This document shows, piece by piece, positions 1 through 64,000 of a DNA stretch of 64,000 nucleotides; the first letter of the stretch is position 1; every line of letters starts with the position of its first letter. The translations under genes and the position numbers were made by a program. This stretch comes from Phorcus lineatus (lineage: Eukaryota > Mollusca > Gastropoda > Trochida > Trochidae), in assembly GCA_921293015.1 (NCBI GenBank), contig OV121092.1, positions 47,453,064 to 47,517,063 of the forward strand, in the 5' to 3' direction. The notes beneath the pieces are model-generated. The model worked only from the letters and a program-made list of their open reading frames with translations, was not told where the DNA came from and did not search any database.

Positions 1-1640
1 GCGGGTCCGGTCAGTTCATTGATTAATCAGGGGTGGTCAGCACTGCTCAGTTAATTGATGTTGTGATTAATTCTGACTTTTGGGAATTCTGTCTTATGGC
101 ACAGAATGGTTTGTATGGTTTTAAAGCAATTAAGATGGTCCATCATGCATGACAGAGTTTACACTGGATTTGTCAGTCTACTACACTCAAATCTACTCTA
201 GAGTTACACATTGTCTTGCATATGGTTTACATGCACATTTCATAGATGTACAGATTGTCTAGTAACTACACATCAATTTCTAACATCCCATTTCCATTCA
301 AATAATGTTTGTTTGCTGCAAATCAATTGATTTTGGATAGCTAGATTAAAAAAAATTCAAATGCACATTTCCAAAATGAATGAAAAATTCAATGTAATTT
401 TCTTATTCAAACCTCTGGATCCAGACAATCGATCAACCATTGAACCCTTATACTGCTGGTTTTTCTGACATTTTCATCTTTCGTGGCAGACATCTTTTAC
501 CGTTAAAATACTGAATGTAGCTTTATTGATTTCCTGGTAAAAATACTTGGTGAAGCTTAATTGATTGTCCAGTGTATACAAGTCAAAAGGCTATATGTAC
601 CCACAAGCAGGTAAAATGTCCTCCTTAAAGGGGCAGTAACACATTCTTGAAAGGTCTATTTCTTCAAACTTTCACCAATACGTCTATTAAAACTCCGGCT
701 AATACCATCAGTTTTTAACGATATTTGCGAGATTTGAATAACAACGATTTCTGGATATTTTATAAATGCAACTACTAATCTTATAAATGTCCTTTTGTAT
801 GAATTATTACATATTTCATCAGAGAGATCATATCTTGAGTCTGTGAAAGCTATTTTAGAAAATATAGAAGTCCTGCATTGATGTTCAAAATGCAGAAACC
901 CATTTGATATTCAACAATACAACAATCTGTTGCTAAATTTTGAATAAAAAGTGCTTAATTGATTGAAGATGGAGAGGTTAAACTCTGAGATAGAATCTGT
1001 ACAACTTGCACTTTGGAGCACTTAAAGGAACCTGATCTTAAATACTCTATATTCTTACAGTACTCTTGTGGAGAATAAAATCCTTTATTCATTAATCATA
1101 CAAAACACATGAGCATTTCATAAGAAATATTAATATAATTTAATTTTGTTATCCCTGTATATCATAAATAAAGATTAACAACTAGGCTTTATCAATAATC
1201 TGTTAAAGTAATATAAGACAAGAATCTTTTGGTATTGTTACACAGATTAAAACAATTGTTGTGTTTACTAAAAGTTACAACTTCATTATCGATCAATTTC
1301 CAAAACATCAAAAAACCTCCGTTACATCATCCAGTACAACTGCAAGAAAAATTGACAGCATGCTAGATTTTCAATGCCAAAGCTGTCAAAATATGCTGCA
1401 CGTTTTTCATCGTATTGTCATTCACAATTAGCTCAGAGAATGAAAGGCTTTTTATGAAATATAATTTGTCAAGATGTGATAATTAATTTTTAAAATATCA
1501 AAATAGAAGGAAAGTCATTGGTTGTTATTCAGAGGTGTCTTGAAAATGTCAATTGATAAAATGAAATAATGATATCAAATAAATGTGAATTGAATCTAAA
1601 CAAGTTTCACTCTCTCAACCTCTAAATTATGTTCCCTGAC
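1..1640. other. AT-rich non-coding DNA, nothing recognised
   Basis: There is no open frame of note, no RNA gene and no clear repeat. Runs of A and T and short stops in all frames point to intergenic or intronic DNA. Confidence 0.6.
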
Positions 1641-1647
1641 AAAATAA

Positions 1648-1763
1648 ACGGGACAAAATAAATTAGGGATATTATTAATGTTAAGATAAATATTTCATCA
1701 GGTATAAAAAGTCAATATTTATAATATCAGAATTTTCATATATCCCTAATTATGTTTGTCCAG
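1648..1763. mobile_element. MITE copy 1 (TA-flanked, Tc1/mariner-like ends)
   Basis: The left end reads GGACAAAATAAATTAGGGAT and the right end ATCCCTAATTATGTTTGTCC, followed by AGTA. The two ends are inverted repeats of each other, and the element is about 115 bp with no coding capacity. A better preserved copy lies at 34032-34155. The right flank is TA; the left flank has drifted. Short TIRs and a TA target fit a Tc1/mariner-derived MITE, which is inference from the structure. Confidence 0.65.
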
Positions 1764-1765
1764 TA

Positions 1766-4700
1766 TATTGTTTTCATTCAACTATTGTGTGTGATGTGCA
1801 AAAAAATGGTTTGGTGATAATAACAGATAATAGAACCATTTTATAAGTTTGATGACTTACATATAAAATATGAGGATTTTTTGTATGCTATATGATACTC
1901 TTATCAAGAAAATGATAAAAAAAGAAAAAATATTTATTACCAAAGCTCATATTCCTTCTAACTTCTAACAAGGACACATGCAAACACTGACACAGTTAAT
2001 ATTCACTGTATACACACAGTATAGTATCTCACTACATTGCTTTCACCTGATCATGCCTCCGCTGATTAGCTTATAAACATCTTTAGCTATATCATTATCA
2101 GTACTTTAATGTTCACTTGCTTTACAATTCAACAAAATATAAAAATAAAAATCCAATAATAAAAGAGATAACTTTTGTTTTTAAAAATAAAACAGAGTGA
2201 AAAATTAAACTGAATTAAGGAAAGAGTTAACGTAACCTTTGATGTTCACTTGATATCAACCAAAGCAAATTCACTTGTTTCAGCACCTGCCTCCCAACAC
2301 CCTAACTAGTTTTAGATAAAGACTTCAGTGAGTTACATCATAGATGCTGTAATGAAAACTAAATTAATGAAAGCTTCAAAAACATGACTGAAAGGCAATC
2401 AAGCAACCATCAAACCCTGAAACTATGAAACCTTGAAACACACGGCACATAATCTCCACACCACGAGATAATCTCGCTCCAACACTTCACATCTTCGTTA
2501 AAAGGGTTCCAGCTGACACTGATTTCCAGGTAATTAGTTAACGAGTATTAGCCGCAACAGATTTCAGTCTCCGCGTGCTACAAATGTCCAATGTGCGGAA
2601 TGCAATTTCAGGAGATGCAATTTACAGGGAATGTAATTTGCCGTGTAGTTAAATATTGTCACGAATATAGGTTTAGTTGTAGGAGGCACACTGAACATAT
2701 CTGAGCTAGGTGTAAAGCTTTATCTAACTGCTTTGTTAATGTATGTATTGCAGAATCCGTGTTATTGTGATAAAGTGGATGTTCTGTTGAATCGTTTGCA
2801 ATAGCTGATTTTCTATAAAGATAATAATAACTTTTTGAAAGATGAATAAAAGAGATTTTTTGTTGTTGGAAACTTTATTTGTTGTTAATGAAATTGATAA
2901 CTCCAATCTTTGAGAGATGTTCCTACCATTATTTGTTGCAAAGGTGAAACTAAACTTACTTTAGAATATTTGGAAGAAATGAGCTTATTACTCTTTTTAT
3001 ACAAATAAAAACTTAAAGGTATAAAAAAAAAAGTTGCCCTTACTGTTTCACACCATCCTCAAATTTAGTATTCTATACAGTAAATTTAGTAATCTACAAA
3101 ACCTCCAAAAACCGAAAATACATTTATTATATTACTTAAATAGATTCATTTCTTATTAATGCAAATTCCTCACAAATTGTTTTTCTTAATTTAAAACACA
3201 TAAACTGAGCGTTTTCTGAAAACCGACAATAACAGTGTTCCAAAATATCAAAGTGAATCTGAGAACCAGGTGCTTATCTTGTTGACAGTTTCCACTAACG
3301 AGAAAATAGGCCCAGGTGTAAATAGAGTACTGATCAGAGTGAGATAGACGACGATATACAGGTGAAGTGTTTATCCAGATCTGAGTGATAGTCATTACTT
3401 CACATACTGCTTTATCAGGTGTGTCAACACAAAGCAGATAGCACTCGGAAAATGTACTAACATTTTCTTATTTTCTTTCACAGCAGATACAAATTTGGGC
3501 TAGTTAAAAAGCAAAACTAAAATACCAACCGGAGTTTGTCTGACACAACAACATGTCAATGATAGCAACTATCTGATGTAGACAAGTGTTTCCCCTGATA
3601 CATACATGGCATAATCCAACAGAGGCGATGGGGGTTTTTAGGGACTGAAATGGGGGTTTTTCCTTCTCAAGGATCTCAATAATTAACATGAGAAGTTTGT
3701 GACTGTCATGCAAAATTATTTTGGTTATTATTATCTTTATCAACTTAGATTGAATTATCACTTAAATCTGACATCAAAATAATTTACAGTAAATTGAAAA
3801 TATCAATTGAGTGAAACTTCATTAAGAAAAGTCCAACTCTGTGATCGTCACATTGAAATTTAAAAATTACAGATCGTTTATAATTCGGATCGATGAGAGG
3901 ACGTTGTTTACAAATGCACTTCTTGCAATAATAGAAGTGCTGATGAACGGCGGTTTATCGACAGTGCTTGAATGAATGAGGGAGTTTTCTCCACGTAAAT
4001 TTAACCGAAATTTCAAATAGTTTAATCGTACCTGCCTCATTAAAACATCGATAATATGTTTTGTTTACAAATATTCTTCCTAAAACATGAATTAGATCGT
4101 GTTTCTAAAACCATGTACGAAAATACGACTCCGGACTGCGGAAGTAAATTTTACAAGTTGGTCGTAACACGTGGTCGTGATAATCTCATGGCAACATATT
4201 ACCGATACAACATACAATGTTTAAATAAACCATAATCTGTTTAGCAGTAATTCGTATTTTATTAAAATAATGAAACATACAATAAATACTTTTATTTATT
4301 CATATATTACTCGAAAAAAAAAGACAATCGTAAAGAAAATAATGGACACGAGAGAATAACTTCAATGTTATTTGTCGTTAAGAAAAGGCATTGATTTTCC
4401 AAACGGTGTTTCCTTTTTAGAGCTCCTGTAAGATAATGTTCACGACTTCAACGTTCATTTTCGATAATTTGTGCGATTATTAAATCTTTTGAAGTTTAAG
4501 AGGTATGTTGTCGATCTTTAATAGTCTATCATAATGATATTGTAATATCTTATCATTAACTTAAACATAATTCATCGAGCCTCAGCTATCCTATAGAAAT
4601 AAAAACTACTCGATAATTAATTCTCGAATCACCGGTGTACAATAACAACGTGCTCTTGCGATCGTATTTCTGACAAATATTTGTTTTAATTTCGACTAAA

Positions 4701-4780
4701 AACTATTGATATGTTTGAAGTTTTATCAAATCGAAGATTTAGAATAGGTAACACAGAAAAATAATTCTTAGCACTTCTCT
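1766..4780. other. AT-rich non-coding DNA, nothing recognised
   Basis: The small open frames here (for example 3186-3395 and 3504-3761, minus) show no motif, no codon bias and no supporting context. I treat them as chance frames. Confidence 0.55.
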
Positions 4781-4781
4781 T

Positions 4782-4860
4782 AAAATCGGGTTTTTTCCAT
4801 ACCCGATCGGGTACGCGGGTCAGACGGCCTGAAATCGGGTAAACCCGCCGAAATCGGGTA
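4782..4860. repeat. Short GC-rich island of AAATCGGGT repeats
   Basis: AAATCGGGT-like words occur three times, and inverted CCCGAT and ACCCG words let the segment fold on itself. It stands out from the AT-rich surroundings. No function is recognised. Confidence 0.4.
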
Positions 4861-4905
4861 ATATGCCATGTATGCTGATAGAAACACAATCACAGGAAGA
4901 AGGCT

Positions 4906-5260
4906 TTCAGATCAGTTATTGGTGATTTAACTATCTACCTGTTATGTTGATGGTTAATTAGTGACAGGTAGACAGGTAGATTGGGAGGTAAGTCAGCAGT
5001 AAAGAATCTGATTCACAACTCAAACTGCAGCACAAGGGTACCTCAGATAAGTCCAATAACACTGAAAGCAGCCCAGGCTATTGCTTGATTATTCAGATTA
5101 GTTATTGACAGGTAAACTATCTTCCTGCCATGCGGTTAATTAGTGACAGGTAGATAGGGCTTGTAACAGGATCTGATATGTAACTCAAATTGCAGCATAA
5201 TGGTGTCTGAGATAAGTCCATTCTTACAGAAAAGTGTTTTGGCTATTGTTAAGTGTGTGG
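4906..5260. repeat. Diverged tandem duplication, period about 186 bp
   Basis: Copy 1 starts at about 4906 (TTCAGATCAGTTATTG) and copy 2 at about 5092 (TTCAGATTAGTTATTG). Both contain GGTTAATTAGTGACAGGTAGA and, further on, AGATAAGTCCA. Weaker echoes (GATAAGCCC near 5934, short GACAGGTGAG words near 5550) suggest that an older array reached to about 6170. Confidence 0.6.
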
Positions 5261-6250
5261 GCTGGATAACTCATGAGAGTTGATTAAAGGGACGGTTCAA
5301 CAAAAGAGACCTTTCTGTTGGTCCAGAGGTTGAAAGAGTAATTTGGACGAAAAACGTGGCGCATATGTAAGAGGGGTTTCATAGGAAGTTAGGACTTGAG
5401 TAAGAGGATAGATTAAATTTGTCCATGAAAATAACCCAACTGTACCATCACATTAAACAACAGCTACGAAACAGGACAGTAATTGACACAAATACTGATC
5501 CTAACGAACTATCTGTAAAGTGTATCACTTGTGCTAATTAGAGTTATGGACAGGTGAGAAAAAGAATATCTGTACTGACAATAAATGCATCGCCAGTGCT
5601 AATTGAGGTGAGATAAGGCACAAGGCATGATATTCACTTTATACAACAGGACACTGCACCATGAGTAGATGGTGTCATGAAGAAAGATCAAATATCTATC
5701 TCAGAGAAACATGTTTGTTATGAAGTGTGCTCCAATATATCTCTCTCACATGTAACCTAATATGAAGACTTTTCTGAAAGCGACACAAAGAGTTGACTGT
5801 GGACTGCAATCTGAAATCACCTGTAATCAGCAGCAGGTGGGAAGAGATGAAGAGTATCAGGTGTTAACTAGCTGTACAGAGCAACAGTAATAGGATGTGA
5901 TTTGTAGAGAAAACCAACAGTGGATTCTGAGATAAGCCCTGCCTGCAACAAATATCTATAACTGAGGCATCAGTTGTCTCACCTGACGTAATTAGTTGGA
6001 GGTTGATAGAGATAGAGGGTCTTGTACTATGTAATTATATAGAGTAACAGTAGACAGTGAAGAGAACGCAGATAGAGATTCTACGACTGAACCTGGAGTA
6101 AACACCTGTCACAGTGATTTGGACTAATTGGCATTGAGGCAGGTGTGACAAGATCACATACTGTATTACAAGTGAAAATCCCTATCACACCCCCTCATAT
6201 GTTTTTATCTAAAGATATACACATGCAATAACATAGGTGGCCCCTACCCA
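5261..6250. other. Non-coding DNA with decayed echoes of the 186-bp repeat
   Basis: I see no gene. Short words shared with the preceding duplication recur irregularly. Confidence 0.45.
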
Positions 6251-6320
6251 AAACCTACCATATGAAAAACCTACCATATGAAAAACCTACCATATGAAAA
6301 ACCTATCATATGAAAAACCT
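6251..6320. repeat. 16-bp tandem repeat, about 4 copies
   Basis: The unit ACCATATGAAAAACCT is repeated head to tail, with one unit changed to ATCATATG. A 68-codon open frame starts inside it (6294-6500, plus) but has no recognisable domain. Confidence 0.85.
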
Positions 6321-8810
6321 AGACGATTCCATTCTCCTGAAGCTTGTTTCAAGCCTGTTTCTCAACAAGCCCTGAACCTTCACTCCCTGCATTCAACAGA
6401 AGAGCCCTATCGAGTATTCTTCATGGAAATGAAATTCAAGGGGACATTTCTATTTATTCATACATATCATAAGTACATGGTTATAACATTACCCAGTTGA
6501 AACCGTCAAACACGTTACTCTGGGTAACATTTAGGGTGATTTAGACCTGACAACTTTATAAACAAGAGCACTCACTCGTTAAAAAAGAAACAATGAAGTG
6601 AAGCAATTCATCGACGCTTCAAGTTTTAAAAGTCTTATAAAAATCATTTATGAATGTGTGAATACTCTATCTAATCACATAGTTTATTGTTACAATGTTT
6701 CACAGTAAGTATAAGTACAGTTCATTTTGTCATTTCTTTCCCCAAAAAAACAACATGACTGACCGATTCTTGATAGGATGTAATCTTAAAGTGGACATTT
6801 GACCTTACTTGGAGGAGTTTATATTGTGTATTTTCAGCACACTCTACTACAGAATTGTAAAAAATTTGCATAGATTTAGATGGCAAAATTTGTCTCACAA
6901 CAGCAAAAATATATAATTGAATCTGACATTAATCTTTGATATATCAATGTATAAGTTCCTAGCTCTTTTAAACTGAGAAAATTAAGATCTTTTACTTATT
7001 TGATGAGTTTTCCAATTTTCAAAATGCCAAGAGTACATTGAAAACAGTATTGGCAATCCAGAATCATGACAGAGTAGTGGTATACAAAGCAATGCACCTC
7101 TGTCTTGATGCTGACAGCTCAGTAGGGACAAACTCTAGAGCAATAACACTATCAAAATGATCTGATAATGATATCTATATTTTGACAGGTTTCCTGTGCC
7201 TAGATGGTTGTCGTGAGATTAAGGCAGGACCAGAAACAAGACAAATGGGCATGCATCAATGTATAGGGGATGAACACCTCACAGCTTGGCTGATATCAAC
7301 CTTAAACTTGAGATATACACTTTAGTTACTGAAGTAATCCCGGAATCTCATCAGCTCCAAGCTAGCCATCTGTTCCTCACAGATAGAACCAGAGAAGCAA
7401 TAACACTCCACCAGTAAGCAATGAGAGGTAATAACTCAATTATTCACTTGTTCTGTGGAGCACTAGCTGCACATGAGTGTGGGTGCCACATGCACTAAAC
7501 AGATACACACCCGCTGTAATAACTCTACACCTATTATGAGAAATAATAATTTGATTATTCATCTGTGTTAACGGGCATCATGTGTCCAGTAAGATGTGGG
7601 GTACCTTGGAGAAATCTAACTGCAGAACAGAACCAGCTGGGGGGGGGGGGGGGGGGGGGGTAAACGGTTAGAAGCAGTGAGTTACTCAGGAATGTGTTGC
7701 AGTTAAACCTGCTACATATTCTAAAATTTTGAAACCATTTTATGAATAACAAAACAAGAAATATTTTTTACTCTTATCTGAGTTGTATAAAAAAGTGACC
7801 TGTTTGTTTCATCACTGATTGACAACCTTTGTTAATTGAATCTCAAAAGACTTGACACTCTCGTCCAAAACAATTTGCAAAACACCTCAATCATTTAAAA
7901 GTTCTACCTGGTAATTAGTTCCGGGTGAAATAAGCAGACAGCAGATGTGACAGTTAATCAACGAGTTTAATTAATAGCAAATATTTCCTGTTGTCCTAGC
8001 GCTGGTCTTGTTTGTTTCACACTTTGTCAACAATTCACCCAGTGTCAGTGGGCTGTTACATTTACAGACTAATCTGACTGCTGCAGAAAAAAATTTAACC
8101 TCAGCAGAGACCAAATACTCACATTTATACATAGATAAATGACTTAGTATTACATGTGCATTTAGTTTCACATTAAATCATAATTTACAAACATATTAAA
8201 AATGCATGATATTGAAGGAATTTAAGTACTCTAGTTCATCATTTAATTGCATATCTAGATGAAATTAATACAATTGCAATTAACACCATATGACATCAAA
8301 AACATAAACAAATTTGTGATCATAATGCACTGTTATAGATATAAATGAATTTATAGAGCACCTGATACAATTATACCAACATTATATTTAAATAATGTTT
8401 CAGTTATATTTTTGTAGAGTTCACAAAAGCTTGAACACAGGTCTCAAACAATGAAGCAAAACATTCTAGGTACCAGTGCAGTTAATTTACCCAGTGCTAC
8501 CTCAAGTTGAGAATTGAAAGCTTTTCTAAAGTGGATGTTTAACCCTATCTTTCATCATTTTGTTTAAGACCGAAGGTATGTCAACATACATGATGCTCTT
8601 GTTTCAATCAAGGAAACAAAAAAAACGTTCTAAGCTATTCCAATGTTAAAAATGAATAAAAATTTTGTTAATAGATAGTGAATTGTAAATGAAGGAGCAA
8701 AAAAAACCTGAACAAAGTTACTATTTTCTATATATGATAATTCAAAGAATCTTCTTCTAATGAAGTTGTTGTATTAAGTTGTTGTATTAAATCAACTTTG
8801 TCTACATTCT
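6321..8810. other. Non-coding DNA, nothing recognised apart from the G-run
   Basis: There are no supported genes. The only striking sequence is the homopolymer at 7639-7660, listed separately. Confidence 0.5.
7639..7660 (+). repeat. Poly(G) run of 22
   Basis: 22 consecutive G bases on the plus strand. They could fold as a G-quadruplex, and the length is hard to sequence and likely to vary. Confidence 0.9.
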
Positions 8811-8814
8811 TATA

Positions 8815-9500
<686 letters not shown>

Positions 9501-9501
9501 T

Positions 9502-10545
9502 ATCTAAACAACAGTTTCATGCCCTAACTTGATATTGTGTTCTCTCCTCAACTCTAGCAGGGCCCAGATAAATAAGTGAGTAATTATCCCAAGACTCATC
9601 ACTGGACAACTATGATTTATCCTGTACAACTTTCATGTTTTGTCACTTCAATATCTCTGAGGCACTCACATCAAAGCATGGCAGCTTTGGGAGCTGAATT
9701 GTCAATATTGGAACTCTCTAAATGTGATACCTCTTAGTTCTAATAGAGAATTTTCAAATTCCAACCATCTTGCTGAATCTTTTTAACTTCAAAATAAAAC
9801 TTTATCTAAACCTTAAGTTTGAATATGATCAAAAATCCATCATAAAAGTGGAAAGTTTTAATTCCAAACCTTTTAACATTTCATCTCAATACAAGATGCA
9901 GCAAAACATCTGCAACTTACAAAAGAACTACAAGATTATGAATGCAGAAGAAAATCAAGAGCATTTATGTACTTCAAGTTCATTACGGCAAATGTAAAGG
10001 ATTGATGTAATCCTAGTGATTTTTCAGAACCTTTATGAAATACCCTTAGGAATAAAGAGCCTAAAGCCATTTTCAAGAAGACCAATTACGATAATGATTT
10101 TCTTATATATTATTTCTTCACTTTCATTTTTTAAACTGAAATAATCATTCTAATTTGAACATTCACAAGGTCTAGGATTACACTTTAAGGCTTCCCAGAT
10201 TACTTTATCACTTGATCTACATGAGTTCATGAAGCTGTCCATAACCCCTGCTACAAATCCATCCTGAGAGTGTTTTAAATAGGTATTTTTATTATCATTT
10301 CTATCAAACATGTTATAACAATTTAAAGAAATATATTTGAAGAAGAGCAAGATTATATGGATAAAAATTTCCAACATACACAATATTTACTAAATGCATA
10401 TTTTTTTATTTGATGAAATGATGGAGAAGTTTACATTAAACTCTATTACCTGTATGTTTAAAAGGTGATTAATTTGCTTTCCTTTTGTATTTAAATTTTG
10501 GATGCCTTTAAAGAGAGGATATATTCTGTAATAAGCCTGTTAACT
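9502..10545. other. Non-coding DNA, nothing recognised
   Basis: The open frames at 9770-9997 (plus) and 10150-10383 (minus) lack motifs and are AT-driven. No repeat was seen. Confidence 0.5.
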
Positions 10546-10890
10546 GTAAGCATTTTGTATGTCTGCACGTAAGCATTTTATCTGTCTGCACCTAAGCATT
10601 TTATCTGTCTGCACCTGAGCATTTTGTCTGTCTGCACCTAAGCATTTTGTCTGTCTGCACCTAAGCATTTTGTATGTCTGCACCTAAGCATTTTGTATGT
10701 CTGCACCTAAGCATTTTGTATGTCTGCACCTAAGCATTTTGTATGTCTGCACCTAAGCATTTTGTCTGTCTCCACCTAAGCATTTTGTATGTCTGCACCT
10801 AAGCATTTTGTCTGTCTCCACCTAAGCATTTTGTCTGTCTGCACCTAAGCATTTTGTCTGTCTCCACCTAAGCATTTTGTATGTCTGCAC
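10546..10890. repeat. 23-bp minisatellite, 15 copies
   Basis: The unit is CTAAGCATTTTGTATGTCTGC plus AC, repeated head to tail without gaps. Units differ only at GTATG versus GTCTG or ATCTG and at CTGCAC versus CTCCAC. The variants alternate irregularly, as expected from unequal exchange. The 23-bp period is not a multiple of three and cannot code continuously. Confidence 0.95.
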
Positions 10891-13800
10891 CTGAGGCCAG
10901 GATGACAACGGAGATAATTATTTTACACCATTGACAACCTCCCAGAATGCAACAGTGGTCAGAGCATTCCTTCACATTTGTGAGAAGCGGGTTCCCGTGG
11001 GGGCAATTAGAGTGGATCGTGATCATCTGTGGACCAGACCACTTGCCCCTGATCTTCAACAGAGCAGACACAGCTAATCATCATTATTGTTAATTGTGAT
11101 GTCAACTTCTTCAACAAATGTTGAGAACAGAATTTTGTCCAATTCATTAGACGAAGCCAGAGAAGAAGAAGAAATTTTTTTTATTTAAGTGTCGAGCAAC
11201 ATACAACATTAGGTGATGACAATTTTAAATATTACATAAAAAAGTTGCATGTTGCTCGGCCAAATATGGCCTACGGGACACTATTCAACAGTTGAAACAT
11301 ACACAATGATATTCACAGACATTCATACATATATAATAAGTACCAGGGAATAATGAGAATTTTTTTTTTTAATTTAAATAAATGTATCTAGAATAAATTA
11401 ATTAATTAATAAATGAACAATTAAACAAACAAATAAATAAATACATTAGACGTGAACATCTACAAAATTGTAGCGATTAAATGAAAAGAAAATATTGAAT
11501 GACAGAGATGCCAGGTGGAATAGAAAAAATAGATGATATCCAAAGTTAACAAGTTTCAAGAAGGCTGACGGTATGTGTTTTACATATGCACATTGATATG
11601 AGAGATTTTAAAAGACGAGTTTATACAGCTATGTTAAACTCTTGCACCAAGATGTACCTTAGTTAAACCTGACTTCCAGAGCAAGAGTAGCTTAATGGAA
11701 CAATCGTCATGCACAGAGATTGGCAACCATTAACTCATGATAAACCCCTAAAGGCTAAACTCAGCTGAGAAACTAGTTTCATTCCTGGAAATATGGATGA
11801 AAACCTTGATTGAATAGTTGAAATTTCTGGACATGTTGAGTCCTAAATGCGAATCTGTAGCCAACAGGATCCCTTGAGGACAATTAGTGTTTGTGCGATC
11901 ATCTCGACGGACGAACCCACTTGGCTTTAATTAACTTCATCTATGGTCTATCATCTGTGAATAGCTGAACGTGAGTGCTCGGAGTTACTCAGAGAGCCTG
12001 GTTCTCATCATCTCTATTGTGTTGTTTGTGACAGTGACGTGACTCATGCTTACAACAACCTAGCCTTGATTAATTGGGATTAATCACACAAGATATGTTT
12101 CATTTCATGGACTTTCACTAGCCTTTGATTCATTATTGCTTGTAGAAGAAGAACCCTGAGAAAATGGAGCAAAAGCACATCACATCAGTAATTCATACAA
12201 TTACCACTCACATATATATTTATATATCTCAGGAGATTGAGTCATTTACTGATTATTCCAAAAATGAGTTTAAAAGAAAAATTGAGAAAACAAATTGCTT
12301 ATCTTGTAGAAGCAATACTATAGCATTAGGTGACTTGAAACTCATTTTATCCAAGTCCTATGAGAGACCTTACTGTACATATAGAGTAATTACTGACAAA
12401 ATCGAAGAGAAAGATTTTTTTATGAAGCAAATTGTCTTGACTATCATGGACTTCAAATCCAAATTCATTTTTATCTTTCCTGACATCAATATTTCAGAAA
12501 GCAATTGTGCTGGCACCATGTTAATTACAAACGTGTTGCCCCTGGGAATATACCATAGGTGAAATGTCAATACTACTTTCCTACTAACTGACATCAATTG
12601 TAATCCTGCCAGACTATCTTCCTGAAAACTAACATCACTTGTAGAGTCAACAAGATGTAATTGCTCATGCTCACCTGTTCAAGCAAGTTTCTCTCATTTC
12701 CTATAATTAGTTTTTCAGCAATAGTATGTAAATAGCAGTACATTAACATGTTTTCCTAACAACTCATTATACTTGATGGGATAAGTGCAGGTGGGAGTGG
12801 AACGTCACCTTATAACGGGAACATTGATCAATCATCTTCAGATTTGACTTCACTTGTCTCATACATGCAATATCATCATCACTTTAATTACAATTAATAA
12901 CAATTATCACTTACACTTAATTCTTATCTAACCATTCTTAGCATTTGTATTCCTTCTGAAATACTGAATTCAATAAAATATACCCTTGTTTATTGCAAGA
13001 AAATCTCTTCATTTCGAAAAGGTTGATTTAATCGCGCCTTTTCTGATGTCATCTCTTTACGAGCCCCTCAGATTTTGTGACATAGTTAATACATTTTAAG
13101 TTTTCAAGGACCAGTTTCAAAAGTTCGAAAATCTTTATCAATTGCGAGGCATAACAAATTCTTTTTTTTATCATTTTATAATAGTAAAATTTTATAATAT
13201 AATCATATCATAGTAATTGACATGACAATCGAATATCACCTTTTCTGATGCATTTATTAAAGCATAACTTTGTAGACACCCCTTTCAGGATCATAATGTT
13301 TTGAAGTCATGGCAATTAATTGTTTATGTTAATTTGTTCTTTAGATCATCTAATTATTGATTTTTCATTAGAAGAAAAACGTTTGCATTTACGTTACTGG
13401 TGTGAAGTTTGATTCCAAATAAAGCTTCTGTTCCTATCAAGGCCTAATTGATGAACACTGTTGGTAATATTTGTAATTAAACACACCTTTTGATAAAATT
13501 CAAGATATACAAAAGGTAAATCGTTAATAATGAAATATCATTTACAACACAATAGTCCTGTATCTGTCCTGTGCCACTTTTCATGGACATCAAGACATCA
13601 TAGTTATAGACCCTTAGTTGTATGTATGAAAATAAAATCTTTTACTTCAAATAATTATTAAAATGTTTTCATCTTTATGATGACAAAGGCATCCTTTCAC
13701 TACTCCAAAATGACAGAATAACTGTCATGACAACAACAGAAATTGATTAGAAAAAAATTCATTTTTCTTAATAATTGACAAATGTAACTGATGTTGAGAA

Positions 13801-15284
13801 ATTATTTCATCAATCTTGACAAATCCTTTACAGAAAATTCAAAAATGCTGATCAAGTGGATTAACCAAGTGTCACAATTTTAAGAAGCCTTGATATTTCA
13901 TTGGAGTAGCTTCTGGGGTTTTTTTGTGAGAAAAAAACATCAAAAATGGTTTGATGACAACTTATTAAAGAAAATGATAAAGAACATGTGGCAGTGAAAT
14001 ATTTTGGTCAAACGGAGAGAAAAAAACAATCAATAAATCATCATTCATCATTGATTAGAGAGATCAAACAAGGAATTACCATAAACCGAGATATTGGTTT
14101 CCATTCGTGCAGCAATTTTAAACAAACAAACCAAGAAATTGATGAATCAAATCAAAGACAGCAAATAAATCAACAAGCTTTCATTTGCTGATAAGAGTAA
14201 TAAGGAGATTGGAATTTCAATTATCTCAACATTTACAATGATTTATGACTTCACACTAAAAGAAGTACTTTTCAGACAATATTCATATTTCCTTATAAAT
14301 GATTTAGAACAGATATAAAAATTATGAAGTACATGTGTTTATAACCAAGTTGGAGTTATCTTCAATTGATCTGACTATTAGCAACCAAAGTTTTCATTTA
14401 TCATATCAATGTATGATTTACAATGCTCAGATAAAATCAAATTCATTCTTGGATTCTCTATTGTCTCTGGTAACATAGTTCTCAATTAGGCATCAGCTCT
14501 ACCAACCAGATACTAGTGTTGGGGCATGCAACGTAAGAGTTGAGATAAGATCTATGATACATTACTAAAAGAGTGTACTGTTTCCATCCGCTGGTTTACT
14601 TCAATTACTATCGACTAACATCCAAATTGATGTCTGCAAGTTTGATGTATGAAGCAAATCATGTCAGAACATTTCACAAAACCATTCCATCTTTCTTTTT
14701 TATGGTTAATGATTTCTCAAAAACTGATTTGATAGGCTGTTTGATGCATTCGAACGATAGCTGAGAATTATCAGATATGAATAATCTATACCTCTTTTCA
14801 TTAATTTGACCCTAGAATACCCCTCAGGGGGTTGGTAGTTAAATGTAATAGGGTCCACAATTTGTGACAGAGGATTTCACCACTATCATTAAATGAAAAA
14901 AGATTCTTGAAAGGCTTTAATCTTGAGAAATTGGTTAGAACTATAATATTTATAAAGATTGTGTTTGACTATCACATTATTTTGTCCTGAAAATTGACAA
15001 TAGAAAATAGGCAACTACTTTTCAAGGTTATTTCATAAAGTCATCTCTGATATAACGATTAAAATTTACACAAAATCACATATTCAAAAGACGATCTTAA
15101 CAAATTATTGAAGTCTATTCATCAATATATAATAAAATCTGATCGATTTGACTCCTTTTAAGCACTTGAATATGTAATGACTGCCACGTAAACAACATGA
15201 TATTCATGTAAAACCACTATCTTTGAAGCTAAGTTGTGAATCGGACATGTGTCACTAATATGAGTTTGTATTTATTTATATGTA
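10891..15284. other. AT-rich non-coding DNA, little recognised
   Basis: No supported gene. Near 11190-11270 the words GTCGAGCAACATAC and GCATGTTGCTCGGC form a short inverted pair that may belong to an old transposon end. The open frames at 12164-12562 (132 codons, plus) and 12370-12597 (minus) overlap and show no domain, so I do not call either a gene. Confidence 0.45.
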
Positions 15285-15297
15285 ACTGTATCGGAGC

Positions 15298-15331
15298 GGC
15301 CTTGATATAAGCTCTTCGGAGCTTGTTGGCC
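15298..15331 (+). other. Stable hairpin with UUCG tetraloop, possible transposon 3' end
   Basis: AAGCTC-TTCG-GAGCTT (15309-15324) is a perfect 6-bp stem on a UUCG loop, nested inside GGCC/GGCC at 15298-15301 and 15328-15331. A TA-rich tail follows. A compact RNA hairpin before an AT-rich tail is typical of non-LTR retrotransposon 3' ends. That reading is inference, since no reverse transcriptase is nearby. Confidence 0.4.
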
Positions 15332-15427
15332 AATCCATTCATGTATATATATAAAAACATGAATAAATATGTTTAAATCATATATTCATGACAACTTTAT
15401 TTTGAAAAAATAAATCCACAAGTTAAT

Positions 15428-15690
15428 AGAATGGCGGTGTGGTGGATGGCGTGCTGACCTATCATGCCAATGTCCATGTCTCCAAATCAAAGTGTAGGCA
15501 CCAAATATTTGTAATCTGGGTCTTGTTCTGTGGTCTGTTGCTGGACAAGATACTTTATTTGCTCGCTCTCAGTCTACCCATCTGTACAAATGGGTACCTT
15601 TACATGGGAAGTACTGACCTACACAGTTGTAGCACTGTATATATCAAATTACTTATTATAACAGGGTCATAATACAATTTGTGCACTTTG
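15428..15690 (+). mobile_element. tRNA-derived SINE, decayed, plus strand
   Basis: The body reads CTGGACAAGATACTTTATTTG, then CTACCCATCTGTACAAATGG and GTACCTTTACATGGGAAG. This arrangement (GGGCAAGA-ACTTTA, then CTGT-AAATGGGTACC) is the conserved body of invertebrate tRNA-derived SINEs as I know it. The head (GGTGTGGTGGATGGCGTGCTG) keeps only a poor polymerase III box A, so the copy is old. Confidence 0.55.
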
Positions 15691-15708
15691 AGCATGCTCT
15701 GTCATGGT

Positions 15709-15920
15709 TACATTCTTATGTATTATCATTATTATCAATATTATCTCAGCAATCCTCACAATTATCATGATCATTACTACCATCATCATCATTAATTTCA
15801 TTAGTACAACTACAATCATCATTACTGCTCTCATTATTATGACAACCAACATTATCATTATAAACAATACCTCAACAATATTCACAATTATCATCACATT
15901 AAACTCATCCGACATCATTT
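15709..15920. repeat. ATT/ATC-rich low-complexity tract
   Basis: About 210 bp of ATTATCATT-like words. It is open in both directions (15704-15922 plus, 15667-15918 minus) only because of its composition, giving Ile/Thr or Met/Ile/Val strings. Confidence 0.75.
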
Positions 15921-16631
15921 AAGATATGCCTATCTAAATTTTTTCCACATTTTTGTCTAAATCTATAGTTTTAATGATTTCAATCTTGTATAAAGCCACA
16001 CTTCTCTGCCATCAAAGTTTCATACTGTTCCTCTTATTGTGGACTACAGGACTGTTTCATCCTTGCCTATTCTATCCCCTGCAGTGAATCCAGCGCAACA
16101 CCAATAAAATATGGGCTTTTATACTAGTCTCCTCACAACTCCTCTATCAGTCTGCCTGAGAAGTAATTAAAGATCAGTTGATAGGAAGATTGCATTGGTG
16201 ATGTATTGCCCGCTAACAGAACACCAAAGACTGGAGGAAATAACCGAAACACTAAACCAACATCAAACAAAGTAGATTCCATTTGTGAACACTGTCGATA
16301 TAGAAGCATAAAGGTTTATTTCATTATTTGACAATAAAATGGATTTGCCCTGTCATTTCATAAAATCTGAAAGGATTGTCTTTTTTTAGCTTGTTTCATA
16401 AGTGTTATCGGTCTCTTGAGAATAGATCTTAAAAGTTCATCTGAGTTTTTTCATTCAATTAGTGATTCAAGTTTAATTCACATAAAAGGGGTGACATCCA
16501 TATGACATGACATCTTGTATTTACTAACGAGCATAGCACCTGCTCAGACTCAAAAGTTGAATACTGCTCATCTACAACTAAATCTTGAGAATTGAAAAAG
16601 ATGGAAAGAAAGCTGATAGTGGAAACTGATT
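15921..16631. other. Non-coding DNA, nothing recognised
   Basis: No gene, repeat or RNA was seen between the low-complexity tract and the minisatellite. Confidence 0.5.
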
Positions 16632-18106
16632 AAATAAATAACCTAACAGAAGACATCTAATGAGTTGAGGTGAGGTGAGGTGAGTTGCTGTTTAACTGAT
16701 TGAATAAATAACCTAACAGAAGACATCTAATGAGTTGAGGTGAGGTGAGGTGAGTTGCTGTTTATCTGATTAAATAAATAACCTAACAGATGACATCTAA
16801 TGAGTTGAGGTGAGGTGAGTTGCTGTTTATCTGATTAAATAAATAATCTAACAGAATACATCTAATGAGTTGAGGTGAGGTGAGGTGAGGTGAGTTGCTG
16901 TTTAACTGATTAAATAAATAACCTAACAGATGACATCTAATGAGTTGAGGTGAGGTGAGTTGCTGTTTATCTGATTAAATAAATAATCTAACAGAAGACA
17001 TCTAATGAGTTGAGGTGAGGTGAGTTGCTGTTTATCTGATTGAATAAATAACCTAACAGAAGACATCTAATGAGTTGAGGTGAGCTGAGGTGAGGTGAGG
17101 TGAGTTGCTGTTTATCTGATTAAATAAATAACCTAACAGATGACATCTAATGAGTTGAGGTGAGGTGAGTTGCTGTTTATCTGATTGAATAAATAACCTA
17201 ACAGATGACATCTAATGAGTTGAGGTGAGGTGAGGTGAGTTGCTGTTTATCTGATTGAATAAATAACCTAACAGAAGACATCTAATGAGTTGAGGTGAGG
17301 TGAGGTGAGTTGCTGTTTATCTGATTGAATAAATAACCTAACAGAAGACATCTAATGAGTTGAGGTGAGGTGAGGTGAGGTGATTTGCTGTTTAACTGAT
17401 TGAATAAATAATCTAACAGAAGACATCTAATGAGTTGAGGTGAGGTGAGATGAGTTGCTGTTTAACTGATTGAATAAATAATCTAACAGAAGACATCTAA
17501 TGAGTTGAGGTGAGGTGAGGTGAGTTGAGTTGCTGTTTAACTGATTGAATAAATAATCTAACAGAAGACATCTAATGAGTTGAGGTGAGGTGAGTTGCTG
17601 TTTAACTGATTGAATAAATAATCTAACAGAAGACATCTAATGAGTTGAGGTGAGGTGAGGTGAGTTGCTGTTTAACTGATTGAATAGATAATCTAACAGA
17701 AGACATCTAATGAGTTGAGGTGAGGTGAGTTGAGTTGCTGTTTAACTGATTGAATAGATAATCTAACAGAAGACATCTAATGAGTTGAGGTGAGTTGAGG
17801 TGAGGTGAGTTGAGTTGCTGTTTAACTGATTGAAAAGATAATCTAACAGAAGACATCTAATGAGTTGAGGTGAGGTGAGTTGCTGTTTAACTGATTGAAT
17901 AAATAATCTGACAGAAGACATCTAATGAGTTGAGTTGAGGTGAGGTGAGGTGAGTTGCTGTTTAACTGATTGAATAGATAATCTAACAGAAGACATCTAA
18001 TGAGTTGAGGTGAGGTGAGTTGAGTTGCTGTTTAACTGATTGAATAGATAATCTAACAGAAGACATCTAATAATGTAAGGTGAGGTGAGGTGAGTTGGTG
18101 TTTAAC
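16632..18106 (+). repeat. About 69-bp minisatellite, about 21 copies, with variable GAGGT core
   Basis: Each unit contains AGACATCTAATGAGTTGAGG, then two to five GTGAG/GAGGT pentamers, then TTGCTGTTTAACTGATTGAA, then TAAATAAT(C)CTAACAG. Copy-to-copy length differences come almost only from the pentamer count. Two subfamilies are visible: 'taacctaacag' units dominate the left part and 'taatctaacag' units the right, so the array grew regionally. The final unit runs into the SINE at 18107 with TGAGTTGGTGTTTAAC, which matches the unit's TGAGTTGCTGTTTAAC. Confidence 0.95.
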
Positions 18107-18395
18107 GCCCCTTTCAAGACTATTTCGCTTACATAGTGGCTGCTAGTATTATGGCAGGGAGAAAGCCTGCAACACCATTGTGTGCATTGCGATGAAACCC
18201 ACGAGCATTGACTGGAACTAGCAAACCATGGGTGGTACCACACTTAAATTCAGTGTATCATTGCACCCAAACCATGTGGAACAGTTCTCTACTGCAGACA
18301 AAGTTGCTAAGCCCCTAGCTGACGGTATTCGAACCAAGGACCTCTTTATCCGAAGCCAACCATGCTAACCACTGTGCTATCCCGCCGCCAACATC
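18107..18395 (-). mobile_element. tRNA-derived SINE, minus strand
   Basis: Read on the minus strand, the head (near 18390 downwards) has GGGATAGCACAGTGGTTAGC, a polymerase III box A, and about 35 nt further GGTTCGAATAC, a box B. The body follows and ends at GGCGTTAAACACCAACTCACC, with the pentamer array as its tail. This is the best preserved SINE in the window. It closely resembles molluscan SINEs that pair a GTGAG-type tail with a 'ttaCGCC' motif, which is knowledge from memory and not a search. Confidence 0.75.
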
Positions 18396-19783
18396 TAATG
18401 ATGAAACTTGCTGACATCATCAATTCTTCTTTCTTCATCTACATTTTAGTTTCCGATAGGCAATTGTTCTCCTATGCCATCCTTATCTTGTAATCACATC
18501 CGCAATTAATATCTCTGAAAAAGTTCAGAAATTTCAAGTATAGTAATCAGCATTTCCAACTTTTAAAAGTTCCTGGTAAAAGGTCACAAACCAATTGCTT
18601 CTGGCCAAAAACGGTTTTGACAAAAAATAATGCAAGTGCAAAAAGGTGGTTTGAGTCTATTCATGTATTCAGTTCTGACTCACAAGGGCAAGAGAGAGTG
18701 GAATTAGAGGAAGGTTTAAAAACAAAATTGAGTCAATCTGCCTTCAATTGCACCATTGTCAGGAGCACAAGCTATCCATTACACTTAATATCTCTCAACT
18801 GACTGTAAAAAAATTCTGTATTGTAAGTTCAGCAATCCAAAAGCATTATTTGTAATTTGGAAGGCAAAAGTTATGATACAGCACTTGTATTTCTGACTCG
18901 CATGCCTTTAATCTACATAAAAAAGTGATAACTTTCAATTCACCTAAATTTTTATGAAGAGACTATTTCATATTAAGAAGTTCATCTTGCTCAAATGGAG
19001 CAATAATTCTTAGAAAATGGCCACTTTCAGAAAATATATCTGTAAATTTAAACACAATAAAACACAACATTTCGTATTTCAAAGAAATTATTTTTTAAGG
19101 CATTCATGCACCTAGAATATTCATGAATTGAAAAAGTTATAAAACATGATAATTTCCTAACAAATAAAATTTTATCATAAGCTGATCTTGAAAGTAAAAT
19201 GTTATCAAAATAGATATTAGAAATTATCAAATGATGTTAAGTTAAGGAAGAGAAAAATGATTAATGTAGAGTCCTTTAACAAGTTATGTCCTCATATAGT
19301 CTTATTAGCAGTTATACATATTACCATCTTCTACCGGTAATTATATTGAAAATTAATCATTTTTGTCATTGTTTTTAACTCCAGGAATTGGTTTTACATG
19401 TTTTGATAACTACAAAGAACTATGAGACTTAAGCTGATGAAAGCAGGCAACAAGACACCGCTAGAGAAATATTTCCACAGAGCCTGATCCTTGCTCTCTC
19501 TTTCCTCTATCCAGGCTCCATGACTGTTGTAGTTCCATCCATTGCCACCAGGGGCAGCACCTCAATTAATCAGAAGCACCTCTCCTGACCTTTCTAAATT
19601 TGGAATGACCTTGAGTCCCTGTGGCAACGATTGACATCTAAAAATGTCGTGTTTTCATACTAAGTCAGTTGATTCCATTTGATTAACATTGGGACTTGGT
19701 CATTTCATTGCCATTGAGGGAGACACTCTTGCATTTAATATGATCATCATTCAGTATCAGTCATTTTTGGATGTTTCTGTCAG
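18396..19783. other. Non-coding DNA, nothing recognised
   Basis: The small frames at 18617-18802 (plus) and 19048-19230 (minus) lack domain features. No repeat was seen. Confidence 0.5.
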
Positions 19784-19897
19784 ATGAATCGGAAGTCAAT
19801 ACTTGAATACATTATTAAGATAGATATTGTGGAGGATGTAACAACTATGAAAATATTACTGTTGGAAAGATTGCTTGAAGATATCGTGACAGCCTTC

Positions 19898-20652
19898 ATG
19901 AAACCAACAACTATAAGAAGAGGGTATGCAAAAGTCATGTTGAAAACTAAAACTATAGCAAGAAGATATGCAACAGTCATGTTGAAATCTACAAATGCGG
20001 GGAGAAGTTATGCAATAGTCATGTTGAAACCTACAACTAAAGGAAGATGGTATGCAATGGGCATGTTGAAACCTACAACTAAAGGAAGATGGTATGCAAT
20101 GGTCATGTTGAAACCTAAAACTAAAGGAAGATGGTATGCAATGGACATGTTGAAACCTACAACTATAGAAAGAGGGTATGCAATGGGCATGTTGAAACCT
20201 AAAACTAAAGGAAGATGGTATGCAATAGTCATGTTGAAACCTACAACTAAAGGAAGATGGTATGCAATGGGCATGTTGAAACCTACAACTAAAGGAAGAT
20301 GGTATACAATGGGCATGTTGAAACCTAAAACTAAAGGAAGATGGTATGCAATGGGCATGTTGAAACCTACAACTATAGAAAGAGGGTATGCAATGGGCAT
20401 GTTGAAACCTAAAACTAAAGGAAGATGGTATGCAATAGTCATGTTGAAACCTACAACTATAGAAAGAGGGTATGCAATGGGCATGTTGAAACCTAAAACT
20501 AAAGGAAGATGGTATGCAATAGTCATGTTGAAACCTACAACTAAAGGAAGAGGATATGCAAAAGTCATGTTGAAATTTTAAACTAAAGGAAGAGGGTATG
20601 CAATAGTCATGTTGAAACCTACAAGTATACGAAGAAGGTATGCAATAGACGT
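19898..20652 (+). repeat. 42-bp minisatellite, about 18 copies, open in three frames
   Basis: The unit is ATGTTGAAACCTACAACTAA plus AGGAAGATGGTATGCAATGGGC. The 42-bp period is a multiple of three, so a 265-codon frame runs through it on plus (19784-20581), with a 14-residue repeat MLKPTTKGRWYAMG, and long frames also run on minus (19856-20701 and 20008-20568). Openness on both strands is what a stop-free repeat gives by chance. There is no signal peptide, no splice context and no homology that I recognise, so I annotate a repeat, not a gene. Confidence 0.93.
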
Positions 20653-20871
20653 TCTTCCACTCCATGAAGAAAAACAATTGAGCCTTATAACTATGATACA
20701 ATATACTTTAAAAAAGTAGTGATAATTGAAAAAATACCAAGGTAACACTAACAAAAAAGGTTGAAATATACAAAAATACACCATAACATCCAAACTTCTC
20801 TGAGGTTAATCTATTTTTTTATTACTGAAGTGCTCACTGAAATAGTTTAGACAGTTGAAGTACTAGTAGTT

Positions 20872-21574
20872 CAGCGAGGAATCCTAGGGCTTCACCAAGA
20901 TATGTAGATAAACTGAGTAACATCAAGTCATCTACAGTAAGGACTCCTAGGGCTTCACCAAGATATGTAGATGAACTGAGTAACATCAAGTCATGTACAG
21001 CAAGGAATCCTAGGGTTTCACCAAGATATGTAGATAAACTGAGTAACATCAAGTCATGTACAGCAAGGACTCCTAAGGCTTCACCAAGATATGTAGATAA
21101 ACTGAGTAACATCAAGTCATGTACAGCAAGGACTCCTAAGGCTTCATCAAGATATGTAGATAAACTGAGTAACATCAAGTCATGTACAGCAAGGACTCCT
21201 AAGGCTTCACCAAGATATGTAGATAAACTGAGTAACATCAAGTCATGTACAGCAAGGACTCCTAAGGCTTCACCAAGATATGTAGATAAACTGAGTAACA
21301 TCAAGTCATGTACAGCAAGGAATCCTAGGGTTTCACCAAGATATGTAGATAAACTGAGTAACATCAAGTCATGTACAGCAAGGACTCCTAAGGCTTCACC
21401 AAGATATGTAGATAAACTGAGTAACATCAAGTCATGTACAGCAAGGAATCCTAGGGTTTCACCAAGATATGTAGATAAACTGAGTAACATCAAGTCATGT
21501 ACAGCAAGGACTCCTAAGGCTTCACCAAGATATGTAGATAAACTGAGTAACATCAAGTCATCTTCAGCAAGGAC
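20872..21574. repeat. 63-bp minisatellite, 11 copies, open on the minus strand
   Basis: Units start AAGGACTCCTAAGGCTTCAC and contain AAGATATGTAGATAAACTGA and GTAACATCAAGTCATGTACA. Units alternate between CTCCTAAGGCTT and ATCCTAGGGTTT forms. The minus strand is open for 240 codons (20834-21556), with a 21-residue repeat MLLSLSTYLGEALGVLAVHDL less its last residue. It lies only 220 bp from the 42-bp array. Evidence for a real repeat protein is weak. Confidence 0.93.
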
Positions 21575-22279
21575 ATAAAGCTAAATCTCATACCTAAATC
21601 AACGATATCCATAAACCCAATATATTTAAATCTTTCAATCTTAGCATGAACATTAGAGGTAATCAAAGAATAGGAGATTCAAAATGTGTAGATATAAATA
21701 TTTTCATCATATGAGCTGACTGATTAGTTGAGAAATTGAGCCATTGGCTCTTTAGCTATCAGTCTTTGCATGATTTACTATCAGAGTTTCAAGACTTGAA
21801 AGTTGCTTACTACGATCTATTAACTGTCTGATCTAAACTGTGTGAAACTAGTGAAAGTGCTAACGCAATAGCTTAATACACAGCAACAATGACAAGGTAA
21901 GCTTGAGTGATACCAAAACCTCCCCTACCATACTTAGATATAAGGACTATAGCAATGAAATTTATAAATCTGAGTCCCTTTACAACTTGTCCTTATGCAA
22001 TCCAAATTATTTCTTAGAAATTCATTAAAAATAAGAACTCAAGGTGTTAGACTTGACTTGAACATATATTGGCAATGATGTCTTAAAATGATCATCTAAC
22101 TTCAAACATCAAGACAAATAGTCTAAAATTTCTTAAATAAATAACTAACAAGAACTTGAGTACTTGTGGAAGTCCTTCATACAACTGAGATGGATTTCTG
22201 AAAATATGAGTGTCCTAGCATTACAGGTTCCTCTGGAAAAGAAAGTTGAAGCTTGAAAATCCTGCAACACCCATATTCT
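21575..22279. other. Non-coding DNA, nothing recognised
   Basis: No gene or repeat was seen between the 63-bp array and the TIR element. Confidence 0.5.
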
Positions 22280-22281
22280 TA

Positions 22282-24244
22282 CCGTATATTACCGTGTATA
22301 AGTCGAGTTTTTTTTACCAGAAATTGAGGGGTCAAGGAGGGGGGTCGACTTATAAACGAGGTCTATGTTTGAGACCTAAAAATTCTGAGGTCAATTAAGT
22401 GACGATCTGCCGGTAGGAGACGAACAGACGAGATTCAAACCGGAAGCCATGATGTCAACTCATTGTCAAAATATTGAAATAAAATTACTTTTATAAATAT
22501 TACATGTTTTACTGTTTTTTTATTACATTTAAATCCTAAAAATAGATAAATTACTACGATTGGGAATCCAGTTTGATCGATTTGAAATTGATCCGTTTGT
22601 AAATAATCTTATCGATCGACGCCATTTTGAATTTTTAGTGTTCGGCGAAGAAAATTACTGTCGAAGTTGAACATTAGCTAAGACTTATTTCCCCGATCTA
22701 ACGTTATTTCTATCATAACTTTTAGTTATAACAATGAATTAAATAAAAGACGTACTGTAAAATCATTATATTTCGCCGATATGCACGTTCGATGGATATG
22801 CGGTTCAATGACTGTCAACAAAACGTAACATGGACGTAACACGAGAACCGATAGGTAATTACTATTAGTATCACTGTAATTTTTCTGCACGGTTCATGCA
22901 GTTTTTCTCACCAATCGCTTTGTCGATATGCTCAAAAATTAAACCCCGTGAATCAGTCCTTTTGTAGCGCGAAAATAACACCCGCGATTTGTCACATGTT
23001 ATACTGAAGTGTAGTCACATCGGAAATGTTATCGGGCCGAATATCATCTTGTACCACTACCTCATCAGTAGACGTATATTACCTCGCTCCCGTGAAAAAA
23101 TCAATTACTCTTCTAGCGTTCTTTGAATTTGATGAAGACATTTGGTTTGTTTTTCACCGCGTATAATACTCGGAATTTCACGACTCCGACTATCAATTTC
23201 CAAGAAAAGCAGAGTGAAAGGTTATGACAGAATTATCCAATGAATTATTCAAATCACATACGGGCATTCTGAATTAACCAATTAAATTTATCCTTTTGTC
23301 TGAGGTCACTTACGGGTATGAGTTCTTGGTAATGTGCTATAAATAGTTACAGGAATTTCCAAATTTCGTTATGAAAACCGTAACATTTAAATTGAGTTAG
23401 AAACCGAATGCTACGCACGATATGCATATAAATGCGTACTTAATGTTTATTGCGTATGGTGTGGCCCAGTAGTTATTATTTTTTGCGCCACAGTTCATTA
23501 TAGATGCGTGTTTTGACCCTGTAATGAAAGCCCACATTGACAATCACCTCAGATATGATATAGGTCGCAGTTCCTTTGTGCACCCCTTTTAACGCAAGCT
23601 CCAAACACTGTGGGCTTGATATATGTCATGCTCGGTCGATGCATGGAGCTTTGTAACCGGAAATTGAAATTATTGGAGGGAGGGTATAGTAACAGCATGT
23701 GTAAACAATGAGGACTTGCGATTTCCCGACAGTTTATTATTGTATCCTCTATGAAGATGAGTTGACAGTTTTTTCAAAATTTAATTGTACAATTAAACAA
23801 TTACACGTGACAGTTAGGCGCATAAGGCTGAAAACCCATGCGACATTTTTTAGAAATCATGCGAGAATGTCTCGGTCGCGCCGTAAATCTGAAACACTGG
23901 TCATAATGACATAAAATTATTTTTTTTAAAAGAACAAACACCAACACACACGTATGTATTTTTTATTATTAATGTTTATATATAATATATTTATTACAAC
24001 AATCTGTTATTAAACAAATGCTTACTGTATCACAAAACACTGACGTATTACAACTCACTTTGAAAATTACCGATACATCAACTTACCATAACTAAATCTC
24101 TCAACGTGCCGTGTGTTTCATGTCGACCTGCCTCCAACACGCACTATTAGGGGGGTCAAGGTATATGATTTTGACAGCAATTTGGGGGCCTGAGAAAGGG
24201 GGTCGACTTATACACAGGGTCGACTTATACACGGTAATATACGG
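22282..24244. mobile_element. Non-autonomous DNA transposon with about 27-bp TIRs and TA target duplication
   Basis: The left end CCGTATATTACCGTGTATAA continues as GTCGAG; the right end, reverse-complemented, reads CCGTATATTACCGTGTATAA then GTCGAC. TA sits at both outer edges (22280-22281 and 24245-24246). Sub-terminal copies of GGGGGTCGACTTATA lie inside both ends. The ~1.96 kb interior has no transposase frame; the only frame of size (23708-23914) is featureless. A TA target suggests the Tc1/mariner/pogo group, and the exact superfamily is uncertain. Confidence 0.8.
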
Positions 24245-24246
24245 TA

Positions 24247-25914
24247 GTTGTGTGCGAGGGAGCAGTTGGTCCAAATGTACATTCTAATTTCAATATTACA
24301 AAGAAGCTATTCTGAAATTTTCAGCTTCCCATGCTCAATGGTTTTGGTGAGGAAGTTTCAGGGATAAAGCCTGCTCCATATAAAAACTTATAGAATTCTA
24401 GTTTCCATATTACAAAGATGAAAAACTTTAGTTACATATGAAAAAGGGTTTTGGAGTGTATATAGGCCTGTAGAGATAAAAGAAAATTAATTTTCAGTGT
24501 TATTTTCAAATGTTACGAGTGAAGTAAGAGAACACTTGATCTGAAAGATGAAAACTAGATCAAACTTTTTTCAAAAATAAATTAAGTTCAATTTGGTTCA
24601 TTTCATTTATTTGATACTTCTAATTCTTTTTTTACTCCTATTTTTTTTTCAATAAGTAATTTCATTAATTTCTGTTATCAAGTACACTGAATGATCTGAA
24701 ACATTTGAAGAGAACACATGAAATCCTACCTTCTCTGAGGAACTTTATTTCCTTGCAAAAGGAGTTATCAATCTAAGCTATAATTAATTACATCTAATGC
24801 CATCTACATAACTTCAATAGAATATAGAAGCGAAATTCAATTCTATACTAATTTCATCATGTGACATCCAAACTAGTGAACCGACCAAGACAGTTCAGAT
24901 GCATAATAGGTTTTATGATTAAACTAGAGAAAGTTTGGGATGATGCCACGTGACTTCCTCACCAGCCAGTCAGCGACTAATCAGATCACTTCATTACACA
25001 TTCAGATCTTCAACAATCGTTACAAAAAGTCCTTTTCACTCTTCATCAAGTTATCTATCACGGAAAAATCACTCAGCGTCAAGACATTTCGATGAGCTGT
25101 CATAGACGAATCTTCAAAGCTGCCCATCTCACGTATTAATTGCCCTGTCAAAGAGGCCTAAAAAATTCAATTGCCTGCATTTTCCCTCAATTTAACTCAC
25201 ACAATGCCTTCGGTTCTGGAGGGTCAGGAGATGAAGTGAAATTTCGCGATCACATTTCCTAAAATACCTCTTTATAAGAAGTCCCTAAGACCTGTCAATT
25301 ACGCTGTGACTTATCCTATTGTTGTGGATGAATGTAGTTAGTTAACCTGAGACCATTCCTATACATGATCAATACTCTCTGTCGTTCTGTAGGATTGGAG
25401 ACTTCTCTTGTGATACCAACTTCATGGAACTAAGTCACTTTCAGGCAATGAGATGCCTTCTAAACCATAAAACTTATTCCTAACAGGACCCAACAGCCAG
25501 AAGCTTTCATGCATTACCAATAAAATATTTTTTGTTAACTTCTCCTGAATAACTTAGAATATGAAACTAAATTCACAATCTGGAAAGACCATCGTCCATT
25601 GAATTAAGCCATCAATAAGTCTGTTTCTGGAGGATACATCACATGGGTTCCTATGGCACTGGAGTCAAACTGTAGATTACTATACTAATGAAATCATCAA
25701 TTTATGAAACTAAAAAATGTGCAAAAGCTGCACATGTTCAGATACTGTAATGTTAGTAATTTATTATTTCTGTATTTGCCAAGAACCAATGACCACACAT
25801 GCTAACAATCATATTGGACGATTTTGTGCTGTACTGGACCTGTTAAATTTATAATATTGTATTTTGTTTTTCTTAGTTGCCTAATTTGCAAAGCATATGA
25901 TCTTCGTTTAAGAT
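24247..25914. other. Non-coding DNA, nothing recognised
   Basis: No gene, RNA or repeat was identified. Confidence 0.5.
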
Positions 25915-26065
25915 ATCATACAATTACAGACTTCTGTAGAGGTCAATATTGTTTTTTATTGACCAGGGTAAAACAATATTGACAGAGCTTGCGAGGTCTA
26001 TATTGTTTTACTCGGGTCAATGAAAAACGATATTGACTCTACAGAAGTCTATAATTGTTTTATTA
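25915..26065. repeat. Nested palindrome / foldback element
   Basis: Outer arms: ACAGACTTCTGTAGAGGTCA on the left and TTGACTCTACAGAAGTCTAT on the right. Next inside: TTGTTTTTTATTGACC and GGTCAATGAAAAACGATA. Innermost: AAAACAATATTGAC and GTCTATATTGTTTT. The ~150 bp could fold almost completely. Downstream at 26175-26182 is a perfect TGACGTCA octamer, possibly part of the same repeat. It is probably a MITE or foldback element. Confidence 0.75.
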
Positions 26066-29000
26066 TATGTTTTAAAGGAAATCATAATAGTATTATCGAT
26101 ATGTCGGCAAAGTGATTCATCTTCACGTAAGAGGCGCCGACATCAAAGGTGACCTAACGTTGCAATTGTTGACGTGACGTCACAGAGTTAATAGGTCAAC
26201 AATGGCACAATATCAAAGTTGATTGACTTTTGTGAATGTTCTCAAGTCAATATTGCTTTCTATGGACTGTCAAGTGACCGTCTTTGGACCAATCAAAATT
26301 GATAAAAATCTTTCATCATATAATAATGTATAAGATGAGATAAGAGCATTGATATTGTTCAATCGTAGATAAACTAAGCCTTCAAGGGAAATACTCATGA
26401 CATTTAATTTCAATTTGTTTCACTGATGATGAATCTTAACAACACTAAGAAAGACAAGAGACCCCATTCATATCATATAGTACTAAATCTAACATTAGAA
26501 ACCTATTCTGTAAGAAAGTCGCTCATGGAAAAGCTCTGAAGTCTGCCCTGCCTATATCATACTTCAACTCATGGACCAGTAGCAAGACATCTATGACTTG
26601 GTGCCTAAATTTGTATGAAAGTAAGTACAACTAAGTGACAACTCAACATGTATATTTGTAGTACCAATAAAACTGAGAGGACCTACACCCAAATGATAAA
26701 CGGGACTGAACTATGAACTTTGTGCAAAACATTGTCTCACTGACATCAATGCAAACCAAAACTCAGCAACAACTAAATAGTTCTGCACAGATGGATATTG
26801 CGATATTGCTCTGAGTATGACTCCACGATATTGAGATCACTGATGTTGATGTAACTGATAAAGTTGATACAGCATATGGATGTGAAATAAACAAGCTTGA
26901 ACTTAACACCACCTGTTAGTATCTCTATCAAACAGCATCACATCTGTTTTTACAAGCATGTTCTTATATTGGATTAACCTGACATTTGACTATACTATCT
27001 AACATATGTGAGAGAATGATACGACTGATCCCAATCCCAATCCCAAATCCCAATTTAGAAATATTTAGACTCCCTTGCATCCAGCTCTTTAAAACTTTTT
27101 TTTATTTCATTTTCTGAAAAGAAAACACATGAATTAAACCTGAAATAAATTATTATCGACCAATTGTTGTGTATCTATCTGAGAAATAAGTTTAAATGAT
27201 TAAGTTGTGAGAAAGAATGCAGTGAAATACCACATCGGTATGTCACTGACAATTATATAAACAAAGGTTATCAAACCCAAATATTGTCCAATGAAATGAA
27301 TTTCAATGACACATATACACTATATGTATCTTGCTGTCAGAAATCAGTAATATTTACAAAACATACAATATAGACCATTGACCAACTTAGTGAACCTGTG
27401 GAATTAAAGTAAAAAGTTATATGACTCTGTTTAAAGGTTTGAGTGACAAGATGTCAGCAAATATTTTACAAGATGCAATATTTTAAGCAATCTTTTGAAA
27501 ACAATGTTTTTTCCAAATAATGAAAGCAATCATTTTAACATTTTCAATTTGAAGAATATAATTCATGTGACTGAATTCTTAGATTAAAAAATTACAACAA
27601 AATTCTACGAAAAAAGATATGAATTTGAAAGGTCCAAATGATTGTGTAAATCATAAAAATTAAGAATGTTTCGTAGCAAGTTTTAGATGATAATGAAGAA
27701 TTCATGACATACATAATTCTGTAACAAAATATGGTTATGTTTATTGTTATTTTGACATGAGGAAGTTAATGAAAAACCAACATATTAAACATGTCAAAGT
27801 CTTAACAGTAGATTTCACCTGTACCACTTAGGAGCTGTATTCAACAATTTTGATAAGAGGTTCAGGTTGCAGAACCAAGCTTATCTATTGATCCAAAAGT
27901 AGCTACAACAGACTTGAAATATTTGTAACATAAAGAAAGATCTTTAAAGTTAAAAATGAATTTATTTACCTGTTCAATTCCAGCAGATTTTCTGTTTTAC
28001 ATTTGAGGTGGCTTGTAATATGAAAGTTTGCCACGATTCACTGCGTGACGTCAATCTATCAGTCTTATCAGTCGCACAATTGAAGCCAGCTCCCTGGCAA
28101 CGCCTACACAGGTACTCTTTATCAGGCAAACTTGAAACTTTTCACATATCTAGCTTAAAATAAGGTAGAGATACTAATATTCTGGCCAGAGTATGAACTT
28201 ACTTTGCATGAATTCCTCCTGGTAAAAGGCTGAATATGAAATTTTATATGTTAATATTTTATAATCTTTTATGAGGAAAAGTTATTTATCTGCAAATCAT
28301 TTTCATAGAAAGATATGATTATATTTACTTTATTTCATTGAATGTGTACAAAACTGCTTTGTGTAAAATGTTTTTATAGTGATCTCTAAGACCTCTTTCT
28401 GAAATATCATTTATTATCATTTTTAACCTCATTTACTGAATTCATAAAAACAGGTTAAAAAACAAACTTATAAATATTATTCGTTAAAAAAGAGAAATAG
28501 GAAAATGATAAACAGGTTGTAGAAAGCTGATGTTTTGAAAAAGAAATAATTCAGAACATTATCAGCTCTCACCTTTCAATCAAATTGATAAAGTTCAAGT
28601 TGAGAGCACAGTTGCTCCGACTCAAACAAGCAAATAAGAGTTCTCAGTTCATAAATCATGGTATTGTTCAATATTTACTTTCCACAATATAGATCTTTTG
28701 TTTGAAATGTCCTATGGTCTTTTAATTCTATAACTGACAAAGTGCAGATCCAGTTGGAAGATAGTTCTAACCTAATTATGCTATGGATCTACCAGGGAGT
28801 CAGCAAGGTGATGAAAAGACTCTCCCAAATGAGGGTTATCTCAACAATGATTTAACAATCCCTAAACTATTAAAGAACCACTCTGTGAGTTGTTGGAGTC
28901 ATATATGTCAAACTTAATCAATGGTGTCACTTGATCGCGATGTATTGACTGTTACCAAAAAAAAAACATTTTAAAGCTTGTTGGTTTGTTACAGTGACAA

Positions 29001-29605
29001 TATATAGGTAGAACGTCGCAATTATGATCGAAAACTGGACAGTGGCGCACGTCAAATAGCTCTTTAAGGTAGCTGCTTTTTCACGAATCATTCTTGTGCA
29101 GTCCTGTGCAAGGTTTATTGTCACACCATTATAGATGTTGTTAGAAGTTACCCTTAAAAAATACAGTTTGATAAAGTACTTTTTTGGAATGTTCTAACCA
29201 TTAGGCATCAAAGAGTAATCCATTAATTTACATGTATAATTGGCACTATGATCAAAATCATTATTAATATTTCATTACGAGTTCAGTGTTTGATAGCTGC
29301 AAGTATCTTCTGTTTTTGGATGATTTGGATTTAAACACAATTAATTTCTCAACTTTTTTATTCATAAAGAAGCTCTACTTTTTGTACTTAGCCTAGAAGG
29401 TTTTTTTTTCCTACCATAATTCAAAATTACTGAAATTAAGACCTATACTCAGATAAGAAATATCTCCACTTAACAAGGACATTATTATGAGAATTTGAGC
29501 TTCACATGCCAACTGGTGTTGGTTTTGGTTAACAATTAACACTCCTGCCAGACCCTTGTTTTTTGGAGTATGACAATGAAATTGACACATCTTTGTTTTC
29601 ATGCT
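26066..29605. other. Non-coding DNA, nothing recognised
   Basis: AT-rich, with no supported gene. The open frame at 28927-29124 (minus) has no supporting feature. Confidence 0.5.
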
Positions 29606-30480
29606 ACGAGGGGAAGTCAATAATTTCATAGAAGTGGATAAAAAACAGAAGCCAATGGTTGTGACATTGATTTTATTTCTTGCAATGTAATCTCCCTGGA
29701 CCTCGATGCAATTTGCCCATTTGTCCTTAGAGACTGTCTATCCCCTTGTGGTAGAAGTCTTCTGACTGGCCCCTCAGCCACACCTCAGTAGCTGACTTGA
29801 GTTCATCATCATTGTTAATCTTGTACCATACACATGTGATTTCAAATTTTGAAACAGATTGAAGTCGCTTGGGGCCACATTGTTGAAGTGCAGCATATGC
29901 AATAAGACTCTCGTGCACTGGAGCATTGTCATGAAGAAGTATCACTCTAGCAGTTAACATGTCCCGCCTTTTCTTCTTGACTACAGCTTTCAATTGCTTC
30001 AACAAGTCAGCATAGCAGATTATTGTTATTGTAGTTCTAGGTTGTTAATAGTCTATATATTACCATCAGAAGGCTGAGTTCTGAACTTCTCTGGTGCTGG
30101 ATATTGCTATGCTTCTGAATGGACTCTTGCTTTGTGTCAGGATCCCAGTGATGAATCCATGTTTCATCCCCTGTAACCAGACGGGTATGAAAGTTACAGG
30201 GATCAGCATTGTAAATGTCCAAGAGCTCACGATTCTTCCCTCTGGTGACAATCTTGTGCATTAAAGTTTTGTGGCACCCATCTTGCGGACACCTTTGTAA
30301 CCATTTCATTAGCAATGGCTTCAACAGGCCTTCCTGACCATGGGTCATTATCCATGGAGCTGCAACCTGGCTCGAACACAACTGACCATCTTGCAACAGA
30401 GGAATATTGAGGGGCTACTTTCCCATACACATTGAGCAAACAATTATTTATTTCAGTCACAGTTTTAGAAGTTTCCATGA
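29606..30480 (-). pseudogene. Mariner-type transposase, broken
   Basis: Three minus-strand frame pieces (30478-30227, 30396-30037, 30005-29727) together show the hallmarks of a mariner DD34D transposase. These are DPWSGRPVEA in the DNA-binding half, VTGDETWIHHWDPDTK around the first catalytic Asp, and LHDNAPVHES around the second. The sequence between LQQCGPKRL and ELKSATEVWL is too short: the stretch expected to carry the third Asp is missing. Further frameshifts separate the pieces, and the C-terminal part after GIDSL is out of frame. The N-terminus is also short. A mariner-like end, CTACGAGGGGAAGTCAATAA, lies at about 29608. No matching end was found beyond 30480. This copy is inactive. 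Confidence 0.88.
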
Positions 30481-30489
30481 TTATGGGAA

Positions 30490-32980
30490 CCTGTGTTCAC
30501 CAGGCTGTAAATCTCAAGTAAAGATTTGATCTGTAGACTGTCATCAGAACCCCTATCTCAATAATGACATCAATGATGATGTCTTCAAGGGTGTATAAAT
30601 ACTTACTGATGTCCCCTTGTACAAAACTTGACTTAATTGCATTAATAGTTCCTGGAGAATGAAGATTTGAGGATGGACACCATGCCAAACTGATGTCTGA
30701 AAAGTGGGGGTCAATTTACAAATGTGAGTCTGCATGTCACACAGATTTTACTCTTCAAATTATTGCCTCCTATGTCAAATTATTTCAGAGTTCATTTTTT
30801 TTTACAGATTTTAGGCAATGTGTCTGCAGAGGTTGTCACTCCCAAAGTTACAAAGATAATAAAGTGGAAAGTTCATCCCCACAATATTTCAGCTTTGGAG
30901 TAGAAGAAATTCTGGAGGAGAAATGTGAAATTTTCAAGCATGACATGCAATGGACACCGAACAAGTGGCCATGCCATAAGGCCATCTTACCTCTTATGAA
31001 TGATAGCTAAAAATGTATTTCAACGATCTAAATATTGAATAGTATAGAAAAGTTATGACAAAATTAATTCTCGTCCACATTGCTCTCAGGGTTTAAGCTT
31101 TAAAAAGGGACAAAATCTGAAAGATCTGACAAACTAAGACCAGCTTCTCAATGGTACCTTTTAATAGATAAATTCACTTTGCTATTGTGGCTATTAGTAG
31201 TTACGTAGACATACCACAATGAGACTGGCCAAACAAGAGAGTCTGCAAGTTGACAAGCCTTGTTAAGTCAAGCTGCAATAACTGCAGTCTGGAACTGGTC
31301 AGTCTGGGTTTGTGTTTGATCCAATCTTCCTGCTAATGTGCTTCTGAGATAATTCTGTCTGTAAAGTCTCATTTCAAAATTTGACTCTGTTGTTCAAATG
31401 TCACGAGTTTACACCTAATGTCTTCAGGCTGGACCAATCATTGTCAGAGAGATTAATAATGGTTTTTTTATTCTGGGTAATGCTTCAACAGAGAAAACTT
31501 ATTGAGTCTAGAGTATCAGAATTAAAACTAAAACTTGCAATAGAGTAAATGAATTTATAGAAAGTCAACTTTCTTCATTCACTGGCTGCAGATACAAAGA
31601 CTCTTCAATGTCACAAGCAATGAGCTAACTCTTACTACAACTTATCTTTCACCAGCATTGATGAAACCACAAGAAATGCCATAAACTATTTTCTCTTGAA
31701 ATTTAAAGCATTGCTTTTAAATCACTTAATAATTTTAAGATAAGAGACACTGTTCTCATCTGAAATGTTTATGCTTCATTTGACTCTTTTCCCCCTTACA
31801 AAGCTGTTATCTGAATACAAATTACTGTAAACTATTCATCTAATGTCATTAAAGTAGCAATAAAGTTTGTTACATTTGAGACAGGAAATTGCTGTCAAAA
31901 TTAAACAAATGCATTATTCTTAGCAACAAAGAATCACAAATATATTTCACACAACAGTCTTCATAACAGGTGCTCCAGGCAATATACACTTGATTGACAC
32001 GTAAAACTGTCAAAATTAACTCCAGGGCAATATGAACAAGACGTTCAGCCTAACAGGAAAATAACAACAATTTTCTAAGAGGTTCCATCAAAGTAAAAAA
32101 CACTGACAGTCCAATCATAGTTCATCTATCATTATTCATGCCAGTAGAGAATACATCTAAATCATGAATTGCAAGTATATTATCAGGAGAAATATTTCAC
32201 CGATCTATTAAATGACAACAGCTGACACATCCAACAAAGTCATTAAGTCCTTAAACTGTAAAAGCAAGCCAAGGGGAAGGGTGCGGTTTACGTTTGTTGA
32301 ATGGGGATAGGGAGTGGACATTTTTTTTTTTATGGCTCTTTTGAATCTCCTTATCCGACCACATGAAGGGGCTCAAACGAGAAAAACACTTGTTAAACCT
32401 TAAAATGTTCACACTGCATACATATAGAAAAATCTGGATCTATTTAGGACCATGCAATGCCAAAAGGTAAGAGTCTAAACATTGATAAGTCATAGATACT
32501 TGATGGTCAACTTAAAAAGATAGTTATTTCCTGTGTAAGGTTGACAAGAAATTCACAATTCACATGAAGAGAGTCTACAATTAACAGTCTTCCTCTGGCA
32601 TTGGCTGTTGGCATGGCGCTGTAAAGACTTAAAGAACTGTGTATTGATAAACATCAAATTATTACAGCAAGAAGTTACTATAAGTTAAATATTGACTGGA
32701 AGACTGAAAGAGCATGGAAATTACTTCTTGATGGACTCTAGTATTATTCATGCATTTGCAAAAAAAGAACCTGTCTACTACAAGAACTGTTTTTCGTTAG
32801 TTCACATGTGCTGGTTAAAATGACACATCTGCCCTAGCTGGTTTGTGAACCTTTACATCAGAATCCAAATACATGTTAAGTGACCAACAAAATTGGAAGC
32901 ATGACCAATCCATGCTTACTATTGTTATATTTTGGTCACTAACTGCAATAGCACAAATTACTGTAGTTGTTCGGATCAAA
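30490..32980. other. Non-coding DNA, nothing recognised
   Basis: Frames at 30497-30735 (minus) and 30693-31010 (plus, 105 codons) show no domain. No repeats were identified. Confidence 0.45.
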
Positions 32981-32984
32981 TCTC

Positions 32985-33075
32985 TTGTGGGATTTGAACC
33001 AACACCCTCAGAGTCAGGCAGCACCATGAGTGTTGACCGAACCAACTGACCAACCAACCAAGCTACCACCCTGAC
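32985..33075 (-). mobile_element. tRNA-derived SINE head, minus strand
   Basis: On the minus strand, GGTGGTAGCTTGGTTGGTTGG resembles a box A, and GTTGGTTCAAATCCCAC is a near-perfect box B and T-arm. The acceptor stem cannot be paired and the T stem has a mismatch, so it is not a functional tRNA gene. It belongs to a different tRNA lineage from the SINE at 18107-18395. The 87-codon frame across it (32815-33078) is incidental. Confidence 0.6.
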
Positions 33076-33079
33076 CACG

Positions 33080-34030
33080 GGTCTTCCAGGTATTCATTTG
33101 TCCACCACCTGCACTGCATGTATTACTGATTACTGATGCATCTCTTTGTATAATGAGGAAAATTAAAACATAAAATTGCTGAATCTAAATATTTATCAGG
33201 AAAGACTTACTTCTGTTTGAGTGTCCAATATTTAGTTTGAAGAAGTTGCTTTTTCTATTTACTTGCAGTTTCTGCAGGTCTGGTTTTTAAGGGGAAATAG
33301 ATGTTCCCTTATCACTTTTCCATTTTAAATGATAAGCTAAAAGGATTATCATTCTGAGTGGCAAATCTACAGGAATGACAACATGAGAACACAGAGAATA
33401 TGAGATTAGCTGATGGTTGATGGTTGATGGCTAATATCAGGCCACACTAAACTTTCTGAACTTGTTTTTTAGGAGGAAATGGATTAAATCATGAAACTTA
33501 ACATTCTGATTGGCTAGTTTATAGGAATGGCAACTCTCAAACACAGGGAATGATTCCCAGCTACGTAGACTGTAGTGAGTATGTGCTTCTAAATAATGTT
33601 ATGACAAGGGGTAGGAACAAATATTTTATACATAAAGTAAATAATATATTTTCAAACATTTGGGGCTGTTTGGTTAGGATTAGGAGTTTTTAAATTTGTA
33701 TGGGATGTTAACAGCCACCCGGGTCCCTGGACTTTGTGGAACTTGAGCTATAATGGAAAAGGGAGAAGTGTAGTAGAAAGGTGGGGTTACCTCCCCTATG
33801 AGTTTAGGCAAGAGCCCAAATGAGGTTTGTTAATTGCAGTACGAAATGGAAATGAAGAATGAGAAAACCCAGAGCCCAGGAGGCCATTATTTTGAATGCA
33901 CAAACAAAAATGATGAATTAACATTTTGAGGTCTATAGATAGGACAAAGAAAACTCTGACAGTCTCTCGATGTTGCTGACTTATAACTACTTGCTGTAAT
34001 TCCAAACTACAGTGACTGATGCTCATATAT
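33080..34030. other. Non-coding DNA, nothing recognised
   Basis: No gene or clear repeat, apart from a short GGTTGATG triplication near 33413-33430. Confidence 0.45.
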
Positions 34031-34031
34031 A

Positions 34032-34155
34032 CTGGTCAAAATAAGTTAGGGATATTGCCAATATAATGATTTTACTTAATCAGGTGATCAAAGTAAAGAA
34101 ATGACAATATCAATAATTTCAGAACGTTCATATATCCCTTATTATTTTTGTCCAG
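34032..34155. mobile_element. MITE copy 2, intact TIRs and TA target duplication
   Basis: The left end CTGGTCAAAATAAGTTAGGG and the right end (reverse complement) CTGGACAAAAATAATAAGGG are inverted repeats. TA flanks both ends (34030-34031 and 34156-34157). It is 124 bp and related to 1648-1763, including the interior word AATATCA-ATTTCAGAA. The ends resemble Tc1/mariner TIRs. Confidence 0.82.
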
Positions 34156-34157
34156 TA

Positions 34158-35679
34158 TACAATGTATTGCCAACACTCTTCAAGACAACTTTATAGGTAT
34201 GAACTGGATTGTGCAACAGTCTGAGCATCAGAGGATCCACAACTGACTGGATGTTTTTGGGTGTTGGCGACAGTTAATTAACTTCACCAGTTGTGTCTGA
34301 ACTGTAACTCCATACTATCGTGATTGACTGAAGCATTCACTATAGATGACGTTAATGTATTTGTAAGACATAACCTAAGCAAATCTATGGCTATGCACTT
34401 GAATCTTCAATAGGCAATCTTAAGGATCCATGACTGACTGGTCCCGTTGAGGGTTAGGACTCCTGAGAGTTAGGTCCAGACTTGACCAACAAACCAAGTA
34501 ATGGACTTGGACAGAAATTATCGTAACAGTTCAACAAGTGTGAGCAATATCATCTAAACCCTTGATAAATTGCATCAGTCAGAGCTTTTCATTACTCGTA
34601 TTTTCTGTTAGGTTTGTTACTGATGTGTCTAGAAAACTTTAGTAGAGAGGACATTGATCATCTTCAGTCTACTTGAGGTTAAAGGGACTGTTCTATTTTA
34701 AATACAATAAATACAATTCTTTAAAAGCAACAAAATAAAAAATAATTAACCCACAATCGTTCAAAAACAATGAAAATTAGAAGTTGCGAATTTCTAAAGA
34801 AAGAAACCACTCATTGGCGCTTTGAGTAAGAAATCACTTGCTATGGCAGGACAAAGCATTGTTATTCAGTCTAACAGTTAATTATTTACTACTTTTTGGT
34901 CATTGCAAAGACATACCATTTTGGCATACTTCATTCTAAAACTTCAGCATTCTTTTTTGTCATTTCATAAGATGCAAGAAAACAAAATTGCAGGTAGGCT
35001 TAATGTTCATATCTCCACACCTTACACCTCCGTGACTTTTCATCAGAATTTGTAATTCAAATAATTCTAATTTTGAACTCTCTTCCTTATCAGTGGCTTG
35101 AACATACATTAGTTTCAACATCACAAATAATATCTACACGACCGAGAGCTGGACTAGAATGTATTGTCCTAAGGTCCTGTAAATCTATGATTAAAAGTAC
35201 AATACTTATCAATCTCTACTCCACTCAAACAAAAGTTGCCTAGCCTCTGGCCTCTGACCCTTGACCTCTTGATCCCGAATCACTTGTGCTAACCACTCCG
35301 CTATTTATCCCCCAAATGATCACAGAATATCATCAATACCTTTCAAACTTATCAGAATTTCAATTTCAAATAGAAAAAAAATGGTAGACTCTGAAGAAAA
35401 AATATGACATTCACTTTAAAGAGAAATTTCTCTTGGATTCTTTTGTAGAAATTAAATTCAAGGGGGCATTGTTGTGTCCATTGTTCCTGTAAATGAAAAG
35501 TACAAAACTGATGAATACAGAAATCATCTTACCTTTAAAGTGGAGATAAATCAGACTGTTGTTGGGAAACAGAAAATGGTAAATCCTGAAAGAAAGAGAA
35601 AGATTATTAAAAATCTCGTCAATTGAGTGCACCTATGTTTACCCTGGCTTGGGCATTATTTCAGCCATTCTCATTCACA
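34158..35679. other. Non-coding DNA, nothing recognised except a tRNA-like piece
   Basis: No gene. The tRNA-like segment at 35225-35312 is listed separately. Confidence 0.45.
35225..35312 (-). mobile_element. tRNA-derived SINE head fragment, minus strand
   Basis: On the minus strand AATAGCGGAGTGGTTAGCAC matches the box A region of the SINE at 18107-18395 (ATAGCACAGTGGTTAGCATG), and ATCAAGAGGTC follows at the same spacing. Box B has decayed to AGGGTCAGAGG. It is a fragment of the same SINE family. Confidence 0.55.
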
Positions 35680-38600
35680 GTAGTTTTAAATTAAAAATAT
35701 AAACAACAAAAAGGTAAAAGAATGCCAAAAGATAACATTGATTATTGTATTAACTTTAGAACATCTCTGTAGTGCAAACCCTAACTTACTTGGTTAAGTA
35801 TACTTCTAATCTTACCTAGACTCAAGAAGAAGTAAGAACCCATTTTCAATTCAGGAGAGAAAAAAACAAATAACTGTTGTAAGCAATGGTAATGTTGATA
35901 AAATACAAACATTTTCCAAAACTGAGCCTTACCCTAACCTTGATGATCTTCAACAAAAAGGACTTTGAACTGGAGTTGAATGTTGGTCCTATCTTCCAAA
36001 CACGACAACCGGGTTAGAGACTTAGCTCAAATTTCCATTCTCTAAATTGGAGATAATTTGACTTAATTTTTCTTGTGACAAGTCATGCACAGGTCAATTT
36101 GATGATTATCTGAAAGAAGTGAAGATATCCAAAATGACAATACTTTTTTGTTCTAATGTGTTGGCAACTGATTGAGGCTAACGCATTCCACCACAGTTTG
36201 TGTAAATACTTTCCATGTTAACTGTCACTAATCTATCCTTGAATATTGTTGATCTATTAAGTCGCTAATTCTTGCGTAAAGCTGGATTGGATGACAAATT
36301 TTCCTATTCTTGATTAGATTCACAGTTCCTGAAGTTTTTTTCTTATAATCAAATTTTATTAAAGAATTATTACACTACAACATTTACTTCATTTCTTAGA
36401 GCTTGATTAGTCTTAGAATCATAATTATAGCCCATACAAAACAGCTTAAAAATACACAAAAATATTTAATAATTTATCCTTTGATGTTAAAAAAATTACC
36501 CAATATTTTCTCTAATAGGGGACAATAATCTTTCATTCATATCAGATATGCACCATAACAATGTACTTTTAGCCAACTGAAAAGGAATATTAGCAATGTG
36601 AGAAGTGTGACGATACAGACATTTCACAATAAGATACGGATTATGATGATGCAATTCAATACAATACAGGTCACAATACACTATTTTTCAACGATTTCTA
36701 GATGTAAAAAATCAACTTTTCACATACACCGTGATTTTAGGCAAAGTAAACAACTAAACAATAATTATCAACTGTAGGTTTTATGAAATCATTGAATTGC
36801 TTTTGAGATATGGTCCTGAAATGAGGAGCTGTCCCACGAAGTTCACCCCTCTGTGAAAATTAAGGGGATGCTTAACTTTTTTAGCTGTGTATATTCCCCT
36901 TATAACCTCCATCATAGTGGGGTAACTAGAAAAAGTGACTTTTTAAAGCTACATTGTTGAAGTTGTGAAGCAGATTAACATTTACTCTTAGATTCAATAT
37001 GACAACCTCATCTGCTTATTTCATCAAACTCAAATATTTGAAAAAGATCTCATTTCTTAAAATCACAAAGTGAGATCACAATTTCCATTTCATTTACTTT
37101 AAGATGAGAAAGATAATTTCCTTTCATAAATGTGATGATTTAATATGACATATATTCAACATCAACATTCAAATCTAAACAATTCATTAAACCATCCTGA
37201 CATAAAAGATTTGTTAAGATAAATATGAGTTACTTAGGAGTCACTTTCAATTTTATCTTGAAATTGTGTACTCCCATGCTCATTCATAATAATTGCCACT
37301 CTAGCAAGAAATAAGCTGCAAGATTTTATGGAATTCTTTATTTGAGAATTGTGTTAAATGGACTCTTTTTATTTGAAAACTGTCTTATGGTACCTCATAT
37401 AGATGATGGATAAGAAACAAAATCAAGCTTGGCTCAATGACTGTTCAACAGCTCTGATGTAATTTGCATTTATTGTAAATCAATTCACTCACATTTATAT
37501 ACTTTCTTGATATACAGAACCTTCTCATAAACCTTGCTTTGATCTTGTCAATTGAGAAAGACACAGTAACTATCTTATGGAGAACAACTTTTTAAAAATG
37601 TTCTTGACCCTTGTTCATTTCCAAATAAGAAGAGCAAGAAGTAGCCAACTGATGTCCTGAGAAATCAAATAAAGAAGTTGTTGTTGTTGATTTTTCTAGT
37701 ATTATTGCACAAACTTTATAATGCCTTTGAATAATTTCAGGTAAGGAAACTCTAGATAGAAAGGTAGAAATCCATATATGACCACAAAATAAATACTTAT
37801 CTGTACTTATCATCAGATTCTATTTCTAGGAACCATTGTTTTTAGACTCCTTTTATCAATTTTAACTAAAACTTATGAATGTTTAGCTCATTTAGCAAAT
37901 TTAATAAGCAGAATTTAAGATAATATAATATAGCTATAGATTCTACAGTGCTTAAGGTTAATAAAATATGCACACATAAAATATTTCATAATTAGTTTGC
38001 ATCTAAAAATGCAGTTAGCAGATCAAATCAACATCTCTAACTTTCTCCCTGTCACATACAACTGCTGTTTTGGAGCCGATAATCTTAATATGTCTAAAAC
38101 ACAAACATACTTATCATCTTTCAATTATTCTTTACAACAAATGCTTGTGACAGTATTGGAAGTAAGATAAGAAAACAATATCCCTGCGTTTTTTCTCATT
38201 ATCAGTGGAATCCAAATGCTGTGAAAAAACAAGCTGTTTTGAAACTATTGTTGCTATCTTGTGATGTCTTATTTTACCCACAGAAACAGAAAGAGTTCAC
38301 GCTATCTGCAATTCTTGTATCTAATCCATCTGTTGTAAAGAAGCAAGTTGGTGAAGGTCTCATGGTGACGCCAGGTCACGTCTATAGCTTCACCAGAAAC
38401 ATTTGTGGCCAAGTGTGAGCATGAATAGGTGACAAAAATGATTGTCCTGATAAAGCATAGGGTTTCTGTTCAAAATGCTAAGAATAAGAAATATATATGT
38501 GTTTTCACTTGAAATAATTAACTCGTTTCTCTTAATGCTGGAATTAGCCAGACAAAGATTCTTCCAGTACCCTGACCTTCCATGATGCTAAATAGATTAC

Positions 38601-41129
38601 AAACTTTTTAAAATTATGTTTTGCTGAGAAAATGAGTAGGCAAGGCTATATTGTTAACTGCTACCCATGCAAGAATCAGAGTTTCACCTTCTACTATTCT
38701 TACAGTTTAAGAAGCCCAAATATATTTAATAATCTTCTACCTAAGTGAAAGTTGGCAAAACCATTTGTATCGTTTTTTGTAACAGCTTAAAAATGTCACA
38801 GTAAACCCTTGACTTTCCATTAAAAGTGTTAACCTCATTAGTTTTCTTTTTTCATATGTTTTTTGATGACTTCTCAGAAGGTTTGAGGAATGAAGTATTG
38901 AAACACTCTTTGAAAGATAAAATGTTAAGATTCTTCAACATACAAAAGCATTACATGAAGAAAGAGCTGACCTAGCATACTGAGGTACTGCAGGTTTAAA
39001 ACATGATGAGTACGATGACAAGATCTTTTAGATTAAACTTCTTCAATATCATTTTTGTACCTTATATTGCCTATGTAAATAATTTGGAACTTAGAGTAAA
39101 CTTATTATTCAAAAACAACAACAAAGATAATCTAAAAACAAACTAAAAGGATAAAAATATCAATAAATTGGATTTTTTTTCAAACCTTGAACCTCTCTAG
39201 AAGTATTGTGACAGGCTGTGTAAAGTCCTCCAGATTCCATCATCTTACACCAGATCTCACAAACTGATTAAATGGATCCCCAAAGATGGAAATTAGCCAC
39301 CATTAATCCCCTCCTTTTTTCACATCTTATATTGTCTTAGGACTTTTCTCTTTTTTCCTGCCCATTGGCATCTTACCATTTCCTAAGACTTTTATTTCCT
39401 ACTGCCAATTTGAGTTCAGAAAGCCAGCTCTGGTCTTAAATTATCAAAGTCAAGATGGCTGCCAGATCTTTTCCACAAATCGTTGAGCCCTCGGACCTCA
39501 AGCAGCTTTCATAGAAATACTTCAAAGAATTGTTTTTTTTCACAGGAATGTTCTTTTAGAAAAGCAAATTCATTTCAGTGACGTTCATCTTATTTCAGTG
39601 TGTAATACTTTTTGACAAAACTTGCCTTTTCAACATCTTGTTTGATTTTTGTGAAATGTTCGTTTCATTTATAAGCTTGAGTGCACTTAAAGCAATGGGC
39701 AGGAAATAAGATTATCCACTTCATCAAAAGTAACATCTCTCTTGAGAGAATATGACGCTCATTTCTTGGTCATAAAAATGCAAACAACAAAAAGATATGT
39801 AAAAAAAGACAAAAGATCTCCTTTTACAAAATACATACTTCAGGACGAACCTAAAATTAAAATTGATTTCATTTAAATATCTCAAAAGGCAACAGTAACT
39901 TTTCCGTATACTCAAAACTTCTCCAATTCAATATGACTCTAAGAAACTGAGAGTGTTGTTGACCTCATGAAAAGCATCCACATAGAGCAACTCTGCCTAA
40001 AGCAATTCTAATCAGATTGTGAAACAAAAACTTCCAATTATCCAAACAATCAATCATGAGTTTAAGTTTTAAAGCATTGACCTTTATTCTGAACAACACA
40101 CACATGGACATCAATTCTAATTCCCTGGCAAGAGAAAATGAAGGCAATCTTGCTGGAAAAAATTGACCTTAAGAGATAGTGTTTTCTTGCTCGAACAGTC
40201 CTCACCTAATTCACCTCACCTTTCTGATGTGGTGTCGACATTTAATCATTGGAAAGAGGAGTAGCTCTTCTGTCTGAATATGGCTTATATTAACATATGC
40301 AGAGCAATACTTCAGGATTTTCGGAACCATTCATTAGAATATTCAGAGACAAACCATAGCATATTCATGCATACCTTAGAATATTCAGAACCATACCATA
40401 GAATGCTCAGAGCCATACCATTGAATATATTCTCTAAGGTATGCTTCCTAAAAATATAGACATACTACTGTAGACATGCTAGTGTGAGCATACCAGTGTA
40501 GAATAACAGAGAATCACCCGACAGGATTACAATGAGGAGAGATCTGAACAAAGATCTACCGATCATGTTCCTCACTAGCTTCTGACAACATTACACTTGA
40601 GCTTCCAATGTTTCCTGTAATAAAGTATATGTCTGCTGAAAACTGCTAACAAATGTCAAGTTACGAGATCTTGTATGCTTAGTCTGTGGCAATGTATGGA
40701 CACTGTATCTCTGAACACAGGTTAGTCTGAAACCGGATCTGAATTTGTCTGACTGATCACAGGTGGCAAGCAACACCAGCATTTATTGAAAGCTGGTCTG
40801 AAATCCACCACATGGCAACTTGCAATACGATATAAAGTACTGTAGACCATATAACATTTGAATTGTCTCTGGAAGCATTTTTCTAGCTGTAAGGTAGACT
40901 GAGTCTATGATTTCCACTTCTCAAGGAACACAGTTTGATTGCCTTCAGTTAAATGCCTGGAGCATTCAAGTAGTTGGAAATCAAAGACAATGACTATGTA
41001 TACCATTCGGTCTAGAAAACTTCTTTCTTGGAAAATGACCAGCATCTTCTTTGCTGGAACTCAATTTTCTTTATTTACAATTTCAGAAATGTGTTTCTTT
41101 ATTAGATTTGCAATCTTTGAAAGATCATT
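35680..41129. repeat. Tandem segmental duplication, copy 1 left part (X1)
   Basis: This block matches 53090-59889 (copy 2) and 62165-64000 (copy 3, partial). From about 37045 onwards identity with copy 2 is near-perfect by eye: single substitutions and short indels only. Before that point the two copies are clearly more diverged. I find no gene; short frames such as 39724-39915 and 40591-40782 recur in copy 2 only because the DNA does. The block stops at GATCATT (41129), where a 9.6 kb insertion interrupts it. Confidence 0.92.
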
Positions 41130-41510
41130 CTAAGATGCCTAGCGGTGAGAACAATCGAAAAAAAAGTACTTTATCAGACAATAAAGGTATAGTTTTTTCA
41201 TGACGTAACAATTGAATGACGTTATATCCGCTCTTCCCCGCTGCCCCCTCGTGATCAAGCGTCCATGGTAACCTTTCATCTCGGTTCTTTCGATCAACAG
41301 GGCTTATCCCTATCAATGTCTATCGTATTGGCGATTTGCCGATAATGTTTCTTTTAATGGAGACTAGTTTCGAATCATCTAGTTCTATTTACCGGAAAGA
41401 AGAATGGAAAGCAAATGCTTGTCGACTGTCGAGTCACCGCGTTGTTTCACATCAACCGTCTTTACCAGGTTCAATGTGATAAAGTCAACCTAATAATTAA
41501 GTAATTCTAG
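41130..41510. other. Left flank of the LTR element inside the insertion
   Basis: It contains AATAAAGGTATAGTTTTTTC (from about 41174) and, further on, ATGGTAACC. The foldback element at the right end (50559 onwards) contains AATAAAGTATAGTTTTTCCC and GGTAACC in the same orientation. This weak similarity is the main hint that both ends belong to one element. No gene. Confidence 0.45.
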
Positions 41511-41610
41511 TGTCCAAGGATTTAAAATGGTAAAAGTAAGATAAACGTATATCAAACTAATAAGTAAGGTTGGAATGAAGGGATGGGAAATGAGCAGTCC
41601 ACATATGTTA
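41511..41610 (+). mobile_element. 5' LTR remnant (first 100 bp)
   Basis: 100 bp from TGTCCAAGGATTTAAAATGG to GTCCACATATGTTA are identical, base for base, to the first 100 bp of the 3' LTR at 49393. After that the sequences are unrelated, so the rest of this LTR, the primer-binding site and most of gag have been deleted. The retained part lacks the TATA box and polyadenylation signal found in the 3' copy. Confidence 0.93.
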
Positions 41611-42249
41611 TGCACAAACTTGTACGCTACAAAAGCATGTAACAAGACCAACAACAAGATATGCCCGTTACGCCAAGTCTAACTCCTATTCGTCATTTCT
41701 CTCGTCCTTCAGGTAAACTGACCAATCCACTTAAGCAGTTAAGCGAGTCAAAACAACAGAATTTACCACAGGGAAAACTGTCATCAACAAGCACGACTGG
41801 GCTAGGTGCCATAAAATTCGCACGGGCGTGACGTAATGAACAGACTGTACAGAGTGGCGCATTGTGATTTCAACTGAAATACCGCCTTAAATAATCGTTT
41901 AATTACCATTGATGTAGATATATCATTTTTACACCAAACGCTTAATAGTTTTACATCGTCAAATGATTTATCTAACTTTATCTGAAAATCGTTAATTATT
42001 GTTTTTCCCCGTGATATTGTTACGATAGATGTATAGATCACGAGGCAATGATTCTGTTTATGGCGTCACAAAAAGCGGCCCATCAAAAGTGGCATTCAAA
42101 AACGGCTTTCATTACCAAACTGAACATTATGAGTAGCGACCTTTGACGCACTGTACACTATTGAAATCAGACATTCATATATTCCAAAGAAAATAGTGAA
42201 ATATGTTGTGGTAACGTTAACTTGAACTAGAAATGCAACCCAGTAGCAT
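41611..42249 (+). other. Element interior upstream of the gag remnant, unassigned
   Basis: A 56-codon frame (41661-41831) begins MPVTPSLTPIRHFSRPSGKL. It is basic and Ser/Pro-rich with no domain I recognise. It could be decayed gag N-terminal sequence or unrelated DNA joined by deletion. The rest shows no supported frame. Confidence 0.35.
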
Positions 42250-42646
42250 ATGTCTACGCTCACCCCCAAGGAGAATATAACTAGAGGTGCTAAGTGCGTT
42301 AGGTGTGAACGAGTCGGACATATATATATAGATAGCATGCATGTGCCTCAATGGTCCCCTGACTCACAGAACCTGACTAGGGTTACAAGCCAGTGCTACT
42401 CCCTTCCCCGCTAATGACCCAAGACAAAATGATAAGGATCTCAGTAATACAGGTCCACTTACTTTGGCTTCGACCCAATTAAGTAGCATACTACCTAGAC
42501 TAGAACAAACAGGGATAAACCCCAGTCATAGAGAAATTGAAAAGGTTAGGTTTAATGATGAGCTTGACAGCCGGGTGGTTGAGGTTAGGAAGCTTGAGGA
42601 CGAGAGTATAGACACTAATGCTGTTGACTTGTGCCGCAGACGGTAG
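42250..42646 (+). pseudogene. gag: gag nucleocapsid remnant with broken CCHC knuckle
   Basis: A frame at 42250-42414 contains KCVRCERVGHIYIDS. The spacing C-x2-C-x4-H matches the retroviral nucleocapsid zinc knuckle, but the fourth ligand (codon 42334-42336) is Ser where Cys is expected. One base change (TGC to AGC) would explain it. The frame ends at 42412, and a second overlapping frame to 42646 is acidic and ends DLCRRR before a stop, so at least one frameshift lies between. No matrix or capsid sequence is recognisable. Its place upstream of the pol fragment fits gag. Non-functional. Confidence 0.72.
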
Positions 42647-42739
42647 CTCATTGATGATAACATCCACCGCCTTGTTTGGAAATCGCCGTCCTAGAGGACC
42701 TTGTCGCCGACGGGGACAACGGTAATCGAGAAGTCACAA

Positions 42740-43080
42740 CAGAAGGACAGGGTGTCACCATTCATACAGTGTCAAATCGAAAGGAAGATAAACCCAAACC
42801 CACACCATAACACTTCGACCTTGAAGGATCGATCATCAATGCCGACGAACAGACGAGACTTAGGACTTTCCTTGATCAAAACAGAGACTTGTTAGCCAAA
42901 GAAATAACAGAACTAGGAAGAACCCACCTGTATAAGAGCCACAACGACTCTGGGACAAATCCGCCAACAAAGTAAGCCCGTATCCAGTCTTACCAATACA
43001 ACGTGAAGAAATCGAGAAACATGTTCAATAAATTTTGGGAGCAAGAGATTCAAGAGGAACAGTGAAATAAAGAAAAAAAA
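42740..43080 (+). pseudogene. pol: pol remnant: protease-RT linker and start of reverse transcriptase
   Basis: One frame carries a TAA stop at about 42810 and then FLDQNRDLLAKEITELGRTH. This is the typical Ty3/gypsy segment just before the reverse transcriptase, where ELGxTxL is followed by a DTG/DSG-like word and PP. The match ends at a stop near 42972. The next part, SPYPVLPIQREEIEKHVQ, lies in another frame and resembles the PYR-x-P-x-x-R-x-x-I-x-x-x-V start of RT; it also ends in a stop. The RT core with YxDD, RNase H and the integrase core are absent, so a large internal deletion has occurred. Family assignment rests on motif recognition. Confidence 0.78.
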
Positions 43081-43097
43081 GGCCAAACGCATTTGAG

Positions 43098-43230
43098 GCA
43101 TAAAACACTATTTAGTTGCACTAAAGGGCAATTCGCCGCCTCAGTGGGTGACCCACACGACCTTACCGACCCCACTAATAGAAGATTACCATGCTTGCAA
43201 GACATGGGTTGGGAAAGCACGTGCCGCAGT
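43098..43230 (+). pseudogene. pol: pol C-terminal remnant, chromodomain-like
   Basis: In one frame KHYLVALKGNSPPQWVTHTT is followed by LPTPLIEDYH. The layout YLVxxKG-x(n)-WV-x(4)-LP-x(2)-LIEDY resembles chromodomain-like tails found after the integrase of many Ty3/gypsy elements. A stop precedes it and another ends it at about 43240. It sits where the end of pol should be, just after the RT start, consistent with deletion of everything between. The resemblance is short, so certainty is limited. Confidence 0.45.
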
Positions 43231-43656
43231 AGCCAGATTTTAACGCCTTGCTACACAGCAACAGACAGAAGAGAACAGTGAGTAGATGAATGAACTGTAT
43301 CACAACAGTATCCTAAGTGTGTAATTATTCTATATTTAGCGTTACTTGCCATCCATACTCCAACCCTACATTCCTTGGGTGAAGCCGTTAATTACGACCA
43401 GGTGGACTGCCAGCTATCAACATGGTGTGTTATCACAACACAGCCGACCAGGATAAACTGACCAGACAGATGAACCTCGTTATAGCACGGTAGGCATATA
43501 ACAACCAAGGGCCAAGATACCGATCTCAACATGCCACAAGCAGGACAAGGGTGCATCACTTTCATAAATGGGATAACTATTCGACGTATAAGAAGACACA
43601 GAGACGATCAGTGTGTTCAATAATACCCTCCCCGTTGCTTATTATTTAAACCGGGC
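43231..43656 (+). other. Unassigned element interior between pol remnant and small ORF
   Basis: No frame of note. Base composition is closer to the env region than to the AT-rich flanks. Confidence 0.4.
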
Positions 43657-43938
43657 ATGACAAATGACATTGATAGTGAAGTAGTACAATGTGGTAGACC
43701 TGGTTTTTGGGCTACTGTGTATGGCAACTATCATGAAGAGAGGAAGGAATTTGATTATGGGACGTATAAAAGTAACATAGAGAGCCTGAGTAGCCTGGGT
43801 TTGTGGCCTTTGGAAGGTCACTGCGCGCGATGTGGCTGGGAGCCACCAACTGTCGACAGAAGGGAATCACAGGCTTGGAGTCTGTGGGAGAGAGAGGGTC
43901 TGATCAACCGCTTTCTCCAATTTACAGCGACATCATAG
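43657..43938 (+). CDS. Hypothetical 93-codon ORF upstream of env
   Basis: It starts at ATG 43657 and encodes 93 residues. Visible features are an acidic start (MTNDIDSEV), CGRPGFWATVYG, and CARCGWEPP near residues 56-64, a C-x2-C pair without a matching second pair. There is no signal peptide or membrane segment. It lies between the pol remnants and env, where some retroelements carry accessory frames. No splice acceptor is obvious directly before it. It could be a genuine small gene, an exon or a chance frame. I do not recognise a family. Confidence 0.35.
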   Translation: MTNDIDSEVVQCGRPGFWATVYGNYHEERKEFDYGTYKSNIESLSSLGLWPLEGHCARCGWEPPTVDRRESQAWSLWEREGLINRFLQFTATS

Positions 43939-44451
43939 CTAGTCCTGTATAGTCGAATTGAAGACAGTCTAGATCTTCAGTGTCATAACATGTCTGGGCG
44001 AGCAGATGTGATGTACAGCCCTTAGAATGGTTCTAAGGTGCAATTTACCTGCCTATTCAGGTAAATGGGTCTTTACAAAGAAGGAGTACCGGGGAATCAT
44101 GCCGGGCATGGTGCGACCCCCCCGAAGAACCCGTTATACAAGGTTACAAGAAATATGCAGGCGTTTCTATGTAGGTATTGATTGACACTCGTTTATTGAC
44201 AGGGACTAGTACCTGTCATGAGGGAGATGGCCAACACTGTCATGCCCGGGGTGAATAAGAACAAACGTGGACAAGTGATAGCGTAAATAGTATGATATCA
44301 AGTTAAGAGGGGAGGGTTAGGAATATAGCATACCATTGGATAAAGCTATCATTACAATTGTCTATGACAATTACCATAGTAAAATATTAGGATTTGATAG
44401 GTTGACAGATCATTAAGAGTACCCACCAACTCTATGCAGATATAATAATCA
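43939..44451 (+). other. Untranslated region upstream of env
   Basis: No supported frame. A short inverted pair, CATGCCGGGCATG, lies near 44099 and CATGCCCGGG near 44240. The region ends in the env splice-acceptor-like sequence. Confidence 0.4.
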
Positions 44452-44467
44452 ATGCAGTTTGTTACAG
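44452..44467 (+). promoter_or_regulatory. Splice-acceptor-like site before env
   Basis: GCAGTTTGTTACAG ends at 44467, four bases before the env ATG. A TTTGTTACAG tract ending in AG right at the start codon is the arrangement used for a spliced env mRNA in retroviruses and errantivirus-like elements. The donor has presumably been lost with the 5' part. Confidence 0.5.
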
Positions 44468-44471
44468 CACG

Positions 44472-47012
44472 ATGCGCCTTGAAGCAGCGATCCTGCTTGT
44501 GGGCATATTCCCACTTTCACTGGCCACTTCTGAGGATCGTCTACGAATGCATTATGGAGTAATGTTTCAACATCTTGGTCGGTTACCACTATTTGACCAG
44601 ACGTGGGTACACACTTACGAACTGAATATGCCGGAACTTCAGGACAGCCCAACACCCTACCCATGGAACCACGGCTGTGTTAACCACCGTACCAACGACA
44701 CATCACCGGGTCCACAATGTGCTGTCGCAGTCCAGCTGGTCAGGAAGATTTTGGCATACACTGACGCCATCAGGAAAATAGCTCACACCACCCTCAACGA
44801 ATCTATAGCAGCCATTACCGAAGTCGTCCCCGAGTCTCGTCCCCCTAAGAGCCGATCACGTAGCCGTCGCGCATTTTTGTCCTTCCTGGGAGACATAGCA
44901 CACAGCCTCACGGGTGTAGCAACGGATGACGAAGTGAGACGAGTAGAACATCACCTGGAGCTTCTAGCAACACAACTTCACCTACGGGACAGCGTATACA
45001 ACGTATCAAATCACATCATGGCGTCGTTCATGGGTCGCACAAATAAACGAATGAGCAACCTGTTGACACTGTTTAAAACAGAACATGCACGAATACTACG
45101 GGCCGAATATGATACCCAGCGTGACGATTTGTGGCTAGAACGAGTGTTAGGAACTCTGTTACAACTGGCGACAAAGGAAGTACACTGGTCACTCCTCACC
45201 ATGACGGACGCAGCCAGAGTGCAACGAATGACTAATTCACTGCTTCAGTCACGACTTTCATCTGATTTGATTCCTCCCCATGCCCTCCGAGCAACACTCA
45301 ACAACATTTCTAGAACTTTACAACAGACGCATCCGCATTTTAAAGTATTATATCCTGGTCTCCAGTATTACTACACTAGCGTCCGGTTTGTGACAAATCG
45401 CCGTAACAACAAGATATTCATATCCATCCTGATACCAGTTACTTCCAAACACGATGACTTTCAAATTTACCGCACCCTCACGTTTCCAGTACCGGTACAG
45501 ATTAATTCATCAGATGCAACCATGATACAGGGAATAAGCGAAGTTTTTGCATATTCTACCAGGGCCCAGCGCTTCATGGAATTCTCAGCATTGCAATATC
45601 AACAATGTAGTGGCGACGCTCATCAAGCCTGTACGGCCATGCCGGCTGAAGTGTCTGTCCTTAAACCAACCTGCACGTCTGCCGTTTTCGCTAATCATAT
45701 TGATATGACTCACAAATTTTGTAGTTTCCATTTTGTTCCTAACGGAACGATAACGGATGCCATGGAGTTATCAACAGGATACGTGTTACTGTCCAATGTT
45801 CCGGAGATGACCTACTCATGTCAAGGAGAGGTGACCCTGCGACAGGGCTGTCATTTCTGTCTGGCCCCGATCCTGTGCGACTGTACTGCAGAGATAGGTC
45901 CCTTATTTCTGCCGCCAAGAATCGACTCATGCACTGATCAAGGATCAACGTCCCAACTACGCTATACTGTCAACGTCGCCGTATTAAGACACTTTTTCTC
46001 AACTAAAGACATTTTAAACCGCTTGCCCAGCCTACTAGCAGACGAGCCAATTACATCACAGACGGCGACATTTAAGTTGGCAGAACATAAATACCAGAAG
46101 GCACTTGGCATAGACAGACAAATTCAAATTAAACTACACCATGCAGTGACCAGGGCCAAGGCTAATCAAATTATTTACACTAATCCGGCTGATCCCATCT
46201 ATCTTCATGACCTGGCTGACATACCCTCCGATGGTATCACAATGTACATTGTTTACACGATAATGGCGTTCATAATTCTCCTTGCTGTAAGTGTAGGGTT
46301 TCTACACCGACGGGTACAAGTAATGAGGCTCCAGTTAATTGCCCATGCCCATGCCTCCGTGGCGTTAGCGGCTACTACACAACCGTGGGTGTGGACGCCG
46401 CCGCCCACGTCACCCACAACGACTCATCCTTCGCTCATTGATCGTTACCTGGTACCATTATGGGATCTTGAAGTTATCCTCCTGGCCCTGGTATCATCTG
46501 TGGTAATCATCCTGATAATATACATTTTTCGACGCTATTTCTCTCAGAAATCTACGCTGTTTCTGGCTTTCTCCACAACTGGTATATCCGTACGCCTGCC
46601 CCTCCTGACATTTTCTGCTCCCCCGGCTACCGTGACGCTTACGCACACACAGATCTCTCCTGCGGCTATCTCTGCCCGACTCAGCTGCTGCCGAGCCATG
46701 GTTTCCATCAACTGGAAGTCTCAGGGCATTGCTCTCGAAAGTGGCCTCACTGGACACCGCTTGCCCCTGCCTCGTTCGATCATCGTTCCACCTTGGACTG
46801 GAAGCAGACTGAATAAAGTGCTACAAGGACCCTATCTACTTCATGTATATTTGGTCTACCAAGGCACCATCTACCCAATCCACGCCGGACCACACGAGAT
46901 GATGTCACCCCCGCCCGTCCTAGTACCATGCAACTACGAGTCCTCGCCACCACCGCGCAGACATGCCAGCGACGACCCGATGCTTCCCCTGGACTGGACA
47001 CATCTGTCATAA
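44472..47012 (+). CDS. env: Envelope-like glycoprotein, intact 846 codons
   Basis: A class I-like fusion glycoprotein of an LTR element would act at the membrane. Visible features: a signal peptide at residues 1-19; at least six N-glycosylation sequons (N75, N109, N177, N278, N345, N424); a furin-type site SRSRSRR at 127-133; and directly after it a Gly/Ala-rich hydrophobic stretch (134-150) followed by acidic and then heptad-like residues. That is the order seen in baculovirus F and errantivirus Env proteins. A cysteine cluster lies at 450-487, a first membrane segment at 590-611 and a second at 667-687. About 155 residues follow the second segment, rich in beta-prone Val/Leu/Thr. Two membrane segments and this tail are unusual for an F-like protein. 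It is far more GC-rich than the flanks, with no internal stop. The start is chosen for the signal peptide and the acceptor. Function is inferred; no homology search was run. Confidence 0.8.
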   Translation: MRLEAAILLVGIFPLSLATSEDRLRMHYGVMFQHLGRLPLFDQTWVHTYELNMPELQDSPTPYPWNHGCVNHRTNDTSPGPQCAVAVQLVRKILAYTDAIRKIAHTTLNESIAAITEVVPESRPPKSRSRSRRAFLSFLGDIAHSLTGVATDDEVRRVEHHLELLATQLHLRDSVYNVSNHIMASFMGRTNKRMSNLLTLFKTEHARILRAEYDTQRDDLWLERVLGTLLQLATKEVHWSLLTMTDAARVQRMTNSLLQSRLSSDLIPPHALRATLNNISRTLQQTHPHFKVLYPGLQYYYTSVRFVTNRRNNKIFISILIPVTSKHDDFQIYRTLTFPVPVQINSSDATMIQGISEVFAYSTRAQRFMEFSALQYQQCSGDAHQACTAMPAEVSVLKPTCTSAVFANHIDMTHKFCSFHFVPNGTITDAMELSTGYVLLSNVPEMTYSCQGEVTLRQGCHFCLAPILCDCTAEIGPLFLPPRIDSCTDQGSTSQLRYTVNVAVLRHFFSTKDILNRLPSLLADEPITSQTATFKLAEHKYQKALGIDRQIQIKLHHAVTRAKANQIIYTNPADPIYLHDLADIPSDGITMYIVYTIMAFIILLAVSVGFLHRRVQVMRLQLIAHAHASVALAATTQPWVWTPPPTSPTTTHPSLIDRYLVPLWDLEVILLALVSSVVIILIIYIFRRYFSQKSTLFLAFSTTGISVRLPLLTFSAPPATVTLTHTQISPAAISARLSCCRAMVSINWKSQGIALESGLTGHRLPLPRSIIVPPWTGSRLNKVLQGPYLLHVYLVYQGTIYPIHAGPHEMMSPPPVLVPCNYESSPPPRRHASDDPMLPLDWTHLS

Positions 47013-47226
47013 GGATACGTATTGGTTTCTATTTGTTTTAATTAGTGGCTGATATATAACGTAACCTGACATATAATGTAAACGACTTTGCGTTCAATCA
47101 AAGGATAAAGTGTATATAGACGTAGGAAACCACTTGGTAATGTATACTGAGAACAGTATTATAATGGTTGCATGATTAACATATAGTGTCCCTGTCGTTT
47201 TGTTCATTTTATATTCATAGTGCGAT
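47013..47226 (+). other. Intergenic stretch after env
   Basis: AT-rich compared with the env gene, with no frame. It separates env from the next acceptor-like site. Confidence 0.4.
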
Positions 47227-47238
47227 ATCTCCTTTCAG
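47227..47238 (+). promoter_or_regulatory. Second splice-acceptor-like site
   Basis: ATCTCCTTTCAG ends at 47238, two bases before an ATG at 47241. The pyrimidine tract is better than at the env site. Confidence 0.4.
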
Positions 47239-47490
47239 AAATGTCTACGTGGTATCGGTATCGCAGTTCACCCACTACATCCAGGCTTAACGCTACCATC
47301 ACGTTCTAGCCGTGCCGTCACTTCTTGCCTAGCGGACCAGGAGGGTGTCGCTATCACATGATCCCTGACATCTTCTATTGAACCGCCTGGCATTTCTGAT
47401 GACCATAATGACGATAGTCGTAACTTGGGTGTCGATGAACCGACCACGATTGTTGTAAACTGGACCGCCGCCTGCTGCATGTTATATTAA
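47239..47490 (+). pseudogene. Possible small exon or accessory frame with one stop
   Basis: From the acceptor, one frame runs 40 codons to a TGA at 47359-47361 and then 42 more codons to a TAA at 47488. The second half is acidic (DDHNDDSR) and ends VNWTAACCMLY. The ATG at 47241 is in a different frame and gives only 22 codons. This may be a decayed accessory gene, a non-coding exon or chance. Confidence 0.3.
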
Positions 47491-47624
47491 CCACTTATCC
47501 TTACATTTTCAATACCAGGCTAAACTTAAAATCAAATGTAAAACAAAACAAAAAAAATAAAAAATAATAACGCTGAATTTGAAACCACTTTGGAATATGA
47601 TCTGCCTATTTAATAGAAAATAAC

Positions 47625-47639
47625 CTTTTTCAATTACAG
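47625..47639 (+). promoter_or_regulatory. Splice-acceptor-like site before the CARD/RING-like gene
   Basis: CCTTTTTCAATTACAG, with AG at 47638-47639, lies 9 bp upstream of the ATG at 47649. It mirrors the arrangement before env and supports translation from its own spliced mRNA. Confidence 0.5.
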
Positions 47640-47648
47640 ACAATACAG

Positions 47649-48779
47649 ATGAACCCCATTCTTGAGTACCCCGATGACTTCGCATTGGGGGTACGCGGAT
47701 GGGACGCGCGGGTAATTAACCAACGCATTGCCCGAACATGTGCTGATGCTTCCCCCCTACTGAGGGACATGTTCCAGACAAACGAGGCTCCCATTATCAA
47801 TGGGCCTCGCACTCGAGGCGTCGCCCGAATCGTGTTTTGGCACATGGTCCTCTTCCTCTCCGGAATCTGCGCTGATTTGGTGCCCTTGGTCACGCAGTAT
47901 GACTCCGTGCAGTGCGTCGTCGCTTTCGGGATGGTCGATATGTTCGAAAACTCGGCCTTAGTATCATCCGTATGCAAAGGTCTGTTGGACAATGATGGTA
48001 GGAAAAGCCCCGGACTGGACCAGGTCCTCCACCTATTGCATAGTAAGGGGACAGACGCACTCGGGCAATTTATAGATTGCTATGCAAGTGTTGAAATTCG
48101 GGTGGGCATTTCCATGGCGTCCCTACGGTCAATTACATATAACCAACCCATATCAACTGTTAACGACTGGACACGCGCTCTCCGCCCCTACCTTACACCC
48201 TTGCGGTCATGGCAGTCTGCTTATCGGTGTGTGATGTGTCATAACACTTTCTCCACACCAGGCTTCTGGGATTACGACCGACCCGTTCCCTTTCCATGCT
48301 GCTTTGCAACAGCCCATCTATCTTGCCGCATCCGTCTTCGATCAAACACCGACGGTAGCCTAAGATATTTTCCCTGTCCCTCCTGTGACACTCCCTATAC
48401 GAATGGTTTCTTAGATCCCATCTTTCTCCAGTGTACCCAGAGTTTTGTAAACGACATACGCGAAAATCATATCCATCACGAATACGCTAGAACCCCCTCC
48501 CCAAATGAATGTAACCCCCAGCCTTGGCGATCTCCTCTCCTACAGGGTGACAGTAACGTCACAATCCGAGAGCTGCGAACAAGGGATTTCGTCACTCAGG
48601 TGACTCCCCCAGTGTCCCTTTTGTCCTTTGATGACTGTCCCTGTCTTCCTCGCCCGTACACCTTGCACGTCCCCACTGCTCTCCCAGACGAAATGGACGT
48701 AAAACCAATTATGGACTCATTTTCATGCCTCTTCCCTGTCTCTGACTACTCCGACAGCGACACGACGGTCACGGAATAG
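47649..48779 (+). CDS. CARD-like plus RING-like accessory protein, intact 376 codons
   Basis: The protein has a helical N-terminal part. At residues 72-150 the pattern of hydrophobic positions and the segment VLHLLHSKGTDALGQFIDC (126-144) resemble the last helices of a caspase-recruitment domain, where a hydrophobic helix, KG or RG, and a Phe-containing helix are typical. Residues 194-246 hold C194-x2-C197, C217, C218, H223, C226 and C243-x2-C246 (CPSC), a RING-like zinc arrangement with non-standard spacing. The acidic tail (DYSDSDTTVTE) is long and Pro/Ser-rich. No signal peptide or membrane segment, so cytoplasm or nucleus is likely. CARD plus RING is known from inhibitor-of-apoptosis proteins, so a role in cell death or innate signalling, perhaps as E3 ligase, is a guess. 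No BIR domain is visible. It is the last gene before the polypurine tract, with high GC and no stops. Domain calls are by eye. Confidence 0.6.
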   Translation: MNPILEYPDDFALGVRGWDARVINQRIARTCADASPLLRDMFQTNEAPIINGPRTRGVARIVFWHMVLFLSGICADLVPLVTQYDSVQCVVAFGMVDMFENSALVSSVCKGLLDNDGRKSPGLDQVLHLLHSKGTDALGQFIDCYASVEIRVGISMASLRSITYNQPISTVNDWTRALRPYLTPLRSWQSAYRCVMCHNTFSTPGFWDYDRPVPFPCCFATAHLSCRIRLRSNTDGSLRYFPCPSCDTPYTNGFLDPIFLQCTQSFVNDIRENHIHHEYARTPSPNECNPQPWRSPLLQGDSNVTIRELRTRDFVTQVTPPVSLLSFDDCPCLPRPYTLHVPTALPDEMDVKPIMDSFSCLFPVSDYSDSDTTVTE

Positions 48780-49357
48780 GGTACTACTGACTATCAACAC
48801 CCGATCGTCCGACGCATCTGCCCGACGTTGTTCCTAGGGGATGCAGTCCCGACCACACAGTATGATCACAGAGCTGAGGACAGCTCTCGCCGTCACACCG
48901 AGAATGTAACGACACCTCTCTGAGACGGCACATGAAATTAAACACCGATTAGAAAATTATTTAGCGATAAATTTTAACAAAACGGTATGAACAAATTTGT
49001 ATACGATGGTAATTGAATGATATTCACAGATAACTATCGTTATCGGGTCAACAATGGAACAACATGCAGCAGGTGTTTTACGTTAAGGCGGAAAGGGTCA
49101 ATTAGAACACGTGAAATATTGTTATTTGTGCACGAATTGCCAGTATAAACAATTCGTTTGTATCATGTTTATATCTATACATTGTATAAGGTAGGGTACT
49201 TTGTGGTTTATTGATAACAAAGGTTTGAGAGAGTGATAATTGAAGGAGAGACCGACCTACTTAGGATATATGTCCATCATTTAACGCAGTAAGAAGTAAC
49301 TAGGACAAACATTGGTCAAGATCGATTAAAATATAAGACAAATAAACAATTATTTAC
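48780..49357 (+). other. 3' untranslated region of the element
   Basis: No frame of note. Composition falls from GC-rich to AT-rich towards the polypurine tract. Confidence 0.5.
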
Positions 49358-49373
49358 AGCTCGAGGACGAGCT
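49358..49373 (+). other. Hairpin before the polypurine tract
   Basis: AGCTCG-AGGA-CGAGCT is a perfect 6-bp stem with a four-base loop, six bases before the polypurine tract. A GA-rich 'gagGACGAG' word just before the PPT is common in Ty3/gypsy elements. Confidence 0.6.
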
Positions 49374-49378
49374 TGATC

Positions 49379-49392
49379 AAAGGGGGGAGAAT
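49379..49392 (+). promoter_or_regulatory. Polypurine tract
   Basis: AAAGGGGGGAGAAT lies immediately upstream of the 3' LTR and would prime plus-strand DNA synthesis. Position and sequence are typical of Ty3/gypsy elements. Confidence 0.88.
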
Positions 49393-49808
49393 TGTCCAAG
49401 GATTTAAAATGGTAAAAGTAAGATAAACGTATATCAAACTAATAAGTAAGGTTGGAATGAAGGGATGGGAAATGAGCAGTCCACATATGTTATTTTCGAC
49501 AGAGAACTGGGGTCTTGACCTTGGGATGACCAGTGGGGGAGAAAGGCAGATATAATTAGCCAAAAGTAAGTAAGGGTATGAACTACGATAGGAGGCATCG
49601 GCAAGGTTCGCAGTTCTGAGACTACAGGTAGAAAAGCTTGCTCAGCACTGCCCGGACCGGGAGCAAGGTGTCCACAAAAGGTTAGGTGGGGTGATCTTGA
49701 CCGATGGTTGGCTAGAGTATAACGTAGGCGGCTTCGAATTCTAAGAAACATCCAGGGAGTGCTGGAAGTGAGGCTTGTGGCCTTTTACAGGACCCAAACA
49801 TATGCGGG

Positions 49809-49816
49809 TATATAAG
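49809..49816 (+). promoter_or_regulatory. TATA box in the 3' LTR
   Basis: TATATAAG lies at LTR position 417. Transcription from here would run out into the flank (49.9 kb onwards), not through env. The equivalent site is missing from the truncated 5' LTR. Confidence 0.65.
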
Positions 49817-49827
49817 AGGTGTACATC

Positions 49828-49833
49828 AATAAA
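49828..49833 (+). terminator. Polyadenylation signal in the 3' LTR
   Basis: AATAAA, 12 bp after the TATA box, could end transcripts of env and the CARD/RING-like gene. The close spacing to TATA implies a short R region that includes this signal. Confidence 0.55.
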
Positions 49834-49914
49834 TCTGGGTCGCTGCTTTCACGTCTCAAACTGAGCCCTGCCTTGTGTTTTCACTGAAGTTGTGTTGTGT
49901 GCATGTGTTGGACA

Positions 49915-50521
49915 ATATCCTGAGCCTGGACTTTAATCTTTAAATACCGTACCTCTTGCTGAAGTGCATAAGACAAGATCCTATAAAAACATCCTTGGAT
50001 ACTAGGTGTACAGCCCCAACAGTCTGCTTATATACGAGACTAAAGCATCACCTTTATGATCACGTTTATGACAGCAGCAAAAAAATAGATGTCCGGATTC
50101 AGTCCGCCATCACGCTTCCAAAACAAACAATACCCATAATTCCTTGTGGAATGTTAACCACGTAATAAGCCTTATATGGGCAATGTGGCCCGCACTGCAT
50201 AATCGCACGACATGAGTTTGTAAAAGTAAAGGTTTTTTTAAACAAGAGGTGTTAATTTGTTTGTTTAAGTTTTTAAAGAAAAAAATAAGAAGAAAATATA
50301 ATTCAAAATTGAATAAATGAAAAAGTTAGGGTGCAAAACTTCAGTAATCAAAGCTTTAACAAACTAAATGTCGTTTTAAACTAGGGGTTGAGTTCCATAC
50401 TTGGAATAGCCAACAGTTAGCCCTGTTCATGGATTATTAATGTGAGCAGTGTAAACACTATATTTAATTTCGAGATTATTAAAATCAGAGTGGTCCCCGT
50501 ATAGATTATTTTAGCATCTTA
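49915..50521. other. Right flank of the LTR element inside the insertion
   Basis: A frame at 49956-50165 (69 codons, TTG start) contains YTRLKHHLYDHVYDSS but has no family I recognise. Otherwise AT-rich without structure. Confidence 0.35.
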
Positions 50522-50769
50522 GAAAAGAAATAAAGTTCGCTCTACCCCAATGTGTTTTGTAATAAAGTATAGTTTTTCCCTGAACTATTATAACGTTAAA
50601 GCACTCGGACGGTAACCCCAATGTGTTTTGTAATAAAGTATAGTTTTTCCCTGAACTAATATAACGTTAAAGCACTCGGACTACCGTCCTCGTGCTTTAA
50701 CTATAATAGTTCAGGGCAAAACTATACTTTATTACAAAACACATTGGGGTAGAGCGAACTTTATTTCTT
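50522..50769. repeat. Foldback element at the right end of the insertion
   Basis: GAAATAAAGTTCGCTCTACC (from about 50527) is inverted as GGTAGAGCGAACTTTATTTC (ending about 50767). The arms of about 85 bp include CCCAATGTGTTTTGTAATAA and TATAGTTTTTCCCTGAACTA. A second direct copy of the left arm starts near 50615, making two left arms to one right arm. The array could fold into a long hairpin and abuts the insertion boundary. Confidence 0.85.
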
Positions 50770-51284
50770 AATTAGACCGTCTACATTGCTGTAAACAGCA
50801 AACACTTGACCTAGCTGGACACAAATAGGAAACATTATTAGAACTAGGTCAATCTTAAAACTTGTAATGTAAGGAATACGAAACAGTCAGCTAACACAAT
50901 ATAGCACTCGCGGGCCTCTATTTTTGGCAGAAGTAAAACAATATGCTATTCCTAAGTTCACTGACTGTAGGACAGTTTCCTTCTGCCCACATATAATGAC
51001 TAATAAATAATGTCTCAAGGACAACTTGAGGAAGTTTACTTTCAGCTGACATTAGTGAACACTTGACCTAGATAGATGTAAACAGGAAGTTCACATACAG
51101 ACATTGCCTCCATTGTTGACTGGATATTTTCTCGTAAGCACATTCAACAAGTTTGAAACTCTGGTTCTTGATTCAGACCAAGACGTAGACGCCTGCTGGG
51201 GAAACAACATATTTTTTGCAATTTACTTGTAAATGCTAAAATACCAGTTGCTGATCCATTTCATGGAGTTGTAACCTCTCCTCT

Positions 51285-51311
<27 letters not shown>
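51285..51311 (+). repeat. Poly(C) run of 27, only 11 in the duplicate
   Basis: 27 consecutive C bases. The same place in Y2 (60404-60414) has 11. It shows homopolymer expansion or contraction since duplication, or sequencing uncertainty. Confidence 0.85.
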
Positions 51312-51315
<4 letters not shown>

Positions 51316-52090
51316 TAATACAGAGATATAAAGAAAAAAATTTGATATACTATTAAAAATGTTCCATATAAACTTGTTAATTAGGGGGGCCAAGTCTCGC
51401 AAAAACATTACAACTATATGCACTGTTTTGGAAACAGGTCTCAATAGCCAACAAAGGTCACAGCAGAATATTTTGGAGTAGAGAAAAACATTGGAACATT
51501 TGCCGTATTCAATAGAATTAATCAGGGATTATGTCAATATTGCAAAATTTTGAGATGGTCTACATTGAAATGTTAATTTTGCATGGACTTAAGAACCATC
51601 TTTGACGCAACCTCTAATGCAACAGTTTATGATTTCTTATTAATGAATTCAATTTGAAACCTTGACTCAAACGAATACATATCACACTCAGTATTGCATG
51701 TTTCAGGTAGGATAATCATTTTATTGAATTAATTCAGCACATGTACTGGGAAATGGTCTTCTGTGTCATAATTCAAAGTATTAATAGCTTTAGATCAAGT
51801 TAGAGGACATCACATTAAACTGGTGATTTTCTGACAACTTTGAACTTCACTTTTTCCAAATAATTCTACATGCCAATCCATTGTTCCGGTGTTAGGAATA
51901 AATCCCACTTTAATATACAGCACAGAAACATGCTACCTGAGAAATCAACATTAAGAAAAGAGTCATACATAATACATCATGTTCAGAAAACTGTTTCAGT
52001 CTCTTTGGACCTAAAATCTTGAAACTTAAATTTGTTCCAACATTATTTAATGCTTATAACTTTAAATTCACCTCCAATTTCATGAAATAA

Positions 52091-52490
52091 ATGTCAAAGT
52101 TGGTTTCCCTTGATCCCTTATTAGATAACCTTTTATCAAATCTACACAAAAAGAATATTTCCAATCCTCTTTGGACACAAATCCCTGAAAACATTTTTCA
52201 AAAACATAAACGGCTTTTGAAAGAGATAATTAATCTTATCAACAATTTAAAAACAGCAAGTTTTAAATACAAATTCCTGCCCAAACTCTGGCTTCCATAA
52301 TTTACCGTTTCTATTACAGCCCAAACGACAGGAATCCAATAAAGCTCTTGAATTATTACTCAGTGAACAATCAGAGAGAGACTCTAAATATGGGAATAAA
52401 GTTTTATATTCTGAATATAAATCACAAAAAGATTCAAAAGTGTAATTATTTCTGAGAGTTATAGTCTAGAAAGAAGGACACATAACAAAA
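52091..52490 (+). pseudogene. Possible decayed coding segment, copy in Y1
   Basis: A 69-codon frame (52091-52300), beginning MSKLVSLDPLLDNLLSNL and rich in Asn/Lys/Leu, is followed in the next frame by PKRQESNKALELLL, ending at a TAA after DSKV. In Y1 a 2-bp insertion and later TGA break the second frame. No family is recognised. It could be chance. Confidence 0.22.
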
Positions 52491-55053
52491 GTTTGTTTTG
52501 ATCTCATGTTTAAAGGAGAAGAACTGTTGTCTCCACACAGCCATGAATTGTCTACTTGAATTGAAACATGTAATGTGTTGATAATGTCAGACAGTTGTTT
52601 TAACTGGGTGATCTGAAGTGCTGAAGATCTAATGCAAGAAACTGAAGTAAAGTTGTATCTCAAATTGAACTTAGTAATACTTCAGTCCCAGTATCATCAA
52701 AGGGTTTTACTTTTGTAATATAATGATTTCATTGATTACGCTTTGAGGACCTTGATATGGACATGATGGCATTAAGGGTAAAATGTTGGTGCTGTCGGTG
52801 TCTTACATGTGGATTGGAATCTCGTAGAGAACATAATCCAAAGAGAAGAAGAATGTATACTTTTTCAAATAGCGAGATGCCAAATATAACAATGTTCCAT
52901 ACTTTAACTCTGTAAATTGCATGAAGTTCTCTACGACTCTATGGGGTGGAATTCTATTAAGGATAGCTAGTGCAGAGCCAATATCAGAAAAATTATTCTA
53001 GCAATGGTACTTGATGAAGGTTGATATGACAACATTTCATATCATGAACAGATCTTTGGCAAATAACATAAACTTCTTATTCAATCTAGTTTTAGATTAA
53101 AAATACAAACAACAAAAACGGTTAAGCATTCCCCAAATATTCAATATTTATAACACTCATCATTCTATGAAGCACAAAACATCTCAATATTGCAATCTGT
53201 TGTGGTCCGTAACTTATTCTGTAGAGTATATTTGTAATCTTAACTAGACTGAAGACGAATTAAGAAACCCAAGTTCAATTCAGAAAAGACGAAAAAACAA
53301 GATAATATTTTTGGTAGCCCCACAGTCAATGATAATGTTGATAAAATACAAATATTTCTCCAAACTGAGCTAAACCAAGTTGATTTTCAACAAAAAAGAC
53401 TGTGAACTGGAGTTGAATATCAGACCTGACGTCTAGACATGGCATCAGTGTAAGAGACTTTGCTCCAATATCCAATCTCTAAATTGGCAACTCGTAAAAT
53501 TAATTTTTCTTGTGACAAGTCATCTATAGATCTTCCTCTATAAAACTCAATCTTGCTGAAGTTACAAAAAACAAGAGGAAGATCCACACTGATTTTTTTT
53601 TAACAAAAACAAAGTTTACGAAATGTATTGAATTGTCGTGAGATCTGGTTATGAAATGAAGAGCTGTCCTCTTCTCCATGTAAAGATATAATCAGACAAA
53701 ACATATTGCCTGAATGTCTATAATACTTCCTTGATCGGTGCACATAGTTTCATAAAATATATAACTTTCAAATTTTTGTTTAGAACAAGGACATGGCCGG
53801 CAGACATGCAACAAACACTCACAACCAGAGACTCATTTACATACCCCTTACAACTTCACTCATGCTGGCGGAACTACTAAAACTACAGATAACTTTTCAG
53901 AGCTACAATGTTTTGTTTCGAACCTTCTAGAACTGATTATAAAAATTTCACCCAGAGGCACTTTATATCACAACCTCTTGTTCTGCTTTCATCAAACTCA
54001 AATATTTAAAAAACTCATTTCTTAAAACCACAAGACGAGATCACAATTTCCATTTCATTTACTTTAAGATGAGAAAGATAATTTCCTTTCATAAATGTGA
54101 TGATTTAATATGACATATATTCAACATCAACATTCAAATCTAAACAATTCATTAAACCATCCTGACATAAAAGATTTGTTAAGATAAATATGAGTTACTT
54201 AGGAGACACTTTCAATTTTATCTTGAAATTGTGTACTCCCATGCTCATTCATAATAATTGCCACTCTAGCAAGAAATAAGCTGCAAGATTTTATGGAATT
54301 CTTTATTTGAGATTTGTGTTAAATGGACTCTTTTTATTTGAAAACTGTCTTAAAGTGCCTCATATAGATGATGGATAAGAAACAAAATCAAGCTTGGCTC
54401 AATGACTGTTCAACAGCTCTGATGTAATTTGCTTTTATTGTAAATCAATTCACTCACATTTATATACTTTCTTGATATACAGAACCTTCTCATAAACCTT
54501 GCTTTGATCTTGTCAATTGAGAAAGACACAGTAACTATCTTATGGAGAACAACTTTTTAAAAATGTTCTTGACCCTTGTTCATTACCAAATAAGAAGAGC
54601 AAGAAGTAGCCAACTGAGGTCCTGAGAAATCAAATAAAGAAGTTGTTGTTGTTGATTTTTCTTGTATTATTACACAAACTTTATAATGCCTTTGAAGAAT
54701 TTCAGGTAAGGAAACTCTAGATAGAAAGGTAGAAATCCATAAATGACCAGAAAATAAATACTTATCTGTACTTATCATAAGATTCTATTTCTAGGAACCA
54801 TTGTTTTTAGACTCCTTTTATCAATTTTAACTAAAACTTATGAATGTTTAGCTCATTTAGCAAATTTAATAAGCAGAATTTAAGATAATATAATATAGCT
54901 ATAGATTCTACAGTGCTTAAGGTTAATAAAATATGCACACATAAAATATTTCATAATTAGTTTGCATCTAAAAATGCAGTTAGCAGATCAAATCAACATC
55001 TCTAACTTTCTCCCTGTCACATACAACTGCTGTTTTGGAGCCGATAATCTTAA

Positions 55054-57467
55054 CTCTTACGTTGCTGAATATTATTTTGACCAGTTTTGCCCCCGTGGCT
55101 GAATTTTCCAGCACTCGCCTCACTACCGTTATAGCGCAATTAGCCCCTGTGGCCGAATTTTCCAGCGCCGCCAGATGCGACCGTTTTAACAACATATGGC
55201 GTGTTTACATGGCGAAATACGGACATTATCGTCGTTTTATACAAAGCTAGTCGGCGAATCCCATGTTACAAATGGATGATACTTACCTGGAACGGTTTCT
55301 ACAACTGAAGTAAACTTGTTTTCAATTCGGGCGCCGCAACTCAATAAATTCCAAGAGCGCATGCGCGAAATCAAAACGAAACTAAAGATAAATAGTTCCT
55401 CTTCACATCGATATAAAAATTATTTTTATAATATGTTTAGAACGAATTTTACAAAATTTTAAAAATTGTCTTCATTTCAAACATTATAAAATCATTTAAT
55501 CACTGAGTGCACATAGACAAATTATATACGGAAATGAAGCTTATTTATTGCTCTATATTTTACGATAAATTTCATTACGATACGCCATCCTAAACGAAAG
55601 ATATAAATTACGAAAACAGGGTAGTGATAAATCCCGATAACGCTCTGACCCCCACAGTAATATTACTAAGCTAATAGCCCCGGGCAAACGCACACGCTCA
55701 GCGCGTGCAGGCGGGGTATCCCCGTTGAAACATACACTCACACACAATATAAATTGTCTTTATTTCCAACTTTATAAATCATGTTATTCGCTTTGTATAC
55801 ATGCAAATTATATATGGAATTGAAGGCAATTTATTCTTCTTTACGAAGAAATAAATCATAACAATCTTTTGCACTGTAATTAGAAGTTATTACCAACGAA
55901 ACGTGGGTATAGCTAGTAATAAATTCTTTGATAATCGCCTTACCGCAACATATGTCGCATCGTTTCCACACGTTTTATTTTGATGCAAATATGGGCAAAT
56001 TACACATGAAAATGAAGGTATTTCTTTCTGCTTTACGATGATATGAAAATAATAAATATGTACCACTTGGTTTGGAATATATAAAGTTTGCAAAGATGGT
56101 ACCCTCGGGTATTTTAGAACAGATTTTGATAATTGCCACATCACTAACCGCTCCTTTATTGTCTAATTGTAATTTGCAAATTTTATATAGAATTGAAGAC
56201 GATCCTTTCCTCTTTATTGTGATATAAAAATGTCGATAATGCGCTCTGCCGTTAAATGGATAGGAAGTGTAAAAAGCAGTTGAAAATAAATCGCTTCTCG
56301 GTAAACAAAATATGAATAGAGAAATTGCCTGTTTGTGCGATGCGCGCCGGGTCCTTTCTGATTTTCTTGTACATACCAATTTTACATGGCAATAAAGATT
56401 ATCCTTTTCTCTATATTTTGATATATGAAATTGCAAAATTTACCGAGAAGTTTATGTGATATAAAGTGCGAGAAAATGGTAAAAACGTAAAGAATAAACA
56501 AAAGTCACAATTTTGCGGAACTTGCTGTATCTTTATTCTATATGGTGTATATAATTTTTTTATATCAAATCGAAGACAATTATTCCTTCTTTATCACGAT
56601 GTAATCAATTTCAAAATACGCCTAGCTGTTGAGAAGATATGAGCGAAAGAAAGGCACATGTCAAAATCGCTGTTCAGTTTACATGATTTGAATCGAGAAA
56701 TTAGCTTTTTGTGCGGCGCTTGCTGTGTCCTTATTTATTATCGCGCATGTACACATTTTACATGGAAAGAAAGACAATCTTTCTCTCTGTCTTATGATAT
56801 AAAAATTGTCAAAATACGTTGAGCACATCATGTAAAAATTGGTGTGACAAAATGGTGTAAAACTAAAAATATGTAAAAATCACCTTTTTTGCGGCACATG
56901 CTGTATCTTCAATTCAGGTAGCGTAGTTACGTATTTTATATTGAATTGAAGACAATTTTCTGCTCTTTCAAATGGTCCAACCGGTATTGAAATCCGCCCA
57001 AGGGTTCAGAGCATAGGGCGTGCGATATAAGGTTGTACGTTTGGTGTGAGTGCAGGCTTGTAAGCAAACGATAGCACGCGCGGGGCGATAAGCTCGTGCG
57101 AGAGGGTAGAAAGTGCCCACAGGCTATTAGCATGGCGGCGGGGAGTGGGGGAAAATTGAGTGATTTTAAAGCTTATTTTCGGTACAATAAACGTTATCAA
57201 TCGTTGCATAATTTTCGGAACATGTACGCGCATTATTTAGAACACCAACGAAACAAAATTCGGTAGCTTAGCGACACACGGACGGAGAGTACTAGCGTTG
57301 AACTGACACTACTGCCGTGCAACAATTGCCCGTCCTTCGCTACTGTGAACCTCGGCGTTAATGAGCTAGCGTGAGAAAAATAGAGTTTGGATGTCGCATC
57401 TCGCCCAGAGGACATGCGGTCAAAGCAAATTTCAACCCGGACAGGCCCGGGACCCGCATCTTAAGAG
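55054..57467. mobile_element. 2.4 kb TTAA-flanked element (piggyBac-like target), non-autonomous
   Basis: TTAA is duplicated at 55050-55053 and 57468-57471; copy 1 has a single TTAA (ATCTTAATATGTC, near 38085). The ends are short inverted repeats: CTCTTACG on the left and, reverse-complemented, CTCTTAAGATGC on the right. A TTAA target is characteristic of the piggyBac superfamily. No transposase frame exists; the longest frame is 153 codons (55975-56436, minus) without motifs. The interior is more GC-rich at both ends and is built largely of diverged tandem repeats. Confidence 0.82.
55460..57000. repeat. Diverged tandem array, period about 190 bp, inside the TTAA element
   Basis: A core like ATTGAAGACAATTTTTC-CTTTATTGTGATATAAAAAT recurs near 55821, 56012, 56193, 56384, 56571, 56763 and 56945, spaced 181-192 bp. 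An older form is seen near 55465 and 55752. Copies are only partly alike. Confidence 0.65.
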
Positions 57468-59889
57468 TTAATATGTCTAAAACACAAACATACTTATCAT
57501 CTTCAGTTGGCAAAACCATTTGTGTCGTTTTTTGTAACAGCTTAAAAATGTCACAGTAAACCCTTGACTTTCCATTAAAAGTGTTTACCTCATTAGTTTT
57601 CTTTTTTCATATGTTTTTTGATGACTTCTCAGAAGGTTTGAGGAATGAAGTATTGAAACACTCTTTGAAAGATAAAATGTTAAGATTCTTCAACATACAA
57701 AAGCATTACATGAAGAAAGAGCTGACCTAGCATACTGAGGTACTGCAGGTTTAAAACATGATGAGTACGATGACAAGATCTTTTAGATTAAACTTCTTCA
57801 ATATCATTTTTGTACCTTATATTGCCTATGTAAATAATTTGGAACTTAGAGTAAACTTATTATTCAAAAACAACAACAAAGATAATCTAAAAACAAACTA
57901 AAAGGATAAAAATATCAATAAATTGGATTTTTTTTCAAACCTTGAACCTCTCTAGAAGTATTGTGACAGGCTGTGTAAAGTCCTCCAGATTCCATCATCT
58001 TACACCAGATCTCACAAACTGATTAAATGGATCCCCAAAGATGGAAATTAGCCACCATTAATCCCCTCCTTTTTTCACATCTTATATTGTCTTAGGACTT
58101 TTCTCTTTTTTCCTGCCCATTGGCATCTTACCATTTCCTGAGACTTTTATTTCCTACTGCCAATTTGAGTTCAGAAAGCCAGCTCTGGTCTTAAATTATC
58201 AAAGTCAAGATGGCTGCCAGATCTTTTCCACAAATCGTTGAGCCCTCGGACCTCAAGCAGCTTTCATAGAAATACTTCAAAGAATTGTTTTTTTTCACAG
58301 GAATGTTCTTTTAGAAAAGCAAATTCATTTCAGTGACGTTCATCTTATTTCAGTGTGTAATACTTTTTGACAAAACTTGCCTTTTCAACATCTTGTTTGA
58401 TTTTTGTGAAATGTTCGTTTCATTTAAAAGCTTGAGCGCACTTAAAGCAATGGGCAGGAAATAAGATTATCCACTTCATCAAAAGTAACATCTCTCTTGA
58501 GAGAATATGACGCTCATTTCTTGGTCATAAAAATGCAAACAACAAAAAGATATGTAAAAAAAGACAAAAGATCTCCTTTTACAAAATACATACTTCAGGA
58601 CGAACCTAAAATTAAAATTGATTTCATTTAAATATCTCAAAAGGCAACAGTAACTTTTCCGTATACTCAAAACTTCTCCAATTCAATATGACTCTAAGAA
58701 ACTGAGAGTGTTGTTGACCTCATGAAAAGCATCCACATAGAGCAACTCTGCCTAAAGCAATTCTAATCAGATTGTGAAACAAAAACTTCCAATTATCCAA
58801 ACAATCAATCATGAGTTTAAGTTTTAAAGCATTGACCTTTATTCTAAACACACACATGGACATCAATTCTAATTCCCTGGCAAGAGAAAATGAAGGCAAT
58901 CTTGCTGGAAAAAATTGACCTTAAGAGATAGTGTTTTCTTGCTCGAACAGTCCTCACCTAATTCACCTCACCTTTCTGATGTGGTGTCGACATTTAATCA
59001 TTGGAAAGAGGAGTAGCTCTTCTGTCTGAATATGGCTTATATTAACATATGCAGAGCAATACTTCAGGATTTTCGGAACCATTCATTAGAATATTCAGAG
59101 ACAAACCATAGCATATTCATACCTTAGAATATTCAGAACCATATCTTACATTATTCAGAACCATACCATAGAATGCTCAGAGCCATACCATTGAATATAT
59201 TCTCTAAGGTATGCTTCCTAAAAATATAGACATACTACTGTAGACATGCTAGTGTGAGCATACCAGTGTAGAATAACAGAGAATCACCCGACAGGATTAC
59301 AATGAGGAGAGATCTGAACAAAGATCTACCGATCATGTTCCTCACTAGCTTCTGACAACATTACACTTGAGCTTCCAATGTTTCCTGTAATAAAGTATAT
59401 GTCTGCTGAAAACTGCTAACAAATGTCAAGTTACGAGATCTTGTATGCTTAGTCTGTGGCAATGTATGGACACTGTATCTCTGAACACAGGTTAGTCTGA
59501 AACCGGATCTGAATTTGTCTGACTGATCACAGGTGGCAAGCAACACCAGCATTTATTGAAAGCTGGTCTGAAATCCACCACATGGCAACTTGCAATACGA
59601 TATAAAGTACTGTAGACCATATAACATTTGAATTGTCTCTGGAAGCATTTTTCTAGCTGTAAGGTAGACTGAGTCTATGGTTTCCACTTCTCAAGGAACA
59701 CAGTTTGATTGCCTTCAGTTAAATGCCTGGAGCATTCAAGTAGTTGGAAATCAAAGACAATGACTATGTATACCATTCGGTCTAGAAAACTTCTTTCTTG
59801 GAAAATGACCAGCATCTTCTTTGCTGGAACTCAATTTTCTTTATTTACAATTTCAGAAATGTGTTTCTTTATTAGATTTGCAATCTTTG

Positions 59890-62164
59890 AAAGATCATTA
59901 GACCGTCTACATTGCTGTAAACAGCAAACACTTGACCTAGCTGGACACAAATAGGAAACATTATTAGAACTAGGTCAATCTTAAAACTTGTAATGTAAGG
60001 AATACGAAACAGTCAGTTAACACAATATAGCACTCGCGGGCCTCTATTTTTGGCAGAAGTAAAACAATATGCTATTCCTAAGTTCACTGACTGTAGGACA
60101 GTTTCCTTCTGCCCACATATAATGACTAATAAATAATGTCTCAAGGACAACTTGAGGAAGTTTACTTTCAGCTGACATTAGTGAACACTTGACCTAGATA
60201 GATGTAAACAGGAAGTTCACATACAGACATTGCCTCCATTGTTGACTGGATATTTTCTCGTAAGCACATTCAACAAGTTTGAAACTCTGGTTCTTGATTC
60301 AGACCAAGACGTAGACGCCTGCTGGGGAAACAACATATTTTTTGCAATTTACTTGTAAATGCTAAAATACCAGTTGCTGATCCATTTCATGGAGTTGTAA
60401 CCTCCCCCCCCCCCTGTTTAATACAGAGATATAAAGAAAACATTTTGATATACTATTAAAAATGTTCCATATAAACTTGTTAATTAGGGGGGCCAAGTCT
60501 CGCAAAAACATTACAACTATATGCACTGTTTTGGAAACAGGTTTCAATAGCCAACAAAGGTCATAGCAGAATATTTTGGAGTAGGGAAAAACATTGGAAC
60601 ATTTGTTGTATTCAATGGAATTAATCAGGGATTATGTCAATATGGCAAAATTTTGAGATGGTCTACATTGAAATGTTAATTTTGCATGGACTTAAGAACC
60701 ATCTTTGATGCAACCTCTAATGCAACAGTTTATGATTTCTTATTAATGAATTCAATTTGAAACCTTGACTCAAACGAATACATATCACACTGAATATTGC
60801 AAGTTTCAGGTAGGATAATCATTTTATTGAATTAATTCAGCACATGTACTGGGAAATGGTCTTCTGTGTCATAATTCAAAGTATTAATAGCTTTAGATCA
60901 AGTTAGAGGACATGATCACATTAAACTGGTGATTTTGTAACAACTTTGAACTTCACTTTTTCCAAATAATTCTACATGCCAATCCATAGTTCCGGTGTTA
61001 GGAATAAATCCCACTTTAATATACAGCACAGAAACATGCTACCTGAGAAATCAACATTAAGAAAAGAGTCATACATAATGCATCATGTTCAGAAAACTGT
61101 TTCAGTCTCTTTGGACCTAAAATCTTGAAACTTAAATTTGTTCCAACATTTAATGCTTATAACTTTAAATTCACCTCCAATTTCATGAAATAAATGTCAA
61201 AGTTGGTTTCCCTTGATCCCTTACTAGATAACCTTTTATCAAATCTACACAAAAAGAATATTTCCAATCCTCTTTGGACACAAATCCCTGAAAACATTTT
61301 TCAAAAACATAAACGGCTTTTGAAAGAGATAATTAATCTTATCAACAATTTAAAAACAGCAAGTTTTAAATACAAATTCCTGCCCAAACTCTGGCTTCCA
61401 TAATTTACCTTTTCTATTACAGCCCAAACGACAGGAATCCAATAAAGCTCTTGAATTATTACTTGAACAATCAGAGAGAGACTCTAAATATGGGAATAAA
61501 GTTTTATATTCTGAATATAAATCACAACAAGATTCAAAAGTAATTATTTCTGAGAGTTATAGTCTAGAAAGAAGGACACATAACAAAAGTTTGTTTAATC
61601 TCGTGTTTAAAGGAGAAGAAAAACTGTTGTCTCCACACAGCCATGAATTGTCTACTTGACTTAAAAAATGTAATATGTTGATAATGTCAGACAGTTGTTG
61701 TAACTGGGTGATCTGAAGTGCTGAAGATCTAATGCAAGAAACTGAAGTAAAGTTATATCTCAAATTGAACTTAGTAATACTTCAGTCCCAGTATCATCAA
61801 AGGGTTTTACTTTTACTCATTGATAACGCTTTGAGGACCTCGATATGGACATGATGGCATTATGGGTAAAATGTTGGTGCTGTCGGTGTCTTACATGTGG
61901 ATTGGAATCTCGTAGAGCACATAATCCAAAGAGAAGAAGAATGTATACTTTTGCAAATAGCATGATGCCAAATATAACAATGTTCCATACTTTAACTCTG
62001 TAAATTGCATGAAGTTCTCTACGACTCTATGGGGTGGAATTCTATTAAGGATAGCTAGTGTAGAGCCAATATCAGATAAATTATTCTAGCAATGGTATAT
62101 GATGAAGGTTCATATAACAACCCTTCATATTATGAAGCGATCTTTGGCAAATAACATAAACTTC
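59890..62164. repeat. Tandem segmental duplication, copy 2 right part (Y2)
   Basis: It matches Y1 (50774-53089) and joins X2 directly, preserving the empty site of the 9.6 kb insertion. No gene apart from the weak candidate at 61194. Confidence 0.92.
61194..61659 (+). pseudogene. Possible decayed coding segment, copy in Y2
   Basis: The same 69-codon frame (61194-61403) is followed in the +1 frame by 78 open codons (61423-61659). That frame contains ALELLLEQSERDSKYGNK and SYSLERRTHNKSLFNLVF and has a charged, plausible composition. One frameshift separates the two. This copy is more open than the Y1 copy. No family is recognised. It may be an exon remnant or chance. Confidence 0.28.
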
Positions 62165-64000
62165 TTATTTACACTACTTTTAGATTAAAATTATAAACAA
62201 CAAGCATTGCCCTAATATTCAATATTTATTAAATTGATCATTATAAGAACAATAAAACATCTCAATATTGCATTCGCAATAACTTATTCTGTAAAGTATA
62301 TTTGTAATCTTAACTAGACTGAAGATGAATTAGAAATCCAATTTCAATTCAGAAAAGAAAAAAAACAAGATAATATTTTTGGTAGCCCCACAGTCAATGG
62401 TAAAGTTGATAAAATACAAACATTTCTCCAAATTGAGCTAAACCAACTTGATTTTTCAACAAAAAAGACTGGGAACTAGAGTTGAATATCAGACCTGACG
62501 TCTAGACATGGCATCAGGGTTAGAGACTTTGCTCCAGTATCCAATCTCGAAATTGAAAACACGTAAAATTAGTTTTTCTTGTGACAAGTCATGCACAGGT
62601 CAATTTGATGATTGTCTGAAAGAAGTGAAAACATCCAACATCTCAATACTTTTTGGGTTAATTGAGCTGGCAACTGATTAAGTTCAACTGACGTACACCA
62701 CCACAGTTTGTACAAGTACTTGCCTTGTTGTCTCTCACCATTCTAACATGGAGTACGTGATCTTGATCTATGAAGGCACTACATCCTGGGTAACGTTGAA
62801 CTTAGAAAATAGTTCTGATGTGATGTCTCACATAGGATGAGGCCCTTTGCTATTCTTGATATTATGATTTAGATTAACAGTACCAAAAGTGTTTTCTTAT
62901 ATTGAAATTTGAGTAATCAATACCAACATGGCTTGTATTGTTAAAGACATTTCCAAAGAATTCTTATATCCTAGAGCTTGATTATTTTCAGAATCATTAT
63001 CATAGCCTACACAAAACAGCTTAAGAAATATACAAAAAACGTTGATATTTCAATCCTCTTATATTTGAAAGTTTCCACTATTTTCTGTAACAGGGGACAA
63101 AAACCTTTAATTTGGATCCGATATTCATAAAATAATATGTTTTACTCAACTGAAACAAATAATATATTTAGCAAAAAGAGACACTTTAATTTTTGCTTAG
63201 TTAGTTTTTACAAAGTTGAGTCAACCATGCTTCTACAAATATTCCTCTTTAAAACTGTTGCTGAATTTCAAATAGTAAGGGGAACATCCACACTGATTGT
63301 TTGATACAAAAACTAACACTTTTCAAATGTATTGAATTGTTTTGAGATCTGGTCCTGAATGAAGAGATTTTCTTTTCCCTATGTAAAGATCCAATACTTT
63401 ATTTATATACAGAATCCTCTAAAAAACCTTGCCTTGATCCTGTCAAGCGAGTAGACACAGTAACTATCTTATGGAGAACAACTTCTTCATTTTTCTTGAA
63501 CCTTGTTCAAGTCTAGATAAGAGCAGCAAGAAGAAGTCCACAAATGTCCTGAGAAATCAAATAAAGAATTTGTTGTCCATAGGATTTTTCTTATCTCAAA
63601 ATGCAGCTAGCAGATCAAATCAACATCTCTAACTTTCTCCCTGTCACATACACCTGCTGTTTTGGAGTCGATAATCTTAATATGTCTGAAACACAAACAT
63701 ATTTATCATCTTTCAATTATTCTTTACAGCAAATGCTTGTGACAGCATTGGAAGTAAGATAAGAAAACAATATCCCTAGGTTGTTTCTCATTATCAGTGG
63801 ATCCATATGCTGTGATCAAACAATCCGTATTAATGCGATCTTGTGAGGTTTGATTTTACCCACAAACAGAAATATTTTGGAAATACATGCAATTTTTATA
63901 ATGAACAAACATGTGGTTGTTATATATGAGATCACACAATTTGCAATGCTTGTATCTAATCCATCTGTTGTAAAGAAGCAAGTGGGTGAAGGTATCATGG
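62165..64000. repeat. Tandem segmental duplication, copy 3 (X3), runs off the window
   Basis: It matches the start of X2 and, more distantly, X1 (for example GTGACAAGTCATGCACAGGT at about 62581 and 36076). It has internal deletions: the parts equal to about 36900-37520 and 37700-38000 of X1 are short or missing. No gene. Confidence 0.85.

Follow-up and report, generated by a model that had tools for sequence, protein, structure and literature searches.

An intact reading frame of 376 codons, here called ORF3, lies after the envelope gene of an LTR retroelement in the genome of the trochid gastropod Phorcus lineatus, and it raises the question of whether such a frame is a gene of the element, a piece of host DNA or a frame open by chance, and what it does if it is a gene. 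The stretch analysed, referred to below as the window, is 64,000 nucleotides of DNA (C19:47453064-47517063), and the genome searched is the 958-Mb assembly, in 74 contigs.

The element as a whole occupies positions 41511-50001 of the window and has CTAG on both flanks, read by eye as a target-site duplication (41507-41510 on the left and 50002-50005 on the right, no strand); all of its other features lie on the + strand. Only the first 101 bp of the 5' LTR are present (41511-41611), and this stub is 100% identical to 49393-49493 in the 609-bp 3' LTR (49393-50001, TGTCC...GGATA), which has 40 matches genome-wide when fragments are counted in, many of them over 1-609. The stub is followed by a degenerate gag-pol remnant (41612-43653) and by an intact env gene (44472-47012) encoding an F-type fusion protein of 846 aa (PF12259 Baculo_F, E 1.2e-6, 27.9 bits with a cut-off of 24.1). 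ORF3 (47649-48779) is, as had been described from the sequence, a single uninterrupted frame of 376 aa placed between env and the polypurine tract AAAGGGGGGAGAA (49379-49391) and LTR, with a 3' untranslated stretch between ORF3 and the tract. In 300 Markov copies of the 8.5-kb element, no run free of stops exceeded 244 codons, against 376 for ORF3. A further frame lies between pol and env (43624-43938, FKPGMTNDIDSEVVQ...); its start resembles L024, L025 and L027, and a Pfam search of it gave no match. Just outside the element is an inverted repeat (50525-50769) with 68-nt arms, 99% complementary and spaced by 109 nt, and at 19739-21580 the window has long open frames on both strands with short internal repeats, evidently tandem repeats rather than genes. 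An Rfam search of the window gave no match.

The element that carries ORF3 is a low-copy, env-bearing Ty3/gypsy endogenous retrovirus. The sequence-only reading had named the type correctly, but the proof does not lie in the window copy, which has an RT-type linker look by eye at 42811-42975 and otherwise pol remnants only, with no Pfam match for the three pieces tested. It lies in a sister copy on C9, where piece L043 matches, in order, RVT_1 (4.4e-20), RT_RNaseH, Integrase_H2C2 (3e-18) and rve (1e-13), which is the order of RT, RNase H and then integrase found in Ty3/gypsy elements (Metaviridae). The LTRs, the polypurine tract and target-site duplications within the 4-6-bp range agree with this placement, the duplications being 4 bp in all four elements read by eye (window, C9, C11 and C1), and the F-type env, present as a separate gene and above the PF12259 cut-off, is an errantivirus-like trait. 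The LTRs of the ORF3-bearing family end in TG...TA, not TG...CA. We also considered and rejected a Troyka identity: Troyka elements are described as lacking an envelope, making 3-bp duplications and ending in CG...CG (PMC12440569).

Whether ORF3 DNA (at least 8 matches) or protein (at least 14 matches, E up to 1) is the query, whole-genome searches converge on the same seven places, and no further relative was found at E up to 1. By blastn, a family LTR lies within the 1.5-kb flanks of six of these loci (window, C9:22.99M, C11:25.17M, C25:42.06M, C25:4.891M and C9:37.38M); the seventh, C25:4.889M, has the family 3' UTR and forms one array with the adjacent C25:4.891M. In the surrounding array (C25:4.887-4.915 Mb), dispersed repeats separate family LTR fragments and two old copies of ORF3. 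At C25:42.06M, ORF3 is shortened and the neighbouring LTR runs in the opposite direction, so this copy has been rearranged. Env lies upstream of ORF3 at four of the seven loci, env itself being split by some 7.7 kb in the C11 copy; the other three loci, all more diverged, showed no env match in the flank examined. Each of the window, C9 and C11 elements is bounded by a separate 4-bp duplication of its own, which shows that LTR, env and ORF3 moved as a unit. The proposal that the gene belongs to the element is therefore borne out at all seven places, and the finding that would have spoken against it, a host exon unlinked to retroelements, did not appear: no ORF3 copy was found away from the element. 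The whole-genome search found no host donor gene for ORF3 either.

Comparison of the copies establishes that purifying selection on ORF3 was as strong as on env. Between the window copy and C11 we counted 45 synonymous and 22 nonsynonymous changes (dN/dS 0.135), and between the window copy and C9 46.5 and 29.5 (dN/dS 0.175), so that the coding sequence has been kept by selection, as in accessory genes of the retroviral type; the env of the window gives 0.143-0.178 against its sister copies. The corresponding ORF3 values are 0.219 for C25:4.889M, 0.201 for C25:4.891M and 0.208 for C9:37.38M, and 0.074 across 100 codons for the partial copy at C25:42.06M. Third positions account for 48 of 67 changes against C11 and 49 of 76 against C9. 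Low dN/dS and mostly third-position changes imply that the protein was constrained while the lineage replicated. Pairs without the window copy give higher values (0.54 for C11 with C9, 0.41 for the pair in the C25 array, and 0.42-0.54 among other diverged copies), and these older or broken pairs count against the explanation that we favour; higher dN/dS between broken copies is, however, expected if such copies decay freely after insertion. Over window positions 46131-50001 compared with C9 and C11, ORF3 synonymous divergence is ~0.20 while LTR divergence is ~0.043-0.046, and local divergence jumps from stretch to stretch; the synonymous excess suggests recombination or uneven rates.

The state of the copies might be taken to mean that ORF3 is a chance or passenger frame, or a host exon acquired once that does nothing for the element. 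Among the seven copies, six are broken or partial, the frame being fully open only in the window (C9 has two in-frame stops, C11 has ORF3 in two frames, and the others are partial or have stops), and a mobile derivative on C1 has no ORF3. We disfavour this account and consider it very improbable: 45 synonymous against 22 nonsynonymous changes has a binomial probability of ~1e-12, assuming a neutral nonsynonymous fraction of 74.5%, and every copy found is tied to the element. We conclude that selection has kept ORF3 as an accessory (non-structural) gene belonging to the element, and that it is neither a frame open by chance nor an exon of the host.

The window copy is itself probably dead and non-autonomous, to judge from its sequence, because only remnants of pol are left and its 5' LTR stops after 101 bp, with the rest of that LTR, the leader and the donor missing. 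The C1 derivative (C1:54756712-54763185, L050-L053) is a 6.5-kb member of the same family whose two LTRs have 0 differences in 609 sites; in the part read, all but about 500 bases, it has no ORF3 and little env or pol, and one part shares 82% identity with the C9 pol piece. Since its LTRs are identical and ORF3 is absent, a deleted form has moved recently, its proteins for movement presumably coming from other copies. For comparison, the two LTRs of C9 show 5 differences in 585 sites, and those of C11 show 5 in 602. The pol deletion is common to the C1 derivative and the window copy, which are 99.76% identical over window positions 41611-43653. The window 3' LTR nevertheless differs from the C1 LTR at 26 of 608 sites, and such a divergent LTR beside a nearly identical shared interior suggests that the window copy is a mosaic.

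Searching the genome with env gave 53 matches, six of them pieces of its own family and 47 others at 22-29% identity. These 47 distant F-type env matches, many with open frames of ~800 codons, indicate that the host has many env-bearing elements. The errantivirus-like cousins L029-L042 resemble the ORF3-bearing element in having a related F-type env (24-26% identity across almost its full length), but differ in that none of the 14 has a sense frame of at least 100 codons in the first 1.5 kb downstream of env, where the longest has 96. Among the loci examined, one low-copy family alone carries ORF3. Since both the C1 derivative and the 14 cousins are without ORF3, movement can proceed in its absence, at least with help. 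The same cousins weigh against the suggestion that ORF3 encodes another structural protein, part of the virion or associated with the envelope, which would fit with selection comparable to that on env and with the hydrophobic residues around 61-79 (mean hydropathy 1.8). The gene is absent from elements with a related env, no signal peptide or capsid-type match was seen, and the hydropathy is modest; we judge a structural role to be a slim prospect.

How ORF3 would be expressed is suggested by the sequence around the start codons. A splice-acceptor-like site had been noted before the gene, and it is indeed there: the pyrimidine-rich TTTTTCAATTACAG (47626-47639) ends at 47639, nine bases 5' of the ATG, its last nine bases are kept in the window, C9 and C11, and diverged ORF3 copies hold related sites. 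A similar acceptor-like sequence, TTTGTTACAG (44458-44467), stands four bases 5' of the env ATG and is the same in all four env starts of the family, while the leader contains a donor-like AAAAGGGTGAGATATTTGC directly after the 5' LTR that is the same in four of four leaders (C1, C9, C11 and C25). We suggest that the leader donor, cut between AAAAGG and GTGAGATA, is joined to the acceptor before the ORF3 ATG, with a spliced env mRNA made in parallel, and that ORF3 would thus be expressed from a spliced mRNA of its own. One donor and two acceptors, as in this predicted layout of env and ORF3, correspond to the simple retroviral plan.

Inhibitor-of-apoptosis proteins with CARD and RING exist as a class, and ORF3 had been proposed to be a captured host regulator of death or immunity of this CARD and RING kind, turned into a counter-defence protein, with a caspase-recruitment fold at residues 72-150. 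In the host genome, CARD exons gave at least 61 matches, several of which form clusters on C7, C12 and C15; the death-domain repertoire is thus expanded, and donors exist. ORF3 itself has no Pfam match to CARD (PF00619), BIR or RING at E up to 10. A host CARD profile, built from 28 of 30 fetched loci after L068 (internal stop) and L085 had been excluded, gives it 1.9 bits, against 48-91 bits for 12 true CARDs left out of the profile. At least four of the 44 control frames are ORF3 copies (L023+0_55, L025+0_51, L028+1_23 and L044+2_0), and two L026 frames probably are too; only those four reach 1.9 bits or more, the best of the other 40 being 1.1. Profile-profile comparison aligns residues 115-145 onto the last helices of CARD, with a CARD probability of 3.5% for the whole of ORF3 and 5.6-10.6% for sub-ranges. 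The ORF3 score was reached by 1 of 500 shuffles, by 21 of 4,000 in the HMM test and by 0 of 400 column shuffles, counts that apply to one chosen domain and are uncorrected for that choice. With single sequences, env (20.1) and an env piece (19.7) outscore ORF3 (17.5) in the same profile test, and reversed ORF3 reaches 16.5. AlphaFold, applied to 14 alignment rows as a check by structure prediction, returned a model with a mean pLDDT of 27.9, too poor to speak for or against a death fold.

The profile similarity of ORF3 to CARD is thus weak, far below that of true CARDs, and with no host relative found and strict RING spacing absent, we regard capture of a CARD and RING regulator as improbable. 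The likeness to inhibitor-of-apoptosis proteins is confined to the general idea of a helical amino half with a zinc motif; the ORF3 motif is not C-terminal, having 130 residues after it, and no BIR was matched. Broader searches gave nothing nearer. ORF3 alone and the alignment of its pieces found nothing at E 1 or less among ~5.8 billion proteins, in which env likewise found nothing at 0.01 when the 8,000 candidates with the most words in common were scored; phage records and IMG/VR held no match, and Pfam, PDB and PHROGs held nothing at the curated cut-off. The best PDB match, a D-aminopeptidase (E 0.006 / 0.0023, residues about 228-280), was rejected as probable chance because it covers a short stretch of an unrelated archaeal-type enzyme. 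A Bcl-2 assignment from a BH1/BH2-like look was also dropped, its score of 14.6 falling within the shuffles (mean 13.0, 95% at 17.6).

The other domain proposed for ORF3, a zinc site of the RING kind, has fared better in part. Eight conserved Cys/His candidates ending in CPSC are present (C194, C197, C217, C218, H223, C226, C243 and C246, in the order C4-H-C3; window positions 48228-48386), whereas strict C3HC4 spacing and a RING profile match are not. Where the rows of alignment A1 cover them, the candidates are conserved: all eight in the C9 and C11 pieces, seven in the C25:4.889M pieces, which do not cover C243, and C243 and C246, the only two covered, in the C9:37.38M piece. A loose C4HC3 pattern occurred in 0 of 20,000 shuffles of the ORF3 protein and a looser eight-ligand pattern in 8 of 20,000, both patterns having been written after the sequence was viewed. 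Like RING, PHD and RING-CH fingers, the motif has eight ligands, CxxC at both ends and H-x2-C in the middle, and its C4HC3 order is that of PHD and RING-CH; it differs in that the third and fourth ligands are adjacent (CC) and in matching no strict spacing or profile. The strict RING spacing (C3HC4 or H2) is absent, and those of PHD and RING-CH are not matched although the C4HC3 order fits. For the 84-residue zinc piece, the RING profiles of Pfam yield only Prok-RING_1, at E 8.3; the best sub-threshold matches are PaaD zinc ribbon (0.0056), TRASH (0.0095) and RYYR-CCHC (0.019), and no ligase-family profile in Pfam matches ORF3. Residues 194-246 are thus a probable zinc site, which we assign to none of the families tested, and we think it likely that they fold round zinc as a cross-brace finger.

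A zinc domain placed after env would also suit a regulator like Tas, Tax or Rev, acting on nucleic acid or a nuclear partner to raise transcription or RNA export. The location, the presumed multiply spliced message, the zinc motif and the acidic Ser/Asp-rich tail SDYSDSDTTVTE all agree with such a protein; at the Pfam cut-off, however, no nucleic-acid-binding profile is matched, and we consider a regulator of this kind rather unlikely, if well within reach. Our main reading, to which we give a probability of roughly 45%, is that ORF3 is an accessory gene, expressed by splicing, whose zinc finger may form a ligase-type module directed against a host factor. The finger would serve as a RING- or PHD-type ubiquitin-ligase module, the amino half would bind the target, and the ORF3 protein would remove or block a host factor that limits the element. 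That specific division of labour, a ligase-type finger with a target-binding amino half and removal or block of the limiting factor, is offered more tentatively. The most novel version, a lentivirus-like accessory gene, evolved or captured, spliced and selected, with a death-fold-like helical half and a C4HC3 cross-brace finger of a new type working by ubiquitin ligation in counter-defence, would be a long shot. A counter-defence role as such is plausible.

The complex retroviruses of vertebrates are well known for accessory genes directed against host defence. ORF3 resembles these in being an extra gene near the 3' LTR with a presumed spliced message; it differs in that theirs belong to Retroviridae, and no sequence relation to ORF3 was found. 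Accessory genes of complex retroviruses are mentioned in a review that also treats the additional ORFs of plant elements (PMC7264820). Among gypsy-type elements, bdelloid rotifer LTR elements likewise have a family-specific extra ORF3 after pol, but in the part of the paper available those ORFs are GDSL esterases, DEDDy exonucleases or env-like, mostly replacing env, with no zinc-motif protein described (PMC5408684). The statement in the sequence-only reading that no such layout had been described went too far, as LTR elements can, according to a review, capture ORFs downstream of env (PMC6431247). Extra ORFs after env are thus already known in LTR elements, and ORF3 adds a variant. The available part of PMC8905726 has nothing on the ORF3 gene, of which we saw no description in open-licence papers; nor did we see in them a host-defence-countering accessory gene in an env-bearing invertebrate gypsy element. 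As a selected, family-specific orphan gene placed after env and likely to encode a zinc domain, ORF3 offers a testable case outside Retroviridae. Should it target a host factor, that factor would lead the way to a host defence pathway.
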